From Bacteroidota bacterium (lineage in GTDB: Bacteria; Bacteroidota; Bacteroidia; Chitinophagales; Chitinophagaceae): DNA of 64,000 nt. The stretch covers positions 1-64,000 of the forward strand of contig JAGWUV010000007.1 in assembly GCA_028875875.1 (NCBI GenBank), given 5' to 3'. The notes beneath the pieces were generated by a model. It made no database searches. It was not told the DNA's origin and saw only the letters and a list, made by a program, of their open reading frames with translations. Below, piece after piece: positions 1 to 64,000 of the stretch. Every line of letters starts with the position of its first letter. The stretch's first letter is position 1. The translations under genes were made by a program, and so were the position numbers.

Positions 1-93
1 GTAATCAACATTGATAGGGTTACAATAACTTGTTTGTTGTGCAACAGACCGTAACCCTACAAAAATCATCAGTATTAAAACATATTTTTTCAT
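1..93 (-). CDS. Probable GH43-type glycoside hydrolase, N-terminus only
   Basis: Only the first 31 residues lie in the window; the gene runs off the left edge. The start is an ATG 19 bp after the stop of the GH30 gene, which suggests the same operon. The visible part is a signal peptide (MKKY followed by a hydrophobic stretch, then SVAQQ) and then YCNPINVDY. A mature N-terminus of the YCNP-[IL]-N-x-DY type is, from memory, common in Bacteroidota secreted enzymes with a GH43-like five-bladed propeller. That family assignment is inference from nine residues and could be wrong. Signal peptide and operon position are clear. Confidence 0.5.
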   Translation of the reverse strand, partial: MKKYVLILMIFVGLRSVAQQTSYCNPINVDY

Positions 94-112
94 CTATCTC
101 TATTTATTCATC

Positions 113-1555
113 TTACCATACATATGTACCAACGGCCCCCGCCTGTAAGGTAACAGTTGCCCAATTATTGTTATAACGTATATTAAAACTGGCAGCTGTA
201 TTACCATCATTCTCTACAATAAGTACTTTCTTCCCAGCAGGTGTTATAAAAGCAACATTATTAATACTGCCTGTTATGTTACTCGCAATTCTTGTAGAAC
301 CTGCCGGTACAAACTTAGAAGCATGTGCTATGATATAATAGCTTACATTTCGAATGATAGATGAACCGATTGTTAAAGCACCTTTACAAGTGTTACATCC
401 ACCGTTTGTATGCGGACTATAATATACATCATTGGCCAGGTTCCATTCCAATGCATTACGGCTCCAGTTTCTCATTGCACCTATTACCACATTTTTCATG
501 TGCCATTTTAAATCACCGGAAAAATCACCTGTTGATGCTGTGTATTGTTCTGTAAAATACAGCTGCTTATTGGGGAAAGCATTGTGTACTGCAGTCAACG
601 CACTAATATCCCCTGCATATAAATGAAATGCTGAACCGTTAATAAAAGGATAAGCTGCTGCATCCGCTAATACCGTAAGCGGATAATTGGGCTGGTCACA
701 ATTATGATCGTACAAAATAATTTTTGCTGAAATATTTGCCGCCTGAAATGCTGGCCCAACAAAGTTCTTAATAAAGTCGGTCTGCTCTGCTGCAGACATC
801 AGCATACTTGGATTATTACTTGGATTCAAAGGTTCATTTTGTAAAGTAACTGCATCGATTGAAATACCAGCTGCTTTCATTTGTTGTATATACTTTACAA
901 AATACTGTGCATACACATTGTAATATTGCTTTTGCAAATGGCCTCCTATACTACTGCTATTATCTTTCATCCATACAGGAGCAGACCATGGTGTTGCCAA
1001 TATTTTAATGGCAGGATTGATAGCTAATATATCTTTAAGTAAAGGGATTAAATCAGTTTGGTCATTAGCTAAACTAAACTGCTGTAAAGAAGTATCTGTT
1101 TGGCCAGAAGGCATGTCATCATAGGTAAATACAGATGCATTCAGATCTGAGGCACCAATACTGATACGTAAATAGCTTATACCGATTGAGCTGGTACTAT
1201 TTCCAAATAATTCCTGTAATAGATTAGTTCTATCCGATGGGCTTAGTTTATTAATTACATAAGCACTTCCTCCGGTTAACGTATATCCAAAGCCATCAAT
1301 GGTTTGATAAGATTGAGAAGAATCAACATCAATAAAATTGTAGTTATTACTGGTGTTAGTAAAACTAATACCTGATTGCTTTTGTAATAAGGAAGATTGA
1401 TCTCCTGCGGTGACCCAAGCATCCATTACGGCATTGGAAACTGCAGGTGGCGGATTTGCAGGTCCATTATTATTAGATGCATTGCTTTTTGTACAGTTTT
1501 GGATAACAAAAGCGATCAGCACCAATGATATCGCTATATAAATTTTTCTTTTCAT
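113..1555 (-). CDS. GH30 family glycoside hydrolase, lipoprotein
   Basis: This is a secreted beta-glycosidase of clan GH-A, family GH30, probably anchored in the outer membrane. Residues 1-20 form a lipoprotein signal with Cys21 as the lipidated residue, followed by an Asn/Pro-rich linker. The family motif DGFGYTLTGG lies near residue 88. The catalytic acid/base is Glu241 in LQNEP and the nucleophile is Glu336 in YFTEQY. At 480 residues it has the usual length. GH30 members of Bacteroidota glycan loci act on beta-1,6-glucan, beta-glucosylceramide or xylan; the TEQY form resembles the glucosylceramidase/beta-1,6-glucanase branch, but the substrate is inferred. It lies 16 bp downstream of the GH144-type gene and should be co-transcribed with it. 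Confidence 0.93.
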   Translation of the reverse strand: MKRKIYIAISLVLIAFVIQNCTKSNASNNNGPANPPPAVSNAVMDAWVTAGDQSSLLQKQSGISFTNTSNNYNFIDVDSSQSYQTIDGFGYTLTGGSAYVINKLSPSDRTNLLQELFGNSTSSIGISYLRISIGASDLNASVFTYDDMPSGQTDTSLQQFSLANDQTDLIPLLKDILAINPAIKILATPWSAPVWMKDNSSSIGGHLQKQYYNVYAQYFVKYIQQMKAAGISIDAVTLQNEPLNPSNNPSMLMSAAEQTDFIKNFVGPAFQAANISAKIILYDHNCDQPNYPLTVLADAAAYPFINGSAFHLYAGDISALTAVHNAFPNKQLYFTEQYTASTGDFSGDLKWHMKNVVIGAMRNWSRNALEWNLANDVYYSPHTNGGCNTCKGALTIGSSIIRNVSYYIIAHASKFVPAGSTRIASNITGSINNVAFITPAGKKVLIVENDGNTAASFNIRYNNNWATVTLQAGAVGTYVW

Positions 1556-1571
1556 TATTCTACTTTAAGCA

Positions 1572-3251
1572 TTACAAATAAGGAGCGGTGAAGCCAAGAT
1601 TTTTTAAACCAGTTTTTACTTCCGGACAAGAAGTAAATAGATTCCACAATAACCCTGTTCTATAATTCTCTATCATTACGATCTCAGGCCCCTGGTCTAT
1701 AGCAAGGTATGAAGAGGCATACCACAAAGTATTCAGGTTAAAGGCATCAGTAAATCCGTATTGCCCCCAGATCTTATCCCCCAGTTTATAATAAAAGAAC
1801 CGTAAGGCATTCATAGATTGAACCGGTGTATATGGCAACGAAGAGATGGCCGCCGTGGGTGCAATATATCCACCATCATTAGTAGGTGAACTTGCTGTAT
1901 AACCATTCGCGATATCACTTGCCGTTAAGCCCCAGCAGGAAGTACTATAGCCATTATAACCCAAAGGATCGGCAACACAGTAATTATAATTAATCTGACT
2001 GTGTGCCACATTTTGCTGCCAGTAGTTTGCGTAAGTATCACTTAATCCGTTCGGATTGATTCCCAGGAATGAATAATGAGCAAAGAATAACGGCCCGCCC
2101 ATAGACGGCCCTAAAGGTAACGTTACACCATAATAGGCAGCACCATTTTTCATTGCACCATTCTTTGCCCAACCATTATCATACACCGCTTTTGTAATGC
2201 CATGCGTGGCAGATGAAGCTGATAACACATAAGTAATCAATGCCTCGTTCCAGCCTGTTACTGCTATACTCCATATATCGCTGGTATTGGTATATGATGG
2301 ATTGTATTGCCAGTATAAAGATTGCTGTGCACCGTTTTGTGTGAACCAATTCCACTCAACCGTATTCCACAAAGAATTAATACTGTCACGTAAGGCGGCT
2401 TCTGCAGGTGCCGTTGTATTAAAGTATTGTCTTGCACATAATAAACCTGCAACCAGATAAGAGGTTTCAACGATATCTGCACCATTGTTATTTCCAAAAG
2501 GAACTATAGCACCTGTTGTACCATTGATCCAGTGTGCAAAAGCACCATGCCAGCGCTGTGCCTTTGTTAAAAGGAAATTGGTAATAGTTGTTATTCTGTT
2601 GAGGCCATCGGTTCTTGTAATAAAGCCACGGTTTACGGCAGCTACCATACCCATAATACCAAAGCCCGTACCACCTGTAGTAACCACATCACCCGAAGTA
2701 TTTCTTTCCCTCGCCATTCCACATATAGGATGACCAAAATCCCAGAAATACTTGAACGTTTGTTGCTGCACAAGATCTAACAGGGCACTATCGGTTATTC
2801 GCGGGAATTTGTCTGTTGAATCTATTTGTGTAACAAAATGAAAATCCACACCACTTGTGAGAGAACCTCCTGATGCAGATTTTAAAGCTGTTGAAAGCGA
2901 AACAGCATAAGTAGAAAGATAGTGCAACGCTGAAGCAGGTTGAGCTACTATGGTACTATCGTTATTTTCGTAAGAAAGTGTAGTGCTAACCAGTGATCCA
3001 TAAGCATCTTTTAGTGAAAACGCTCCAGCAGTTGTTTGCCTGTTTACTTTTGAGGATAATTGTATCTTAATAACGGGGATGGCATTTATGTTGTAGATGT
3101 TTGATCCGGGGTTACTGCCATTGATAGTGTATGTTACCACAGTCATATTTTGAGGTGTAACCGGTTGGGTACTGGCATTATCAGATTTTTTACATGCCTG
3201 TAACAATAAAAAAATATACAAACACCTTATTAGATCAATACTTGTACTCAT
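1572..3251 (-). CDS. GH144-type (glycoamylase-domain) glucanase, lipoprotein
   Basis: The first 19 residues are a short lipoprotein signal (LLQAC, Cys20). An Ig-like domain (Big_5 type) spans roughly residues 40-140, and the glycoamylase-like (alpha/alpha)6 domain runs from about residue 150 to the end. Visible hallmarks are FKYFWDFGHP, GTGFGIMGM, WHGAFAHWI, SYLVAGLLCARQYF and GPEIVMIENYRTGLLW near the C-terminus. This family contains the beta-1,2-glucanase described from Chitinophaga pinensis (GH144), so an endo- or exo-acting beta-1,2-glucan enzyme is the best guess. The substrate itself is not shown by the sequence. The start codon follows the upstream FG-GAP gene by only 3 bp, so the two are surely one operon. 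Confidence 0.88.
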   Translation of the reverse strand: MSTSIDLIRCLYIFLLLQACKKSDNASTQPVTPQNMTVVTYTINGSNPGSNIYNINAIPVIKIQLSSKVNRQTTAGAFSLKDAYGSLVSTTLSYENNDSTIVAQPASALHYLSTYAVSLSTALKSASGGSLTSGVDFHFVTQIDSTDKFPRITDSALLDLVQQQTFKYFWDFGHPICGMARERNTSGDVVTTGGTGFGIMGMVAAVNRGFITRTDGLNRITTITNFLLTKAQRWHGAFAHWINGTTGAIVPFGNNNGADIVETSYLVAGLLCARQYFNTTAPAEAALRDSINSLWNTVEWNWFTQNGAQQSLYWQYNPSYTNTSDIWSIAVTGWNEALITYVLSASSATHGITKAVYDNGWAKNGAMKNGAAYYGVTLPLGPSMGGPLFFAHYSFLGINPNGLSDTYANYWQQNVAHSQINYNYCVADPLGYNGYSTSCWGLTASDIANGYTASSPTNDGGYIAPTAAISSLPYTPVQSMNALRFFYYKLGDKIWGQYGFTDAFNLNTLWYASSYLAIDQGPEIVMIENYRTGLLWNLFTSCPEVKTGLKNLGFTAPYL

Positions 3252-3254
3252 AAA

Positions 3255-6200
3255 TTATTTTACTGGTTTATAAAACTCTATTCTGCTGTTATTTTTGGCT
3301 GCGATCAGTACATCTCCGTACTTAACCGTATGAATCCATTTCAAATCTCTTACTTGTCCTTTAATGTCTATTAACGATGTATGTGTAACTGCGGTATTAT
3401 CTTTTTTACTACTTATATCAAATACAGATAGCGAAGCAGCATCATAAAAACCTTCATATGGGGGAACATCAAAAAAGTTACCGCCTGCAATGTACCTGTT
3501 CTCGTTTTTGAACTTTTGAAAAGAGAGAATGGGAGATAACTGCAGATCAAAAGGTAGTTCTTGCTTAGTAAAATTTCCTTTACCATCATTGATAAAACAG
3601 GCTGAACCCAAGGTTTCAGCTTTCAGTTCTGTATAATCCTTGAACAGATCATAGAACAGATATTGAACCGTTTTACCAGCTACTTCACGATAGGTTACAT
3701 ACGCTTTTCGTAAAACCGGCAATGCTTGTTCCAGCTCATCTTTAGGTAGAAAGGTGTACTCATTTCCGTCTATGGTATATGTCATTACCTGTTCAATGAT
3801 ACCATTGTTATCAAAATCCTTTACATATAATTTAACCGGCCCATTTTTACCTGCCCATAGTTTTGAATTATGTCCCCAGTTACCACATAAAATATCCGGA
3901 TTACCATCATTATTCACATCGGCAACAAATGCACTTTGCCACAACCCCGTAGAAGAAGGAATATCAGTTTCGCTGAATTTACCCTTATTGTTCATGTATA
4001 TTTTAACCGGCATCCACTCGCCAGCAACAATTAAATCAGGCCATCCATCCTTATTAAGATCAGTAAAAGATGCAGCGGTAACAAACCCGATATTCAGAAT
4101 ATTCATTGTGCTGTTTGGTGCTATGCTAAACTTACCTTTTCCATCATTAATATATAGGTAGGAGCTCTGCGGGATGCCAAACTTTTGCTGATCACTAAGA
4201 TGCCCAATGAATACATCCAAATCACCATCATGGTCAATATCTGCAACGGCTATACAAGATTTATTTTCATACTCCTGCTGAAAGGCATCCGCAGCTAAAG
4301 CAAAATGACCTTTCCCATCATTCATATAAAGCCTATCTGCATTTGCAATACCGTTTGCCGGCATTTCATTTCCTCCACTTACTACCCATAAGTCTAGAGC
4401 ACCATCTCCGTTGGCATCAAAGAAAGCAGCATCTACATCCTCACAAACAGCAAATTTGTTAAACAATGTGGTGTCAGACGATTTGAAAGATCCATTAGGC
4501 TGTTGAATCATCAAAGCACCCGGTTGTCCTTTTGCACCGCATACATAAAAATCTTCCAACCCATCTTTATTCACATCACCTACTGCAACCTTGGGGCCTC
4601 TTGTACTTTCCTTGTGAGGAATCAGGTATTGAACATCAAAATCATTAAAGTTATTTTCCTTATGTTTCCAGTTGCATTCTATATTATCAGTTATATTCTC
4701 CAGTTCCGGTTGTGCAGGAGGAAAGAATGTTTTATAATTAAACCCAGACATTGCATTCTTCTGCTCCACAGTTATCATTTGGTTGGCCGGAATGTTTTTT
4801 AATACCTGGTATTTCTGATCAGGCCAAACTATTAGAATACTGTCTATTGAAGTGACCTGACCTAATCCAAAATGCAGTCGAGGATCTGATGATGACTGAA
4901 AGCCTCTTGTAAGCATCATCTCTTCATACTGCATTTTACCCTTGCTAAAAACATAGGCCTTTGTACCTATACCGGTTTTATTAAAACCCTCTCCTTTAAA
5001 TGCAATCGTAAGATGATTAGTTCCTTTTGTATTGTTTTTATAAATGAATGATTTTGCATTCAGTGTATTCACAACAATATCAAGGTTACCATCATTATCA
5101 AGGTCCACATAAGCGGCACCATTATAAAAACCTTTCTTATCGGTAATACCCCAATCTTTCCCAATATCAGAAAAATTACCTTGTCCATTACCTTTAAACA
5201 TATAACAGTAAGAACTTCCTTCAGGCATTTTTTCTACGGTCATATCATCATATTGCGTAGAAGAATTCCTGTTTACCTTAGCTGCCAGATCCGATACAAA
5301 ACGAACATAATCCAAATCTACCGGACGCTTCACAATACCACTACTTATGAAAATATCTTTATTACCATCGTTATCAAAGTCGGCCATTAACGGGCACCAG
5401 CTCCAGTCTGTAGCAGAAACACCTGCTATCAACCCGATATCACTGAAAGTTTTTCCATTACCGTTATTCCTGTGTAAGCAGTTACGCGAAAATTGTGGTT
5501 GGTAACCATTGTGTGTGATCTTAAAATCGTAGATATCATTATGCTCATCACTGCCATAAGTTTTTAATGTTTTTTCGTCAGGCGGCAACATATCTACCGT
5601 AAGAATATCCAATTGCCCATCGTTGTTAAAATCAGCTATATCATTACCCATACTAAACCTTGAGTAATGATTGAAATGCTGAGCACCTTCATCAGTAAAA
5701 GTACCGTTCCCATTATTAATGTAGCAATAATCGTTTTCATGAAAGTCGTTTCCAATATAAATATCATCCCAACCATCATTATTAATATCGGCAACTGCTA
5801 ATCCTAATCCATATCCCAAACTGCTCTGGCTGATGCCTGCTTCTTTAGAAACATCAGTGAACTTACCAGTTGTGCTAACATCATTTCGCAACAAGTAATC
5901 TCCTGCATTCTTATCAAAACCTCTTCGATGACTAGTATCTACGATATTCTGATAGGGTTGCTGGGATTCATTTAATATAAAGCAATCGAGATCTCCATCA
6001 TGATCATAATCAAAGAAAACAGACTGAACTGTAAAGCCTGAAAAATCCAACCCATACTTTTTCGAACTCTCAGTAAAAGTTCCATTACCATTATTAATAA
6101 AAAGTTCGTTATGCCCTTTTAAACCAAAAGCATTATTTACAGAAGAAACGTAAATATCCAATAACCCGTCACCATTTACGTCCGCCATAGTAGCGCCCGT

Positions 6201-6539
6201 ACACCAGTCTGAGGAACCAGCTACTCCTGCCTTATCTGTAACATCTTCAAACTGAAAATTGCCTTTATTGATATACAGTTTGTTATGCCCCTTACTGTTA
6301 GCAGTAAAATAAATATCTGGTAATCCGTCATTATTAATATCTCCTGTAGCTACACCGCCACCATTATAATAATAGAGATAATACAAAATACCAAAGCCTT
6401 CCCGCTTCTCTAAGGTATTTTGGAAGTTTATATTAGTTTGAGAGGATGAAAGTGCAGTAAAAACTTTATCAGAACGCTTACAGGAAAATGCTATAGCACA
6501 GAAACAAAAGCTTACTATCCATTTTTTAACTGTATTCAT
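3255..6539 (-). CDS. FG-GAP/VCBS repeat lipoprotein with ASPIC/UnbV domain (CRTAC1-like)
   Basis: This is a large 1094-residue surface lipoprotein (signal ending FSC, Cys20). I count thirteen Ca-binding-type loops of the form D-x-[ND]-x-[DN]-G-x-x-[DE], for example DINNDGLPD, DVNGDGLLD, DYDHDGDLD and DLNKDGWPD, spread over two seven-bladed propeller-like halves. Between them, near residues 550-640, lies an ASPIC/UnbV segment with GIGTKAYVFSKGK, LHFGLG and ILIVWPDQ. Proteins of this build are common in glycan loci of soil Bacteroidota, but no enzymatic activity is established; glycan binding or a scaffold role is inference. It lies between the heptaheme cytochrome and the GH144-type enzyme, in tight operon spacing with the latter. 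Confidence 0.9.
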   Translation of the reverse strand: MNTVKKWIVSFCFCAIAFSCKRSDKVFTALSSSQTNINFQNTLEKREGFGILYYLYYYNGGGVATGDINNDGLPDIYFTANSKGHNKLYINKGNFQFEDVTDKAGVAGSSDWCTGATMADVNGDGLLDIYVSSVNNAFGLKGHNELFINNGNGTFTESSKKYGLDFSGFTVQSVFFDYDHDGDLDCFILNESQQPYQNIVDTSHRRGFDKNAGDYLLRNDVSTTGKFTDVSKEAGISQSSLGYGLGLAVADINNDGWDDIYIGNDFHENDYCYINNGNGTFTDEGAQHFNHYSRFSMGNDIADFNNDGQLDILTVDMLPPDEKTLKTYGSDEHNDIYDFKITHNGYQPQFSRNCLHRNNGNGKTFSDIGLIAGVSATDWSWCPLMADFDNDGNKDIFISSGIVKRPVDLDYVRFVSDLAAKVNRNSSTQYDDMTVEKMPEGSSYCYMFKGNGQGNFSDIGKDWGITDKKGFYNGAAYVDLDNDGNLDIVVNTLNAKSFIYKNNTKGTNHLTIAFKGEGFNKTGIGTKAYVFSKGKMQYEEMMLTRGFQSSSDPRLHFGLGQVTSIDSILIVWPDQKYQVLKNIPANQMITVEQKNAMSGFNYKTFFPPAQPELENITDNIECNWKHKENNFNDFDVQYLIPHKESTRGPKVAVGDVNKDGLEDFYVCGAKGQPGALMIQQPNGSFKSSDTTLFNKFAVCEDVDAAFFDANGDGALDLWVVSGGNEMPANGIANADRLYMNDGKGHFALAADAFQQEYENKSCIAVADIDHDGDLDVFIGHLSDQQKFGIPQSSYLYINDGKGKFSIAPNSTMNILNIGFVTAASFTDLNKDGWPDLIVAGEWMPVKIYMNNKGKFSETDIPSSTGLWQSAFVADVNNDGNPDILCGNWGHNSKLWAGKNGPVKLYVKDFDNNGIIEQVMTYTIDGNEYTFLPKDELEQALPVLRKAYVTYREVAGKTVQYLFYDLFKDYTELKAETLGSACFINDGKGNFTKQELPFDLQLSPILSFQKFKNENRYIAGGNFFDVPPYEGFYDAASLSVFDISSKKDNTAVTHTSLIDIKGQVRDLKWIHTVKYGDVLIAAKNNSRIEFYKPVK

Positions 6540-6577
6540 ATAGCCTTTTTAACGATTGATGTGAATGATGAACAGTT

Positions 6578-7822
6578 CTATCCTTTATTCTTTCTGGTTA
6601 CCAAAAATTTATGGGTCGCCTCTTTATCTATTCTTATAAAATGCGATCGCATAGATGCAGATACAGGAACATTGTTCCCCTGCAACAATACCATGATAGC
6701 TTTTGAGGGCTGCTCAGGCATATGGCAATCGATGCAATTATTTTTGATTTCCGAAATACCTTTCACCGTACATGCATACCCGTTGGTGCTATGGCAATTC
6801 TTACAGCGCTGAGAATACAATTCAGTTTTTCCGGTTTCGTTTTCATGAGCGCTATGACAACTATTACAAGTCATTTCACTCATTTTAAAACACTTACTCG
6901 CTGCCAGCATTCCATATTGATTACCGTGTACATCCATATCGGCTAAATTGGTAATTGCCGAATCCATTTTAAAATAGTTACTCAATTTATCACCAGCTTT
7001 AAAACTGAACGAGGGTTCTGTTTTCGAGAGTCTTCCTCCATGGCATAGTCTACACATCTCAAGGCTTTGTACTCTTGAGAATGTAGCCGGATTGATTATG
7101 AATTTCCCTTTTTTCTCCTGCGGGTTCTTTGTGTGAAATGCTACGTGTTCTGCGGCAGGCCCATGGCATTTCTCACAACTCACACCGTAAATAATATTCT
7201 GTGTTGAAAATTTTTCAGGAAACGCATTGATACTGGATAACGATTGAAAATAAGTACTATGGCATTCCAAACACCTGGTTGTAATAGGTCGTTTAAAGGT
7301 AATTCTATTGGAATATCCCGGGCTGTTCGTCCATTGATCTAAAGATGTAAAATAAGTAAGGGGCAATTGCATCAAATATCCGTCATTCCAGTATAAGAAG
7401 GTTTGCCCTCTTTTGCCGGACCCTACGGTTATATCAATGGGTTGTGCAACTTTAGCAATGCCGTTTACATATTCTGTTTGATAGTATGTATCATTTTTCT
7501 TCTCCACTTTTACAGTATACTGGTCACTATAATGAAACTCATTCTTCCCTTCTTCAATACTTCCCTTGATATTCTTAGCATCGGCTTTACGGGATGTTTG
7601 AAAATGTGCAGTATGCATGAATGAGTTGACAATATCTTTATGACAGCCCATGCAACTAGCTGTACCCGCATAACTACTGAAAGCAGCCGGTGTGATTAAT
7701 GGTTGATTTTGCTGAGGTTGATGGGGCTGATTATTACTAGTGCAGGTTACAAACAAAAAAACAGAAAGGATAACAAAAATGAATACCCCAATTGATTTTT
7801 TGTATGTGATCCTATTGAACAT
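6578..7822 (-). CDS. Heptaheme c-type cytochrome lipoprotein (cytochrome c554-like)
   Basis: The protein has a lipoprotein signal (FVTC, Cys27), a Gln/Pro/Asn-rich linker to about residue 45, and then seven CxxCH heme-binding motifs: CMGCH, CLECH, CEKCH, CRLCH, CNSCH, CKNCH and CIDCH. A heme-free insert of about 120 residues with beta-strand character separates the first and second motifs. This spacing resembles the cytochrome c554/NrfB-like multiheme family. It should be a periplasm- or surface-facing electron carrier. It begins a block downstream of the SusCD terminator and precedes the FG-GAP gene by 38 bp. Electron donor and acceptor are not evident from the neighbourhood, and a role in glycan use is not established. 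Confidence 0.9.
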   Translation of the reverse strand: MFNRITYKKSIGVFIFVILSVFLFVTCTSNNQPHQPQQNQPLITPAAFSSYAGTASCMGCHKDIVNSFMHTAHFQTSRKADAKNIKGSIEEGKNEFHYSDQYTVKVEKKNDTYYQTEYVNGIAKVAQPIDITVGSGKRGQTFLYWNDGYLMQLPLTYFTSLDQWTNSPGYSNRITFKRPITTRCLECHSTYFQSLSSINAFPEKFSTQNIIYGVSCEKCHGPAAEHVAFHTKNPQEKKGKFIINPATFSRVQSLEMCRLCHGGRLSKTEPSFSFKAGDKLSNYFKMDSAITNLADMDVHGNQYGMLAASKCFKMSEMTCNSCHSAHENETGKTELYSQRCKNCHSTNGYACTVKGISEIKNNCIDCHMPEQPSKAIMVLLQGNNVPVSASMRSHFIRIDKEATHKFLVTRKNKG

Positions 7823-7869
7823 CGTTAGAATAATTTCATCAAATTCCGTAAAGTACAGGAGCGATACAA

Positions 7870-7899
7870 AAAGGGCTGAACCTTTACATTCAGCCCTTT
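7870..7899 (-). terminator. Rho-independent terminator after the SusC-SusD-LamG unit
   Basis: A perfect 11-bp stem (AAAGGGCTGAA with TTCAGCCCTTT) encloses an 8-base loop. On the minus strand it is followed by TTTTTG. It sits 18 bp past the LamG stop and 47 bp before the cytochrome start, so the downstream cytochrome block likely depends on partial read-through or its own promoter. The stem is followed by a short T-run on both strands and could act in either direction. Confidence 0.8.
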
Positions 7900-7917
7900 A
7901 ATTATAAGTGTATCTTT

Positions 7918-8760
7918 TTATTGTTTGTTGGCATAAAGTGCTGCCACTTCTGCAGCAGAGAGTGCTTTGCTGTATAACCTGAATTGGTCTAAAGCACCAT
8001 CCCAGGATTGCCCCCAGCCTAAATCTTTAATACCTCTATTGCCACCGATATCAAAGCCTGTAGCCTTGGTAGCATCCATATTTGCACCACCATGAGAGCC
8101 CCAGCTTTGTGTATAACTGTTAGCTACACCATCTACATATAAAGTCATTACAGAAGTAGTAGCATCATAAACAAAAGCTATATGGTGCCAGTTATTATCC
8201 ATAATTCCTTTAATACGATTGTTGCCTGTCCACTGAAACCAGTTATCATTCATATTGGCATCAACAACATCCATTTTAATAATAGCTGAGTCATTTACTG
8301 TTCCCCAATCGAATAAACCGAACATAGATGTATTTGCCCAGTATTTATTAGAAGAAGGAATATTAAAGAAGAAGGAAGCGTTACCCTGTGGTGCACCGTT
8401 ACGCTTTTCCCAACAGGCAATAGTAAAGCTTTGCGCTGTTGATATAAAATCATTTGCACCAGCATATTTGATAACTTTTACACCATCACCCTGTACAGCA
8501 TGACCCGAAATACCGGTGATTGATGTGAATGGATTATCTGCCGGAAAGTTTGCCCTGATACTATCTACTCCGTTCATCAATGGATTAGAAGTAGTTCCAT
8601 CGAAAGCAACATAAAACTTTAGTGGGCCACCGGGAGGATTGGCATCTTTAACATAGTTGCCCAATGCAGGCCTGTCCATTTTCTGACATCCGCTTATTCC
8701 TATAACTGCTATCACGGCAGAAAGAAGAACTGCTTTAGTTGACATATATTTTTTAAACAT
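7918..8760 (-). CDS. LamG/concanavalin A-like domain lipoprotein (third Sus gene)
   Basis: A 280-residue lipoprotein (ISGC, Cys25) with one Laminin_G_3-type jelly-roll domain from about residue 65 to the end. Typical features are FTIACWEKRNG, NNWHHIAFVYD, MTLYVDGV and the closing ALDQFRLYSKALSAAEVAALY, the classic LamG ending. It is third after SusC and SusD, the position where SusE/F-like glycan-binding surface proteins are usually encoded. A role in holding the polysaccharide at the cell surface is therefore inferred. No catalytic residues were recognised. Confidence 0.88.
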   Translation of the reverse strand: MFKKYMSTKAVLLSAVIAVIGISGCQKMDRPALGNYVKDANPPGGPLKFYVAFDGTTSNPLMNGVDSIRANFPADNPFTSITGISGHAVQGDGVKVIKYAGANDFISTAQSFTIACWEKRNGAPQGNASFFFNIPSSNKYWANTSMFGLFDWGTVNDSAIIKMDVVDANMNDNWFQWTGNNRIKGIMDNNWHHIAFVYDATTSVMTLYVDGVANSYTQSWGSHGGANMDATKATGFDIGGNRGIKDLGWGQSWDGALDQFRLYSKALSAAEVAALYANKQ

Positions 8761-8796
8761 AATAGTAAGATTAAGATTAGAAGAATTAAATGATCA

Positions 8797-10368
8797 TTAC
8801 CATAAAGGATTTTGCTTTAATACACCGCCTGATAAATCGATTGCCTTTTGCGGAATCGGATAATACTGGCATCTTGGTGTATAGCCTAACGGTGCTAATA
8901 CTGTTGGCGCATCACCCCATCTTACTAAATCATAAAAACGATATCCTTCCATTGCAAATTCCCATCGGCGTTCATCTTTGATTGCCTGGCGCATTTGAGC
9001 CTGATTAGAGAATGCTATGTGCGGAAGTACAGAACTGTTTCCATTTCTGGCCCTCGCTCTTACCATTTCAAGATATTTTTCTGCAGTGGCGCCATCGCCT
9101 AATTCATTAGATGCTTCTGCTAGCATCAACAACACATCTGCATAGCGAAGTATTCTGTGGTTGATCCAGTCTGCACCACCACTTCCATTGATTTGGCCGG
9201 TGTATTGACGCATGGCAGGATCTGAATATACTTTCTTGTTCCAGTAAGGCTGATCCAAAGAACCTGAAGATCCCGGAGAGGCTGCGTTATACGGAGGCAA
9301 TGTAGCACCATAACCACCTTGTGCCGGACCACCATCAAATTGGCCTGAGTAAAGGATTGTCATTGATTTACGAGGATCAGAGTTATCCCATGCACTTACC
9401 AGGTTCTGTGTAGGTGTGTTCCATCCCCAACCTAAATTCCAGGAAACATCAGCTCCGCCCTGTCTTACATTCTGGCTGGTTCCCCATTGTGAGCCGTTCC
9501 AGTTTGTACCATTGGCACCTACTAAAGACTGCATTTCAAAAATTGATTCTGGACCATTTTTACCGGCTCCATTCAATCCATCTTTCCATATATCGGTAAA
9601 GTTGGTACTAAGAGAATATTGGCCTGAATTAATTACAGCATTACATAATGTAACCACTTTGGCCCATTGCTGCCTGAACATGTAAGTTTGAGCCCATAGT
9701 GTGTTAGCAGCACCACTGGTTAATCTTCCGGGATAGCGGTTAGTGCCTCCTACATTCCAGTTCAATGGTAACAATTTTGATGCAGAATCAAGGTCCCTGT
9801 CAATTTGTGCATAAATATCTGTTACTGTAGATTTAGCTTTGATACCATCTGCAGCACTGGTATAATAATAGTTGATTAATGGTACTTCACCATAGGCTTT
9901 CACCAGTTCAAAGAAAGAGTAAGCCCTGAAGAAATGTGCCTCACCTACATTTCGTAAAGAGGCATCATCAGTAACCTTTAATGAATCAGCCCAGTGTAAT
10001 TCTTTGTTACAAAGGTTGATCATATAATAGTGATCGTTCCAGTAGGTATTGGTGGCCCAATCATCTTTAGTATACTGGAATGTTTCAAACTCTGCATTGA
10101 TCTCTGCACCATCAGTTAAGCTACTTCCTTTTTGTGCATCATCATCACGGATACTGTTAAAGTCTATCCAGGGTAAAGTAGAAAAGCCTGCATATGCTCT
10201 TAAAGTATTATAAAGGCCAAGGCTTTGTGATTCGAGTGCACCCTGGTTAAGGTCATTGAGCGTTGCGGTTAATGGTTTACGATCCAGGAATTTGCTACAT
10301 CCTGATCCTGCTATCACAATGGCAACCAACATTAGCAAGCTGCCATAAATATTTTTATACGATTTCAT
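8797..10368 (-). CDS. susD: RagB/SusD family nutrient-uptake outer membrane lipoprotein
   Basis: A SusD homologue of about 523 residues: a lipoprotein signal (SGC, Cys24) followed by SKFLDRKPL, then helical TPR-like repeats, with WADVLLMLAEA-type sequence (RYADVLLMLAEASNELG) and the C-terminal RRWEFAMEGYRFYDLVRWGD and YPIPQKAIDL signature. It caps the SusC barrel and captures oligosaccharide. I chose the ATG at 10368 over an in-frame TTG two codons upstream because the signal peptide MKSYKN begins there. It lies 21 bp after SusC. Confidence 0.96.
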   Translation of the reverse strand: MKSYKNIYGSLLMLVAIVIAGSGCSKFLDRKPLTATLNDLNQGALESQSLGLYNTLRAYAGFSTLPWIDFNSIRDDDAQKGSSLTDGAEINAEFETFQYTKDDWATNTYWNDHYYMINLCNKELHWADSLKVTDDASLRNVGEAHFFRAYSFFELVKAYGEVPLINYYYTSAADGIKAKSTVTDIYAQIDRDLDSASKLLPLNWNVGGTNRYPGRLTSGAANTLWAQTYMFRQQWAKVVTLCNAVINSGQYSLSTNFTDIWKDGLNGAGKNGPESIFEMQSLVGANGTNWNGSQWGTSQNVRQGGADVSWNLGWGWNTPTQNLVSAWDNSDPRKSMTILYSGQFDGGPAQGGYGATLPPYNAASPGSSGSLDQPYWNKKVYSDPAMRQYTGQINGSGGADWINHRILRYADVLLMLAEASNELGDGATAEKYLEMVRARARNGNSSVLPHIAFSNQAQMRQAIKDERRWEFAMEGYRFYDLVRWGDAPTVLAPLGYTPRCQYYPIPQKAIDLSGGVLKQNPLW

Positions 10369-10395
10369 ATACAATAATTCGTTTTAAGAATATTA

Positions 10396-13300
10396 TTAAA
10401 AAGTAACATTTAACCCTACTGTGGTAATCATTGGAATAGCACCACCACCATTGTCATAACCAAAAGCAGTAGCATCTCCACCATACTCAGGTGAATAACC
10501 TAAGTTGTGTTTCCAGGTTTTCAGGTTTTGAACATTTGCAAATATTCTAAGAGCGGAAATCTTATATCTTGATAAAAACTTCTCATCTACAGCGTATCCT
10601 AACTGAATGTTACGGATTCTGAAGTAGCTTCCATCTTCAATATTATAAGTAGAACCATTGTAGTTGAACCTGTCGGCCTGACTGATAATTGGTTCCCAGT
10701 TAGATGTTCCTGCACCATGCCACCTGTTCATTTTAAATGCAGGATAGTTTACCCTTTGGAAAGGAGATTCAAGTGAACCCCATGTTCTAAACACATCATT
10801 ACCATATACGCCTCCCAGATCAACACCTAAACTGATTCTCTTATAAGTTAAGTTCACAGAAGTTCCGTAAATGAATTTAGGAGTTGGGTTACCAATTACA
10901 GTTCTGTCATCGGCAGTAATCACACCATCTTTATTTACATCCCTGAATTTGAAATCACCAGGTCTGTAAGAACCAATAGAAGAAGCTACAGGAGAGGCTA
11001 ATATATCTGCATAAGACTGGTATAAGCCATCTACAACATATCCATAGAATGAACCAATAGGTTGGCCCACCATAGTACGGCTTTCGGCACTACCATTATT
11101 CATAAAGCTTCTTATCAACACACCTGTAGGAAGATCTTTGGCAAGACTTAACACTTCATTTTTCATGAAGGTGATGTTACCATTAACGCTTAAAGTAAAA
11201 TCTTTATTTAAATTTTGAGTCCATGTAGCAGATAATTCCTCACCCCAGTTCCTTAAGCTACCACCATTGATCAATTCGTTGGGCAAACCGATGGAAGATC
11301 TGTCAACATAAGTCATCAGGTTATTGGTAACCTTGTTATAATAGTTAGCCTCAAAATGTAAACGGTTTTGGAAGGCATTTAATTCGATACCAATTTCTGA
11401 AGCATTCACAGTTTCCCATTTTAAGTCTGGGTTAGCTATGTAAGCCGGTTGTGCTGCTGCGAAAATATTGGTTCCGAAAATAGCATTGATACCTGTTTGC
11501 AAATTGGGGTATGCAGGATAGTTAATAGGTGTTCCATCCAGCATACTTGATGTTTGGTTACCCAATACACCCACAGAACCTTTCAACTTTAAGAAATCGA
11601 AGATCTTCTGATTTTGCATGAAGTCTTCCTTGGTAATCTCCCAGGCAGCACCCGCAGCCCAGAATTGCTGGTGCTGGTGGTTAGGTAACCTTGAAGAAGC
11701 ATCATCTCTTAAAGAAGCATTCAAATAATATTTACCCTTATAGTTATACAATACCCTTCCTAAAACAGAAACTGTACTGTATTCACTTTGAGAAGAAACT
11801 GTATTGGTTGGATCAACCACACCAAATCCTGAACTCACATACCAGAACCTCTTATCATTAGGAATGGGTAAGCTAGCAGCATCAGTGCCCTGTTTAACCA
11901 TTACCTGCCTGTTGAAGTTTCCAAAGTAATAAGTAGTGAAACCTGCTGTTGCTGTTAAATTATGACCACCGGAAAAAGATTTCTTATAAGTAAGAATATA
12001 ATCCTGTTGGAATTTTCTCCAGTCGTTATCATTCTCTGTTAAACTGGTTTGGTTCCTGATTAATGTTGGGTTGTTAGATAATGGATCGTAGTAATAATAC
12101 AACGGGGCATAAGAACGAACGTTGGTGTTACTCATATCACCATACCATGTAGCCCTAAAATTAAGGTTCTTTGTAAGATTGATATCAGTATACACACTTC
12201 CTACATACCTGTACTCAACATTAATTGTTTTATCCCACTCATTCTCCAAAATAAGTAAGGGATTTACTACACCTGAATTTTGTAAAGCAGCATCTAAACC
12301 GGAATAAATATTTGCGTTTAAACTATCGCCACCGTAAGGATTCTGAACACGGAATTGTTTTGGACTTGCAGATACCTGCGGCATTACTTTACGTGCTGCA
12401 TCCAATACCCAGGTTGCGTTGTAAGGGTTATTGGTACGGGAGGTATTGAAGTTCACACCCAGCTTAATAGATTTTGAAACTTTCAGTTCATCACTCAAAG
12501 AAAGTAATACTTTATCAAGCTGTTCATGCTTAATAATTCCCTGGTCCCAGATATAGCTTAAACCAAAATTAAACCTGTTTTTTTCAGTGGAGCTTGAAAC
12601 GCTTAAACTACTGTTACTGAAATTACCGGTTCTTGTAACAGCATCAATCCAATCTGTATTGGCATTTAAAGCAGAATAATCTGGCGTTGGTACATTATTA
12701 TTGGCGTTTTCTTCAGCGAACAATGTATTGAACTGAGAAGCGTTTGCCATTTTGATTTTATCAACCAAAGTTTTAAAGCCGTAGGATGAGCTAAAGTTGA
12801 TAACTGTTTTACCCGCTTTCGCTTTTTTAGTTGTGATGGCAATTACACCTGTGGCACCCTTTACACCAAAGATGGCAAGGGAGGAAGGATCCTTTAATAT
12901 TTCAATCGATTCGATATCGTTTGGATTCAGGTAATCTATGTTATCATTAAAAATTCCATCTACAACATACAGTGGGTGTACCTGTCCTATACTAACGGTA
13001 CCACGTATACGAATATCAGGTGCCTGACCTGGTGTTCCATTATTCACTACATACAAACCAGCCACTTTACTTTGCAATGAAGCAATAGGATTGGCATTAG
13101 GTTTATCAGCTACCTCTTTTCCATCAACTTTTACAATGGAACCCGTTAAATCTCTTTTAGTGGCAGTACCATAACCAATTACTACTACCTGGTCTAACAC
13201 CTGGGTTGAAGGTTGAAGTCTAATGGCTAACAGTTTTTGTCCTTCCAACCGGATCTCCTGCGATTCAAAACCAACCATAGAAACAACCAAGGTAGCATTG

Positions 13301-13812
13301 TCTGGCGCAGTAATGGTAAAATTACCGTTGGCATCTGTAGCTGTTCCTACCTTTGAACCTTTAACAAGTATTGAAGCGCCTACTAAAGGTTCGCCGGCGG
13401 CATTGGTTACTTTTCCGCTTACTTTAACATCAGTAATGATATTGTCTTTCGAAGAAAGAACAATAAGGTTATCATTTAACACTTTGTAAACCAGGTTTGT
13501 GCCTGCAAAAAGCCTGTTGAGCACATCGGTAACATAAGCATTCTCAACATTTACTTCCACTTTTTGATTAGCCAGGGATATGGCATCATCATTATACAAA
13601 AAGCGGCAATTGCTTTTTTTCTCTATCTGAAATAATACTTTCTTAAGTTCAACTGCCTGTAGCTTAAGTGTTACTTTAGATTGAGATAGCCCCTTAGCAG
13701 ATACCTGCATCAATGAAATGAATAAGAGAGCAATCGTAAGTTTCATAACAAGCAATACTTTAAATAATCCGGACCTTCTTTTCCGGGCAATCGCTAGATT
13801 GGTTTTTTTCAT
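10396..13812 (-). CDS. susC: SusC/RagA family TonB-dependent outer membrane transporter
   Basis: An 1138-residue TonB-dependent receptor. It has a long signal region (to about residue 44), an STN (secretin/TonB N-terminal) domain at about 55-105, a carboxypeptidase-regulatory-like beta-sandwich at about 125-215, a plug domain with the SusC signature (GYGTATKRDLTGS, then RIRGTVSIG and VVDGIF), and a 22-strand barrel ending in VGLNVTF. The STN domain marks the subclass that signals to a FecR anti-sigma factor, which matches the FecR/ECF pair immediately upstream. It imports the oligosaccharide released by the surface enzymes. Confidence 0.97.
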   Translation of the reverse strand: MKKTNLAIARKRRSGLFKVLLVMKLTIALLFISLMQVSAKGLSQSKVTLKLQAVELKKVLFQIEKKSNCRFLYNDDAISLANQKVEVNVENAYVTDVLNRLFAGTNLVYKVLNDNLIVLSSKDNIITDVKVSGKVTNAAGEPLVGASILVKGSKVGTATDANGNFTITAPDNATLVVSMVGFESQEIRLEGQKLLAIRLQPSTQVLDQVVVIGYGTATKRDLTGSIVKVDGKEVADKPNANPIASLQSKVAGLYVVNNGTPGQAPDIRIRGTVSIGQVHPLYVVDGIFNDNIDYLNPNDIESIEILKDPSSLAIFGVKGATGVIAITTKKAKAGKTVINFSSSYGFKTLVDKIKMANASQFNTLFAEENANNNVPTPDYSALNANTDWIDAVTRTGNFSNSSLSVSSSTEKNRFNFGLSYIWDQGIIKHEQLDKVLLSLSDELKVSKSIKLGVNFNTSRTNNPYNATWVLDAARKVMPQVSASPKQFRVQNPYGGDSLNANIYSGLDAALQNSGVVNPLLILENEWDKTINVEYRYVGSVYTDINLTKNLNFRATWYGDMSNTNVRSYAPLYYYYDPLSNNPTLIRNQTSLTENDNDWRKFQQDYILTYKKSFSGGHNLTATAGFTTYYFGNFNRQVMVKQGTDAASLPIPNDKRFWYVSSGFGVVDPTNTVSSQSEYSTVSVLGRVLYNYKGKYYLNASLRDDASSRLPNHQHQQFWAAGAAWEITKEDFMQNQKIFDFLKLKGSVGVLGNQTSSMLDGTPINYPAYPNLQTGINAIFGTNIFAAAQPAYIANPDLKWETVNASEIGIELNAFQNRLHFEANYYNKVTNNLMTYVDRSSIGLPNELINGGSLRNWGEELSATWTQNLNKDFTLSVNGNITFMKNEVLSLAKDLPTGVLIRSFMNNGSAESRTMVGQPIGSFYGYVVDGLYQSYADILASPVASSIGSYRPGDFKFRDVNKDGVITADDRTVIGNPTPKFIYGTSVNLTYKRISLGVDLGGVYGNDVFRTWGSLESPFQRVNYPAFKMNRWHGAGTSNWEPIISQADRFNYNGSTYNIEDGSYFRIRNIQLGYAVDEKFLSRYKISALRIFANVQNLKTWKHNLGYSPEYGGDATAFGYDNGGGAIPMITTVGLNVTF

Positions 13813-13891
13813 ACTTTTATGTTCTAAGGTTAATCAATAGGGAAGCCTGTACCTGTTTGGCGGGTATTACAGTTTTCCGTCTTATCCTTCT

Positions 13892-13923
13892 CGGGAAATG
13901 TTGCCGCATTTCCCGTTTTTTTT
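13892..13923 (+). terminator. Strong terminator hairpin oriented opposite to the surrounding genes
   Basis: A perfect 9-bp stem (CGGGAAATG with CATTTCCCG) encloses a 6-base loop and is followed on the plus strand by eight T residues. Read on the minus strand, the direction of fecR and susC, it has an A-tract before the stem and no T-tract after it. It is therefore built to stop transcription coming from the susC side into fecR antisense, not the fecR-to-susC read-through. Confidence 0.7.
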
Positions 13924-13968
13924 GATTATGATTTTAAGCAGTACTGGTGAAGTTTTGGTTCATATGTT

Positions 13969-15117
13969 TTATTTGGTGATTGTAATATTGTTTTTACTAA
14001 TTACATATTTAAAGTCGGTAGTCAATTCAAGGGCATCTAAGGCCTGCGTTATATTTTCCTTTTCAAATGCTCCTGTAAGGTGTTCCTTCTTCAAATTTTC
14101 ATTGGCAATATTTATGGTAACACCGTACCACCTTTCCATTTTCAGCGCTACTTCTTCAAAAGTTTCGCCTCTGAATACTAGTTTATTTTCTACCCATGAG
14201 GTTTCAACCACAGAATTATCTGCCGGCTGATGCGTAATATATCCTATGGTAACCATTGGCTCAGCCAAAATAGATTCTTCTGTTTTTTTCTTTCCGGCAT
14301 TAGGTTTCCTTTCTGTAATTACTTCGTCATTAATCAGCGTGAGCTTCTCATTAGGTTTCAAATATATTTTCTCCGTTGGCCTGTCTTTCAGTGTAACTTC
14401 AATACTTCCGCGTATCAATGATGTTTCTATTTTCTTTTCATCAGGATAACATTTCACATTGAAAGCCGTACCCAACACCCGTATGTCCATTTTAGAAGTA
14501 TGTATTACAAATGGTTTTTGTGGGTTTTTAGTTACATCAAAGAAAGCCTCCCCGGTTAGCGCAACTTCTCTTAAAGCATTTCCAAACGTGTTAGGATAAC
14601 TTAACTTGCTTCCTGCATTCAACCATACTTTTGTACCATCAGGTAATGTTAGCCTTGTTTTAGAGCCGTTACGGGTTATTACTTCACTTCTTTGTACCGG
14701 TACTACCTTAGTTTCTTTAGCGGGTAATTGGTTAAGATATATACCAGCCATGATCATAATACCCGTAACCGCTGCTGCAATAGCCATTCTCTTTTTTGTG
14801 AATGAAAAGATGGAAGTTTTTTTCTTAGGTTCAGTAACGATGCTTACCAGGTGATCTTCTTCAGTGTTATTAAGGCCTTGCATTTGAATTCCAATTTCCT
14901 GCATCCGCCGTAGCAGCTCTTTGTACTTCATTTCACTGTGTTGCATACGCTGCTGCATACCGGGCTTCCACAGAGCTTCCATTATTTCAAGTGAATGTGC
15001 TTCATCGGTTTGAGATCTAAGCAATTGCTCCAATTCAATCAACTCTGCCTCAGAAGCTTCATTAGAAAGCTTCCTTGCCATCAATTGCCACACTCGTTCG
15101 CTTGCATTGTATTCCAT
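13969..15117 (-). CDS. FecR family anti-sigma factor
   Basis: A 382-residue inner-membrane signal transducer. The N-terminal cytoplasmic part (about 1-105) binds the sigma factor, a single membrane segment lies at about 110-130 (AAAVTGIMIMAGIYL), a FecR beta domain follows (LPDGTKVWLNAGSKLSYP, then VLGTAFNV), and a C-terminal DUF4974/STN-like domain (LVFRGETFEEVALKMERWYGV) touches the SusC STN domain. The ATG at 15117 is preferred over a TTG two codons upstream. It lies directly between the ECF sigma gene and susC, the standard layout of substrate-sensing trans-envelope switches. Confidence 0.95.
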   Translation of the reverse strand: MEYNASERVWQLMARKLSNEASEAELIELEQLLRSQTDEAHSLEIMEALWKPGMQQRMQHSEMKYKELLRRMQEIGIQMQGLNNTEEDHLVSIVTEPKKKTSIFSFTKKRMAIAAAVTGIMIMAGIYLNQLPAKETKVVPVQRSEVITRNGSKTRLTLPDGTKVWLNAGSKLSYPNTFGNALREVALTGEAFFDVTKNPQKPFVIHTSKMDIRVLGTAFNVKCYPDEKKIETSLIRGSIEVTLKDRPTEKIYLKPNEKLTLINDEVITERKPNAGKKKTEESILAEPMVTIGYITHQPADNSVVETSWVENKLVFRGETFEEVALKMERWYGVTINIANENLKKEHLTGAFEKENITQALDALELTTDFKYVISKNNITITK

Positions 15118-15177
15118 AATCAAAGTGTTATGGACACAGCAAAGCCGATAATCTACTAAAGGGGATGAAAATATTTT

Positions 15178-15756
15178 TTAGTATGCAGGCTTCGATCCCT
15201 TGGTAAGATCAAAACTTATGGCGCCTGCAATTTTCTTTACAGCAATGGCCATCTGGTTATCAATCGTTTTAACCGATATGTTCAGCAATTGCGCAATTTC
15301 GTTGTATTTTAAGCCGTCTTCTTTGGCTAATTTAAATATGAGTTTACAGCGGGGAGGCAACATTTTAATCGCAGTATTGATCCTATTCACCACTTCCGAT
15401 GTAATTAATAATTGCTCGGGGTTGTATTGTATTGCATCTGTTTCAATATTTATTTCATCTATCGAAATAACATCTTTCCGGTAATGCCTTGCTAAATAAT
15501 TAATGGCAGTATTTTTTACACTGATGTATAAATACAATTTCAGGTTATCAATTTTCTCCAGGTTCTCCCTATACTGCCAGATTTTAATAAATACATCCGA
15601 AACAATTTCTTCTGCGAGCTCCTTGTTTTTTATGATGGATTGTGCAAACTGTAGCATCTTGGGCATAAAAGCCATATAAAGCTTACCAAAAGCATGCTCG
15701 CTGTTATTGGCGCAAATATTTTGTTGAAGTAGTTTTATTTCTTCTGGAGCAAGCAT
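15178..15756 (-). CDS. ECF RNA polymerase sigma-70 factor (Bacteroidetes family)
   Basis: A 192-residue ECF sigma factor. Region 2 is seen in AEEIVSDVFIKIWQYRENL and NLKLYLYISVKNTAINYLA; region 4 in LPPRCKLIFKLAKEDGLKYNEIA and LNISVKTIDNQMAIAVKKI. There is no extra C-terminal domain. It is encoded 60 bp upstream of the FecR gene, which should hold it inactive until SusC senses substrate. It should direct transcription of susC, susD and linked genes. A promoter-like 16-mer upstream of it recurs upstream of the porin gene starting at 52665. Confidence 0.95.
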   Translation of the reverse strand: MLAPEEIKLLQQNICANNSEHAFGKLYMAFMPKMLQFAQSIIKNKELAEEIVSDVFIKIWQYRENLEKIDNLKLYLYISVKNTAINYLARHYRKDVISIDEINIETDAIQYNPEQLLITSEVVNRINTAIKMLPPRCKLIFKLAKEDGLKYNEIAQLLNISVKTIDNQMAIAVKKIAGAISFDLTKGSKPAY

Positions 15757-15779
15757 GCAGAAAACACTTTGTAGTTAGA

Positions 15780-15796
15780 CAAGCGATGTAAAAGTA
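15780..15796 (-). promoter_or_regulatory. Putative promoter of the ECF sigma gene; 16-mer shared with the porin gene
   Basis: On the minus strand this reads TACTTTTACATCGCTTG. TACTTTTA differs in one base from the Bacteroidota -7 consensus TAnnTTTG and lies about 33 bp before the start codon. The 16-base core ACTTTTACATCGCTTG recurs exactly at 52695-52710, also minus strand and about 30 bp before a start codon. Confidence 0.4.
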
Positions 15797-15864
15797 ATTA
15801 TTCCGATTATAATAATGACACTGAAATTTTAAAAGCGTTGCATGAAATAAGTAAAGTACTAAGA

Positions 15865-16095
15865 TTAGGGAACGGGATCATGTCCGTGGCCACCCCAGGG
15901 ATGACAAGAAGAAATACGTTTTATTGCCAACCACAAGCCTTTAAAAATTCCATACTTTCTTAATGCTTCTACGGCATATTGCGAACAAGTTGGCGTATAC
16001 CTGCACTTAGGACCAATAGCAGGCGATATAACATACTGGTAAAATCTGATTAGTAGTATGAAAGGATAACTAAGTATTTGAAGTATTTTTTTCAC
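15865..16095 (-). CDS. yidD: YidD family membrane protein insertion efficiency factor
   Basis: A 76-residue YidD homologue with an amphipathic N-terminal helix ([34 protein letters not shown] in outline: ISPAIG, then [10 protein letters not shown]) and the C-terminal cysteine motif [13 protein letters not shown]. It assists YidC-dependent insertion of inner membrane proteins. The start is GTG, overlapping the end of rnpA by 26 bp, so translation is likely coupled. The rpmH-rnpA-yidD order is the widespread bacterial arrangement. Confidence 0.96.
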
Positions 16096-16477
16096 TCACC
16101 TGATTTGCAAGTTTATCTAAAGCTACCATCATTTTTTGCTGAACTATTGCCAGCGAAGGCAATGTTTTATCTATATAAAGAAAGAATACCGCTACCTGCT
16201 TTTTTTCGTCAGTTATTTTTTGAAGTAATTCCTTTTTATTTAACCGGTAAGCTTCTCTCAATAATCGTTTTATCCTGTTCCGGTCTGTTGCCTTTTTAAA
16301 ATTACGACTGCTTACACCAACTCCCGTTTTTAGTGGAAAGTTTAACGGCTCATCAACAAGTATGTAAAACACTTTCAACGGGAAAACAGAAAATGATCTT
16401 CCTTTCGTAAACACTTGTTCGAGCAGTTTACGACTTTTCAGTTTTTCAATTGCACCATATGAGAAATCAGATTTCAT
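16070..16477 (-). CDS. rnpA: Ribonuclease P protein component
   Basis: A 135-residue RnpA, the protein subunit that helps the RNase P RNA cleave the 5' leader from pre-tRNA. The basic signature [13 protein letters not shown] is intact, preceded by [16 protein letters not shown], and an N-terminal [17 protein letters not shown] resembles the usual start of the family. It overlaps yidD by 26 bp and follows rpmH after a terminator-like hairpin. Confidence 0.95.
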
Positions 16478-16489
16478 TATATATCTATA

Positions 16490-16520
16490 AAACTAAAAAA
16501 GCTTCACTGATTGTGAAGCT
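16490..16520 (-). terminator. Terminator between rpmH and rnpA
   Basis: A perfect 8-bp stem (AGCTTCAC with GTGAAGCT) with a 5-base loop is followed on the minus strand by TTTTTTAG. It lies 41 bp past the rpmH stop and 23 bp before the rnpA start. It probably attenuates rather than fully blocks read-through, which would let the ribosomal protein be made in excess over RnpA. Confidence 0.7.
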
Positions 16521-16560
16521 ATATTTTTACTGTTCAATTCCGTGAAGGATGAACTGTATA

Positions 16561-16716
16561 TTATTTCAGTCCTTTCTCGTCAGAAACAGTCAGTTTCTTA
16601 CGGCCTTTCGCTCTGCGGCTCGCTAATACCTTGCGACCATTAGCAGTTTGCATACGCTTACGAAAACCGTGAACAGTTTTGCGACGACGCTTATGCGGTT
16701 GAAATGTACGTTTCAT
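16561..16716 (-). CDS. rpmH: 50S ribosomal protein L34
   Basis: A 51-residue L34 starting [14 protein letters not shown], continuing HGFRKRM and [15 protein letters not shown], which is the diagnostic and nearly invariant L34 pattern. It carries a short acidic C-terminal tail (VSDEKGLK) typical of Bacteroidota. The gene is first in the rpmH-rnpA-yidD cluster. No dnaA or other origin-linked gene was seen nearby. Confidence 0.98.
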
Positions 16717-16899
16717 GATAAAAATATTTTACTAGCCCAACAATAAAATTTCAACAGAAACTGTGGTCACCATACCACCGTTTGTGAAAGGACGGCAAAG
16801 GTAAGGTTTCGAAAGAATAATTCAGCATTTATCAACAGTTTTTTCATAGATAAAGCCGAAAATGACTAAAAAGTCCTCCCTATTTCTATACTTCGAATA

Positions 16900-17733
16900 T
16901 CAGTTTTGGGGAATTACAGCGTGTTTTGACTGCACCGGCCTACCAAAAAAAACAGCGGCCTGCTGGTTAAAATCTTCTGTAGAATCGGTAGTGAAAAAAT
17001 CCACTGCTCCGGCCTTTACACAGTTTTGTTCAATTTCCGGGTGGCGCAACAGGTAGTCTTCAAGGCTGGTAGCCACAATTTCGCCCTGCGATACCAATTG
17101 AATATCTACAGGTAAGTATTCCCTGATTTTATTGATCAATAAAGGATAATGTGTGCAGGCTAGCAATACGGTATCAATTTTATCTGATTGTTTCATCAGT
17201 CCTTGAATATGCTTCTTCACAAAGTAATCAGCTCCTTTGGAACTGTGTTCATGGTTCTCAACCAATGGAACCCACATGGGACAAGCTTCCTGGAAAACCT
17301 GGATATCGGGAAAGAATTTAGCTATTTCTATAACATAGGATTGCGATTGAACAGTTCCAACTGTACCCAAAATACCAATATGTTTAGACTCTGAAAAACC
17401 GCCAATAACTTCAGTAGTTGGCCGTATAACACCGAGTACTCTTTTATTACCATCCATCCCCGGCAAATCATTCTGCTGAATAGTTCTGAGCGCTTTTGCA
17501 GAAGCGGTATTGCAAGCCAATATTACCAGCGGGCAACCTTTTGCGAAAAACCACTGTACACATTCCAGCGTGTAATGATACACAGTTTCGTAACTCCTGT
17601 TACCGTAAGGCGCCCTGGCATTATCACCCAGGTACAAATAATCGTATTGCGGAAGTTTGGCAACAATTTCTTTTAGAATGGTTAAGCCGCCATAACCACT
17701 GTCAAAAATACCTATGGGCCCTTGTGTAAGCAT
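16900..17733 (-). CDS. murI: Glutamate racemase
   Basis: A 277-residue MurI that makes D-glutamate for peptidoglycan. The paired catalytic cysteines are present in ACNTASA and LACTHYPLL, and the N-terminal FDSGYGGLTIL and YLGDNARAPYG motifs are intact. The start ATG lies 12 bp past the hairpin that ends the ompH-ompH unit. Function is confident; only its transcription start is unclear. Confidence 0.96.
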   Translation of the reverse strand: MLTQGPIGIFDSGYGGLTILKEIVAKLPQYDYLYLGDNARAPYGNRSYETVYHYTLECVQWFFAKGCPLVILACNTASAKALRTIQQNDLPGMDGNKRVLGVIRPTTEVIGGFSESKHIGILGTVGTVQSQSYVIEIAKFFPDIQVFQEACPMWVPLVENHEHSSKGADYFVKKHIQGLMKQSDKIDTVLLACTHYPLLINKIREYLPVDIQLVSQGEIVATSLEDYLLRHPEIEQNCVKAGAVDFFTTDSTEDFNQQAAVFFGRPVQSKHAVIPQN

Positions 17734-17744
17734 ATACCAAAAAT

Positions 17745-17777
17745 AAAACCATCACGCCATATTAACGTGATGGTTTT
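17745..17777 (-). terminator. Terminator after the bamA-ompH-ompH unit
   Basis: A perfect 12-bp stem (AAAACCATCACG with CGTGATGGTTTT) encloses a 9-base loop and is followed by ATTTTTGG on the minus strand. It lies 27 bp past the stop of the second ompH gene. It is one of the longest perfect stems in the window and should separate murI from the bam/skp genes. Confidence 0.85.
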
Positions 17778-17803
17778 ATAACTAAGATAAGTATTTATGA
17801 TCC

Positions 17804-18415
17804 TTAATTCTTTCCGCCAGCTTTAGTTGCAGGTTTGGCAGCAGGTTTTGTAGCAGCGCCACCTGTTAATGCTTTAACCTGGTCTTCAATTTCTTTTGGT
17901 AATGGTATTTTTAATTTGGCCAGTACACGCAATGTAAATTCATTAGCTTTTTCTGGTTCAAAGTATTCAAATACATCAGGCTTGAATACATGTGTATATT
18001 TCTGTTCTGTTACAACTGCCTGGAAAGCTTCTCCTATCTTTTCAAGGTATGGTTTCAGCAATTCGCTTTGTTTTTGCTGTACCATTTGGTTTTGATATTG
18101 CTGCCAGTTTTGAATTTTGTAGAAATGTTGAGATAATTCTTTCTGTACAATTTGTTTTTTAGAAGGATTCATAGTAGCAGAATCTTTCTTGTACATACTA
18201 TCAATTCTTTTAAACTCATCCAATTCATAATCATATTCTGTTTTCAATGAATCCTGAACATATTTTTGAATTAAAGAATCTACTTTTTGAATACCAGGCA
18301 TTAATCCTAACACAGTTTCGCGATCGAATAAGCCTATTTTCACTTGTGCTTTCGTGTTATTGGCAAAAACAAGTACAGATGTAATAGCCAAACACACTGC
18401 GAGAATTTTCTTCAT
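17804..18415 (-). CDS. OmpH/Skp family periplasmic chaperone (second copy)
   Basis: A 203-residue secreted protein with an N-terminal signal (cleavage near NTKA), then a Skp-like arrangement of a short beta core and long coiled-coil arms, rich in Lys, Gln and Glu (KKDSATMNPSKKQIVQKEL region). It ends in a low-complexity Ala/Lys/Pro tail. Skp-like proteins hold unfolded outer membrane proteins on their way to BamA. It is the second of two ompH-like genes behind bamA and is more divergent than the first. Distinct client proteins for the two copies would be inference. Confidence 0.9.
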   Translation of the reverse strand: MKKILAVCLAITSVLVFANNTKAQVKIGLFDRETVLGLMPGIQKVDSLIQKYVQDSLKTEYDYELDEFKRIDSMYKKDSATMNPSKKQIVQKELSQHFYKIQNWQQYQNQMVQQKQSELLKPYLEKIGEAFQAVVTEQKYTHVFKPDVFEYFEPEKANEFTLRVLAKLKIPLPKEIEDQVKALTGGAATKPAAKPATKAGGKN

Positions 18416-18452
18416 TGTTGTGTTTTTATATTTAGTTGTGTTTTAAAAAATT

Positions 18453-18965
18453 TTAAAGTTGAATGCCCATTTCCCTAAGCACATCATCGCTCTTATCTAG
18501 CTTTGGGTCGGCAAATATAACGGTAATTCCTTCACTTTTATCCAGAACAAAATCATATCCTTTGGCTACTGCAATTTTCTGAATAGCGGTATAAACCTTA
18601 TCCTGAATTGGCTTTATAAGCCTTTGCCTTTCTTTAAAAACATCTCCATCATATCCAAACCTTTTCTTCTGTAATTCCCTTACTTCCTTCTCTTTCGCAA
18701 ACAATTCAGCCTCTCTTTTTTTCTTCAGTTCATCACTCAGCATTACTTGCTCTGCATCATAATCTTTATACATTTTATCGAGTTCAGCCTGCTTGGTATC
18801 GATCTCTTTCTGCCACTGCTCGCTGATCTGCTGAATCTTCTTATCTGCATCTTTGTATTCGGGCAGCTTGTTTAAAATGTACTTCGTATCAATCACTGCA
18901 TAACGTTGTGCATGAACTGCTACAGCACTTACCATTAATAAAAGAGCGAATACTATTTTTTTCAT
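18453..18965 (-). CDS. OmpH/Skp family periplasmic chaperone (first copy)
   Basis: A 170-residue Skp homologue: a signal peptide (cleaved near VHAQ), the core start RYAVIDTKYILNKLPEY, a charged coiled coil (KKIQQISEQWQKEID onward) and the returning core strand GYDFVLDKSEGITVIFADP. It is typical in length for the family. It lies 29 bp downstream of bamA and 37 bp upstream of a second copy, in the usual Bacteroidota order bamA-ompH-ompH. Confidence 0.94.
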   Translation of the reverse strand: MKKIVFALLLMVSAVAVHAQRYAVIDTKYILNKLPEYKDADKKIQQISEQWQKEIDTKQAELDKMYKDYDAEQVMLSDELKKKREAELFAKEKEVRELQKKRFGYDGDVFKERQRLIKPIQDKVYTAIQKIAVAKGYDFVLDKSEGITVIFADPKLDKSDDVLREMGIQL

Positions 18966-18994
18966 ACAGAAAGATTTAGACTGATGAATAGTTT

Positions 18995-21745
18995 TTATTC
19001 TGGTTCGTAACCAAGCATGAAAGTAAAGCGGGCCGCATCTTTCAAACTACCTCCGGGAGTTATCCTGTCTAATCCGATACCATAATCAAATCCTAACAAT
19101 CCGAACATTGGCAGGAAGAATCGCATACCCACACCTACTGCACGCCTTAACTGGAATGGATTGTACTCTTTGAAGTCGTACCAACCGTTCGCTGCTTCGA
19201 AGAAAGTTAACGCATAAATGGTACTGCTTGGGTTCAAACTCAAAGGATAACGCAACTCCAGGGTATATTTATTGAAGATAGTAAAATACCTGCTGGCACC
19301 TGTTTGATCGGGGTTAACCCTGGGATCTGAAGTTTCATATACCGGGTAACCTCTGTGTGCAATGATATCATAACCGATCAACGCATACTGGTTACTCATA
19401 CCTGCATCACCCAACTGGAACCTTTCAAATGGTGAAATATCGAGGTTGGGATTATATCTTCCCAGATAGCCGTATTTAGCAGCCACTTTCATTACGAGCT
19501 GCTTGTTGTGGTCTTCACCACTACCTTTTGTTAATGGCACATACCATTCGCCATTGAACCTCCATTTATGGTATTCTATCCACCTGTATTTACCACCGCC
19601 AACTGTTTCTTTAACAATGTTCGGGTTAAGTAACGAATAAGGTGGCGTTAACTGCAAGCTCAGCATAAAGTTAGAACCGGTTCTTGGAAACAACGGTGCA
19701 TCGATTGATGAGCGTTGTAATGCGATTTTGAAGTTAAAGTTGTGGGAATAACCATTATTAAAATCAGGCAATGTATACGGACTGATATAATAGTTAACCA
19801 GCTTATAACGAGTGAAGTTTAATCCTAATGATAATGAGAAATAGTCATCTGGCCATTGCAGCTGTTTGGCTAAACTTACAGAAGCACCGGTTGTACGGAT
19901 ATAGGAGCTGTTGGCTGCAGTACTTGTATATGTACCTGTTAACGGATCGTACGCATTGGCAAACTTGGTATCATATACCGAGAAGGCTAACGTATTACGC
20001 TTTCTTCCCCCTAACCACGGCTCGGTGAATGAGAAGTTATAGGAACGGAAGGCCCTTCCATTACTTTGTACACGAAGGCTTAGTTTTTGTCCATCACCCA
20101 TTGGTAAAGGATCCCAAGCAGATTTATGAAATAAATTCTTAGCTGAGAAGTTATTGAACGTAACACCCACAGTTCCTGTTAAACCGATCATACCACCCCA
20201 GCCGGCACTCAGCTCTAACTGGTCACTCGATTTTTCTTCCACCGAATAATTAATATCCACTGTTCCATCATCAGGATTAGGTACAGGGTTGATACCAATT
20301 TTTTCCTGGTTAAAGAAGTTTAACTGAGCTATTTCACGTTGGGAACGGATCAAATCTGTTCTGCTGAATTTTTCACCCGGTATTGTTCTGATCTCTCTTC
20401 GGATCACATATTCTTTCGTTTTATCATTACCGGTGATACGCACGTTTTTAATAGTTGCCTGCGGACCTTCAACGATTCTTATTTCATAATCGATGGTATC
20501 GTTATACACTGCTGTTTCTACAGGATCAGCTCTGAAGAAAAGGTAACCATCATCCATGTATAAACTACTAACATCACCGGTTTCAGAAGCACCGCTCTTT
20601 CCTAGCTTTTTATTCAGGGTTTCCATATTATAGGTATCACCCTTTTTAATACCCAATATCAATGTTAAAACAGAATCCGGGTATTTTGTATTTCCTCTCC
20701 ATGCGATATTGCCGAAATAATAGCGATGTCCCTCACTTAAAGCAATATCAATATTAATATCCCCTTTTTTATTACTGTATACTTTATCTTTTACAATCGC
20801 TGCATCCCTGTAGCCAATTGAGTTATAAAAATCTAACAAGGTCTCTTTATCTTCTTCGTACTTCTTTTCGCTAAACTTAGCTGAAGTGAAGAATTTAAAA
20901 CGAACGTATGGATCGAGTACCCTTCTTGTTTTTGTGAAAGTTAAGAATCCTTTATCGGCAAGGTATTCGTCGAATGTATATTTTTTAGGATTGATAAATC
21001 CGCCAGCGTCATCTTCAGGGAATAAGGTTAACCTTGTTTTTTCTTTGGTTCCTTTCAGTTGTTTTTTAAGCTTCGTATCTACAATAGTGTTACCATCGAA
21101 GTTGATGTTATTGATCTTAACCTTTGTACCCTTATCAACATCAAAAACAAGTGATAATGAGTTTTGAATAGAAGTATCTTTTCTTTCTTCAATAGTTACT
21201 TTGGCATTCTGAAAACCTTTCTCAAAATAATATTTTCTGATTGCTTCAGAAGCCGTACGCTTCATATTTTCAGTAACCACACGACCAGCTACCAACCCTG
21301 TTTTACCTGTGAGGTCATCGCTCTCTCCTTTCTTCACACCTTTAAAAATAAACTTAGCCAACCTGGGTCTTTCTGTTACATCGATCTCTACGTTAATAGT
21401 ATTTCCTTTTAAACCAATGATGTAGATTTTTACATCACTGAAATAATTCTGGCTCCAGAGTTTATTGATCGATTTAGAAAAATTATCACCACCGGGGATC
21501 ATTACCTCATCACCAACACTGATGCCTGCAATTGATAAAAGCAGGTTTTCATCAAAGTATTTATTGCCGGTGATTTTAATAGAAGCAATTTTATATTTTT
21601 TGGGAGTTTTCTGATTAAAGATATTAATCAGATCAGCATTGATTGAAGTTATAGTAGTATCAGAACTTTTTTCCTGTGAATGGCCATATACACAAAGAAC
21701 GCTCAGCAAAAACACCAGGGCTATTGATTTGTAAACTTTCTGCAT
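18995..21745 (-). CDS. bamA: Outer membrane protein assembly factor BamA
   Basis: A 916-residue BamA, the essential insertase for outer membrane beta-barrels. After a signal peptide come five POTRA domains (about 50-470; for example IKITGNKYFDENLLLSIAGI and VRITGNDKTKEYVIRREIRT), then a 16-strand barrel. The last strand reads RFTFMLGYEPE, so the terminal residue is Glu rather than the usual aromatic residue. Around residues 230-330 the POTRA region has a longer insert than in proteobacterial BamA, as is common in this phylum. It lies upstream of the two ompH chaperones, 140 bp after uppS. Confidence 0.97.
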   Translation of the reverse strand: MQKVYKSIALVFLLSVLCVYGHSQEKSSDTTITSINADLINIFNQKTPKKYKIASIKITGNKYFDENLLLSIAGISVGDEVMIPGGDNFSKSINKLWSQNYFSDVKIYIIGLKGNTINVEIDVTERPRLAKFIFKGVKKGESDDLTGKTGLVAGRVVTENMKRTASEAIRKYYFEKGFQNAKVTIEERKDTSIQNSLSLVFDVDKGTKVKINNINFDGNTIVDTKLKKQLKGTKEKTRLTLFPEDDAGGFINPKKYTFDEYLADKGFLTFTKTRRVLDPYVRFKFFTSAKFSEKKYEEDKETLLDFYNSIGYRDAAIVKDKVYSNKKGDINIDIALSEGHRYYFGNIAWRGNTKYPDSVLTLILGIKKGDTYNMETLNKKLGKSGASETGDVSSLYMDDGYLFFRADPVETAVYNDTIDYEIRIVEGPQATIKNVRITGNDKTKEYVIRREIRTIPGEKFSRTDLIRSQREIAQLNFFNQEKIGINPVPNPDDGTVDINYSVEEKSSDQLELSAGWGGMIGLTGTVGVTFNNFSAKNLFHKSAWDPLPMGDGQKLSLRVQSNGRAFRSYNFSFTEPWLGGRKRNTLAFSVYDTKFANAYDPLTGTYTSTAANSSYIRTTGASVSLAKQLQWPDDYFSLSLGLNFTRYKLVNYYISPYTLPDFNNGYSHNFNFKIALQRSSIDAPLFPRTGSNFMLSLQLTPPYSLLNPNIVKETVGGGKYRWIEYHKWRFNGEWYVPLTKGSGEDHNKQLVMKVAAKYGYLGRYNPNLDISPFERFQLGDAGMSNQYALIGYDIIAHRGYPVYETSDPRVNPDQTGASRYFTIFNKYTLELRYPLSLNPSSTIYALTFFEAANGWYDFKEYNPFQLRRAVGVGMRFFLPMFGLLGFDYGIGLDRITPGGSLKDAARFTFMLGYEPE

Positions 21746-21884
21746 TCCGGTTTCGGTTTATAAAATTCGAATCTGCCTGATTTTATTGATTTTTTGCTTT
21801 TCGGCAGTCGATTTTGCTTTTAAGTTGGGCAAATTAAAGGGAATATTTAAAAGTCTTTGTTAAATCAGCCCACATATTTTTTTG

Positions 21885-22646
21885 TTATACGGGTTGTTTT
21901 TCATTCTGTAATTGTTGGCCGGTTTTACCAAATCTTCTTTCCCTTCCCTGGAAATCGATGATGGCCTCGTATAAATTTTCTTTTCTGAAATCCGGCCAGC
22001 GGGTATTTGTGAAATACAATTCGGCGTAGGCGAGCTGGTAAAGCAGGAAATTACTGATCCTGTACTCACCACTGGTTCTGATCATTAATTCAGGATCCGG
22101 AAAATTGCTGGTGGTTAAATAGCGTTGCAGGGTATGTTGATCTATCATTTCAGGGTTAATTTTACCAGCCTGTACATCCAAACCGATTGTTTTCACGGCA
22201 TTTACCAGTTCCCAGCGGCTACTGTAACTCAATGCCATAATAAGGTTCAGGCCGGTATTTTTAGCGGTCATTTCCAGGGCTTCCTGGAGTTCGTTATAAG
22301 CATAACCGGGTAGCATAGACATATCACCAATCACATGCAGCCGGATATTATTTTTATTGAGAATAGGAACTTCTTTACGGATAGTTTCTACCAATAATGA
22401 CATTAATCCATCTACTTCCTGCTGGGGACGATCCCAGTTTTCGGTGCTGAATGCATATAAAGTAAGGTAACCTACACCCAATTCAGCACATCCTTCCACA
22501 ATATTTCGCACACTTTCTACCCCATGAAAATGGCCGTACAAACGCTCCTGGCCTTTCTCTTCGGCCCAGCGCCCATTGCCGTCCATAATAATGGCGATGT
22601 GTTGGGGTAAACGTGATTTATCTATTTGATCTGCTAATGATGACAT
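21885..22646 (-). CDS. uppS: Isoprenyl transferase (undecaprenyl diphosphate synthase)
   Basis: A 253-residue cis-prenyltransferase that extends farnesyl diphosphate with isopentenyl diphosphate to make the C55 lipid carrier for peptidoglycan and surface glycans. The signature IAIIMDGNGRWAEEKG with catalytic Asp, the GH-x-x-G segment (YGHFHGVESV), LTLYAFSTENW and the C-terminal MIRTSGEYRISNFLLYQLAYAEL in outline (RTSGE, RISNFLL) are all present. It has its own putative promoter and precedes bamA. Confidence 0.97.
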   Translation of the reverse strand: MSSLADQIDKSRLPQHIAIIMDGNGRWAEEKGQERLYGHFHGVESVRNIVEGCAELGVGYLTLYAFSTENWDRPQQEVDGLMSLLVETIRKEVPILNKNNIRLHVIGDMSMLPGYAYNELQEALEMTAKNTGLNLIMALSYSSRWELVNAVKTIGLDVQAGKINPEMIDQHTLQRYLTTSNFPDPELMIRTSGEYRISNFLLYQLAYAELYFTNTRWPDFRKENLYEAIIDFQGRERRFGKTGQQLQNEKQPV

Positions 22647-22670
22647 GATGTTACCTTCTTATTGCAACGG

Positions 22671-22678
22671 CAAAAGTA
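22671..22678 (-). promoter_or_regulatory. Putative -7 promoter element of uppS
   Basis: Minus-strand TACTTTTG is an exact match to the Bacteroidota consensus TAnnTTTG and lies 25 bp before the uppS start. No clear TTTG element is seen at -33. It suggests uppS is transcribed separately from the DUF6089 gene upstream. Confidence 0.45.
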
Positions 22679-22723
22679 GTAAATCGTTTTGGATGCTTAA
22701 GATTTTTACGCGGCAGCCTCTTT

Positions 22724-23572
22724 CTAATGGGTTGGGCAGCGGTAAGATTGAAGGTTGAAGGAAACTCCCACCTGGAAAGAAGCATAAGAATCTTTCTGGG
22801 TACTGGTTCCTCTTTGGCGACCTTTGATACCTATGGGGGTTCCGGTTTCATAACTCCTGTCTTGCAGCAGGTACCAGGTAGAAGGATTTCCCGATGCATC
22901 TGTCGCCGGAAAAGCATCCGGCGCATAATTTCCGCTAACATCATCCAGGTAATCAGTGGTAGTAAACCGGTAAGAAACTTCTGCAAACAAGTTCATCTGC
23001 TGGTTTAAAGCATATTTAAAACCAAGAGTTAAAGGAATACACATGGCTGTATTACTGTAAGGTTTTAAATTAGGATATAAAGGACTTCCCTGTCCCTCCG
23101 TGCCCAAAGGGCGTAAAAAAATCTTTTGCCCAGCCAGGTAAGTGTAAGGATCATAGGAGAAAATTCCTACCCCTAAACCCACATAGGGTGTGTACCGGTA
23201 TTCTGAAAAGCCGGGATAAAATTTGAAGAAATTGAAGATGCCGCTTACACTCATCTCCCATACATTGCTGTTAAAGCTAAGGTTCCTCCTGCGTTGTACC
23301 GGGTTTTGGCTATATACATCCGAATAACCCAGAAACAGGTAATTACCCGATATTTTTACACCTACATAATTATTGAATTGCTTCTGGTAAAAAAGCCCGG
23401 CAGCAAATTTTGGTTTGTTAATTCTTCCGTCTGGATTTAGATCTCCAAAATAATGGCCAAACCCTATAGATGCACCCAGCTCTCCCTGGTGCACAAAACT
23501 TTCATACATCTGCGATTGGGCAGCTCCTGCGAGCAGCATAATAATGAACAGCGAGGATATTTTTTTAACCAT
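22724..23572 (-). CDS. DUF6089 family outer membrane beta-barrel protein (first copy)
   Basis: A 282-residue predicted small beta-barrel with a signal peptide (MVKKISSL to GAAQSQ). Family hallmarks are GELGASIGFGHYFGDLN, the YTPYVGLGVGIF strand and FAEVSYRFTTTDYLDDVSG near the end, followed by a YASFQVGVSFNL strand and a C-terminal Arg-Cys-Pro. I placed the start at 23572 because the signal peptide begins there; a 16-codon upstream extension looks non-coding. The family is Bacteroidota-specific, and its placement between NAD kinase and uppS/bamA is recurrent. Function is unknown; a link to envelope assembly is inference. Confidence 0.88.
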   Translation of the reverse strand: MVKKISSLFIIMLLAGAAQSQMYESFVHQGELGASIGFGHYFGDLNPDGRINKPKFAAGLFYQKQFNNYVGVKISGNYLFLGYSDVYSQNPVQRRRNLSFNSNVWEMSVSGIFNFFKFYPGFSEYRYTPYVGLGVGIFSYDPYTYLAGQKIFLRPLGTEGQGSPLYPNLKPYSNTAMCIPLTLGFKYALNQQMNLFAEVSYRFTTTDYLDDVSGNYAPDAFPATDASGNPSTWYLLQDRSYETGTPIGIKGRQRGTSTQKDSYASFQVGVSFNLQSYRCPTH

Positions 23573-23643
23573 CAGTTTAGAGATATATTGCTGTAAATAT
23601 AGATACTTAGATACTGACAACCATTTAAATGCTGCGTACTATT

Positions 23644-24522
23644 TTAGTTTCTTTTATCTAAGCCCCAGGTAAGTTTATCACGCAGGGTTGATAAGAAACT
23701 TCCCTCATTCAATTTAAGCAAATTAGCTGTAAATTTTTCTTTCTTCACTGCCAGCTGGATAGATTTATCTACAATTTCTCTCCTGGCATCCATTACGCAA
23801 ATAAACTGATCGGCCCTGGCTTCAACCTCAAAGGAGATCACACTGGTATCGGCCACTACGATAGAACGTACGTTTAAGTTATGCGGTGCTACCGGAGTGA
23901 TCACAAAACTGGATGATTCGGGGAAGAGTATCGGCCCGTTACAACTCATATTATACCCTGTAGAACCCGTTGGTGTGGATACGATCAAACCATCGGCCCA
24001 GTAGGTATTGAGGAATTCACCATTAAGATAAGTGTGAATTTTGATCATGGGAGACATATCCCGTTTATGAATGGCAAACTCGTTCAATGCAAACGGTGCA
24101 TTCTCAAAAACAGGCAGGCTGGCATCTACATGAATGAGGCTGCGTTTATCGGGAATAAGGGTTCTGCTTACCAATGCATCAATGGCGCTGATCAGTTCAT
24201 CAGGACTGATATTAGCAAGGAATCCCAATCGGCCAAAATTAATACCGAGGATAGGAATATTACTGTCTCTTACCAATGTAACAGAATCAAGTATCGTTCC
24301 ATCACCGCCCAGTGATATGAGGCATTCTACATCATCATCCAAATCTTCCGAAACCTGGAAAGGGGTGATATTGGTAAGCAGTTTGGATGATAAAGGATAT
24401 TGACTGAGCAATGGCCTGTATAAAAGAACTTTTATTTTATGTTTGGCAAGTTGTTCTAACAATAATTGTAAAGGGCTCTCCTGATCTACATCCAAACCTC
24501 TACTGTATATAGCAACTTTCAT
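23644..24522 (-). CDS. nadK: NAD kinase
   Basis: A 292-residue ATP-NAD kinase that makes NADP in the cytoplasm. It has the catalytic GGDGTILD motif, GINFGRLGFLANI, the NE-type substrate segment (FALNEFAIHK) and the STPTGSTGYNMSCNGPIL signature. I chose the ATG at 24522, where MKVAIYSRG matches the family N-terminus; 30 further codons upstream are open but look unrelated. It follows the BamA-like barrel gene and precedes the DUF6089 gene. Confidence 0.96.
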   Translation of the reverse strand: MKVAIYSRGLDVDQESPLQLLLEQLAKHKIKVLLYRPLLSQYPLSSKLLTNITPFQVSEDLDDDVECLISLGGDGTILDSVTLVRDSNIPILGINFGRLGFLANISPDELISAIDALVSRTLIPDKRSLIHVDASLPVFENAPFALNEFAIHKRDMSPMIKIHTYLNGEFLNTYWADGLIVSTPTGSTGYNMSCNGPILFPESSSFVITPVAPHNLNVRSIVVADTSVISFEVEARADQFICVMDARREIVDKSIQLAVKKEKFTANLLKLNEGSFLSTLRDKLTWGLDKRN

Positions 24523-24615
24523 TTGTTTTTTATTTGATGAAAACAGTTGGGAACGATGCAGTGTGCGACGCAACGGCAGCATAATCGATGCACTACAGCT
24601 GGTTACATACACTTC

Positions 24616-26043
24616 TTAAAAATCGTTCCGGGCATGTAAATATAAACCATTGTATCCGAGTTGGTTGAACGTGAACTCAAATTTGAAAACGAAATCATAT
24701 ATAGAAACCACATCAAGGCCCACGCCGTAAGAGTGCAGCAGTGTGTTATTTAGTAAATTATTGGTTACATAAGGATTGTAGGCATATCCTACATCGGCAT
24801 ATGCTTTCAGGTAGAAACGGAAAGGAATCTTATCGTGTGTTTTGGTTCGAATGGGCGGATGAAAAATATATTTAAACACTTGCCGGTTGAAAGAAATTTT
24901 TCCGATGCCGCCGGCCATTCCATCTACGACATAGTATTCAAGGCCACGCATAAAACTGTTGCCATAACCGAATAATCCCTGGCTGAAGAAATAAGGATTG
25001 TAGGGAAACTTAACACTGGCAATGCCTTCGAGTGTCATAAATGTTTTGGCATTGAACGACTTTGCATAAATGGCATGTGTACTGATTTGCCAGAGGTTGG
25101 TAAGCTTATCCAGGCCACGTTTATAAATACTTCCCTCGAAGAGAATACCTTTTGTAGGATACACATTATAATCTGCATTGAGGTAACGATAAGTATATGC
25201 AAAATCTATATAGCTGATCTGTGTTCGTTGTTCGGGATAGAACATGGGGTTTATTTTCAATACCGTATCTGCAACAGACTGGTGCGTATAGCCGATACGA
25301 AAATAGTGCCTTTGCCTGAGATCAGGACGATAAGAGTAGGTGATGTCTCCGCGTAAGCCTTCGATAATGAAATCGGGTGTATCAAAGAACAATTGTTTGT
25401 TATCGAGACTAGTGGCATAGTTCAATTCGTGCTGCCTGGCATAGGAAACACCTACATTAATTCCTTTGGTAAGGCTTTTATTAAAGAAGGGCAGATCGTA
25501 CCTCGCAGTTAACTGGTGTGTATAGCCGGTAATAAACCATAGATTCAATTTATCATTCTGGCCGGTGGTATTACTGTATGTAAATTTCAATCCATAATTT
25601 ACCCTTGCCAGGCTTCTGTTTTCCTGTACCCACCACTGGTTAAAGTTCCGGTCTACCAACCTGAAATACGGTAAAGGGAAGAAATACCACCGTTCCTTAA
25701 CATTGATCTTAATGTATACAACATTGCCCTTTTGTGATGCAACATAAAGGCTGTCATCTACAAAAAGAGCCGTATTGTAAATCAGTTGTTTTGATTCGAC
25801 TAATTTTCTGTTCAGGTCAGACAATAAAATCTTATCGCCTTTTTTAAAAGTCATTTCCCGGAGAATAATGTATTCTCTTGTTTTTTTATTGCCTGAAACT
25901 TCAATACCTCCTATAATAACAGTGCTGTTAGGGGTTAAAAAAGAAGTATCAAAAGTTGGAATTGTATCTGTAGTTGCAGGAACATTAAGTGCATACCCCT
26001 TTACTGCAAAGCAGAGTAACAGTAATACAAATGATCGCTTCAT
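24616..26043 (-). CDS. BamA/TamA family outer membrane protein with one POTRA domain
   Basis: A 475-residue Omp85-superfamily protein: a signal peptide, a single POTRA-like domain at about 40-115 (IGGIEVSGNKKTREYIILREM) and a bacterial surface antigen (D15) barrel to a C-terminal Phe (LHARNDF). It is much shorter than BamA (916 residues in this window), which has five POTRA domains. Such short Omp85 proteins are frequent in Bacteroidota and their substrates are unknown. The gene lies just upstream of nadK. Confidence 0.88.
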   Translation of the reverse strand: MKRSFVLLLLCFAVKGYALNVPATTDTIPTFDTSFLTPNSTVIIGGIEVSGNKKTREYIILREMTFKKGDKILLSDLNRKLVESKQLIYNTALFVDDSLYVASQKGNVVYIKINVKERWYFFPLPYFRLVDRNFNQWWVQENRSLARVNYGLKFTYSNTTGQNDKLNLWFITGYTHQLTARYDLPFFNKSLTKGINVGVSYARQHELNYATSLDNKQLFFDTPDFIIEGLRGDITYSYRPDLRQRHYFRIGYTHQSVADTVLKINPMFYPEQRTQISYIDFAYTYRYLNADYNVYPTKGILFEGSIYKRGLDKLTNLWQISTHAIYAKSFNAKTFMTLEGIASVKFPYNPYFFSQGLFGYGNSFMRGLEYYVVDGMAGGIGKISFNRQVFKYIFHPPIRTKTHDKIPFRFYLKAYADVGYAYNPYVTNNLLNNTLLHSYGVGLDVVSIYDFVFKFEFTFNQLGYNGLYLHARNDF

Positions 26044-26132
26044 TACAGTAAGGGAAACGCTTTTTGGTGAGCGGTAAAAATAAGTGATTGGTAAATAAAG
26101 ATACTGTTATATGTGAAAAATTAACAAGCAGG

Positions 26133-26792
26133 CTACATGTTCAGGTAAGTCATGAGCAAATTATAATTCTCCTTTAGTTCATTGGTATATTGCTCTTCGC
26201 CAACATAGTAGCGAACAACATAATCATATCGCTGGAAAGTAGAGAGAATATCGCTGATCTCTTTTTTATTGATCTTGACAGTTACCAGTACCAATCCGGT
26301 TTCCGGTTCGGTATATGTATTCAGCTGCGTAATATAGGCATCGTTGGTTTCAACCAAGCGACTGATTTCTCCAAAAGAGTAGTTTCTTTTGTCTAACTCA
26401 AGTATTATAAAACCGCCGGGTTCTTCAACGCCTGTAAAAGTGGCCAATTGTTTCAGGAGCTGACCGGCAGTGAGTACCCCTTCTATGCCATACTGGTCAT
26501 TGACCACCACCACCAGGGATAACTGCTCTTGCAGCAACTGCTGCACTGCCAGCATAAAGAACGTATCAGGCTTAACTGCTTGCTGAATGAATAAATGTTG
26601 CAAAACAGCGATTGTAGATTCTTCGTCGGTATCTAGCAGATCATCTTTGCTTACCAACCCTACATACTTTTCTTCACTTTGAACAGGCAGATGTTGCACT
26701 TCGTAATCTTCCATCCATTGCAATACAAGAGCAACCTTATCGGTGAGGTTAATTACAGGATAATCTTTTTGTATTAAGGTGGAAGCTAGCAT
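26133..26792 (-). CDS. CBS-pair protein with C-terminal ACT-like domain
   Basis: A 219-residue cytosolic protein. Two CBS motifs span about residues 1-125 (VINLTDKVALVLQWMEDYEVQHLPV, in outline VALVLQWM and HLPV; then LSLVVVVNDQYGIEGVLT). The C-terminal part (about 130-219) looks like an ACT-type fold (GGFIILELDKRNYSFGEIS). CBS pairs usually bind adenine nucleotides, ACT domains small metabolites. The regulatory target is unknown. It lies between the alpha/beta hydrolase and the BamA-like gene on the same strand. Confidence 0.85.
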   Translation of the reverse strand: MLASTLIQKDYPVINLTDKVALVLQWMEDYEVQHLPVQSEEKYVGLVSKDDLLDTDEESTIAVLQHLFIQQAVKPDTFFMLAVQQLLQEQLSLVVVVNDQYGIEGVLTAGQLLKQLATFTGVEEPGGFIILELDKRNYSFGEISRLVETNDAYITQLNTYTEPETGLVLVTVKINKKEISDILSTFQRYDYVVRYYVGEEQYTNELKENYNLLMTYLNM

Positions 26793-26827
26793 TTATTTTA
26801 ATCAATCTACTATACAGACACAAAAAC

Positions 26828-27607
26828 TCAAGCAATCGTTGCTGCCGGTTGCCTCATTTTTGTTAAAAATCTGTCCAATATTTCGTTAAACTCACCAGGT
26901 ACTTCCATCATAGGTGCATGGCCGCATTTATCAATAAAATACAACTCGCTGTTGGGTATCAGTTTATTGAATTCACGGCCTACAAACGGTGGTGTAATGG
27001 TATCATTATTACCCCATATCAGTAAAGTAGGTTGTTTAATCTGGTTTAATTCTTCGCCGAGGTTACTGCGTATGGCGCTTTTTGCCAATGCAATAATTTT
27101 GATAACTTTTAAACGGTTATTGGTTATTTCAAATACTTCATCTACCAGTTCTTTGGTAGCGACCGCAGGATCGTAAAAAGTAACTTCTGTTTTCTTCCTT
27201 ATGTATTCGTAATCACCCCTTTTTGGATAGCTATCGCCCATTCCATTCTCAAACAAACCTGAACTACCGGTGAGAATAAGCGATTTTATCTTTTCGGGAT
27301 GCTTCAGTACATGTACCAATGCCACATGTCCCCCTAAGGAGTTACCCAGTAAATGAATATTATCATATCCACGTACTTCTATAAATTTTTGTACGTGTTT
27401 TTCCAGCCCATTAACTGTAGTGTGAAAAATATCCAAATCGAACAATGGCAATAAGGGCACTACCACTTTGTATTTATGCCTGAAGTGTTCAACCAGGTCC
27501 TTAAAATTACTTAAGGCACCAAACAAACCATGCAAAAGCAATAAGGGTTCACCCTCACCTTCTTCTATAAACTTAAACTTATCTACTGTTTTTACTTGAT
27601 ACTCCAT
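26828..27607 (-). CDS. Alpha/beta hydrolase
   Basis: A 259-residue cytosolic alpha/beta hydrolase. The oxyanion loop is LLLLHGLFGALSNF, the nucleophile elbow GNSLGGH, the acidic residue lies in LLIWGNNDTITPP and the catalytic His in KCGHAPMMEVP. The full catalytic triad is thus present. No signal peptide. The substrate cannot be told from sequence; similar enzymes cleave esters or C-C bonds of meta-cleavage products. Confidence 0.92.
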   Translation of the reverse strand: MEYQVKTVDKFKFIEEGEGEPLLLLHGLFGALSNFKDLVEHFRHKYKVVVPLLPLFDLDIFHTTVNGLEKHVQKFIEVRGYDNIHLLGNSLGGHVALVHVLKHPEKIKSLILTGSSGLFENGMGDSYPKRGDYEYIRKKTEVTFYDPAVATKELVDEVFEITNNRLKVIKIIALAKSAIRSNLGEELNQIKQPTLLIWGNNDTITPPFVGREFNKLIPNSELYFIDKCGHAPMMEVPGEFNEILDRFLTKMRQPAATIA

Positions 27608-27771
27608 GATTAACTCTTATGCAAGCGAACGTTTTCTTGACCAGTTACAAATAAATGAAAAATACTTCTAAAAAAGCAAAACTATCCATCTGTTAATGAT
27701 GCGATAACCAGATGTTTGCTAAATTACTTTTTTTATTCTATAAAATGAACACTCGCCAACAACCCGATGCG

Positions 27772-28302
27772 TTAGTGTGCAGAAACTGACTCAAAAAAAG
27801 ATCCAAGCTGTGCAAAAATATCTTTACAGAAAGGAATAATATTTCCGGCTATGCGAAACATTGCAGGTGCCCATGGTTGTATGAATGCGTAACATTTGGA
27901 ATCCTGTATGGTTTCCGGTTGCAGGATATGCATTTTTTCAGCAAAAAAAACAACTGCACTGCACACCGTAGTATACAATGCAACATATAAAAGAATACCT
28001 CCAAGCCTGTTGAGCCAGCCCATCATTAACCATTCAGCACTTTTCTGTAAAAGGCCGGCGCCTATTTTTATAAGTATTATCACAAAGATCATTACCAAAG
28101 CAAATGACAAAAAAGGTAACCATTGCGAAGTGACCTTTGTACTGTTCTGCAGCCATGAAGCAACCGTTGCTGATAATTTCATGGCAGCGATTAATCCAAT
28201 TATAACTGCAACAAATGAAAATACGGACACAATCAGCCCGCGGCTAAACCCTTTGAGTATTGCAATAGCTAATAATACAATGTATAGTACATCTATAACC
28301 AT
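27772..28302 (-). CDS. CvpA family membrane protein
   Basis: A four-segment inner membrane protein of about 176 residues. It begins MVIDVLYIVLLAIAIL and continues with KGFSRGLIVSVFSFVAVIIGL, the conserved CvpA core (KGFxRGL), then segments near 65-85 and 100-125. I chose the ATG at 28302 over one nine codons upstream because the family starts with this hydrophobic segment. CvpA proteins have been linked to colicin V secretion and envelope stress, but their molecular role is unclear. Confidence 0.9.
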   Translation of the reverse strand: MVIDVLYIVLLAIAILKGFSRGLIVSVFSFVAVIIGLIAAMKLSATVASWLQNSTKVTSQWLPFLSFALVMIFVIILIKIGAGLLQKSAEWLMMGWLNRLGGILLYVALYTTVCSAVVFFAEKMHILQPETIQDSKCYAFIQPWAPAMFRIAGNIIPFCKDIFAQLGSFFESVSAH

Positions 28303-28364
28303 GTAAACAAAATAAACAAGCTGCAACACAACAAAATGTTACAGCCTGTTTTAAAAAGGCATTT

Positions 28365-28817
28365 TTATTTGTTCAACAGTTCTTTCACTACGGCAGAGAT
28401 AGCTTTACCATCGGCTTTCCCGGCCAGTTGCTTGGTAGCTGCTCCCATTACTTTGCCCATATCAGCAGGTGAGCTTGCTCCAACTGCACTAATAATACCG
28501 GCCACGGCTTCCTTCAATTCAACTTCACTCAATTGCTTAGGCAAGAATTTTTCTATCACCGCAATTTCTTCCTGTTCTTTTTGTGCGAGGTCGGGCCTGT
28601 TTTGCTGGGTATAAATTTCAAGCGAATCTTTGCGTTGCTTTACCAATTTCTGCAACAGTTTCAGCTCTCCGTCCTCTGAAATCTGGCCATTGGCACCAGG
28701 TTCTGTTTTTGCTTTGATGATCTCGGCTTTTATGGCACGCAATCCGCGTAAAGTAGCTTCATCTTTGGCTTTCATGGCATCTTTCATTTCGGCCATGATC
28801 TGTGTTTCAAGACTCAT
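28365..28817 (-). CDS. yqeY: GatB/YqeY domain-containing protein
   Basis: A 150-residue YqeY homologue. The helical tail-like domain starts MAEMKDAMKAKDEATLRGLRAIKAEI in outline (KDAMKAKD, LRGLRAIK) and includes EIAVIEKFLPKQLSE and the C-terminal DMGKVMGAATKQLAGKADGKAI (GKVM and GKADGK). It resembles the tRNA-binding tail domain of GatB, but the free-standing protein has no firmly established role. It lies between cvpA and gldC on the minus strand. Confidence 0.95.
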   Translation of the reverse strand: MSLETQIMAEMKDAMKAKDEATLRGLRAIKAEIIKAKTEPGANGQISEDGELKLLQKLVKQRKDSLEIYTQQNRPDLAQKEQEEIAVIEKFLPKQLSEVELKEAVAGIISAVGASSPADMGKVMGAATKQLAGKADGKAISAVVKELLNK

Positions 28818-28848
28818 ACAATCTATTTTAAACCGTTAAAGGAAATAA

Positions 28849-29199
28849 TTAAGAAAGCTTGTTTTCTTTCAGCTGCTGTTCCCTGAACTTCTTGTAGAAG
28901 GTCTTAGCAAATTCTCTCAAATCATTTACCAGCTCATGATTATGCGTGGCACGATCGTACGCATCGGCCATCCCCATCATAGTTTGATAATAGAAATCTG
29001 CCATTTCATCCACCATCATATCCTTCGTCCACAGATCAATACGTAAAGCACTTTTATCAACGCCATCCCAGAAAGAAAGCATCATTGCTTTGGAGCGTTG
29101 CATATCATCGGCGGTACTGTCTGTGGCAGACCAGTTGATCTGTTCAGGAACTTTATTGTTATCAAGATGAACATCAATTGTAATAGTTGAAGTTGCCAT
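28849..29199 (-). CDS. gldC: Gliding motility protein GldC
   Basis: A 116-residue GldC. The matching segments are TITIDVHLDNNKVPEQINWSA, RSKAMMLSFWDG and LRIDLWTKDMMVDEMADFYYQTMMGMAD. In Flavobacterium johnsoniae, GldC is a soluble accessory to the gliding machinery and is not strictly essential. I chose the ATG at 29199 rather than 29337 because an exact TAnnTTTG element lies just upstream and inside the longer reading frame, and the extra 46 residues overlap the glycosyltransferase gene. No other gld genes are in the window. Confidence 0.92.
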   Translation of the reverse strand: MATSTITIDVHLDNNKVPEQINWSATDSTADDMQRSKAMMLSFWDGVDKSALRIDLWTKDMMVDEMADFYYQTMMGMADAYDRATHNHELVNDLREFAKTFYKKFREQQLKENKLS

Positions 29200-29230
29200 A
29201 ATACTGCTTATTCTTTGATCATTAAAGTTG

Positions 29231-29238
29231 CAAATGTA
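29231..29238 (-). promoter_or_regulatory. Putative -7 promoter element of gldC
   Basis: Minus-strand TACATTTG matches TAnnTTTG exactly, 32 bp before the gldC ATG at 29199. It lies within the longer open frame, which argues for the shorter protein. Confidence 0.5.
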
Positions 29239-29245
29239 AGGTAAA

Positions 29246-30376
29246 CTAAGCACGGGCAGTTGCCATAAGGCTTTGCCAGAGCAGGTCTGCCGTTTGATCC
29301 CAGCTGAAATGTACAGCCCTTTCAAATCCTTTTGCAATTAACAGGTTTCGCAGCCCTTCATCCTTATACAACCTGATCATATGTTGCGATAAGGCTTCAT
29401 TATCTTCAGGATCTGCAAACAAAGCCGCATCTCCCGCTATTTCAGGTAAACTGCTGGTATTGCTGCTGATTACAGGCACACCACTTTGCATGGCTTCAAG
29501 CAAGGGTACACCAAAACCCTCAAAATAAGAAGGGAACACCAATGCATAGGCAGAGGCCATAATCTCTGCCAACGTATCTTCTTCCACGTAATCCAGCATT
29601 ACCACATCTTCCCTGTATTTATACGTTTTAAGTTTTTTAAGGATATCATCGTATTGCCAGGCCAGCCTGCCCGCTACAAGCAGTTTCATATTACTGCGTT
29701 GCCATTTCTTGAATTTTGAAAAGGCTTTGAGCAGCGTAAAGAGGTTTTTACGGGGATGTATGCCCCCCACAAATAAAAAATACTCTCTTCCGTCTGCAAA
29801 ACGGTCTTTTACCAATTGTGTCTTTTCAAAACTATGTATCGGCTGAAACACAGTCTTGGCCGCACTGTATACAACATCAATTTTACCAGTTGCTGTTTTG
29901 TAATGCTGTATAATATCCTGTTTTGAAAATGCAGAAACGGTTGCCACTCTTTTGGCTGTACGAATAAATGAACCGGTAAATAATTTATAATACCAGAGAT
30001 GATGTTTGGGAATGAATTGGGGATGATGGATAAAAGCCAGGTCATGCACCACCAGTAATTGCGGAACACGGGAGCTGCTACTGCAAAAACCATAAGGCTG
30101 CAACACTACTTCGGCCTTTACAGAACGTAACACCATAGGTAATTTAACATCGTACCACCACTTGAATGACAAAGCATGCCTTGCTTTGGGCTTTACCACC
30201 AGCGCTTTTACATTATCAGAAAAAATAAAAGAAGGATCATACTCACGGTCGAATAAAAAAATAAATTCATGCTCCGGATGTTGCAGTACCCAACGCCTGC
30301 ATACTTCCTGTACAAAGTAACCGTAGCCTTCTAATTGATCTTTTTGTAAAAAAATGGTATTGACTGCAATTCGCAT
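29246..30376 (-). CDS. Glycosyltransferase family 1/4 (GT-B fold)
   Basis: A 376-residue retaining GT4-type glycosyltransferase. The C-terminal domain carries FLFVGGIHPRKNLFTLLKAF, LVAGRLAW and the nucleotide-sugar binding EX7E segment, ALVFPSYFEGFGVPLLEAM. The N-terminal domain is less conserved (LLVVHDLAFIHHPQF). It likely adds a sugar to a surface glycan or lipid-linked precursor. Neighbouring genes do not identify the product, and there is no exopolysaccharide cluster here. Confidence 0.93.
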   Translation of the reverse strand: MRIAVNTIFLQKDQLEGYGYFVQEVCRRWVLQHPEHEFIFLFDREYDPSFIFSDNVKALVVKPKARHALSFKWWYDVKLPMVLRSVKAEVVLQPYGFCSSSSRVPQLLVVHDLAFIHHPQFIPKHHLWYYKLFTGSFIRTAKRVATVSAFSKQDIIQHYKTATGKIDVVYSAAKTVFQPIHSFEKTQLVKDRFADGREYFLFVGGIHPRKNLFTLLKAFSKFKKWQRSNMKLLVAGRLAWQYDDILKKLKTYKYREDVVMLDYVEEDTLAEIMASAYALVFPSYFEGFGVPLLEAMQSGVPVISSNTSSLPEIAGDAALFADPEDNEALSQHMIRLYKDEGLRNLLIAKGFERAVHFSWDQTADLLWQSLMATARA

Positions 30377-30380
30377 GTGG

Positions 30381-30388
30381 CAAAGGTA
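30381..30388 (-). promoter_or_regulatory. Putative -7 promoter element immediately before the glycosyltransferase
   Basis: Minus-strand TACCTTTG, an exact TAnnTTTG match, ends only 4 bp before the ATG at 30376. If used, transcription would start at or within a base or two of the start codon, giving a leaderless message. Confidence 0.4.
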
Positions 30389-30421
30389 ACAGCCTGCCGT
30401 TTTACAGGTTATAGAATACTG

Positions 30422-31267
30422 TTAATAGGTATAAAAACCTTTGCCTGTTTTACGGCCCAGTTCGCCTTTTTCTACTTTCTGCTGTTGAATAATGGAAGGT
30501 TGCAATCTTCCGGGCTTACCCATGGCTTCCCAAACAATGCAGCTTACGTTATAATTAATATCCATGCCAATAAGGTCCATCAACTTAAAAGGGCCCATTT
30601 TAAAACCTGCGGCTTCCATCACTGCATCTGCTTGCTCTATGGTTGCCAGTTCTAACTCAACCAGCTTCATGGCTTCGAGATAATAATGGCGGGCCACACG
30701 GTTTACAATAAAGCCAGGCGCATCTTTACATAATACCGGCGTTTTATTCAACTGCCTGCACAGGTTAAATAATGTGTCGATCACCTCATCGGCAGTATGT
30801 TCTGTTTTAATGATCTCTACCAGTTTCATGATGGGTGCCGGATTAAAAAAATGCATTCCGGCAATTCTGGAAGCGTTTTCCATTCCTTCTGCAATAGCAT
30901 TCACCGAAATGGAAGACGTATTGGTAGCAAAAATGGTATGTGATGAATTTTGTGCCGCCAGTTTTCGAAACAACTGCTGCTTCGCTTCTTTATTTTCAAT
31001 AATGGCTTCAATAATAATATCTGCTTTACAGTTTGTAACTGCAGAAGTATAGGTAATACTTTGCAAGGCTGTGGGTACTGAAACAGTGAGTCTTCCCTTT
31101 TGAGCCAGGTAATCAATATTTTTCTCAATGGTACTTCTGGCTTTTTCCAACATTGCTTCATTCACATCAAACAAAATAGTTGCAATACCTTGCTGGATAC
31201 AGGTTTGGGCAATGCCGCTGCCCATGGTGCCTGCCCCACACACAACTATTGTTAACGACTGTTCCAT
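30422..31267 (-). CDS. 3-hydroxyacyl-CoA (3-hydroxybutyryl-CoA) dehydrogenase
   Basis: A 281-residue NAD-dependent dehydrogenase with an N-terminal Rossmann fold (VVCGAGTMGSGIAQ), ATNTSSISVNAIAE, the catalytic His region MHFFNPAPIMKLVEII, then KDAPGFIVNRVARHYYLEA and the C-terminal helical dimerisation domain ending GRKTGKGFYTY. It oxidises 3-hydroxyacyl-CoA in beta-oxidation or reduces acetoacetyl-CoA in butyrate-type routes. The ATG at 31267 is chosen because the dinucleotide fold begins eight residues later; a start 12 codons upstream is possible. No other beta-oxidation gene is adjacent. Length equals the single-domain family. Confidence 0.95.
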   Translation of the reverse strand: MEQSLTIVVCGAGTMGSGIAQTCIQQGIATILFDVNEAMLEKARSTIEKNIDYLAQKGRLTVSVPTALQSITYTSAVTNCKADIIIEAIIENKEAKQQLFRKLAAQNSSHTIFATNTSSISVNAIAEGMENASRIAGMHFFNPAPIMKLVEIIKTEHTADEVIDTLFNLCRQLNKTPVLCKDAPGFIVNRVARHYYLEAMKLVELELATIEQADAVMEAAGFKMGPFKLMDLIGMDINYNVSCIVWEAMGKPGRLQPSIIQQQKVEKGELGRKTGKGFYTY

Positions 31268-31345
31268 TATTGCAAGATACTTACATCTTTTCCACTTACG
31301 CACAATTACGCTTACACAGCTATAATAGTTTTCTACTTTTACAGC

Positions 31346-32158
31346 ATGGCATTACAACAGTTAGACCTTTTTGCTGCTTCACAGGAGCCCCTTAAACAAG
31401 AGGTGGATAATAATGTTGTTTTCTCTGATGAAAAGATCAAAGTGAAGGTGAAACTGAAAACAACAGCACCGGTTACAAAAGAAGAAACACCTGTTGAACC
31501 TGTTACCGAAACAGCTTCAATAGAACAGGCTTCCATTGCAGAGGAAGCTGCAGCTATACCTTCTGCAGAGATCGTAGCCATACAGGATGAAAAAGTTGAA
31601 ACTATTATTACCACACCTGAAGAAATACAAGTACAGCAGGAAGAGAGTACTGTCACAGAAAATATTGTTACAGGGGATTCCCCCTTATCCAGCATTGAAT
31701 TTATCAGCGAACAGAAAGAAGAAATACCGCTTACATTTTCCGATACAGCTGCTAAATCCTCTAAAAGAGGCAGGAAATCTTATAAAGAAGTTTTTGCAGA
31801 TGCCAATGATATTGAATTACCTGATGATGAAACACTCAATCAAAAATTGTATTACAGCATCAGCGAAGTGGCAGGATGGTTTAAAGTGAATGTTTCACAA
31901 ATACGCTATTGGGAAAATGAATTTGATATCTTACAACCCCGTAAAACGCGTAAAGGCGACAGGCTTTTCAGAGTAGAAGATATTAAAAATTTAAAACTGA
32001 TCTATTTCCTTCTGCGTAACCGAAAATTCAGCATTGAGGGTGCGAAAGAATACCTGAAAGCCAATAAGCATAAGGCCGAAATGAATGAACAATTAGTGGC
32101 TTCATTAACAAAGTTCAGGTCTTTCTTACTGGAGATGAAGGCCAATCTCGAATCCTAG
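31346..32158 (+). CDS. MerR family transcriptional regulator with long acidic N-terminal tail
   Basis: A 270-residue protein. Residues 1-165 are mostly low-complexity, rich in Glu, Thr, Val and Ala with no predicted fold. The MerR winged helix is at about 168-235: YYSISEVAGWFKVNVSQIRYWENEF, then KTRKGDRLFRVEDIKNLKLI. The C-terminus is a short coiled coil (LVASLTKFRSFLLEMKANL), as in the small effector-free MerR proteins of Bacteroidota, which are usually about 110 residues without this tail. DNA binding is confident; ligand and targets are unknown. It is divergently transcribed from the 3-hydroxyacyl-CoA dehydrogenase gene. Confidence 0.9.
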   Translation: MALQQLDLFAASQEPLKQEVDNNVVFSDEKIKVKVKLKTTAPVTKEETPVEPVTETASIEQASIAEEAAAIPSAEIVAIQDEKVETIITTPEEIQVQQEESTVTENIVTGDSPLSSIEFISEQKEEIPLTFSDTAAKSSKRGRKSYKEVFADANDIELPDDETLNQKLYYSISEVAGWFKVNVSQIRYWENEFDILQPRKTRKGDRLFRVEDIKNLKLIYFLLRNRKFSIEGAKEYLKANKHKAEMNEQLVASLTKFRSFLLEMKANLES

Positions 32159-32166
32159 TCCGGGGT

Positions 32167-33258
32167 TTATTTATTGCTAACCACTACAGTAGTATTGGCT
32201 GCGGCCAGTTCAATTTGTAATTGCTCCATCAACTCTATTATATACAAATTAATATCTTCTCGTAATGCATTGAACGCTTCTATTGGCTGGGCAATAGTTG
32301 TGAAACAATCTATGGCAATCACATGAGCATTCTTTCCCGTATCCGCAAAGAAAACGGTATTGTTTTCCACGGCCTCTTTTTGCTGAAGATACTCCTTAAC
32401 AGCAGCCACCAACTGTTTAATCTGGGTTTTAGAAGTACTTATGCTTATTTCCAATCGCAATTCAATTTTCCGTTGTGTACGCAGGCTCACATTATCAATA
32501 ATGGTATCTACCATTTGCTTATTGGGAACAGTAATAAACGTTTTAATATCTGTTCGTATACGCGTACTCCGTAAGCCGATCTTTTCTATGGTACCCGTAA
32601 AGTTTTGCACTTTAACAATATCACCCATAGCAAAGGGTTTATCGAAGAAAATAATAAATGAAGCGATCAGGTTTTCCAGGCTTTCCTTTGTTGCCAGTGC
32701 AACGGCAGCACCCACAATACTTAAGCCTGTTAAAAGGCTGGTAATATCTTTATTAAAAGCTAAACGCAGTACCAGCAACACACCAATAATAATAAAGATG
32801 ACTTTGAAAAAGTCTTTAAAAAAAACGATAAGCTGGTTTTCGCTCTTGTCAACACTCAGGCTTGCTTTCTCCTGCAGGAAAACAGCAATGAATTCAGTGA
32901 CCCTGATACATAACCTGATAAATACCCACACCCAAACAATGGCTGCAAGACTGTGTATGATATCTGAAGAAGTTACTTTATGAATATCAAAATCCAGTTC
33001 ATGCGGAAAATTGAGTTTATCAAAAGAGGCAAGTGCAATGGAGATGAGTAAAAATCTTTCGATTGGGAAAACTACCAGTTTTAGAAAAGCATCTTTTCTG
33101 AACGATTGCTTCCTCTTTGTAATCAGGCTGATGAGCTTATCTGCAAGAAGCCTTGAAATAAAACGCTTAATGAGGAGCGCCAGCAAAATAACGCCCAGTA
33201 CATAGAGATACGAGAGTATGCTGTTATCTAAAAAACGATAATGTAGAAACTGCTCCAT
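32167..33258 (-). CDS. MscS family mechanosensitive ion channel
   Basis: A 363-residue small-conductance mechanosensitive channel. Four or five membrane segments precede the pore helix ITSLLTGLSIVGAAVALATKESLENLIAS (in outline: SIVGAAVALATK, ENLIASFIIF), followed by FDKPFAMGDIVKV, the typical start of the cytoplasmic beta domain, with GTIEKIGLRSTRIR and VPNKQMVDTIIDN. It opens on hypoosmotic shock to release solutes. It is convergent with the merR gene with only 8 bp between the stops. Confidence 0.95.
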   Translation of the reverse strand: MEQFLHYRFLDNSILSYLYVLGVILLALLIKRFISRLLADKLISLITKRKQSFRKDAFLKLVVFPIERFLLISIALASFDKLNFPHELDFDIHKVTSSDIIHSLAAIVWVWVFIRLCIRVTEFIAVFLQEKASLSVDKSENQLIVFFKDFFKVIFIIIGVLLVLRLAFNKDITSLLTGLSIVGAAVALATKESLENLIASFIIFFDKPFAMGDIVKVQNFTGTIEKIGLRSTRIRTDIKTFITVPNKQMVDTIIDNVSLRTQRKIELRLEISISTSKTQIKQLVAAVKEYLQQKEAVENNTVFFADTGKNAHVIAIDCFTTIAQPIEAFNALREDINLYIIELMEQLQIELAAANTTVVVSNK

Positions 33259-33268
33259 ACAAATTCAT

Positions 33269-34027
33269 TTAACGGGTCCACTTCTTCAATTCCACTTGTT
33301 GCCCGTCAAAGGTAGCATAAGTAAAATTTCTTATCCAGTCGCCCAGGTTAATGTAATGGCTGTTTTCCTTCAAAGTAAAATCAATTGGATAATGCCTGTG
33401 GCCGAAAATAAAATAATCGAAATGCTGTTGTTGTAGTATTTCTTTACAGTAAATGATGAGCCACTCTTTATCTTCTCCTAAAAAATGTTCATCTGCAGAA
33501 CCGGTTTTTTCCCTGCTTTTTCTACTAAAATAATTGGCCAGTCCTATACCCCAGGTGGGGTGCAGCTGCCCGAACATCCATTGGCAGATCTTATTCCTGA
33601 ATATTTTTTTAAGAAACTTATAGCCATGATCGCCGGGGCCTAAACCATCTCCGTGCCCTATATAAAATTTCTTCCCGTTCCATTCAAATACTCGGGGTTG
33701 AAAGTAAACAGGAATGTTCAGCTCTTTCTGAAAGTAATCTACCATCCACATATCGTGGTTACCAACAAAAAAATGGATACGTATACCCTTATCCGTTAGT
33801 TCAGCCAGTTTTCCTAATAACCGCACATAACCTTTCGGAACTACTTTCTTGTATTCATACCAGAAATCAAAAATATCTCCTACAATAAAAATTTCTGCTG
33901 CATCGTCTTGAATCGTATCTAAAAAAGATACTATTTTTTTTTCTCTCACGAGACTGCTTTGATAATCGGGGGCTCCGAGATGAAAATCGGACAGAAAGTA
34001 TATTTTCTTATGCGCCGGCAAACTCAT
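33269..34027 (-). CDS. UDP-2,3-diacylglucosamine diphosphatase (LpxH-like)
   Basis: A 252-residue calcineurin-like phosphoesterase. Metal ligands lie in YFLSDFHLGAP, VGDIFDFWYEYK, FVGNHDMW, IGHGDGLGPGDHGYKFLKKI and FGHRHYP. The GDG loop and downstream basic helix are typical of the LpxH family that cleaves UDP-2,3-diacylglucosamine to lipid X in lipid A synthesis. It lies 10 bp before the MscS gene and 4 bp after the GGCT-like gene, so the three may be co-transcribed. Confidence 0.9.
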   Translation of the reverse strand: MSLPAHKKIYFLSDFHLGAPDYQSSLVREKKIVSFLDTIQDDAAEIFIVGDIFDFWYEYKKVVPKGYVRLLGKLAELTDKGIRIHFFVGNHDMWMVDYFQKELNIPVYFQPRVFEWNGKKFYIGHGDGLGPGDHGYKFLKKIFRNKICQWMFGQLHPTWGIGLANYFSRKSREKTGSADEHFLGEDKEWLIIYCKEILQQQHFDYFIFGHRHYPIDFTLKENSHYINLGDWIRNFTYATFDGQQVELKKWTR

Positions 34028-34031
34028 TTTG

Positions 34032-34469
34032 TTAACCCTGTTTAAGCTTTGACTGTAAATATTCCATTACATCCCCCGATGCGATATGCGGTTTATGACC
34101 CACCTCCTGGTTATACCAGTACACCCACGCCATTTTTTTTTCGCCTGTATCATCTAACAACACTTCTGTTAATTCCCGGGTATACAAAGCAGTTTCACCA
34201 ACTTCCACATGCAGCCCTTCATAATCATCCAGCTGCTCTATTGCCCATTCAAACGCATCCTCATTCTGAATCACATAAAGCTCTCCTTTAATAAAACGAT
34301 CTCCGGTTGCAGGCAATGCTGCCGGGTATTCTCCCATATCGTACAATACACCTTTTATTTTTCCATTTCCTACCCTGGAAAAATAACGACCAATATATTG
34401 CTGGTGTGCTTCGCTTGGAAAATCGCTACGCAACGAGCCATATACAAACAAATGATACATAGCATTCAT
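34032..34469 (-). CDS. Gamma-glutamylcyclotransferase (GGCT/AIG2)-like protein
   Basis: A 145-residue protein of the GGCT fold: the N-terminal substrate loop LFVYGSLRSDFPSE, GVLYDMGEYPAAL, GELYVIQ and the catalytic-type acidic segment LDDYEGLHVEVG, with WVYWYN. Members cyclise gamma-glutamyl amines or act in related housekeeping reactions. The physiological substrate is not known. A second ATG three codons in (34460) is an equally likely start. Confidence 0.88.
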   Translation of the reverse strand: MNAMYHLFVYGSLRSDFPSEAHQQYIGRYFSRVGNGKIKGVLYDMGEYPAALPATGDRFIKGELYVIQNEDAFEWAIEQLDDYEGLHVEVGETALYTRELTEVLLDDTGEKKMAWVYWYNQEVGHKPHIASGDVMEYLQSKLKQG

Positions 34470-34497
34470 ATTAACTTAAAGGTAGCGTTTAACGCTG

Positions 34498-35130
34498 TTA
34501 CCTGTCTAACAGGAAACAAAATACTTCTTTAGGACCATGTACGCCTACTACCAATGTTTTTTCAATATCGGCAGTACGGCTAGGTCCTGTGGCTAAACTT
34601 ATGAGAGAAGGAATGGCATCCTGGTATTTGTCTTTAACCAGCTGAATACCATCTTTAATATCATACACTAACTGATCCGTATAAGCAATACAAATATGCA
34701 CAGGTGCATACACACTTACCGTTCTGCCACTTTGCTGCCCGCTGCTAAGCAGGATGCTGCCTGTACGTGCTATAAGACATTCGCAGCTTGTAACAGAAGC
34801 CTGGCAGGAATGTACATTCACTGCATTGAAATCGGAAAAGCCTGCATCTGCAAGATCCTGTTTCAATACATCTTCCCGGCAATACAGTTTATCCCATTTT
34901 CTCGCTGCTATTAATGCTTTTAATTGCACAACCAGTTCTGCTTCATCAGCACAAAAAGAAAAACGCCCCTGCAGTTTAGAAAAATTCTCGGCAAATTCTA
35001 TCTCCAACTCCTGAATAGAAGGTTTAAAAACACTATCGTGTCCCTCACTTTGAGGAAAGGGAACAGGCACCGGTTGTGCCAGTGCCTGCCTTATCTTTTT
35101 TAGAATATTTTCTTTTGCTGTTGTAGCCAT
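34498..35130 (-). CDS. LUD (LutC/YkgG) domain protein
   Basis: A 210-residue LUD-domain protein with the family segment ARTGSILLSSGQQSGRT and the C-terminal signature LATGPSRTADIEKTLVVGVHGPKE (in outline: GPSRTADIEKTLV, HGPKE). LutC forms an L-lactate oxidising complex with LutA and LutB in Bacillus, but neither partner is encoded nearby. Its ATG overlaps the stop codon of ftsH by one base (TAATG), which implies translational coupling with ftsH. Confidence 0.9.
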   Translation of the reverse strand: MATTAKENILKKIRQALAQPVPVPFPQSEGHDSVFKPSIQELEIEFAENFSKLQGRFSFCADEAELVVQLKALIAARKWDKLYCREDVLKQDLADAGFSDFNAVNVHSCQASVTSCECLIARTGSILLSSGQQSGRTVSVYAPVHICIAYTDQLVYDIKDGIQLVKDKYQDAIPSLISLATGPSRTADIEKTLVVGVHGPKEVFCFLLDR

Positions 35131-37184
35131 TATACATTGTTGTTTGAATCAGGAGCACCAACAGGGTCAGGCATTATTTCTCTGGGAACATCCGTTACCA
35201 CTTCTTCTTCTACTTCCAGTATTTTCTTTTCTTCAAACGGACGCTTGCCAATCAGTTCCTCCACATCGCTTTGATGCAGTACTTCTTTATCCAACAATGC
35301 CTTGGCCAGTTTCTCCACTTCTTCTTTCTTCTCGGTTAACAAGGTTATGGTTCGCTGGTAAGCTTCTTCAATCAGTTTACGTACCTCCTCGTCAATCATC
35401 TTACCGGTTTCTTCACTGTAAGGTTTGGTAAACGTGTTTTCCTGCTGTGGGTCGTAGAAACTAACATTACCCACTTTAGGATTCATACCATACATGGTTA
35501 CCATGCTATAAGCCATTCTTGTGATCTGTTGCAGATCGTTAGATGCACCTGTAGATATTTTTCCAAAGAAAATCTGTTCGCTGGCCCTTCCCCCTAAAGT
35601 CATACAGATCTGGTCCATCAGTTGGTCAGTGTCGTACAAGTACTGCTCCTTCGGAGTGTATTGTGCATACCCCAAAGCGGCTGTACCTCTAGGAACGATC
35701 GTTACTTTCAATAATGGATACGCATGCTCCAGGAACCATCCGCAGATAGCGTGTCCGGCCTCATGATAGGCAATAACCGCTTTTTCATGTGGTGCGATGA
35801 TCTTATTCTTCTTTTCTAATCCACCAATCACACGATCAATTGCATCCTGGAAATCACTCATATCAACAGCCTCTTTATTCTTTCTTGCCGCAATCAATGC
35901 AGCTTCATTACAAACATTGGCAATATCGGCACCGGCAAAACCAGGTGTTTGTTCGGCCAGTTTATGAATATCTAACGTTTCAGAGATTTTGATCGGCTGC
36001 AAATGCACTTTGAAGATAGCTTCACGGCCTTTTACATCCGGTTTATCAATAGAGATCTGGCGGTCGAAACGTCCCGGACGCAACAACGCACTATCCAATA
36101 CATCCGGCCTATTGGTTGCCGCCAGGATAATGATACCGCTATCCCCACCGAAACCATCCATTTCCACCAATAACTGGTTCAATGTATTTTCTCTTTCATC
36201 ATTGCTCATGATGGCATTTCTTCCCCTGGCACGGCCAATGGCATCGATCTCATCAATGAAAATGATACAAGGAGCTTTTTCTCTTGCTTGCTTGAAGAGA
36301 TCCCTTACACGGCTGGCACCTACACCAACAAACATTTCTACGAAATCACTTCCGCTCAAGCTGAAGAAAGGAACCTGTGCTTCACCTGCCATTGCTTTGG
36401 CCAGCAAGGTTTTACCTGTTCCCGGAGGACCGATCAATAATGCTCCTTTCGGAATTTTACCACCGAGGGAAGTATATTTTTTAGGATTCTTCAAAAAGTC
36501 TACAATCTCCATCACCTCCACCTTTGCCTCATCCAAACCGGCCACATCAGCAAACGTGATGTTCACTTTTGTGCCTTTATCAAATAACTGCGCCTTTGAT
36601 TTTCCAATGCTGAATATTCCACCGGGGCCACCACCACCAGAAGGGCCGCCCATCTTCCGCATCAGCAGTATCCACAAACCAATGATCACCACCATCGATA
36701 CAACGGTATTCATAATCGGCCCGAACCATTCTGCTTCATCAGTAGGGTAAGTGGGAACAGGGGCTACCTGCGGATTGTTGCGATAGAAATCTTTCATTCC
36801 ATCATCAAACACTTTCCAGTCGGTTATTTTAAACTCAAACAAAGGAATGCCCTTCACTTTCGAAGGGTCTAACTTCTGCTTAAAGCGCTGTTCAAAATAA
36901 GGTTTAACAATGCTGTCGGGTTTAATATAAACTCTCACCAGCTCCTTGTTACGTACAAGGTCTAAACGTTCTACATACCCTTTAGCAAGCATATCCTGCT
37001 TCATCTCCTGTTCGCTGATGCGGGTAGATTCAGGGCTGAACTTGTAAAAAGTAGAGGCAACTAAAAGCGCAAAAATGATGATGTATATCCAGTAAATATT
37101 AAATTTCGGACCCCTTCGTAAAGGCTTATCATCGTTGTTTTTGTCGCCAAACGGGAATTTGGGTGTTTTATCTTCTTGTGACAT
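35130..37184 (-). CDS. ftsH: ATP-dependent zinc metalloprotease FtsH
   Basis: A 684-residue membrane AAA+ protease. Two membrane segments (about 28-47 and 158-177) flank a periplasmic domain; then come the AAA domain with Walker A GPPGTGKT, Walker [11 protein letters not shown] and the SRH arginine region ([11 protein letters not shown]), and the M41 protease domain with zinc motif HEAGH. A Gly-rich run ([11 protein letters not shown]) follows the second membrane segment. It degrades misfolded membrane proteins and regulatory targets. It is followed by the overlapping LUD gene and preceded by rsfS. Confidence 0.98.
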
Positions 37185-37255
37185 ATATCGGTTACTTCAA
37201 TTCAAATAAATACTATTTCTTGATATCTATTGTTCAGGTTTTGACAATTTTAACA

Positions 37256-37705
37256 TTATAAATCGTGGCCCGTTACCTCCGCATCGTTCCACATTTCTTC
37301 CAGCTTATAAAACTTTCTAGCTTCTGGGTGCATCACGTGTACCACCACATTCACATAATCAATCAGTACCCATTGTAAGGCCTGGTACCCTTCCTGCTTG
37401 TAAGGTTTTTCTCCGCATTCCTTGTGCAAAAGAACTTCCACATAATCACTGATCGCCCTTACCTGTGTTGTACTTCCTGCCGAACAAATGATAAAGAAAT
37501 CTGCCACGGCTTCAGGTACTTTTCTCAGATCAAGGCTCACTATGTGTTCCCCTTTTTTATCCTGGATTGCCTTAATAATGGTTTTAAAAACTTTTGAGTT
37601 GCGGTTCAGCCTGGTAACTGTATTTTTTTTACGGCTGTTTAAAACAGAAAGCGTTGCCAATAATGAAAAGAATTTTTTGTGATTAATTTTTTTGAGCAGT
37701 GGCAA
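37256..37705 (-). CDS. rsfS: Ribosomal silencing factor RsfS (YbeB/Iojap)
   Basis: RsfS binds ribosomal protein L14 and keeps the subunits apart in starvation. The conserved core is KTIIKAIQDKKGEHIVSLDLRK, ADFFIICSAGSTTQVRAISD and WVLIDYVNVVVHVMHPEARKFYKLEEMW. The core is normal in length, but the reading frame has no ATG before it: the first possible start is TTG at 37705, giving a 35-residue basic N-terminal extension. The true start is uncertain. It diverges from birA. Confidence 0.93.
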   Translation of the reverse strand: MPLLKKINHKKFFSLLATLSVLNSRKKNTVTRLNRNSKVFKTIIKAIQDKKGEHIVSLDLRKVPEAVADFFIICSAGSTTQVRAISDYVEVLLHKECGEKPYKQEGYQALQWVLIDYVNVVVHVMHPEARKFYKLEEMWNDAEVTGHDL

Positions 37706-37824
37706 CTTTTATCAACGCCTGTTGTGTCACTCACTGCACCGTTCAGAACTTTAATCGGCCTGAAAGCAGTAGGCAAAATTTTGATTTGTTTACTTGCTGC
37801 TGCCTGCTGATGTTTTACTTTCGT

Positions 37825-37832
37825 CAAAAGTA
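37825..37832 (-). promoter_or_regulatory. Putative -7 element for rsfS within a divergent palindrome
   Basis: Minus-strand TACTTTTG matches TAnnTTTG exactly. It is half of the near-palindrome CAAAAGTAATAATCTTTTG (37825-37843), which points towards both rsfS and birA. The presumed TTG start of birA falls within the right half of this palindrome. Confidence 0.4.
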
Positions 37833-37840
37833 ATAATCTT

Positions 37841-38620
37841 TTGCCATCAATTCCAACCATAAATACCATTGGCGAACCTTTCATAGAACTATCAACCGTT
37901 GATAGCACCAATAATTATGCCCTTGACAAAATACAGGAAAATTTGGCTGCACACGGCATGGTAATTTTTGCCCACGAGCAAACTGCAGGCAAGGGGCAAA
38001 GAGGTAAAGCCTGGAATACAGCAACTTCTTCCAATATTATTCTTTCCGTAATACTCAATACCACCTCTCTTTCAGTGGCGCAACAGTTTCCGTTCAGTGC
38101 TGCAATGGCATTGGGAGCCTTCGATCTTTTCAGTAAATATGCAGGAGATGAAACCAAAATTAAATGGCCCAACGATATTTACTGGCGTGACAGGAAGGCA
38201 GGTGGCATTTTAATAGAAACAAAAATGGCGGGTGATGTTTCTCAAAAGACTGCCGGTTGGAACTGGGCAGTTGTAGGAATTGGTTTAAACATCAACCAAA
38301 CCATTTTTCCTGAACATTTACCTAATCCTGTTTCTTTACAGCAGATCACCGGTAAATCATTCAATCCCATTACCCTGGCCAGAGAACTATGCACTTTCCT
38401 TGGCAACCGCTTTGCAGCAATAAACTCCGGGCAGCAAAAAGAAATAATAAAAGACTATAACACCCATTTGTATAAAAGAGGGGAAACCGTTCGGCTGAAA
38501 AAACAAAATGCTGCCTTTTATTGTAACATAGAAGCAGTAAATGAAAGAGGAGAACTGCTTGTAAGCGGAACAGCAAAAGATAGTTTTATTTTTGGCGAAG
38601 TTGAATGGATCATTTCATAA
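37841..38620 (+). CDS. birA: Biotin--[acetyl-CoA-carboxylase] ligase
   Basis: A 259-residue biotin protein ligase without the N-terminal DNA-binding domain, so it should biotinylate but not repress. Family motifs are STVDSTNNYAL, the biotinyl-AMP loop TAGKGQRGKAWNT, KWPNDIYW and GGILIETK, with GIGLNIN. The only available start in this frame before the conserved region is TTG at 37841, since a stop lies 11 codons upstream. It is followed by selD after 10 bp. Confidence 0.94.
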   Translation: MPSIPTINTIGEPFIELSTVDSTNNYALDKIQENLAAHGMVIFAHEQTAGKGQRGKAWNTATSSNIILSVILNTTSLSVAQQFPFSAAMALGAFDLFSKYAGDETKIKWPNDIYWRDRKAGGILIETKMAGDVSQKTAGWNWAVVGIGLNINQTIFPEHLPNPVSLQQITGKSFNPITLARELCTFLGNRFAAINSGQQKEIIKDYNTHLYKRGETVRLKKQNAAFYCNIEAVNERGELLVSGTAKDSFIFGEVEWIIS

Positions 38621-38630
38621 ACAATAAAAT

Positions 38631-39692
38631 ATGTCAGCAACAATTAACAATATCAGGCTCACACAATTTTCTCATGGCGGCGGATGCGGTTGTAAAATAG
38701 CCCCACAGGTATTGGATACCATCCTGCACTCGCAACTAGCCACCCCCGATCATAAAAACCTGTTAGTAGGCAACAGCAGCAAAGACGATGCGGCGGCGTA
38801 TGACCTGGGTAATGGAACCGCTCTTATTTCTACAACCGACTTTTTTATGCCCATTGTTGATGATGCTCAAACCTTTGGCAAGATTGCTTCGGCCAACGCC
38901 ATCAGTGATGTATATGCTATGGGTGGCAAACCTGTACTGGCCATCGCCATTTTAGGCTGGCCGGTAGATAAAATTCCTGCTGAAGTAGCACAACAGGTGA
39001 TTGAAGGAGCCAGGCTGATCTGCGCCGAAGCCGGTATTCCCCTGGCTGGGGGTCATAGCATCGATTCCCCCGAACCAATATTCGGATTAGCAGTGAACGG
39101 ATTGGTAAATATTCCCCAACTCAAACAAAACAACACCGCCAAAGAAGGCGATATCCTTTTTCTTACCAAACCATTGGGTGTTGGCATTTTGTCTACCGCT
39201 CAAAAAAGAAGTTTGCTAAAAGAAGAACATTTAGAAGTTTTGTTGAAACAACTTACGCAACTGAACAGTGTGGGCGAAGCGTTGGGCAAGATAGATGCAG
39301 TACATGCCATGACAGATGTAACAGGCTTCGGGCTCTTAGGACATCTCATTGAAATGTGTGAAGGTAGTAAACTGAGCGCCTCTGTTCCATATGATACCAT
39401 ACCCCTGATTCCGTTCACACCGGATTATGTGGCACTAAAAGCGATACCCGGTGCTACCAAAAGAAACTGGGCCAGCTATGGTCATAAAGTTTCCCTGGCT
39501 GGGGGTATTGATGAAACAGCAGCGTATACCGTTTTAGCCGATCCGCAAACCAACGGAGGTTTATTGATCAGTGTGGGCAAAGAAGCGGCAGACCTTGTAC
39601 AGCAACTACTTTCTACACTTGGCTTATATGCACAGCCGATTGGGCAGGTAACGGCATTGAAAGAAAAATCCGTTTACATTAATAAAGGATAG
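38631..39692 (+). CDS. selD: Selenide, water dikinase
   Basis: A 353-residue SelD that makes selenophosphate from selenide and ATP. The glycine-rich N-terminus [11 protein letters not shown] holds the catalytic Cys (not selenocysteine) and Lys; [27 protein letters not shown] in outline (DDAA, TTDFF) binds metal and [14 protein letters not shown] and PQTNGGLLI are also intact. Neither selA/selB/selC nor the 2-selenouridine synthase MnmH is in this window. The gene is 10 bp after birA and 2 bp before a small membrane protein, suggesting an operon. Confidence 0.96.
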
Positions 39693-39694
39693 AA

Positions 39695-39940
39695 TTGAAC
39701 TTCAGCGATTATATTGGTTTTGCCGGCGTAACCATTTTGCTGGCCGCCTTCCTGTTAAACCTGCTGAACAAAACAGGGAAAAACAGTTTGTTGTACATAT
39801 TAATGAATGTAGTGGGTGCAGGCCTTGCCTGCCTGGCTTCCTGGCTGATCCACTATATCCCCTTCGTTATACTCGAAGGCACCTGGACGCTGGTGTCGCT
39901 GGCAGCTTTGATCAGTTATTACAGGAAGAAGGTTAGATGA
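39695..39940 (+). CDS. Small membrane protein, CBU_0592-like
   Basis: An 81-residue protein with three hydrophobic segments (about 5-22, 30-50 and 55-75) and a basic C-terminus (YYRKKVR). It resembles the small CBU_0592-like family seen in many bacteria; function is unknown. The start is TTG two bases after the selD stop, as no ATG precedes the first hydrophobic segment. Its end overlaps the convergent pterin dehydratase gene by 8 bp. Confidence 0.72.
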
Positions 39941-40166
39941 CTAACATATCGATCTTCTTAGCCAGTGCATGGTCTTTTTCTGTAACCACATCCCCGGCAT
40001 CATGCGTGTTCAACCATATTTCCACGGTATTCCAAACATTTTTCCATGCCGGATGATGATCCATCTTTTCTGCTTCAATAGCTACCCTTGTCATAAAAGC
40101 AAATGCTTCGGAAAAATTCCTGAACTCAAATTTTTTATACAGGGTATTGTTTTGATCTGTCCACAT
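39933..40166 (-). CDS. phhB: 4a-hydroxytetrahydrobiopterin dehydratase (pterin-4a-carbinolamine dehydratase)
   Basis: A 77-residue PCD/DCoH protein, shorter than the usual 95-110 but with the whole core: the segment [29 protein letters not shown] (in outline [15 protein letters not shown]) contains the two catalytic histidines, followed by [26 protein letters not shown] with the third His. It recycles the pterin cofactor of aromatic amino acid hydroxylases. It overlaps the convergent membrane protein gene by 8 bp. Confidence 0.93.
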
Positions 40167-40203
40167 AAGATTGATTTTTTTGTTTCGTAAGTATCAGCCT
40201 TCC

Positions 40204-40258
40204 ACCGCAGAGTCGCGATGACGCAGAGCATATCTTAGCGCCTCTCTGTCTCTGCGGT
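40204..40258. repeat. Intergenic inverted repeat with CTCTGCGG arms
   Basis: Arms ACCGCAGAG (40204-40212) and CTCTGCGGT (40250-40258) are perfect inverted repeats, with an extra direct copy of CGCAGAG at 40222-40228. The base composition is richer in GC than the surroundings. From memory, intergenic sequences built on CTCTGCGTCTCTGCGG recur in many bacterial genomes, so this may be one copy of a dispersed repeat. Confidence 0.5.
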
Positions 40259-40293
40259 TATTTACACTATTATAAAACAGCTTCTTTGTATCT

Positions 40294-40731
40294 CTAAAAC
40301 ACCATATTGCCTTTGTTCCTGATCTGCTCATTGGTTAATTCAGCTACCATTTGAACACCTCCAATACTTTTTACCGATTGCTTGATCCAGTTGCATTTAT
40401 CATCATCTACCCAATCGCCTTTCATCAGCCATAAAAAATCCATATGCCTGAATTCAGGTAGCAGGTATTCTCCATCAAAATGATTGTGGTAGAGGTAATG
40501 CGTTAAAAAGCTATTGGGTTCGGCAGACTGGTAAATATTAAAAAAATAATCCCTGCTTTTCTTCTTTAAATGAATCTCAATCTCGGAGTTTAAACGAAAA
40601 TCAAATCCTAATAAATTATTCAACTGCCAGCAAAACTGGTAATTTTTTACAGGCGCTGTAATGCCCAACAACCTTGTTTCTTCAAAGAAGTCATCATTCA
40701 ACGAGTCAATATCTAATTTCAGTTTCAGCAT
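40294..40731 (-). CDS. IPExxxVDY family protein
   Basis: A 145-residue cytosolic protein of a small Bacteroidota family named for its motif, seen here as the variant LPEFRHMDF followed by LWLMKGD. It starts MLKLKLDIDSLNDDFFEETRLLGI and has FDFRLNSEIEIH. No function is known for the family. In other Bacteroidota genomes it is often near pyruvate kinase, but no such gene is seen here. It lies 14 bp downstream of the M28 peptidase gene. Confidence 0.82.
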   Translation of the reverse strand: MLKLKLDIDSLNDDFFEETRLLGITAPVKNYQFCWQLNNLLGFDFRLNSEIEIHLKKKSRDYFFNIYQSAEPNSFLTHYLYHNHFDGEYLLPEFRHMDFLWLMKGDWVDDDKCNWIKQSVKSIGGVQMVAELTNEQIRNKGNMVF

Positions 40732-40745
40732 GGTTCTAAGGGCTA

Positions 40746-42110
40746 TCAGGTTCCTTTTTTTCTATTCAATATTGCAGGGCGTTCTGTTGTTTTGGTAAAA
40801 GCAAGTTTTCCTTTTTCATCAGCAGACTGAATAATATGATAGGCATACTGCACCATCTCCTTTACCGCGGGATAATTCAATTGATTCCATTCATGCACAA
40901 TGCCTTTTTCATCATGAGTTGCTGCTGAAAAACACAATACCGGAATACCACTGCGGTAAAATATTTCATGATCACTCATCCCACAAGCACTACTATCAAG
41001 TTGAACGGTAAGGCTTTTATCATTCACCCATTGAAACAAATTACCCCAAACAGGAGAAGTGCCATAACCGCTGATAGTTAGCATATGCGTACTATCGTAA
41101 CTGCCGAGTTTATCGAAATTAACCATATAATTCGGAGTACCTGGTATTGTTGGATGCTCTACCCAATATTTGCTGCCTAACCGGCCTTCCTGCTCCCCCG
41201 AGAAATGAATAATAAGATAATTGTTATTGGATGGTGCATATTTTTTCAGCATCCGGGCCAGTTCTATTAGTGCAGCCGTACCGCTGGCATTATCATCTGC
41301 GCCAATATTATGCTGCAAGGATCCTTCACCGGTACCGCATTCATCGTAATGAGCGCCCAGTACTACTGTATTGGCTGCATGGTTATCGAGATAAGCAACA
41401 ATATTTTTCGCTTTAATAATCTTTCTTGAAAACCCAACACCTAATGTAAGATTAAATGTAGCCGTACTATCACTGAATAATTTTCGCATGCCTTCTTTGG
41501 TGATGTACAATACAGGCAGTGAAAGACTTTGTGCAAGATCTTTTTTATCAAAGGCAAGATGATCCGCTATAGATGAACTATTGAACAATAATAAAGCGGT
41601 TGCTCCCTTCTGTTGATCCTTGTCAGCTGTTTTCTTAATATAGGCTTCCAGGTTGAAAGAAGGGTTATCCTGGTTTTCCTCGAGCACATCTTTTACATCG
41701 AGGAACCAGGGTTGGCCAACTTCATTCAGGTCTACTGAAGCGGCTCCTTTTACCTGGTTGGTGGCACTAAATGCCAAAGGAAAATAATCGATAACAGGTT
41801 GAGCAGCCACCTCATTCACTGAAAAAAAAGTAGTGCCTGTAAATTGTTTGCCTGCATCAATTTCAAACTCCTGCACAAATCCATCCGCACCCTTGGGTTG
41901 CAACCCCATCTGTTGGTATTGCTTAATAATATATTGCAGGGCCATTTCTTCACCGTTGCTTCCCTGCAAAGAAGAAAGGTATTGTACATGCTGTTGTAAA
42001 GCCTGTGTAACAGTTATATTTTCCTGCGCTTCCAGTTTTGCTTTTTTCTTTTTATGCTGCGCCAGCACCAATCCCGGAGTACACATCAATAACAGCATCC
42101 AATGCTTCAT
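40746..42110 (-). CDS. M28 family zinc peptidase, secreted
   Basis: A 454-residue secreted aminopeptidase-like protein: a signal peptide (cleaved near VLAQ), a protease-associated (PA)-like insert about 130-240, and the M28 catalytic domain. Zinc ligands and general base are visible in VVLGAHYDECG, NIGADDNASGTAAL, IIHFSGEQEGRLGSKYW and SACGMSDHEIFYRSGIPVLCF. It probably trims peptides in the periplasm or outside. An exact TAnnTTTG promoter element lies 17 bp before the ATG. Confidence 0.93.
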   Translation of the reverse strand: MKHWMLLLMCTPGLVLAQHKKKKAKLEAQENITVTQALQQHVQYLSSLQGSNGEEMALQYIIKQYQQMGLQPKGADGFVQEFEIDAGKQFTGTTFFSVNEVAAQPVIDYFPLAFSATNQVKGAASVDLNEVGQPWFLDVKDVLEENQDNPSFNLEAYIKKTADKDQQKGATALLLFNSSSIADHLAFDKKDLAQSLSLPVLYITKEGMRKLFSDSTATFNLTLGVGFSRKIIKAKNIVAYLDNHAANTVVLGAHYDECGTGEGSLQHNIGADDNASGTAALIELARMLKKYAPSNNNYLIIHFSGEQEGRLGSKYWVEHPTIPGTPNYMVNFDKLGSYDSTHMLTISGYGTSPVWGNLFQWVNDKSLTVQLDSSACGMSDHEIFYRSGIPVLCFSAATHDEKGIVHEWNQLNYPAVKEMVQYAYHIIQSADEKGKLAFTKTTERPAILNRKKGT

Positions 42111-42127
42111 AGGTCACCTTTTACTTG

Positions 42128-42135
42128 CAAAAGTA
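42128..42135 (-). promoter_or_regulatory. Putative -7 promoter element of the M28 peptidase gene
   Basis: Minus-strand TACTTTTG, exact match to TAnnTTTG, 17 bp before the start codon at 42110. The short distance implies a leader of about 12 bases. Confidence 0.45.
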
Positions 42136-42368
42136 AACGTACACTGTTACTGCATTGTTATTCAGCCATAAGAATTTTATTTGTATTGCTGACAGTAGTT
42201 ATAGCTTATCCTGTTTGTCCAACTCTGTATTACCAAGAGGTAATGATGTGGCAAAAGCTGCATATTTGAACGGTATTTTCCATTCAATTAATTCCCGATA
42301 AAACTATTTTCTTTTCCCAACCTCGTAAGGGCATGCTATGCTTCGCTGTTACATTTGCCACCTGCGAA

Positions 42369-44483
42369 ATGCAAACATCATCCCTACATATAGCTTTGGT
42401 GGGCAATCCCAACAGTGGAAAAACTTCTTTATTCAATGCCTTAACCGGATTGAACCAGAAGGTGGGTAATTTTCCGGGGGTAACGGTGGATAAAAAAACA
42501 GGCTTTATAGAACTAGAAACTGATCTCACCGCAGAGCTGATCGATTTACCCGGCACCTACTCGTTATATCCACGTCGTGCCGATGAATGGGTGGCTTATA
42601 AGGTTTTAATGAATGCGGATGAAGATATACAAGCCGATCTCATTTTACTGGTGGTAGATGCGAGTAACCTGAAAAGAAACCTATTGTTCTGCAGCCAGAT
42701 CATAGACCTTAAAAGGCCGGTGGTAGTAGCCTTAACCATGAACGATCTTGCTGCCAGCAAAGGCATTAAAATAGATATCGCAGGGCTTGAGGCTGAACTG
42801 GGAGTTCCTGTTGTGGCTGTCAATCCGAGAAAGAACAAAGGGCTTCCGCAACTGAAAAAAATACTGGCACAAACTGCCAGGCAGGTACATAAAAAACCGC
42901 TGCGTGATTTTATAGATAATAAAAACCTGGCATCTTATTCTATTGAAAGTGTACAACAGTTATACCCTGAACTAAGCGATTACGCTGCCGTTCATTACCT
43001 CATTAATCATGAGCACTTCCCATTGGATGCAGTAATGCAGAACAGGATCGAACAAATTGAAATAGACAATAAATTCAATCCTACTAAAACACAGGCTGAA
43101 GAAGTGATGCAGCGTTACCAGCGCATCAAACAGATCATGCAGCAGAATGTGGTAGAACCTGATCCGCTGGAGAAAAAATTATTTACTGAAAAAATGGATA
43201 ACCTTTTACTGCACCGTACCTGGGGTTATCTTATTTTACTGGCAGTATTATTCTTATTGTTCCAAAGTATCTTTTGGCTGGCTCGCTTTCCAATGGATGG
43301 CATTGAATGGAGCTTTAAACAATTATCCGGCTATCTTTCCACCTCTTTGCCTGAGGCATGGTGGAGCGACCTAACCATTAACGGCCTGGTAGCAGGCTTA
43401 AGCGGTATTATGGTATTTGTACCGCAGATCATGATATTGTTCGGCCTGATCACCATCCTGGAAGACAGTGGTTACATGGCCCGCATCAGTTTTTTAAGTG
43501 ATAAGCTAATGCGTAAAGTAGGCTTAAACGGTAAGAGCGTAATGCCTATGATCAGTGGTTTTGCCTGTGCAGTTCCAGCCATCATGACCACCCGTAATAT
43601 TGAGAATAGGAAGGAAAGATTACTTACTATACTGGTAACGCCGCTCATGAGTTGCAGTGCCCGCCTTCCGGTATATACCATACTCATTTCATTGGTAATA
43701 GATGATAAATATTATTTCGGATTCTTAAGCTTACAGGGTCTTGTAATGATGGGATTGTACCTGCTGGGAACAGTGATGGCACTGATCGTGAGTTATGTGC
43801 TCAAGGGTTTTATTAAGCTGAAAGAAAAAAGCTTCTTTATTCTTGAACTGCCTACTTACCGTGCACCAAGATGGAAGAACGTAGGTATAACCATGATTGA
43901 AAAAGCAAGGATATTTGTGTTTGATGCCGGAAAGATTATCATGATCATCAGCCTTGCTTTATGGTTCCTTAGCGCTTATGGTCCGGGCTCCCGAATGGAG
44001 CAAACTGAGAATAAGTATGCCGTATTAATACAGCAACATCCGGCGCAAAAAGATTCACTGCAAAAACATCTGTCTTCCGAAAAACTTCAAAACTCATATG
44101 CAGGTATCTTAGGCAAAACTATCGAGCCGGTGATCAAACCACTCGGCTATGATTGGAAAATAGGTATCGCTTTAATTACCTCTTTTGCTGCGAGAGAGGT
44201 GTTTGTTGGAACGATGGCTACCTTATACAGTGTTGAAGAAAGTGATGATAGTACCCTCCGTGAAAAACTGCAGGCCGCCAAACGTGAAGACGGCACAAAA
44301 GTATACACATTAGCCACAGCTCTTTCATTGATGGTATTCTACGTACTGGCCATGCAATGTATGAGTACACTGGCAGTAGTGAAAAGAGAAACGAGATCAT
44401 GGAAATGGCCGGTGATACAGTTCTCCTACATGACCATTCTCGCCTACAGCACCAGTCTTCTGGTATACTGGCTTTTCAGATAA
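42369..44483 (+). CDS. feoB: Ferrous iron transport protein B
   Basis: A 704-residue FeoB, the inner-membrane Fe(II) transporter. The N-terminal G domain has G1 GNPNSGKTS, FPGVTVDKKTG and G3 DLPGTYSLYP; at the G4 position I read ALTMNDLA, that is T-M-N-D, not the usual N-x-x-D. The membrane part carries two Gate regions with SGFACAVPAIMTTRNIENRKERLLTILV and SCSARLPVYTIL, and FAAREVFVGTM. I chose the ATG at 42369 (MQTSSLHIALVGN); 12 upstream codons look non-coding. No feoA is adjacent. Confidence 0.95.
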   Translation: MQTSSLHIALVGNPNSGKTSLFNALTGLNQKVGNFPGVTVDKKTGFIELETDLTAELIDLPGTYSLYPRRADEWVAYKVLMNADEDIQADLILLVVDASNLKRNLLFCSQIIDLKRPVVVALTMNDLAASKGIKIDIAGLEAELGVPVVAVNPRKNKGLPQLKKILAQTARQVHKKPLRDFIDNKNLASYSIESVQQLYPELSDYAAVHYLINHEHFPLDAVMQNRIEQIEIDNKFNPTKTQAEEVMQRYQRIKQIMQQNVVEPDPLEKKLFTEKMDNLLLHRTWGYLILLAVLFLLFQSIFWLARFPMDGIEWSFKQLSGYLSTSLPEAWWSDLTINGLVAGLSGIMVFVPQIMILFGLITILEDSGYMARISFLSDKLMRKVGLNGKSVMPMISGFACAVPAIMTTRNIENRKERLLTILVTPLMSCSARLPVYTILISLVIDDKYYFGFLSLQGLVMMGLYLLGTVMALIVSYVLKGFIKLKEKSFFILELPTYRAPRWKNVGITMIEKARIFVFDAGKIIMIISLALWFLSAYGPGSRMEQTENKYAVLIQQHPAQKDSLQKHLSSEKLQNSYAGILGKTIEPVIKPLGYDWKIGIALITSFAAREVFVGTMATLYSVEESDDSTLREKLQAAKREDGTKVYTLATALSLMVFYVLAMQCMSTLAVVKRETRSWKWPVIQFSYMTILAYSTSLLVYWLFR

Positions 44484-44495
44484 ATTACTACACGA

Positions 44496-45254
44496 TCAAT
44501 ACACTTTTTTCGGGCAACCGAATTTATTTTTTCCATTGAAAGTATAGGTTACGCCAAGGGAAAAACCATAATACCTGTCGTCATTGGCAGGATTTGCCGC
44601 ATATTTAAAACCATCGAGATAATCTGTAAAAATGAAGCGGTAATTGAATTCTGCCGCCAGGGCAAACTGCGGGAACAATGCATAACGAACACCCACACCC
44701 ACAGGTAATACAGGGGTTACGGTAGGGAGTTTATGAAGCGTATCTAAGGCAAGCCCTGTTAAAGTTGATGACTTAGGATCGAACATAGCGGTGTTGATCC
44801 TGCTTGCATCCCTTGCAATCTTTAGAAAAGAAAGCCCTGCACCCCCAAAAACATAAGGCGTCAACTTACTGTATGATTCCTGTGGTTGGGTACTGTGAAA
44901 ATTCCATACCAGCAGGCCACTGAATTCTGATATGGTAGTGCTGAACTGAAAAGCCCTGTACCTCCTGTAGGTAGGGTTGGCGTACAATGCCTCATCGCTG
45001 TTTATATTGCCATAAGCAAAGTTTGCCCTTACCGTAAGATTTTGGTTCAAAGCCTTGCTGGCAAAAATACTGAATGAGGTTTTCAGGCATTGATACGCAC
45101 CAAAATAAGAAGGAGTAAGATCTCCCTGGTACACCAGGGATCCAACGTTTACACCCATTTCATAGTCTGTCAATGGTAATTGAGCATTTACTTTTAAAGT
45201 TCCTCCCAACCCAATGCACACAACAGCAAAATGTTTCCATGAAATAAATTTCAT
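44496..45254 (-). CDS. DUF6089 family outer membrane beta-barrel protein (second copy)
   Basis: A 252-residue secreted beta-barrel related to the protein at 22724-23572. Shared pattern: MGVNVGSLVYQGDLTPSYFG, LTPYVFGGAGLSF, a strand with FALAAEFNYRFIFTDYLDG and closing YYGFSLGVTYTF followed by a Cys-Pro tail. The signal peptide ends near NAQ. It is convergent with feoB, 12 bp between stops. Function unknown. Confidence 0.87.
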   Translation of the reverse strand: MKFISWKHFAVVCIGLGGTLKVNAQLPLTDYEMGVNVGSLVYQGDLTPSYFGAYQCLKTSFSIFASKALNQNLTVRANFAYGNINSDEALYANPTYRRYRAFQFSTTISEFSGLLVWNFHSTQPQESYSKLTPYVFGGAGLSFLKIARDASRINTAMFDPKSSTLTGLALDTLHKLPTVTPVLPVGVGVRYALFPQFALAAEFNYRFIFTDYLDGFKYAANPANDDRYYGFSLGVTYTFNGKNKFGCPKKVY

Positions 45255-45409
45255 TGCAGGTATTTTACATGTGAAGAATAAGATGTCCTGCGTAGAATTT
45301 TATTGCATGAAAAGTATTACGTAATAAAAATTGGAAATTGTTACTGAATAGATAACAAGTTATTACATAATGCTGCTAAAGAAATCTTAAAGTAACTGAT
45401 ACCGGTAAC

Positions 45410-46615
45410 TTATTGTCTGATGAGTATATGGATAGCGGTTCCCTTTCCCACAGCACTTTCTATGTTAATTGAGGAATGGATCCTGTTAAGGAATTCCTTT
45501 ATCAAAGTAAAGCCCAGCCCACTTCCTTTTTCATTGTTGGTACCCGGTGTGGTAAACTGTTCTGTACCATACAACAACTTTTGAATGGCATCACCTGTGA
45601 TACCGATACCGGTGTCCTCTATTGTAATTATACAATTATTCTCCTTTCGGCTGGTAGAGATACTTATTGAACCGTTTTTGGTAAACTTTATGGCGTTGGC
45701 CAGCAGGTTGCGAAGTATAAACTGCAGAATATTTTTATCTGACTGAATGGTTGTATCTTCCTGAATAAGATTAATCAATGTATTTTTCTTTAAAGCTGCC
45801 GATAATTGTGCATCTTTCAGCAGTACATCAACAAAGGCTTTCAGTTGGATAGGCTCATTGTTAACCTTATTATCTCTGATAGCAGTATTTCCCCAGTCAA
45901 CGATATTATCCAGCATAACGGCAGTAGAGTCAAGCACGGAGAAAAGCATAGTTTCCAATTCCTTCTTTTCTGCTTCGTCGAGTTCCATCGTCCTTTGTAG
46001 TTCTATTGATGATTTCAATGCCCCGATCGGGCTACGCACATCATGTGCAATGATGGAAATCATTCTGCTTAACAGCAAATTCTGTTGTTCAATTTTATTC
46101 CGCTGGGATTCCAACAACTTATTTTGGATACGCAACTCAAGCATCTTGGATACCTGTAGAGCCAGCACTTTTAAAGCGTAAGACTGTTCTTCATTTAATT
46201 GATTAGGCTTTGAGTCTAATACACATAAAGTGCCTAATTTAAATCCATTCTTGCTTATAAGAGGTACCCCGGCGTAAAACCTTATATGCGGATCACCTAA
46301 CACAAGGGGGTTATCAAAAAAGCGTTCATCATCCCAGGCATCCTCGATTTGAAATATTTCTTCATTTGAAACAATTGCATGACCGCAAAAAGAAGTTTCC
46401 CTGGGAGATTCCCTATCCTTCATTTCCTTACTAGCTTTAAACCATTGCCTGTGTGTATCTATTAGCGTAATAGTTGACATAGGAACTTTACAAATGCTGG
46501 AAGCAAGATGAACAATCTCATCATATTCCTCCTCGTATGGCGTGTCTAATATTTCGTGATTCGCAAGATCCAGAAGCCGTTCACGCTCATTTGCAGGAAT
46601 GTTTGGAAAAATCAT
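45410..46615 (-). CDS. GAF-domain sensor histidine kinase (active-type)
   Basis: A 401-residue soluble kinase with no membrane segment. The GAF domain spans about 20-160 (SFCGHAIVSNEEIFQI and FYAGVPLISKNGFKLGTLCVLD). A coiled coil leads to the HisKA-like box SIIAHDVRSPIGAL with phospho-acceptor His191. The ATP domain has N-box LRNLLANAIKFT, G1 EDTGIGI and G2 KGSGLGFTLI. It is a tandem paralogue of the next gene. No response regulator is encoded beside it, so its partner is unknown. The GAF ligand cannot be told from sequence. Confidence 0.93.
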   Translation of the reverse strand: MIFPNIPANERERLLDLANHEILDTPYEEEYDEIVHLASSICKVPMSTITLIDTHRQWFKASKEMKDRESPRETSFCGHAIVSNEEIFQIEDAWDDERFFDNPLVLGDPHIRFYAGVPLISKNGFKLGTLCVLDSKPNQLNEEQSYALKVLALQVSKMLELRIQNKLLESQRNKIEQQNLLLSRMISIIAHDVRSPIGALKSSIELQRTMELDEAEKKELETMLFSVLDSTAVMLDNIVDWGNTAIRDNKVNNEPIQLKAFVDVLLKDAQLSAALKKNTLINLIQEDTTIQSDKNILQFILRNLLANAIKFTKNGSISISTSRKENNCIITIEDTGIGITGDAIQKLLYGTEQFTTPGTNNEKGSGLGFTLIKEFLNRIHSSINIESAVGKGTAIHILIRQ

Positions 46616-46663
46616 AACGTTTAACGCTGGTTCTCAAAACATACGTAAAATCGCTACAAATAG

Positions 46664-46710
46664 TTTTAAAAAAAATAGGAACAGCCTGGTAAAGAATTAC
46701 CTACTGTTCC
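46664..46710 (-). terminator. Terminator between the two GAF histidine kinase genes
   Basis: Arms GGAACAG (46678-46684) and CTGTTCC (46704-46710) form a 7-bp stem with a 19-base loop that can pair further (GGTAA with TTACC). On the minus strand it is followed by TATTTTTTTT. The kinase at 46738-47940 therefore ends its own transcript, and the next kinase gene needs its own promoter. Confidence 0.75.
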
Positions 46711-46737
46711 TTTGTGTTCACCCCTGCCTGAAAAAGT

Positions 46738-47940
46738 TTATATCGGGAAATATATGTATACTGTTGTTCCTTTTCCAACTTCACTGGCAACATGAATCGT
46801 GCCACCGAGTTTATCAATAAAGTCTTTCACCAATAGCAATCCAATACCTTTGGATGATTTATTCTCTTCCACCTGGGCACCATGATAACTTTTGCTGAAT
46901 AAGGTTTTCAATTGTTCTCCATCCATACCTGCACCTGTATCGCTTACTGTTAGCAATGCATGCTTTTCTTCCTTATGTGCATACACGGTAATAAGTCCAT
47001 TATTTGTAAACTTATTGGCATTGGAAATAAGGTTTCGGATAATAAAATGAAGGGTTACTTTATCGCAATGCAACTCAATTTCATTATCAACAAGGTTCAA
47101 TAGCCTATTATTTTTGAAAATTGCATTCAGCTGAAACTCAGTCAGCACCTGTTCTGCAAAAGATTTTAAGTGAAGGGTTTGCGTATCACTTAGTGCGGTA
47201 TTCACCTGCATCTTACCCCAGTCGAGCAAATTGTTCAATAGCATCAGCGTATTATCCAACTGTTCGCTCAATTGATCGCAGTTTATTTTTTTATCTGCTT
47301 CGCTGGCATTGGCAGAAGCCACAATTTTCAAAGCGCTTTTTAATGTATGTAAAGGGTTCTTCACATCATTCTCTATGATATGCAGCATTTGCTTTTGCAC
47401 ACTGGATCGCTGTTTCAGCTGTTGCGATTGTTTCTCCAGTTGCTTATTCGCCATTCTTATTTCAATCATCTTCACTACCTGCCTGCTCAATACCTTCAAT
47501 GTACAGATCTGTTCATGGCTCAAACTGTTCGGCTGCGTGTCTGCAACGCATAAAGAACCAAGCTTGTAGCCCTCTGCTGTTACCAATGCGGCACCTGCAT
47601 AGAAACGCAAATGTGGCTCGTTCACAACGAGGGGATGATTGGCAAAACGTTCATCGGCTGTTGTATCATTAACCTGCAGGAAATTGGCATCGGAAAGAAT
47701 GGTAAATGTGCAGAAAGAAGATTCAAGGGGAACTTCTTTGCTTACCTGGCCAATACTGGCTTTTAGCCATTGACGGTTACGGTCTAATAAAGAGATACTG
47801 CAAATGGGAACTCCACACATCTGGGATACCAACTGAACGATCTCATTGAACTCAATCTCCTCCGGTGTATCGAGGATCTCCAGGCTATGGAGAAGGCGCA
47901 GTCTTTGCTCCTCATTGATATGGAGAGAATGAGATAACAT
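46738..47940 (-). CDS. GAF-domain histidine kinase paralogue lacking the phospho-acceptor His
   Basis: A 400-residue paralogue of the adjacent kinase, alignable without gaps through the first 200 residues. The GAF domain (about 20-160; SFCTFTILSDANFLQVND and FYAGAALVTAEGYKLGSLCVAD) and coiled coil are alike. In the dimerisation helix, IIENDVKNPLHTL has Asn191 (codon AAT) exactly where the neighbour has His191. The ATPase domain keeps N-box IRNLISNANKFT, G1 SDTGAGM and G2 SSKGIGLLLV. It may be a pseudokinase modulating its neighbour or act without autophosphorylation; this is inference. Confidence 0.9.
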   Translation of the reverse strand: MLSHSLHINEEQRLRLLHSLEILDTPEEIEFNEIVQLVSQMCGVPICSISLLDRNRQWLKASIGQVSKEVPLESSFCTFTILSDANFLQVNDTTADERFANHPLVVNEPHLRFYAGAALVTAEGYKLGSLCVADTQPNSLSHEQICTLKVLSRQVVKMIEIRMANKQLEKQSQQLKQRSSVQKQMLHIIENDVKNPLHTLKSALKIVASANASEADKKINCDQLSEQLDNTLMLLNNLLDWGKMQVNTALSDTQTLHLKSFAEQVLTEFQLNAIFKNNRLLNLVDNEIELHCDKVTLHFIIRNLISNANKFTNNGLITVYAHKEEKHALLTVSDTGAGMDGEQLKTLFSKSYHGAQVEENKSSKGIGLLLVKDFIDKLGGTIHVASEVGKGTTVYIYFPI

Positions 47941-48051
47941 GGTTTAACAGATATTGGATTTATGGTAAAACTATAGCTCTGTAACTGTACTGCGTATAAA
48001 GAAATACCGAAAAGCGTTGTAGTAAATACTTTACAAAACTCTTATCGTAAG

Positions 48052-48516
48052 CTATTTCTCAAGTGCAGCAAGTATTTCCTCGGCATGTTGCTTGCTTTTG
48101 GGCTTTAGAAAAATCTTTTCGATCATACCTTTTTCATCAATCACAAAAGTGGTTCTGTGCAGTCCCATGTATTTACGGCCATACATTTGTTTTTCACCCC
48201 ATACCCCATATTTATCAATAATGGTATGCTCCGGATCGGCCACCAATGTGAAAGGAAGTGAATATTTATCCTCGAACTTTTTGTGTTTGGTAATATCATC
48301 AGGACTAATACCTATTATTACCAGCCCGGCTTTTTGCAGCAATGCGTAGTTATCTCTCAGGTTGCAAGCCTGAACCGTACAGGTAGGTGTACCATCTTCG
48401 GGGTAAAAATAGAGGACTACTTTTTTCCCTTTATAATCAGAAAGAGAAACCCAATTGCCATTCTGATCTTTTCCTTTAAACTGTGGTGCTTTTGCTCCTT
48501 CAACCAATGTTGTCAT
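48052..48516 (-). CDS. bcp: Thioredoxin-dependent thiol peroxidase (BCP/PrxQ)
   Basis: A 154-residue peroxiredoxin that reduces hydroperoxides with thioredoxin. The active site YFYPEDGTPTCTVQACNLRD (in outline PEDGTPTCT and QACNLRD) has the peroxidatic Cys and the resolving Cys five residues later, the 2-Cys PrxQ arrangement. VIGISPD and LVADPEHTIIDKYGVWG complete the fold. The start is taken at the ATG at 48516; an in-frame GTG one codon upstream is possible. It is divergent from the carB gene. Confidence 0.95.
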   Translation of the reverse strand: MTTLVEGAKAPQFKGKDQNGNWVSLSDYKGKKVVLYFYPEDGTPTCTVQACNLRDNYALLQKAGLVIIGISPDDITKHKKFEDKYSLPFTLVADPEHTIIDKYGVWGEKQMYGRKYMGLHRTTFVIDEKGMIEKIFLKPKSKQHAEEILAALEK

Positions 48517-48639
48517 CACGTTTGTTTTTTACACATAACCATCCGGGAATCAATATTGTTCATCCTTTTATGAAGAACAGCCTGCAATATAAGACCCTCC
48601 TCCATTCAAAAAATAATGGATTGTTTGGGTACACAACCT

Positions 48640-48647
48640 TACATTTG
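48640..48647 (+). promoter_or_regulatory. Putative -7 promoter element of the carB gene
   Basis: TACATTTG matches TAnnTTTG exactly, 19 bp before the ATG at 48667. A TTG/TTTG run at 48621-48627 lies upstream with shorter spacing than the usual 19-21 bp. Confidence 0.5.
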
Positions 48648-48666
48648 CACAATTTATTTTTGAGCA

Positions 48667-50313
48667 ATGCCGAAAGACAATTCCATCAAAACCGTTCTTA
48701 TTATTGGCTCTGGACCCATTATCATCGGCCAGGCCTGCGAATTCGATTATTCAGGTTCCCAAGCTGCCAGGAGTTTGCGTGAAGAAGGTATCAAAGTAAT
48801 ACTGATCAACAGTAACCCGGCTACCATTATGACTGACCCCATGATGGCCGACAAAGTGTACCTGTTGCCCTTAACCGTGGAAAGTATTGAACAGATACTG
48901 GAAGAGAACCAGATCGATGCCGTATTGCCTACCATGGGTGGCCAAACAGCCTTAAACCTTTGTAAAGAAGCTGATGAACTGGGTGTTTGGGAAAAATATA
49001 ATTGTCGCCTGATCGGGGTGGATGTGGCAGCCATTGATACGGCTGAGGACCGCGAAAAGTTCCGCCAGCTGATGATGAAGATCGGCATTAAAGTAGCACC
49101 CAGCCATGTTGCCAACAGCTTTTTAGAAGGAAAAGAGTTTGCCCAGCAAATCGGTTTTCCATTGGTGATACGCCCTTCCTTTACGCTGGGAGGAACCGGT
49201 GGTGGCTTTGTGCATGGTAAAGACGACCTGGATGCTGCACTGGAAAGAGGTTTAAAAGCGTCTCCTATCCACGAAGTATTAGTAGAAAAAGCGGTGTTGG
49301 GATGGAAAGAATATGAACTGGAACTGCTTCGCGATAAAAATGATAATGTTGTTATTATCTGTACCGTTGAAAACCTCGACCCCATGGGTGTACATACCGG
49401 TGATTCTATTACCGTAGCACCAGCCATGACGTTGAGCGATACCGCCTTCCAGGAAATGCGTAACCAGGCCATGCTGATGATGCGTTCATTGGGTAACTTT
49501 GCCGGTGGTTGTAATGTTCAGTTTGCCCTGAATCCTGAAAATGAAGATATCATTGCGGTAGAGATTAACCCCCGTGTAAGCCGTTCTTCAGCACTGGCAT
49601 CGAAAGCAACAGGTTACCCCATTGCCAAGATCGCGGCTAAACTGGCGATCGGTTATTCACTCGACGAGTTGAAAAACCAGATCACTAAAACTACTTCCGC
49701 TTATTTTGAGCCGGCGCTGGATTATGTGATCGTTAAAGTACCCCGCTGGAACTTTGATAAATTTAAAGGCGCCAACGATACTTTAGGTTTACAAATGAAG
49801 AGTGTAGGTGAAGTAATGGCCATTGGAAGAAGTTTTACCGAAGCCATTCAGAAAGCCTGTCAGAGCTTAGAAAATGAAGCTGTTGGCTTGGGCTATTACG
49901 GTAAGAGTTTGATGAAGAGCGAAGAGATTGTTGAATACATAAAAACCCCGAAATGGGATCGTATCTTCCGTATTAAAGATGCACTGATGCAGGGTGTTAC
50001 TGTTAAAACTATTGCACAGGCAACGGGTATTGACAGGTGGTTCCTCTACCAGATCCAACTGATCTGTACCATCGAAAAACAATTGGCTGCCTATTCTATC
50101 GATACACTGCCTTTAGACTTGCTGAAAGAAGCCAAGAAAAACGGTTTCAGTGATGAGCAGATCGCCAGGATATTGCACGGCGATTGTACCGATGAGCAGG
50201 TATACGAAAAACGCAAAGCAGCAGGCATTACCCGTGTATATAAAATGGTAGATACCTGTAGTGCCGAGTTCGAAGCCAAAACACCGTATTTCTACAGTAG
50301 TTTTGAGAATTAA
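48667..50313 (+). CDS. carB: Carbamoyl phosphate synthase large subunit, N-terminal half only
   Basis: A 548-residue protein covering the carboxyphosphate half of CarB. The preATP-grasp start [22 protein letters not shown], the ATP-grasp loop [29 protein letters not shown] and [27 protein letters not shown] (in outline) are all intact, followed by the helical oligomerisation domain ending [12 protein letters not shown] and [10 protein letters not shown]. Normal CarB continues here into a second ATP-grasp half of about 400-550 residues (carbamoyl phosphate domain, often with an MGS-like domain). That half is absent, with no remnant in any frame downstream, and a terminator follows at 50343. 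Split CarB is known in some archaea and Aquifex, so the other half may be elsewhere. Confidence 0.9.
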
Positions 50314-50342
50314 TTGAAAGAATATCCTTCCCGATATTGATG

Positions 50343-50375
50343 AAGGCCACCTTAACCGGGTGGCCTTTCTATTTC
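50343..50375 (+). terminator. Terminator after the carB gene
   Basis: A 9-bp stem (AAGGCCACC with GGTGGCCTT) with a 7-base loop is followed by TCTATTTCTGTT on the plus strand. It lies 29 bp after the stop codon and shows the transcript is meant to end at the half-length protein. Confidence 0.75.
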
Positions 50376-50541
50376 TGTTAAATGTGGCCATAAGGTGAAA
50401 GACTATAGGCGTTTAGTGTATGACGTAAAAGATTCAGCCAATGGCAAAAACCATCTAACTATTTGATTATCAATACTCACTATCAGAGTGATACTATAAT
50501 TTTAGGCTATCCTAACGCATTCATCTTCAATACATTACCGG

Positions 50542-50583
50542 ATCAAATCCACATCAAATCCACATCAAGCCACATTAAACCAC
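50542..50583 (+). repeat. Tandem repeat of four 10-11 bp units
   Basis: Units are ATCAAATCCAC (50542-50552), an identical copy (50553-50563), ATCAAGCCAC (50564-50573) and ATTAAACCAC (50574-50583). The last unit runs into a hairpin ACCACA-AAAAA-TGTGGT. It is too short and lacks spacers, so it is not a CRISPR array. It could be a set of protein binding sites. Confidence 0.6.
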
Positions 50584-50812
50584 AAAAAATGTGGTATGCT
50601 GTGTTTTTAATCTGTTTTTGAAGTGTACTTGATGGCTTTCTGGTTACAGTAAGACAGAAGGCGGGAACCATAAGGTAGATACGGGATTATGGAAGTACTG
50701 CGAACTAAAAGCTAAAAACTATAAGTCGCATAACTGCAATCCGGTGAAAAGTTGTTTTATATACAATGTGATTATTTAAACTAAACATACAACCACATCC
50801 AAAAGGTTATAA

Positions 50813-50820
50813 TACATTTG
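50813..50820 (+). promoter_or_regulatory. Putative -7 promoter element of the DUF3024 gene
   Basis: TACATTTG matches TAnnTTTG exactly, 20 bp before the ATG at 50841 and 71 bp before the ATG at 50892. It allows either start. Confidence 0.4.
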
Positions 50821-50891
50821 ATAGTTATGGCGCATGTTTAATGAAACTTACTAAAAAGAAAGAAGTATCAAATTATAAAAGAAATCATTGT

Positions 50892-51239
50892 ATGGCATTT
50901 GATGTATTACAAACAGTGGAAATCATTGAGCTCATGGAGAATTATATTGAGCGAATTAGACCCGCCATCGAGATCAGGGATAAAATTGATATTGGTTACA
51001 GGATCGAAGGGCAATCAGTTTTCTTGTTCGAGCGAAGACCTTCCTGGAATGACCCAACAGAAATTATGGATAGCGACTATGCCAAGACCACCTATGACAA
51101 GAAAAATAAAGTATGGAAAATATATTGGATGCGGGCTAATGGACAATGGAATACTTATCAACCATGTAAGACAGTAATACAGTTGAAAGAATTTATTAAT
51201 GAGGTGGAACTTGATAAGTATCATTGTTTTAAAGGATAA
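50892..51239 (+). CDS. DUF3024 domain-containing protein
   Basis: A 115-residue protein with the DUF3024 pattern: VFLFERRPSWNDPTE, DYAKTTYDKKNKVWKIYWMRANGQWNTYQPC and LDKYHCFKG at the end. The family is scattered across bacteria, usually as stand-alone short genes, with no known function. I place the start at 50892 because the family begins about at MAFDVLQTVE; the ATG at 50841 would add 17 basic residues. It stands alone between two intergenic regions and is more AT-rich than its neighbours, so recent transfer is possible but not shown. Confidence 0.82.
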   Translation: MAFDVLQTVEIIELMENYIERIRPAIEIRDKIDIGYRIEGQSVFLFERRPSWNDPTEIMDSDYAKTTYDKKNKVWKIYWMRANGQWNTYQPCKTVIQLKEFINEVELDKYHCFKG

Positions 51240-51348
51240 GATTTAATTCTAATTCCTTCCAAACAAAATCTTCCCCTTATTCCTTTCTGTGTTTACTTAA
51301 TCATCTTACTCGCTTTTTGTACAATCGAAAAAAATAATAAAGGCAAAT

Positions 51349-52665
51349 TCAAAAAGCGTACACCGTTACAAATAAGATACGGGTATTCATTGCAGTAGTA
51401 GTTAGGCCTGTAACCTTTCCATTGCTACCAGCAATGCCATAAGCAGCAGCGGTCATCTCTACTTCTGTTCCGAATTTAAACTTCCCCGAAATAAAATCAC
51501 AACGGGGAGCTATTCTCCATAAATTATCAAGTGAATTACCGCCAATGCTGATCCCACGGGCATAACTTGCTACTGCACCACTTTTAGTTGCACCCATGTT
51601 TTGGGTATATCCTACAAATATGGCCGGAACAATTTTCTTACCGGTACCGGCAATATCAAGCCATGCTGCATTTACCCTATCCGGTTGATAGGTAATATTG
51701 CCATGCGTACCGTAAGCAAAATATCCTCCCAACATAATCATATCATATAAATTTTGCCCGGCAACAAAACCTGTTTTAGCCACAAGTTTTTTGGTTACCA
51801 GTTTTGCATAGGTTTCAAAAGAAAGGCTATTCACTTTTGTATGCACGGAATAATATTTTTCATCCAGCGAATCTTTTAAAGCCGGCTGCAGCGATTTATA
51901 ATCAAGAGCAATACCCCATAAAAAAGATTTGCTTTTATACATGAGTTGTGCATGTACATTGGGCAGTATAGCATTGTTAATATAGTTAGATGAAACAGCA
52001 GCAGCACCCAAAGCCAAGCCTGTAGCAGAACCTGCACTACTAAAAACTTCAATCTCCGAGAGTGCCGCAAGTGTTAAGCTCCATTGCGGATTGAGTTGCC
52101 TTGTAAAACGAACCTGTGGATTACGTGCAAATGCAACAAAGGGAATACCTACACTGAAGCCTTCGGTTTGCGGGAAACATTCGGGGTTTAACAAAGGATG
52201 CCAATACTGGCCGAACAACAGTTGGGATTTTCCCCAATCTAATTTTGCATACGCATGACGCAAATGAAATACATTTTCATTGCCATTTAGATTTCCATAA
52301 AACTCTCCTTCCAATACGCCTGATGTTTTTGCACCAAATGCTTTAGGGCCGGTAATATTTGCTGCAGCACGACTGGTAATGGCCAGAATGGTTAATGAAG
52401 GGTTTGCATTGATATCATTACCATTCGCATCTTTCACTACAGGTGCAGGGTATAACAACAATTCGCCTTGTGATGCAGGTCGTGAGGAGATCACTTGCCT
52501 TGAATCAAAAAAAATGTCATTGCGTATAAAGCCGGAGAATTCAACCTTAACTTTTGTTGAATCTGTTGTTGGCCGTATCGGATTTACCTGCGCTATTCCT
52601 TTAGTCACTGTTATGCATACAATGAAAACAAAACTTGCCTGTTTTGTACTCAATAACTTTATCAT
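51349..52665 (-). CDS. Outer membrane beta-barrel protein, porin-like
   Basis: A 438-residue secreted protein: a signal peptide ending GIAQ, then regularly alternating strands with aromatic girdles and a closing ILFVTVYAF, as expected of an outer membrane barrel. KVEFSGFIRNDIFFDSRQV near the start and LRHAYAKLDWGKSQLLFGQYWHPL resemble the trimeric DcaP-like porin group. Substrate unknown. Its promoter region carries a 16-mer also found before the ECF sigma gene at 15756. Confidence 0.75.
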   Translation of the reverse strand: MIKLLSTKQASFVFIVCITVTKGIAQVNPIRPTTDSTKVKVEFSGFIRNDIFFDSRQVISSRPASQGELLLYPAPVVKDANGNDINANPSLTILAITSRAAANITGPKAFGAKTSGVLEGEFYGNLNGNENVFHLRHAYAKLDWGKSQLLFGQYWHPLLNPECFPQTEGFSVGIPFVAFARNPQVRFTRQLNPQWSLTLAALSEIEVFSSAGSATGLALGAAAVSSNYINNAILPNVHAQLMYKSKSFLWGIALDYKSLQPALKDSLDEKYYSVHTKVNSLSFETYAKLVTKKLVAKTGFVAGQNLYDMIMLGGYFAYGTHGNITYQPDRVNAAWLDIAGTGKKIVPAIFVGYTQNMGATKSGAVASYARGISIGGNSLDNLWRIAPRCDFISGKFKFGTEVEMTAAAYGIAGSNGKVTGLTTTAMNTRILFVTVYAF

Positions 52666-52694
52666 AAGTCATCTTACATTAAAAAGTGAATTGG

Positions 52695-52710
52695 CAAGCG
52701 ATGTAAAAGT
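52695..52710 (-). promoter_or_regulatory. Promoter-like 16-mer of the porin gene, shared with the ECF sigma gene
   Basis: Minus-strand ACTTTTACATCGCTTG lies 30 bp before the porin start. The identical 16 bases lie at 15780-15795, 24 bp before the ECF sigma gene, in the same orientation. Confidence 0.4.
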
Positions 52711-52733
52711 GATGCTAAAAAAAATTACATACA

Positions 52734-52853
52734 ATGATTAATGACATGAAAACAATAAATCTTTTTTACATAGGACTTACAGCAGCAGATGGAAAAGAAA
52801 GCCAACTATTCGAATACAATGAGCCAATTGCGGCCTTTATATTTTCTAATTAG
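52734..52853 (+). CDS. Possible small protein of 35-39 residues, unrecognised
   Basis: An open frame with two in-frame ATGs (52734 and 52746). From the second it reads MKTINLFYIGLTAADGKE and ends IAAFIFSN. It lies alone in an intergenic region with no recognisable promoter. It is close to the length expected by chance in AT-rich DNA. I do not recognise it. Confidence 0.15.
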   Translation: MINDMKTINLFYIGLTAADGKESQLFEYNEPIAAFIFSN

Positions 52854-53010
52854 CATAACAGTACGATGGAGGAATAAATATGTTTATTTTTATTTATTCA
52901 ATCAATACCTTTTCTATAGTATAGGGGATTAGTTATTCAACTGTAAAAGCACAATATCTCTTTTATAGAAACACAAACTATCAAGTGTAATCAGCAGAGG
53001 AAAACAATAG

Positions 53011-55443
53011 CTATTTCACTCCATAAATCTTCACATTCAAATCTTTCATCTTCAGGTTTATGGGTATTGAATCGGTATAGATCGCCAGTTCAAATACCAT
53101 GTTTTTATACTTGCGGTAATCACTTAATGTGAACATATCATTGGTAGAAATACTGTTCCATTGCTGCGGAACATAATTATCACCTTTAGTGATCATAACC
53201 ACGTCCCTGTTGGCCCAGTAAAGATAGTTTCTCCCGTTATTGGTACGGTCTACCAATCCCAACCGAACCGAAGGATGATGATCCACTTCCGGCGAAGGCA
53301 GGTTTACATCGGCTGCCATTTCCACATACAGAAATTTGTATTCCATCGGGATTTTAAATTCACGCATCAGGCTGGTATCATTATCGTTATCAAAGATCGT
53401 TTTAATAGCGGGGTCTGCATAATCCAGTAATAACTTCTTCTCACCCGGTAAAATAGGTTGCTGCGCAGGAAAGAGCTTATTGTTATCACATACATACGAA
53501 TTAATGATTTTGAAATTATCACGCAACGCTGTTATATGCGCTTTCATTGCTTCATCATTGCAATCTTCCAGCATAAGGCCGGGCTTCATTTTATACAGCT
53601 GGGTACCAGATAAATAGTAGTCTTTATAAATGTAATCAGAGATCTCCCTGCTCCATTCCATAAAAGGCATGGAATGAATGTTACGGAAAGCGGTGGCAGT
53701 ATCCATTACATCACCGAGCCAGTGAACCTTTTCCGGCTTATGCGGAAGGTTAAAATTTTGCATCAGCATTGCTGTAATGGTAGGTGCAAGGTTATTGTGT
53801 GAATTAACAGAATGAAATTTCCTGGCTTCCTTTAGCATGGGGGAATACACGATCAAAGGCACATGATAATCATCTATGCCGCTGGTAGAAGGAAAGGATC
53901 CGATATGATGATCGCCGGTAATAAAAAAGATCGTGTTCTTATAATCCGGACGCTTGGCATAATCGGCAAAGAACTTCCTGAAACAATCATCCGCAAACAT
54001 ATACGTAACCAGTACCTTTTTGCATTCGATTAATGTTTTCTTTATTTCCGGTGCCACGGGAACCGTCTTCATTTTTTTATCGAACAATTTTTCGTATAAA
54101 GGTTTCTGTTCAAACAAATAAGGCATGTGTGTGGTGGCGGTGTGGTAAATGTTTAAGAGCGGTACCTTGACCCTGAGAGAATCCATTACTTCAAAGCTCC
54201 TGCTGAACAATGCATCATCAGGATAGCCCATCGACCAACCTTCTTCCCCAACACCCATTTCCTTGTATTTGGAAGGATATTTAGACAGTACAAAGTCTGT
54301 TCCCTGCAAACGGATATACCCGCCCATATTATCAAAATCGGGATTGAAGCCGATCATGAAGTTGGTCCAGTACCCATTTTGGCGAAGGATCTTAATCAAC
54401 GATAAATGTTCAGGCATTACGTTCATCAATGAAAAACCTCTTTTACCATAAGGTAAAGACCCTGATATCGCAGGATGAGCAGCAAAGGTTCCGGGAGCCG
54501 TACTTAAAAAATTATCCCAATAGAGACTGTGTTTTGAAAGAGAATCGAGAAAAGGCGTAAAGCTGCTGGCATAAGCACCTTCACCACTGAAATCTCTCGA
54601 TAAACCTTCCACCACCAGGATCACAATATTGGGTGGCGTATTATTGAAATGAAAAAAGTTCCCCAACACATCTTTATCAGTATTCTCATGCAGTAAGGGA
54701 TATTCTTTACTAATAAAATCAAAAGGCTGGTTGGCCTGGTAAAAATCTATCTGCTTAACCAATGCTTCTTTACTCAGTTTAGAAGCATTGAACTGATCCC
54801 TGTTCATAAAATACTGGTAGGTATCCTGCAACCAGAAATTGAATTTATTACATACCATGTAATAGCTGGCCGGCTGATCGAACCACTGTTCAGCGGGTTC
54901 GGAAAACTTAACAAACGATAAGGATAATATTGATATACCTGTGAGCACCATTACCCAGGTATGCGGTACTACTACTTTGCGAAATAGTTTGTAATACAAT
55001 AAAAAATAGAGGCCTATAAAAATGATGAAGGGAATATATAACGAGAATCCGCTGGTCATCATTTGCCGGGTAGTTAAAATAGATTCACCCATGTTGCGTG
55101 TAAAAAATTCATGATCGAAAGGTGTATTTCGCTCAGAAAAAACCACGATAAGCCCGAGGTAAACAATGATCAGCAAAACATTGATGGCATGCAGGAAATA
55201 AACAGGTAGTTTCTTGTGAATGCGATACAGGAGGTAAGCCGGTATGCTAAAAAGGATGCTGTAGATGAGGCAAGTCCATATATCATACAACACCCCTGCC
55301 ATTTCAAAACGATAGGTATGATTAATAAAGTATTTAGAAGCTATAACATGGTACTCGTAACATCTTATTAAACAAAAAGAAACTGCAAAACACAATACTA
55401 TCTTGTAATATTGCTGAAGAAAAGCTTTGATAGAAAAAGGCAT
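53011..55443 (-). CDS. LTA synthase-like membrane phosphotransferase/sulfatase family protein
   Basis: An 810-residue inner-membrane protein. About five membrane segments occupy residues 1-180; the alkaline phosphatase-superfamily domain (about 270-620) follows. Active-site features are VVEGLSRD with Glu279, STAPGTFAAHPAISG with the probable nucleophile Thr319, and FFITGDHHIGSF with the Asp-His metal pair. A further beta-rich segment of about 150 residues (about 660-810) has no counterpart in LtaS. Gram-negative relatives transfer phosphoglycerol or phosphoethanolamine to glycans or lipids; the donor and acceptor here are unknown. Confidence 0.88.
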   Translation of the reverse strand: MPFSIKAFLQQYYKIVLCFAVSFCLIRCYEYHVIASKYFINHTYRFEMAGVLYDIWTCLIYSILFSIPAYLLYRIHKKLPVYFLHAINVLLIIVYLGLIVVFSERNTPFDHEFFTRNMGESILTTRQMMTSGFSLYIPFIIFIGLYFLLYYKLFRKVVVPHTWVMVLTGISILSLSFVKFSEPAEQWFDQPASYYMVCNKFNFWLQDTYQYFMNRDQFNASKLSKEALVKQIDFYQANQPFDFISKEYPLLHENTDKDVLGNFFHFNNTPPNIVILVVEGLSRDFSGEGAYASSFTPFLDSLSKHSLYWDNFLSTAPGTFAAHPAISGSLPYGKRGFSLMNVMPEHLSLIKILRQNGYWTNFMIGFNPDFDNMGGYIRLQGTDFVLSKYPSKYKEMGVGEEGWSMGYPDDALFSRSFEVMDSLRVKVPLLNIYHTATTHMPYLFEQKPLYEKLFDKKMKTVPVAPEIKKTLIECKKVLVTYMFADDCFRKFFADYAKRPDYKNTIFFITGDHHIGSFPSTSGIDDYHVPLIVYSPMLKEARKFHSVNSHNNLAPTITAMLMQNFNLPHKPEKVHWLGDVMDTATAFRNIHSMPFMEWSREISDYIYKDYYLSGTQLYKMKPGLMLEDCNDEAMKAHITALRDNFKIINSYVCDNNKLFPAQQPILPGEKKLLLDYADPAIKTIFDNDNDTSLMREFKIPMEYKFLYVEMAADVNLPSPEVDHHPSVRLGLVDRTNNGRNYLYWANRDVVMITKGDNYVPQQWNSISTNDMFTLSDYRKYKNMVFELAIYTDSIPINLKMKDLNVKIYGVK

Positions 55444-55462
55444 CCGTAATAGTGAGTTTTTG

Positions 55463-55470
55463 CAAAGTTA
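55463..55470 (-). promoter_or_regulatory. Putative -7 promoter element of the LTA-synthase-like gene
   Basis: Minus-strand TAACTTTG matches TAnnTTTG exactly, 20 bp before the start codon at 55443. Confidence 0.45.
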
Positions 55471-55553
55471 ATTTTTTATTATTTTTTAGCCCTGATTTAA
55501 ACATGAGCACCATTTTTGATGATTGCTGGGCGCTCGTTTTTTAAGGATTTATA

Positions 55554-58500
55554 ATGGTTAACCAGTCACAGATATTTCAAACCCAGTCAGAAACCCGTTG
55601 GCAGCGCTTTAAATGGTCGTTCAGGATAATTATATTTCTCAGCGTAATTGCCTTAACCGTTTTATTCATAACCCTCAAAACACTTTGGGAACCAGACATT
55701 CCGTTGGGTGAAAGGGCAATGAAAAAGGTATTAACAGGGGCTATTCCACCCTACCGCCAAAGTAATCTTGCCAGAGAATACAGAGGCTTCAGAAAAGCTA
55801 TAGATAACAGATGGGCAAAAGGATTAGGCTGTGGCCAAATGAGCAATACGCTCAATCTGTCTACATCACCACTTTTTAGTGACAGCCTGGGCATAAGAGC
55901 TGCTTTTTATGTAGCCTGGGACCCGCAATCATTCACTTCTCTTGAAAAAAATATCTCCAAAATAAACCTGGTATTCCCGGAGTGGTTTTTATTAGACCCA
56001 ACGGCTGATACGCTTTACACTACGATTGACAAAAAAGCCCTGCAATTCATGCAAAAGGCCGGTGTTAAGATCATGCCCATTCTTTCCAATAATTACCAGT
56101 CTGTTTTTCGCGGCGATGTTACCCATCGCATTTTACACAATAAGGCAAAAAAAGAAAGGCTTATCAACGATATTGTAAGGCTGCTTACCCAATACAATTT
56201 TGCAGGTATTAATATCGATTGGGAAGAATTAACAGAAACATCCAACGAACCTTTCACCCAATTCCAGAAAGAACTTTACGAAAAACTACATGCCCAAAAC
56301 CTGCTGGTAACACAGGATGTGATGCCTTTTAATGAAGATTATGATTATAAAGCATTAACCCATTATAATGATTATCTCGTTCTCATGGCTTATGATGAGC
56401 ACCATGATGAAAGTAAACCCGGTCCTATCTGCTCGCAGAAATGGATAGAAGCGGCAGTGGATAATATGGCCAAGGATGTTCCCCCCGAAAAAATAATCCT
56501 GGGTATGGCCAGTTATGGATACGATTGGCAGCTGCATGCCAAAAAAGCCGAAACCATCACTTACCAGGAAGCATTGGTAAATGCAAGGGAAAGTGATGCC
56601 GTTGTTGACTTTGATAACGATACCTATAACCTGCATTACCAGTATTACGATAGCAACGACTCTTTACATGAAGTGCATTTTACTGATGCCGCCACCAATT
56701 TTAATACACTCCGCTTTGCCACAGAATATAACCTGGCGGGAACTGCTTTGTGGCGTTTAGGTAGCGAGGATAGCAGGGTTTGGGACTTTTACAATAAACC
56801 CATGACCAAAAGGGCTTTACGGCACGATTTTAACTTTGAAGATTTTAATAGTGTAGAAGCCGGTTTTGAACCTGATTATATCGGCGAAGGAGAAATTCTC
56901 GATATTGTTTCCACACCAAAACCCGGTCGTATCAGGGCTGAGATCGATGACCAGGCCTGGCTGATCAGTGAAGAATATTACGATACACTCCCGTCTACGT
57001 ATGTGATCAGGAAATGGGGTAAAACGGATAAAAAGAAAGTAGTACTCACTTTTGATGATGGACCGGATCCAAAATACACACCGCAGATTTTAGATACACT
57101 GGCAGCCTATCATGTACCAGCCGCTTTTTTCCTCGTAGGCATACAGGCAGAAAATAATATACCGCTGGTGAAAAGAATTTTGCGGGAAGGGCATGAAATA
57201 GGCAACCATACATTCACGCATCCGAACATGGCGGAAGTAAGTACCAAAAGAGCCTTGCTTGAAATGGATGCCACGCGGCTTTTGATAGAATGTATCACAG
57301 GCAGAAGTACCATCATGTTCAGGGCACCTTTCAATGCAGACAGTGAGCCCGGTAAAAATGAAGAACTCATACCCGTTGCTTTAAGCAGAACCAAAAATTA
57401 TATCACCGTAGGAGAAAGTATCGATCCGGAAGACTGGCAAAAAGGAGAGATACCCGGCTTTAATGCCGATACCATCTTTGACCGTGTAGTGAGCATTTAC
57501 AATAAAAGAATGAGAGAATCTACGGATACGAATGATATTAACGGAAGCATCATTCTGTTGCATGATGCAGGTGGCGATAGAAGAGAAACCGTAAAAGCCA
57601 CAGGCAGGATCATTCGTTTCTTCCAAAGCAAAGGCTACGAGTTTACTACCGTTGCCAACCTCCTGGGTAAAAAACCCGATGATGTAATGCCCCCTGTTCC
57701 CAAAGGAAGCGGCTATGCTTTATTACAATTTAACTATGTACTGGCAGAGATAGGTTCTGTAAGCGGCCATTTCATCTATGCCCTTTTCCTGGTTTTTTTA
57801 ACACTAAGTGCCATCCGCATCTTCGTATTGGGCTTTCTTGCCATCAAGCAGAAACGCAAAGAAAAACTATTGAATACAGCAGAAGATGTTCTCACTGCCA
57901 ATCATCCCCTGGTATCTATTATTGTACCGGCTTATAATGAAGAAGTGAATGCTGTTAGTTCTATGCAGAATTTATTAAAATGCGATTACCCTTCTTTCGA
58001 AATCATCTTTGTAGATGATGGAAGCAAGGATAAAACATACGACAACATATTTGAAGCTTTTAAAAATGAGCCGAAAGTAAAAGTGTTTACCAAACCCAAT
58101 GGCGGTAAGGCTTCAGCACTTAACTATGGTATTATGCAAAGCAAGGCAGATTATGTAGTTTGTATAGATGCAGATACCAAGTTAGCACCGGATGCAGTAA
58201 GGATGCTGATGATGAATTTCAGGGATGAGCAGGTAGGGGCCGTTGCAGGTGTTGTAAAAGTGGGTAATGAAGTTAACATGCTCACCAAATGGCAAAGTAT
58301 AGAGTATACAACCAGCCAGAATTTCGACCGCAAAGGATTTGCCTATGCAAATGCCATTACTGTAGTACCCGGTGCCATTGGCGCATTTCGTAAAGAAGCA
58401 TTGGAAAAGGCCGGTGGTTTTACAACAGATACGCTGGCTGAAGATTGTGATATTACCATTCGCATTTTAAGAGCAGGCTACATTGTGGCCAACGAACCCA

Positions 58501-58985
58501 AGGCTTATGCATATACAGAGGTGCCCGAATCACTGAAACAATTTTTCAAACAACGCTTCCGTTGGAGCTTCGGCGTGATGCAAACCTTCTGGAAACATAA
58601 GGATACACTCTTCGTTTCAGCCTATAAAAACCTGGGATGGGTAGCCATGCCGGATATTTTGCTGTTCAAATATGTGATCCCTTTCTTTTCCCCTTTAGGT
58701 GATCTACTCATGATTTTTGGTCTCCTCACAGAAAACCGCGGTAAAATATTTCTTTATTACCTCGTGTTCCTGCTCGTGGATTCCCTCATCGCCGGGCTGG
58801 CATTTCTATTCGAAAAAGAAAAGCCCTGGAAATTGGTATGGCTTATCCCGCAACGCTTAATTTACCGTTGGCTGATGATCGCTGTTCTGTTCAAAGCATT
58901 CAGAAGAGCGCTCAAGGGAGAATTACAGCATTGGGGTGTATTGAAAAGAACAGGGAACGTGAAAGATGTGGCTGCCATTTCGTAA
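55554..58985 (+). CDS. Three-domain fusion: GH18-like, CE4 polysaccharide deacetylase and GT2 glycosyltransferase
   Basis: An 1143-residue membrane protein. Residues 25-45 are a membrane segment. A GH18-like domain (about 105-410) has AGINIDWEE with acid Glu224 and Asp222, but Ala217 and Asn220 replace the first two Asp of DGxDxDxE; MAYD follows near 278. The CE4 domain (about 490-700) has TFDDGPD, HTFTH, RAPF and LLHDAGG. After a membrane segment (about 738-762), a processive GT2 domain has VPAYNEE, VDDGS, DADT, AEDCD and QRFRW (1000-1004), then membrane helices. This suggests synthesis, deacetylation and trimming of a GlcNAc-type polymer by one protein, like PgaB plus PgaC. Domain calls are confident; the product is inferred. 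Confidence 0.93.
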   Translation: MVNQSQIFQTQSETRWQRFKWSFRIIIFLSVIALTVLFITLKTLWEPDIPLGERAMKKVLTGAIPPYRQSNLAREYRGFRKAIDNRWAKGLGCGQMSNTLNLSTSPLFSDSLGIRAAFYVAWDPQSFTSLEKNISKINLVFPEWFLLDPTADTLYTTIDKKALQFMQKAGVKIMPILSNNYQSVFRGDVTHRILHNKAKKERLINDIVRLLTQYNFAGINIDWEELTETSNEPFTQFQKELYEKLHAQNLLVTQDVMPFNEDYDYKALTHYNDYLVLMAYDEHHDESKPGPICSQKWIEAAVDNMAKDVPPEKIILGMASYGYDWQLHAKKAETITYQEALVNARESDAVVDFDNDTYNLHYQYYDSNDSLHEVHFTDAATNFNTLRFATEYNLAGTALWRLGSEDSRVWDFYNKPMTKRALRHDFNFEDFNSVEAGFEPDYIGEGEILDIVSTPKPGRIRAEIDDQAWLISEEYYDTLPSTYVIRKWGKTDKKKVVLTFDDGPDPKYTPQILDTLAAYHVPAAFFLVGIQAENNIPLVKRILREGHEIGNHTFTHPNMAEVSTKRALLEMDATRLLIECITGRSTIMFRAPFNADSEPGKNEELIPVALSRTKNYITVGESIDPEDWQKGEIPGFNADTIFDRVVSIYNKRMRESTDTNDINGSIILLHDAGGDRRETVKATGRIIRFFQSKGYEFTTVANLLGKKPDDVMPPVPKGSGYALLQFNYVLAEIGSVSGHFIYALFLVFLTLSAIRIFVLGFLAIKQKRKEKLLNTAEDVLTANHPLVSIIVPAYNEEVNAVSSMQNLLKCDYPSFEIIFVDDGSKDKTYDNIFEAFKNEPKVKVFTKPNGGKASALNYGIMQSKADYVVCIDADTKLAPDAVRMLMMNFRDEQVGAVAGVVKVGNEVNMLTKWQSIEYTTSQNFDRKGFAYANAITVVPGAIGAFRKEALEKAGGFTTDTLAEDCDITIRILRAGYIVANEPKAYAYTEVPESLKQFFKQRFRWSFGVMQTFWKHKDTLFVSAYKNLGWVAMPDILLFKYVIPFFSPLGDLLMIFGLLTENRGKIFLYYLVFLLVDSLIAGLAFLFEKEKPWKLVWLIPQRLIYRWLMIAVLFKAFRRALKGELQHWGVLKRTGNVKDVAAIS

Positions 58986-59026
58986 AGAAGCTTTATAAAA
59001 TCAAGGCTTCTTAGGTTCAATTTCCC

Positions 59027-59034
59027 TTACTTTG
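59027..59034 (+). promoter_or_regulatory. Putative -7 promoter element of the transketolase gene
   Basis: TTACTTTG matches TAnnTTTG in seven of eight positions, 22 bp before the ATG at 59057. A weak hairpin (GAAGC/GCTTC, about 58988-59012) lies just upstream. Confidence 0.35.
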
Positions 59035-59056
59035 CAGCAATTTTAATGAAGGTATA

Positions 59057-60019
59057 ATGAAACTTAAAGACATCCAGGTATTAAACGAAAAAGAAACCCG
59101 TGGCGGTTTTGGTGAAGGGATCTACGAAATTGGTAAGGCCAACGAAAATGTGGTGGTACTTACCGCCGACCTCGCCGGTTCGTTTAAGTTAGGCCCTTAT
59201 ATTAAAAATATCCCGGAACGTTTTATCCAGTGTGGTATTGCTGAAGCAAATATGATGGGTATTGCAGCGGGTTTAACCATTGGCGGTAAGATTCCTTATA
59301 CAACCACATTTGCCAATTTTAGTACAGGCCGTGTGTACGATCAGATCCGCCAGAGTATTGCCTATAGTAATAAAAATGTGAAGATCTGTGCATCACATGC
59401 CGGTTTAACATTGGGTGAAGATGGCGCTACACACCAGATCCTGGAAGATATAGGGATGATGAAAATGTTGCCCGGGATGACGGTGGTGGTTCCTTGCGAT
59501 TTTAATCAAACCAAGGCGGCAACCATGGCCATTGCTTCTTATGAAGGCCCGGTTTACCTGCGTTTCGGAAGGCCCAAATGGCCCAACTTCACCAAAGAAG
59601 ACGGCAGCGATTTTGTGATCGGTAAAGCCCAGCAAATGAGTGAAGGAACTGATGTTTCTATTTTTGCCTGCGGGCATATGGTTTGGAAAGCCATTGAAGC
59701 CGGTAAGATATTAGAAGAAAAAGGTATCAGTGTTGAGTTGATCAATATCCATACGATTAAACCATTGGATGTTGAAGCAGTGGTAAAATCAATCAGCAAA
59801 ACCAAATGTGCCGTTACGGTTGAAGAACATAACATTATTGGTGGATTAGGCGATTGCATTGCACAGGTGGCAGCGAAACATTGCCCTGTACCTATTGAAT
59901 TCATTGGTACAAATGATACATTCGGTGAAAGCGGTAAACCCAATGAACTTTTGAAGAAATACGGTTTAGATACACCTAACGTAATTGAGGCTGTAGAAAA
60001 AGTAATGAAGAGAAAATAA
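59057..60019 (+). CDS. Transketolase, C-terminal subunit
   Basis: A 320-residue protein equal to the pyrimidine-binding and C-terminal domains of transketolase. It contains VVVLTADLAGSFKLG, the thiamine-activating Glu region IQCGIAEANMMGIAAGL, THQILEDIGMMK, EGPVYLRFGRPKWP and, in the C-terminal domain, VTVEEHNIIGGLG. In Bacteroidota and archaea transketolase is commonly split, with the diphosphate-binding half encoded separately. That half is not in this window, so this gene's partner must be elsewhere. It works in the pentose phosphate pathway. Confidence 0.93.
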   Translation: MKLKDIQVLNEKETRGGFGEGIYEIGKANENVVVLTADLAGSFKLGPYIKNIPERFIQCGIAEANMMGIAAGLTIGGKIPYTTTFANFSTGRVYDQIRQSIAYSNKNVKICASHAGLTLGEDGATHQILEDIGMMKMLPGMTVVVPCDFNQTKAATMAIASYEGPVYLRFGRPKWPNFTKEDGSDFVIGKAQQMSEGTDVSIFACGHMVWKAIEAGKILEEKGISVELINIHTIKPLDVEAVVKSISKTKCAVTVEEHNIIGGLGDCIAQVAAKHCPVPIEFIGTNDTFGESGKPNELLKKYGLDTPNVIEAVEKVMKRK

Positions 60020-60037
60020 ATATCATTTTTTAGCGAT

Positions 60038-60069
60038 AAAAAAAGCAACCTTTTCCGGGTTGCTTTTTT
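60038..60069. terminator. Bidirectional terminator between the transketolase and pdxH genes
   Basis: Stem GCAACC with GGTTGC is flanked by seven A on the left and six T on the right, and can extend to 12 bp through A-T pairs. It serves the convergent plus-strand transketolase and minus-strand pdxH genes. Confidence 0.85.
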
Positions 60070-60087
60070 ATTTGTGCATCAATAATT

Positions 60088-60732
60088 TTAAGGGGCCAGG
60101 CGTTCCAGCTTCCATTGGCCATCCGCCTGAAGGCTGTACAATAACCGATCGTGCATACGACTACTCCGGCCTTGCCAAAATTCTATCTTCTGAGGCTTTA
60201 CCAAATAGCCGCCCCAGTGTGGGGGACGTGGGATATTGCCATTGTCAAATTGTTGCTCATACCTGGCATAGTTATCTTCAATTACTTGCCTGCTCTCAAT
60301 TACCGTGCTTTGTGGTGAGGACCATGCTCCTAACCTGCTACCGGCTGGGCGTGATTGGAAATAATCGTCGCTATCTTTTGCCCCAATCTTTTCAATAGTG
60401 CCACTGATACGTATCTGGCGTTCCAGTTCCTTCCAGAAAAATAATAAAGCCACTTGCGGATTATCTGCTATCTCATTTCCTTTAGCGCTTTGGTAATTGG
60501 TAAAAAATATGAAGCCGCGTTCATCAAATCCTTTCAATAAGATAATTCTTGCCGCCGGAACTCCTTCTTTCGTTGCTGTGGCTACCGTCATTGCATTCAC
60601 TTCATCAATCTCACTTTTAATGGCATCCTCCCACCACCTGGCAAACTGCTCGATAGGGTTTGCGGCAACATCTGCTTCATTCAAAGATTGCAGTATATAA
60701 TCCTTCCTGATATCCGCGATAGATCTGTTCAT
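60088..60732 (-). CDS. pdxH: Pyridoxamine 5'-phosphate oxidase
   Basis: A 214-residue FMN enzyme that makes pyridoxal 5'-phosphate. MNRSIADIRKDY is the typical N-terminus, followed by NPIEQFARWWEDAI, the FMN-binding ARIILLKGFDERGFIFFTNYQSAKG (in outline), the SRPAGSRLGAWSS segment and the C-terminal signature WGGYLVKP, EFWQGRSSRMHDR and WKLERLAP. The ATG at 60732 is chosen over 60792 because an exact TAnnTTTG element lies inside the longer frame and the shorter start matches the family. Confidence 0.97.
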   Translation of the reverse strand: MNRSIADIRKDYILQSLNEADVAANPIEQFARWWEDAIKSEIDEVNAMTVATATKEGVPAARIILLKGFDERGFIFFTNYQSAKGNEIADNPQVALLFFWKELERQIRISGTIEKIGAKDSDDYFQSRPAGSRLGAWSSPQSTVIESRQVIEDNYARYEQQFDNGNIPRPPHWGGYLVKPQKIEFWQGRSSRMHDRLLYSLQADGQWKLERLAP

Positions 60733-60748
60733 AGTATAATTTTCAAAA

Positions 60749-60756
60749 CAAAAGTA
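60749..60756 (-). promoter_or_regulatory. Putative -7 promoter element of pdxH
   Basis: Minus-strand TACTTTTG, exact TAnnTTTG, 17 bp before the pdxH ATG at 60732. It supports the shorter protein. Confidence 0.5.
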
Positions 60757-60792
60757 TTGTTCTAACAAAGAATAAGGCCTGATGTTTATCAC

Positions 60793-60822
60793 AAAAAAAG
60801 CAGCTTTTCAGCTGCTTCCTTT
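60793..60822. terminator. Terminator after the RND permease gene
   Basis: Stem AAGCAGC with GCTGCTT and a 6-base loop (TTTTCA). The minus strand continues TTTTT GTG, and the plus side also has a T-run. It lies directly at the stop of the RND gene. Confidence 0.8.
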
Positions 60823-63800
60823 TTATTCGGTGATGTTAATGTGTTTCGTTTTATGTTTTCCCGAGATAAAAGTGTACACTGCGGGGATCACAAACAGTGT
60901 TAAGATCAATGAAAATAATAAGCCACCAACGATCACAATACCCAATGGGATACGGCTGGTAGAAGCAGCACCTAAACTTAAAGCAATGGGTAAAGCACCA
61001 AGAGAGGTAGCGAGGCTCGTCATTAAAATGGGTCTCAACCTTTGTGTGGCCGCTTCAATTACCGCCTGCATTTTGGTCATTCCCAACTCTCTTTTCTGGT
61101 TGGCAAACTCTACGATCAGGATACCGTTTTTGGTTACGAGTCCAATCAGCATGATCATACCGATCTCAGAAAAGATGTTAATGGTTTGATGGAAGAGATA
61201 TAAACTTAACAAGGCACCTGCCAATGCCAATGGCACCGTAAGCATGATGGTAAGCGGATCGAGAAAGCTTTCGAACTGGGCGGATAATACCAGGTAAATA
61301 AGAATCAATGCCAGGCCGAAGGCAAAAAGAATATTGGAAGAGCTTTCTGCATAATCCCTCGAAGGCCCGTTAAGGGAAGTTTGAAAGCTTTCATCAAGTA
61401 ATCGCGATGCAATGGCATTCATGGCTTTGATACCATCGCCAATGGTTTTACCTTCTGCCAGTGAAGCCGATATGGTTGCTGCTTTATACCTGTTAAAGTG
61501 GTATAAAATGGCAGGGTTACTGCTTTCTTCCAAATGTACCACGGCATCTAAAGGAATTGCATCTCCATTTTTATTGCGTACATATAGTTTGTTGATATCC
61601 ACCGGCTTATTACGGTCTTCCCTGTCCACCTGTGCTATTACCTGGTACTGGTAGCCATTCATAATAAAGTAAGCCAGGCGGCCGCCGCTGAAAGCAGCCT
61701 GCACAGCACTGATCACATCATTGGTAGATAGGCCGAGATCTTTCACTTTCATCCTGTCAACCGTTAATTGCACTTCTGGTTTGTTGAAGCGAAGATTTAC
61801 ATCCACATTGGCAAAAGTTTTATCCTTTCTCGCTTCTTCGAGGAATTTAGGGATGATGTTTTTCAATTTGGAGAGATCCTGGTTTTGCAGGATGAACTGA
61901 ACAGGCAAAGAACCCCTCGATGCCAATCCTACTGAGATGGTTTGCTCTTGTATGGCGAATATCCGGCCATCATTGAACCTGGAGAGTTTTTTCTGAAGAT
62001 CATTCGCTATTTCCATCTGGGTTCGTTGCCGCAATTGCGGATCAATTAACCCGATACGTGGTTGTGCTGTGTTGATAGAAACACTTCCCCCACCAGAAGG
62101 TGTTCTTGCGAAAACAAAATCCCTTTCAGGCACCGAATCCATTAAATAATCTGCTATGTTACTGGTAAGGTTTTGCATCGCAGCAAAGCTGGTTCCTTCG
62201 GGTGCATTTACAGTAAAACGAATACTGCTCCTGTCTTCCAGCGGTGCCAGTTCACTTTGCAGGTTACGCATTACAAAGAAAATAATTACCACGCAAAGTG
62301 CTACAATCACCCAGGCCATCCACCTGATCTTAACAAAAGCGGATAATAATTTTTTATAGCCATTTTCCATGCCTGTAAAGAAGGGCTCTGTTACTGTATA
62401 GAACCATCCGTGTTGCGTATTTTTAGAAGTAAGATACACGTTGAGCACAGGGGTAATAGTGAGTGATACGAATGCAGAGATCAGCACTGCCGCCGCAAGT
62501 GTTACCCCGAATTCGCGGAATAAGCTTCCTACAAAGCCTTGTAAAAAGATCACCGGCAGGAATACTACGGCCAGTGTGATAGAAGTGGAAATAACGGCAA
62601 AGAATATTTCTTTACTTCCCTCGAGTGCGGCCTTTCTAACGGGCAGGCCTTCTTCTATTTTCCGGAAAATGTTTTCCGTAACTACGATACCGTCATCCAC
62701 CACCAACCCTGTTGCCAGCACGATGCCCAATAACGTAAGGATATTGATGGAGAAGCCGGCCAGGTACATGATGAAGAAAGTAGCTATGAGGGAAATAGGA
62801 ATATCGATCAGCGGACGCAAGGCGATCAGCCAGTTGCGGAAGAAGAAGAAGATCACAAGCACCACCAGTGCAAAAGCGATAATCAGCGTTTCTTTTACCT
62901 CATCCAATGATTTACGAATGATAACGGTGTTATCGATCAGAACGTTGAATTGTATATCCGACTTACTGGATTTCTTGATCTGTTCCAGCCTTTTATTGAA
63001 TTCATTCGCAATTTCAATATTATTGGCACCCGGCTGGGGAATGATCGCAAGGCCAACTGCATTCACCCCGTTATATTTCCATGCCAGTTCGGGGTTTTCT
63101 GGTCCTAATTCCACTTTCGATACATCGCTTAAACGAACAATTCCGCTACTATCCTCCTTAATTATCAGGTCACGGAATTGCTGTTCGGTAGTTAACCTTC
63201 CCAAAGCCCGGATGATCAATTCTGTTTTATTACCATAGATCTTACCGGGAGGTAGTTCCACGTTCTCATTATCCATGGTACTTTTTACATCTGAGAAAGT
63301 AACCCCATAGGCATTCATCTTATCGGGATCGAGCCAGATACGCATGCTGTACCTTTTCTGGCCGAAGATGGCTACTGAGCTTACATCTTTAATGGTTTGT
63401 AACTGCTGCTGCAACACATTCTCGGCATAATCGCTCAGTTCAAGAAGGCTCTTGGTTCTGCTTTGAATAGCAAGAATAAGGATGGGATCACTGTTGGCAT
63501 CAGCTTTGGAAACTACCGGCGGCGCATCAATATCCTGTGGTAAAGCTCTTTGGGCCTGGCCTACTTTATCACGTACATCACTGGCGGCAGCTTCAAGATC
63601 AACCCCAAGGTTAAACTCTACTGTTATATTGCTATTGCCCAATGAGCTGGAGGAAGAAATGGTGCGGATACCCGGAATACCATTGATCTGTTTTTCCAGG
63701 GGTTCGGTGATCTGGCTTTCAATGATATCAGCATTGGCACCTGTGTAATTGGTGCTCACAGTAATGACCGGAGGGTCGATAGCAGGATAATCTCTCACTG

Positions 63801-63897
63801 CAAGAAACGTGTACCCCACCACGCCAAATAAAATGATCCCCAGGTTCATCACCGTGGCAAGTACAGGTCTCTTCAATGATAGTTCTGAAATATTCAT
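60823..63897 (-). CDS. RND multidrug efflux pump permease (AcrB/HAE1 family)
   Basis: A 1024-residue inner-membrane proton-driven exporter. It begins MNISELSLKRPVLATVMNLGIILFGVVGYTFL in outline (SLKRPVLATVMN, GYTFLAVRDYP), with the two-fold RND repeat and large periplasmic loops (DPPVITVSTNYTGANADIIESQITEPLE, in outline). Proton-relay Asp pair is in LATGLVVDDGIVVTENIF, and FVGSLFREFGVTLAAAV and GIVIVGGLLFSLILTLFVIPAVY are typical. It is immediately downstream of a periplasmic adaptor gene whose end lies at the window edge. Exported compounds cannot be told from sequence. Confidence 0.96.
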   Translation of the reverse strand: MNISELSLKRPVLATVMNLGIILFGVVGYTFLAVRDYPAIDPPVITVSTNYTGANADIIESQITEPLEKQINGIPGIRTISSSSSLGNSNITVEFNLGVDLEAAASDVRDKVGQAQRALPQDIDAPPVVSKADANSDPILILAIQSRTKSLLELSDYAENVLQQQLQTIKDVSSVAIFGQKRYSMRIWLDPDKMNAYGVTFSDVKSTMDNENVELPPGKIYGNKTELIIRALGRLTTEQQFRDLIIKEDSSGIVRLSDVSKVELGPENPELAWKYNGVNAVGLAIIPQPGANNIEIANEFNKRLEQIKKSSKSDIQFNVLIDNTVIIRKSLDEVKETLIIAFALVVLVIFFFFRNWLIALRPLIDIPISLIATFFIMYLAGFSINILTLLGIVLATGLVVDDGIVVTENIFRKIEEGLPVRKAALEGSKEIFFAVISTSITLAVVFLPVIFLQGFVGSLFREFGVTLAAAVLISAFVSLTITPVLNVYLTSKNTQHGWFYTVTEPFFTGMENGYKKLLSAFVKIRWMAWVIVALCVVIIFFVMRNLQSELAPLEDRSSIRFTVNAPEGTSFAAMQNLTSNIADYLMDSVPERDFVFARTPSGGGSVSINTAQPRIGLIDPQLRQRTQMEIANDLQKKLSRFNDGRIFAIQEQTISVGLASRGSLPVQFILQNQDLSKLKNIIPKFLEEARKDKTFANVDVNLRFNKPEVQLTVDRMKVKDLGLSTNDVISAVQAAFSGGRLAYFIMNGYQYQVIAQVDREDRNKPVDINKLYVRNKNGDAIPLDAVVHLEESSNPAILYHFNRYKAATISASLAEGKTIGDGIKAMNAIASRLLDESFQTSLNGPSRDYAESSSNILFAFGLALILIYLVLSAQFESFLDPLTIMLTVPLALAGALLSLYLFHQTINIFSEIGMIMLIGLVTKNGILIVEFANQKRELGMTKMQAVIEAATQRLRPILMTSLATSLGALPIALSLGAASTSRIPLGIVIVGGLLFSLILTLFVIPAVYTFISGKHKTKHINITE

Positions 63898-63948
63898 ACC
63901 TAAATTCGGTTCTAATGGTTGCAGTTAAAAATTGAATGGCAAGCTTAT

Positions 63949-64000
63949 TTAGCGATCCAGTTGTTTTACGCTTCTTACTTTCAAGGCTGCATTGGGCCTT
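63949..64000 (-). CDS. Probable RND periplasmic adaptor (membrane fusion protein), C-terminus only
   Basis: Only the last 16 residues are inside the window, reading RPNAALKVRSVKQLDR before a TAA. The short tail shows nothing diagnostic. The call rests on position: it ends 51 bp before the RND permease gene on the same strand, where an HlyD-type adaptor is normally encoded. Confidence 0.5.
   Translation of the reverse strand, partial: RPNAALKVRSVKQLDR

Follow-up and report, generated by a model that had tools for sequence, protein, structure and literature searches.

The window, i.e. the whole stretch of 64,000 nucleotides that was analyzed, carries a minus-strand operon. It encodes an ECF sigma factor (15178-15756) and a FecR-type anti-sigma factor (13969-15123; both by Pfam), a SusC TonB-dependent transporter with an STN domain (10396-13812) and SusD (8797-10374; both by profile matches), a LamG (PF13385) lipoprotein at the usual place of the surface glycan-binding protein (7918-8760; Pfam and neighbors), a heptaheme c-type cytochrome lipoprotein of 414 aa (6578-7822, hereafter CYT; ORF, Pfam, heme motifs and relatives), an FG-GAP/ASPIC (CRTAC1-like) lipoprotein of 1094 aa (3255-6539, hereafter FGGAP), a GH144-type glucanase lipoprotein of 559 aa with an N-terminal Big_5 domain (1572-3251) and a beta-1,6-glucanase-like GH30 lipoprotein of 480 aa (113-1555), the last three by Pfam and PDB matches. 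The adjacent SusC/SusD pair accompanied by glycan-degrading enzymes, together with the operon's own regulator (ECF sigma and FecR with an STN-type SusC, according to Pfam), characterizes it as a PUL. The preliminary description had placed a lipoprotein with seven CxxCH motifs directly before a 1094-residue FG-GAP/ASPIC lipoprotein and GH144 and GH30 enzymes, and both the ORFs and the Pfam assignments agree with it. GH30 is the final gene before the contig end, and since the window begins at contig base 1 and this gene ends at position 113, the operon may be cut on that side.

FGGAP contains ten stretches of PF13517 and a UnbV_ASPIC domain, which is flanked by FG-GAP repeats on both sides; its best match in the PDB is murine CRTAC1 (9etn), so that it resembles the CRTAC1/ASPIC proteins in repeats, domain and fold. 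No cofactor site was recognized in it by Pfam. The product of 1572-3251 matches PF10091 (Glycoamylase) and the endo-beta-1,2-glucanase 5gzh with an E-value of 4.7e-131, and is a predicted endo-beta-1,2-glucanase of the family that we take to be GH144. The product of 113-1555 is a GH30 protein with 5ngk as its best PDB match, and is only similar to the BT3312-type endo-beta-1,6-glucanases, as it scores 381.9 bits against the equivalog NF053856, for which 700 are required.

Transcription signals

CYT is separated from FGGAP by 38 bp, and FGGAP from the GH144-type gene by 3 bp, while a terminator-like hairpin leading into a T run lies on the minus strand between LamG and CYT (7870-7899). The earlier view that all these genes are probably co-expressed requires a caveat because of the hairpin upstream of CYT. 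A hairpin scan with loops up to 10 detected such a structure ahead of CYT in 11 of 23 operons, and none in the interval that follows CYT. The comparison is uneven, since the latter intervals are shorter (0-80 bp) and plain base shuffling served as a control for the LamG-CYT gaps only. The recurrence of the hairpin suggests that CYT may head a second transcription module, together with FGGAP and the hydrolases. A sigma-70 promoter and terminator scan of the operon gave no excess of either signal and did not list the LamG-CYT hairpin, and the -33/-7 promoter consensus of Bacteroidetes occurred 0 times on the minus strand of the operon, versus 0.84 expected.

Sequence and predicted structure of CYT

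The seven CxxCH motifs of CYT are found at residues 57-61, 184-188, 216-220, 257-261, 319-323, 340-344 and 363-367, and the protein scores above the Pfam cut-off for both Cytochrome_C7 and Cytochrome_C554. As all seven motifs are invariant in every relative compared (22/22, 74/74 and 93/93 in three comparisons, the window's copy included), they do not occur by chance. His73, His226, His299, His326, His394 and Cys311 are also invariant. Conservation and homology point to a His as the distal ligand of five hemes, and one more heme may be capped by Cys311; with six conserved candidate ligands, this Cys included, for seven hemes, ligand counting would leave heme 2 open. The N-termini of CYT and FGGAP both appear lipobox-like by eye. 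According to a crude lipobox finder, K or R at positions +2/+3 after the lipobox is present in 1/24 CYT proteins, 22/22 SusD and 22/23 LamG proteins, and the missing SusD-like signature is consistent with CYT facing the periplasm. Cytochrome assembly genes are present as well.

The AlphaFold model of CYT is confident. It matches OcwA (PDB 6i5b) with a Z-score of 18.1 over 304 of 414 residues, far above unrelated rows, followed by an undecaheme cytochrome (Z 12.9), the MccA sulfite reductase (4rkm; Z 10.7 over 282 residues) and NrfA (about Z 6). Neuraminidase, clathrin and other such folds ranked below the multiheme cytochromes and were taken as chance matches (Foldseek/VIA). Over most of its length, the model thus exhibits the fold of the multiheme superfamily of OcwA, MccA, NrfA and c554, including a c554-like run of hemes 1-4 with CExCHGP..H at heme 3.

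The motifs of CYT best map to hemes 1-4, 6, 7 and 8 of OcwA from Thermincola potens. OcwA, however, has nine hemes, while CYT and its relatives have seven, hemes 5 and 9 of OcwA being absent; OcwA ends in a three-helix bundle, of which CYT has no long counterpart, its C-terminus being short (past residue 347, the sole helix of the model longer than four residues is 400-413); and Cys311, invariant in CYT, is a further difference. OcwA is a protein of a Gram-positive metal reducer, while CYT is found in PULs of Bacteroidota. MccA is an octaheme heme-copper sulfite reductase that binds copper through two Cys at its active heme, whereas CYT additionally lacks heme 9 and has a single invariant free Cys, Cys311, for which the alignment to MccA gave no fixed match to a copper-ligand Cys. 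In passages of PMC6703420, MccA is described as lacking heme 5 of OcwA, as having its active site at heme 2, and as sharing an extra beta-sheet domain with OcwA. The strands predicted between hemes 1 and 2 of CYT (residues 77-166) may correspond to that domain in OcwA.

A useful comparison is provided by the long heptaheme cytochromes of Chitinophagales (613-671 aa), which possess a C-terminal extension taken to be a candidate TPR. All 25 retain the same seven hemes, His226, His326, His394 and Cys311, but in all 25 Met replaces His at positions 73 and 299.

Association of CYT with PULs

In 13 genera of the window's family, the genes are arranged as SusC-SusD-LamG-CYT-FGGAP-GH144/GH30. CYT adjoins LamG in 24 operons, whose CYT proteins fall into one 27-row clade (SH-aLRT 98). 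Genes were called with a simple longest-ORF script and labeled by BLAST links to families with one or two Pfam-checked members, so that hydrolases outside the labeled set fall under "other"; four duplicate loci and L109, in which no CYT ORF was called, were dropped. Among 97 CYT loci, a labeled glycoside hydrolase lies within five genes of CYT in 46. The proposed link of the cytochrome to glycan genes survived an attempt to refute it: SusC/D is found in the same range at 53 of the 97 CYT loci, while SusC/D, FG-GAP or labeled hydrolases accompany none of the 25 long paralogues, for which every gene was counted in stretches of 6.6-19.9 kb, some ending at contig ends. The other half of that proposal, a cytochrome/FG-GAP pair, holds for 35 loci but not for the remaining 62, and the pairing is thus less strict than described. 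In the L075 operon CYT is present and FG-GAP is missing, and CYT is missing from three related PULs that do encode FG-GAP and GH144 (GH30 in two of them).

Eighty named loci were retrieved as the top hits of a query that included 13 operon members, and the operon's clade is therefore over-represented; for this reason, counts are also given without the clade and from even genome draws. Outside the clade (70 loci), SusC/D is near CYT in 31, a labeled glycoside hydrolase in 23 and FG-GAP in 14, the P-value for the last being only 0.018, with P-values ignoring the kinship of loci. In even draws, SusC/D accompanies CYT at 13 of 17 loci, i.e. at 10 of 14 even-draw loci plus G000, G004 and G029 (the script gave 11/14, from which L204 was left out, its short SusC match being taken as spurious). 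CYT is patchily distributed (9/198 Bacteroidota genomes and 14/395 genomes, both at E <= 1e-90). Four of the 97 rows were removed for length before the tree was built and residues were counted; across the tree of the 93 short copies, the Sus label switches 18 times or more, gains and losses pooled. Flavobacterium copies lie in a common non-PUL locus (L128, L143, L144 and L148, with L198, L204 and L205 similar). In the Ginsengibacter operon (L083) CYT is inverted. A gene for a PhyH-family dioxygenase follows the operon of L044.

Sugar oxidoreductases

No oxidoreductase gene, and no pair of GMC and Gluconate_2-dh3, is present in the window's operon up to the contig end, and none of the recurrent CYT neighbor families annotated in other PULs (a part of all neighbors) is a sugar dehydrogenase. 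Elsewhere, the extended operons of two CYT-positive loci (G038/L194 and L073) include a GMC oxidoreductase, and those of three (G038, G021/L186 and L082, likewise CYT-positive) a Gfo/Idh/MocA protein. GMC and/or Gfo genes have been also found in sister PULs devoid of CYT (G008, G051 and G034); they do not therefore depend on CYT, and the rule that a GMC dehydrogenase travels with it was dropped. In the window's own genome, GMC and Gluconate_2-dh3 are encoded at C45, some 5 kb from a 3-keto-disaccharide hydrolase, and GMC (in a split frame) and Gluconate_2-dh3 at C70. Gluconate_2-dh3 is present in 17/17 CYT-positive genomes searched, and also in 9/13 CYT-negative genomes of a hand-chosen set.

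The genes of LacABC are not in the window's operon as far as the contig covers it, and CYT differs from LacB, which is a small cytochrome. According to passages of PMC9007349, LacABC is a periplasmic glycoside 3-dehydrogenase that Caulobacter requires to use lactose, and a putative LacABC is important for several glycosides in a Pedobacter, which makes periplasmic sugar oxidation a known process in this phylum.

Discussion

PULs are usually described as systems of hydrolysis plus import. The matches listed in a full-text search of PubMed Central included no multiheme cytochrome, ASPIC/UnbV, CRTAC1 or haloperoxidase in a PUL setting, and the term "cytochrome" is absent from the main texts of PMC10449523 and PMC11497827. 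The passages of PMC12175321 handle cytochromes and PULs apart, while those of PMC11495043 report secreted multiheme cytochromes in Bacteroidota MAGs and draw no link to PULs. The Planctomycete-specific cytochrome c (PSCyt) proteins, in which passages of PMC5615132 describe cytochrome c joined to carbohydrate-binding domains with function unknown, also link a cytochrome c to a carbohydrate context, but they differ from CYT in their domains and phyla, in being fusions instead of operon partners, and in having no SusCD.

CYT is very probably a genuine component of PULs, and the best explanation is that it serves, as a dedicated redox component, a SusCD-type operon for beta-1,2- and beta-1,6-linked glucans. 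The reading of its role that we prefer, with a probability of roughly one in three, is that it accepts electrons from periplasmic sugar oxidation and passes them to respiration. CYT would be an outer-membrane lipoprotein facing the periplasm. GH144 and GH30 would release glucan oligosaccharides, which periplasmic GMC-type glycoside dehydrogenases, with genes at another site in the genome or farther along the operon, would oxidize, and the electrons freed would flow through CYT to the aerobic respiratory chain, with the FG-GAP/ASPIC propeller protein as a binding or docking partner. In favor of this reading are the GMC and Gfo/Idh/MocA genes of CYT-positive extended operons, the GMC and Gluconate_2-dh3 genes of the window's own genome, the Gluconate_2-dh3 of all CYT-positive genomes searched, the LacABC precedent, the lipobox context and the cytochrome assembly genes. 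Against it, the window's operon, which may be cut, has no oxidoreductase gene, GMC and/or Gfo genes and Gluconate_2-dh3 also occur without CYT, and the CYT neighbor families annotated include no sugar dehydrogenase. In addition, the fold of the window's CYT is nearest to reductases (OcwA, MccA, NrfA), and a mere carrier would need no open heme.

CYT may instead be an enzyme, in which six ligated hemes would feed electrons to an open heme 2. Nitrite, NO, hydroxylamine, peroxide, a sulfur oxyanion or another small oxidant encountered while the cell feeds on fungal or bacterial material would be reduced there, as a protection or electron sink co-induced with the PUL. The nearest folds, the undecaheme cytochrome among them, and the ligand count with its invariant Cys311 argue for such a role; it leaves unexplained why CYT accompanies SusCD and beta-glucan hydrolases and not stress genes, and its open heme is deduced from a ligand number that comes from sequence conservation, so that we regard it as possible but on the doubtful side. 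It is rather unlikely that CYT exports electrons in the manner of OcwA to extracellular quinones, flavins or iron, allowing sugar oxidation to continue when oxygen is short: the best fold match is indeed a cell-surface terminal reductase and CYT is a predicted lipoprotein, but it has no SusD-like export signature, no porin-cytochrome conduit was recognized among the neighbors scanned (without a dedicated search), and its hosts are presumably aerobic.

The idea, already raised in the preliminary description, that CYT donates electrons for an oxidative attack on the glycan, in which FG-GAP or some other protein would act as oxidase, found no support in the neighbor proteins scanned (a part of all neighbors), among which there is neither an LPMO nor a copper oxidase. 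Haloperoxidase-like genes do occur near CYT in 7/97 loci, in five of them in the gap between CYT and FG-GAP, and in 4/14 even-draw loci (the labels being PAP2 in L132 and VCPO_2nd, just under the cut-off, in L049). As they are missing from the window's operon, and the FG-GAP protein has no cofactor site in Pfam, we find this idea highly improbable. Slightly less so, though still quite improbable, is an incidental association, with CYT hitch-hiking in SusCD-rich regions. It would account for the patchy distribution, for the 44/97 copies without SusC/D within five genes, for the non-PUL locus of the Flavobacterium copies and for the inverted gene of Ginsengibacter, but not for the same place beside LamG in 24 operons, the 25 long paralogues without SusC/D, or the repeated shifts of the Sus label on the tree.

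A broader proposal is that the short heptaheme family as a whole forms a new class of auxiliary redox enzymes of PULs, which would act with FG-GAP/ASPIC propellers, at a catalytic, Cys311-influenced site, directly on glucan-derived sugars or a glycan-linked substituent. We consider it unlikely; if true, soil Bacteroidota would generally employ redox catalysis when they use beta-glucans, a feature that has been overlooked.

CYT is kept at one position in 13 genera, while its long paralogue lacks both the link to PULs and two of the His ligands, which suggests that a redox step was selected together with these sugars. A defined gene is now available, with the long paralogue as a clear control, and the widespread FG-GAP/ASPIC proteins, to which the literature passages ascribe no bacterial function, gain a concrete setting. 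Taken as a whole, these results suggest that in this soil-type bacterium the breakdown of certain beta-glucans includes a previously unrecognized redox step.

Organization and conservation of the operon

The window begins at base 1 of a 105 kb contig in a 3.5 Mb genome, and its minus strand carries a polysaccharide utilization locus (PUL) encoding an ECF sigma factor (15178-15756), FecR (13969-15123), SusC (10396-13812), SusD (8797-10374), a LamG lipoprotein (7918-8760), a heptaheme c-type cytochrome lipoprotein (CYT, 6578-7822), an FG-GAP/ASPIC lipoprotein (3255-6539), a GH144 enzyme (1572-3251) and a GH30 enzyme (113-1555). The intergenic gaps from SusC onward are, in order, 21, 36, 95, 38, 3 and 16 bp. 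Gene calls and domain searches confirmed the cytochrome, FG-GAP and hydrolase features and the coordinates assigned to them in the preliminary description. Only 112 bases remain between GH30 and the contig end, and several related operons extend past this point with further GH144 and sugar-metabolism genes, so the operon may continue beyond the contig. One PF10091 (GH144-type) gene was found in this genome assembly. Another locus of the same genome (L061, G000:C54) has three tandem FG-GAP genes, encoding ~1110 aa each, after SusD.

A survey covered the window's genome and 98 relatives (99 in all); relatives of CYT at E <= 0.001, including a longer heptaheme paralogue, were found in 53. Copies of the short type, to which CYT belongs, number 22 in 17 genomes, the window counted, and inspection of neighbourhoods of up to 20 kb placed the best copy in the same operon in 13 of the 17, each with a different genus code of the window's family. 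Addition of 80 loci from titled GTDB records, and removal of four duplicates and L109, left 97 loci in which a CYT gene was called. The LamG lipoprotein adjoins CYT in 24 of these 97, and FG-GAP follows or faces CYT in 21/22 LamG-type operons where the contig permits a view, the sole exception being L075; the CYT gene of L083 sits at the usual place in reverse orientation. On the tree, CYTs from LamG-type operons form one clade (27 rows, SH-aLRT 98), which also includes L080 and L076/L081, where no LamG gene was seen nearby. For this operon, FG-GAP is better conserved than CYT over 12 relatives compared (61-79% vs 44-57% identity to the window).

The gap separating LamG from CYT contains a terminator-like hairpin followed by a T run (7870-7899, minus strand), and such a hairpin was found at this place in 11/23 operons, vs a shuffle rate of 1.1%. 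The same 23-operon scan revealed two hairpins in SusD-LamG gaps and zero in the gaps between CYT and the next gene, which are shorter than the LamG-CYT gaps. This arrangement suggests two modules, SusC-SusD-LamG and CYT-FGGAP-hydrolases, the latter transcribed via read-through or from its own promoter, and it suggests that the transport module and the enzyme module differ in expression. The co-expression of all genes proposed at the outset is supported for the set CYT, FG-GAP and hydrolases, and has to be qualified for CYT with SusC and SusD.

Specificity of the association with PULs

SusC or SusD lies no more than five genes away from CYT in 53/97 loci, a labelled glycoside hydrolase in 46/97 and FG-GAP in 35/97, whereas the long paralogue from the same 99-genome set scored 0/25 for all three (Fisher p 9e-8, 1e-6 and 1e-4, respectively, ignoring kinship of loci). 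Outside the clade of the operon the corresponding numbers are 31/70, 23/70 and 14/70 (p 1e-5, 3e-4 and 0.018, kinship again ignored). Even genome draws found the short type (E <= 1e-90) in 9/198 Bacteroidota genomes and 14/395 genomes of the class, and SusC or SusD within five genes in 13/17 of the loci reached, a count that comprises 10 loci (excluding the doubtful L204) and those of G000 (the window's genome), G004 and G029. Three of the four remaining loci (L198, L204, L205) match the locus of named Flavobacterium records. The occurrence of the cytochrome beside glycan genes is real, and more systematic than the window alone could show.

The Flavobacterium-type copies (L128, L143, L144, L148, L198, L204, L205) occupy one conserved non-PUL locus, whose neighbours, judged from the beginnings of their sequences, are presumably a transporter-like and a RecJ-like gene. 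CYT relatives were also seen in L123, L133 and L140, from records labelled Betaproteobacteria and Acidobacteria MAGs, where they may reflect transfer or misbinning. The long paralogues (613-671 aa) are located at L066-L070 and L166-L185 of Chitinophagales, and some of them have a syntenic neighbourhood in common (L167, L180).

FG-GAP proteins and c-type hemes are linked again in several Mucilaginibacter-like loci, where SusC-SusD-FGGAP-VHPO (haloperoxidase-like) precedes the gene of an FG-GAP protein that has one CxxCH motif, and the array faces CYT. These loci (L100, L105, L132, L137, L199, L206, L207, L208), of which L100, L105 and L199 have a GH2 gene nearby, are possibly halogen- or peroxide-linked redox PULs. 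FG-GAP and CYT also adjoin, with no SusCD in view, in a Rubripirellula (L141) and an Acidobacteria MAG (L140).

Predicted structures and heme ligands

The AlphaFold2 model of CYT, built with 74 sequences, has a mean pLDDT of 90.1. Its closest solved fold is OcwA, the nine-heme cytochrome of Thermincola potens (Z 18.1, 304 residues, rmsd 3.9), followed by a Carboxydothermus undecaheme cytochrome (Z 12.9), the octaheme sulfite reductase MccA (Z 10.7) and NrfA (about 6). Foldseek ranked the same three first, MccA only at E 0.004, and sequence matches include OcwA, MccA and c554. According to PMC6703420, OcwA hemes 1-4 correspond to c554, MccA corresponds to OcwA hemes 1-4 and 6-9, and the open sites in OcwA are hemes 2 and 5. 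Motif order and alignment would make the CYT motifs, in our own mapping, equivalents of OcwA hemes 1, 2, 3, 4, 6, 7 and 8; one HMMER stretch instead puts a CYT motif at OcwA heme 5.

The seven motifs, His73, His226, His299, His326, His394 and Cys311 are invariant in 74/74 CYT sequences. The long paralogues keep His226, His326, His394 and Cys311 in 25/25 but have Met in place of His at positions 73 and 299, also in 25/25. Thr at 299 in 4/93 short rows is an alignment shift, as the two of these rows that were printed have His in the preceding column. Replacement of His by Met at exactly two sites is the pattern expected of axial ligands. With six candidate ligands for seven hemes, one heme would be open, most simply heme 2 (184-188), and Cys311 may be a ligand or line the open site. 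Heme potentials are higher with His/Met than with bis-His ligation, so the PUL-type CYT would work at a lower potential than the long paralogue.

In the FG-GAP protein (1094 aa) FG-GAP repeats flank the ASPIC domain on both sides; its model (mean pLDDT 80) best matches murine CRTAC1 in the PDB (E 4.7e-27, target TM 0.74). A crude finder detected a lipobox-like Cys in 85/93 CYTs, and basic residues just past it in SusD 22/22, LamG 22/23, FG-GAP 13/22 and CYT 1/24; in the same sets 22, 12, 9 and 11 proteins have acidic residues at +2 to +6. The difference from SusD and LamG weakly hints that CYT is not surface-exported in their manner.

Possible function and substrate

We favour a mechanism in which glucan oligosaccharides would be oxidized in the periplasm and the electrons transferred via CYT, because L073, L082, G021 and G038, all CYT-positive, have GMC and/or Gfo/Idh/MocA oxidoreductases in their extended operons. 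The same oxidoreductases are also present in CYT-negative PULs, which counts against this mechanism, as does the fold of CYT, which is that of reductases; a role of CYT as a substrate-reducing enzyme is nearly as likely. Sugar oxidation receives weak support from Gluconate_2-dh3, found in 17/17 CYT-positive genomes searched vs 9/13 others in a hand-picked set (p 0.026), since so many of the latter carry it too. The window's genome has modules of GMC with Gluconate_2-dh3, one near a 3-keto-disaccharide hydrolase, and these modules may be LacA-like; oxidation of the LacABC type (a periplasmic glycoside 3-dehydrogenase) is described in PMC9007349 as important to the use of glycosides by a Pedobacter. 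One GMC gene of the window's genome (L195:10117-11840) is split over two overlapping frames, owing perhaps to a sequencing error or to gene decay. Extended GH144 operons in L194 and L186 contain Gfo/Idh/MocA, short-chain dehydrogenase-like, ROK kinase-like, SIS, MetE-like and lactamase-fold genes, to which L194 adds GMC and L186 a glucosamine-isomerase-family gene; they look like an unusual sugar pathway.

The hydrolases adjoining CYT in other PULs (GH30, GH5, GH16, GH3, GH2) point to beta-glucans in general, a substrate assigned by family only. In the operon, GH144 is of the beta-1,2 type and the GH30 enzymes resemble a beta-1,6-glucanase. Phosphodiesterase-type genes lie in or near the operons of L074, L085, L152 and L190; in these loci and L151, endonuclease/exonuclease/phosphatase-fold, type I phosphodiesterase and GDSL esterase genes lie in, or a few genes after, the GH144/GH30 operons, and might serve to strip substituents from bacterial periplasmic glucans. 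Gram-negative bacteria can have periplasmic glucans that are branched and bear phosphoglycerol, and the combination of GH144, GH30 and, in some operons, phosphodiesterase-type genes would suit these as well as fungal glucans.

The operon-type FG-GAP gene (at least 57% identity) is present in 17/99 genomes and adjoins CYT in 13. Three others (G008, G034, G051) have a sigma-FecR-SusCD-LamG-FGGAP-GH144 PUL that lacks CYT, in which FG-GAP adjoins GH30 in two cases (G008, G034), and their genomes yielded zero CYT relatives at E <= 0.001; in G055 the FG-GAP gene is accompanied by SusCD and a GH32. The matching PULs without CYT indicate that it is an auxiliary part, not an essential one. Among the full-text literature matches listed in PubMed Central, there was no description of a multiheme cytochrome in a PUL setting. 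CYT is a variant of known multiheme cytochromes with a putative function in the PUL, representing a PUL-associated heptaheme subfamily with an OcwA/MccA-like predicted fold and a telling paralogue.
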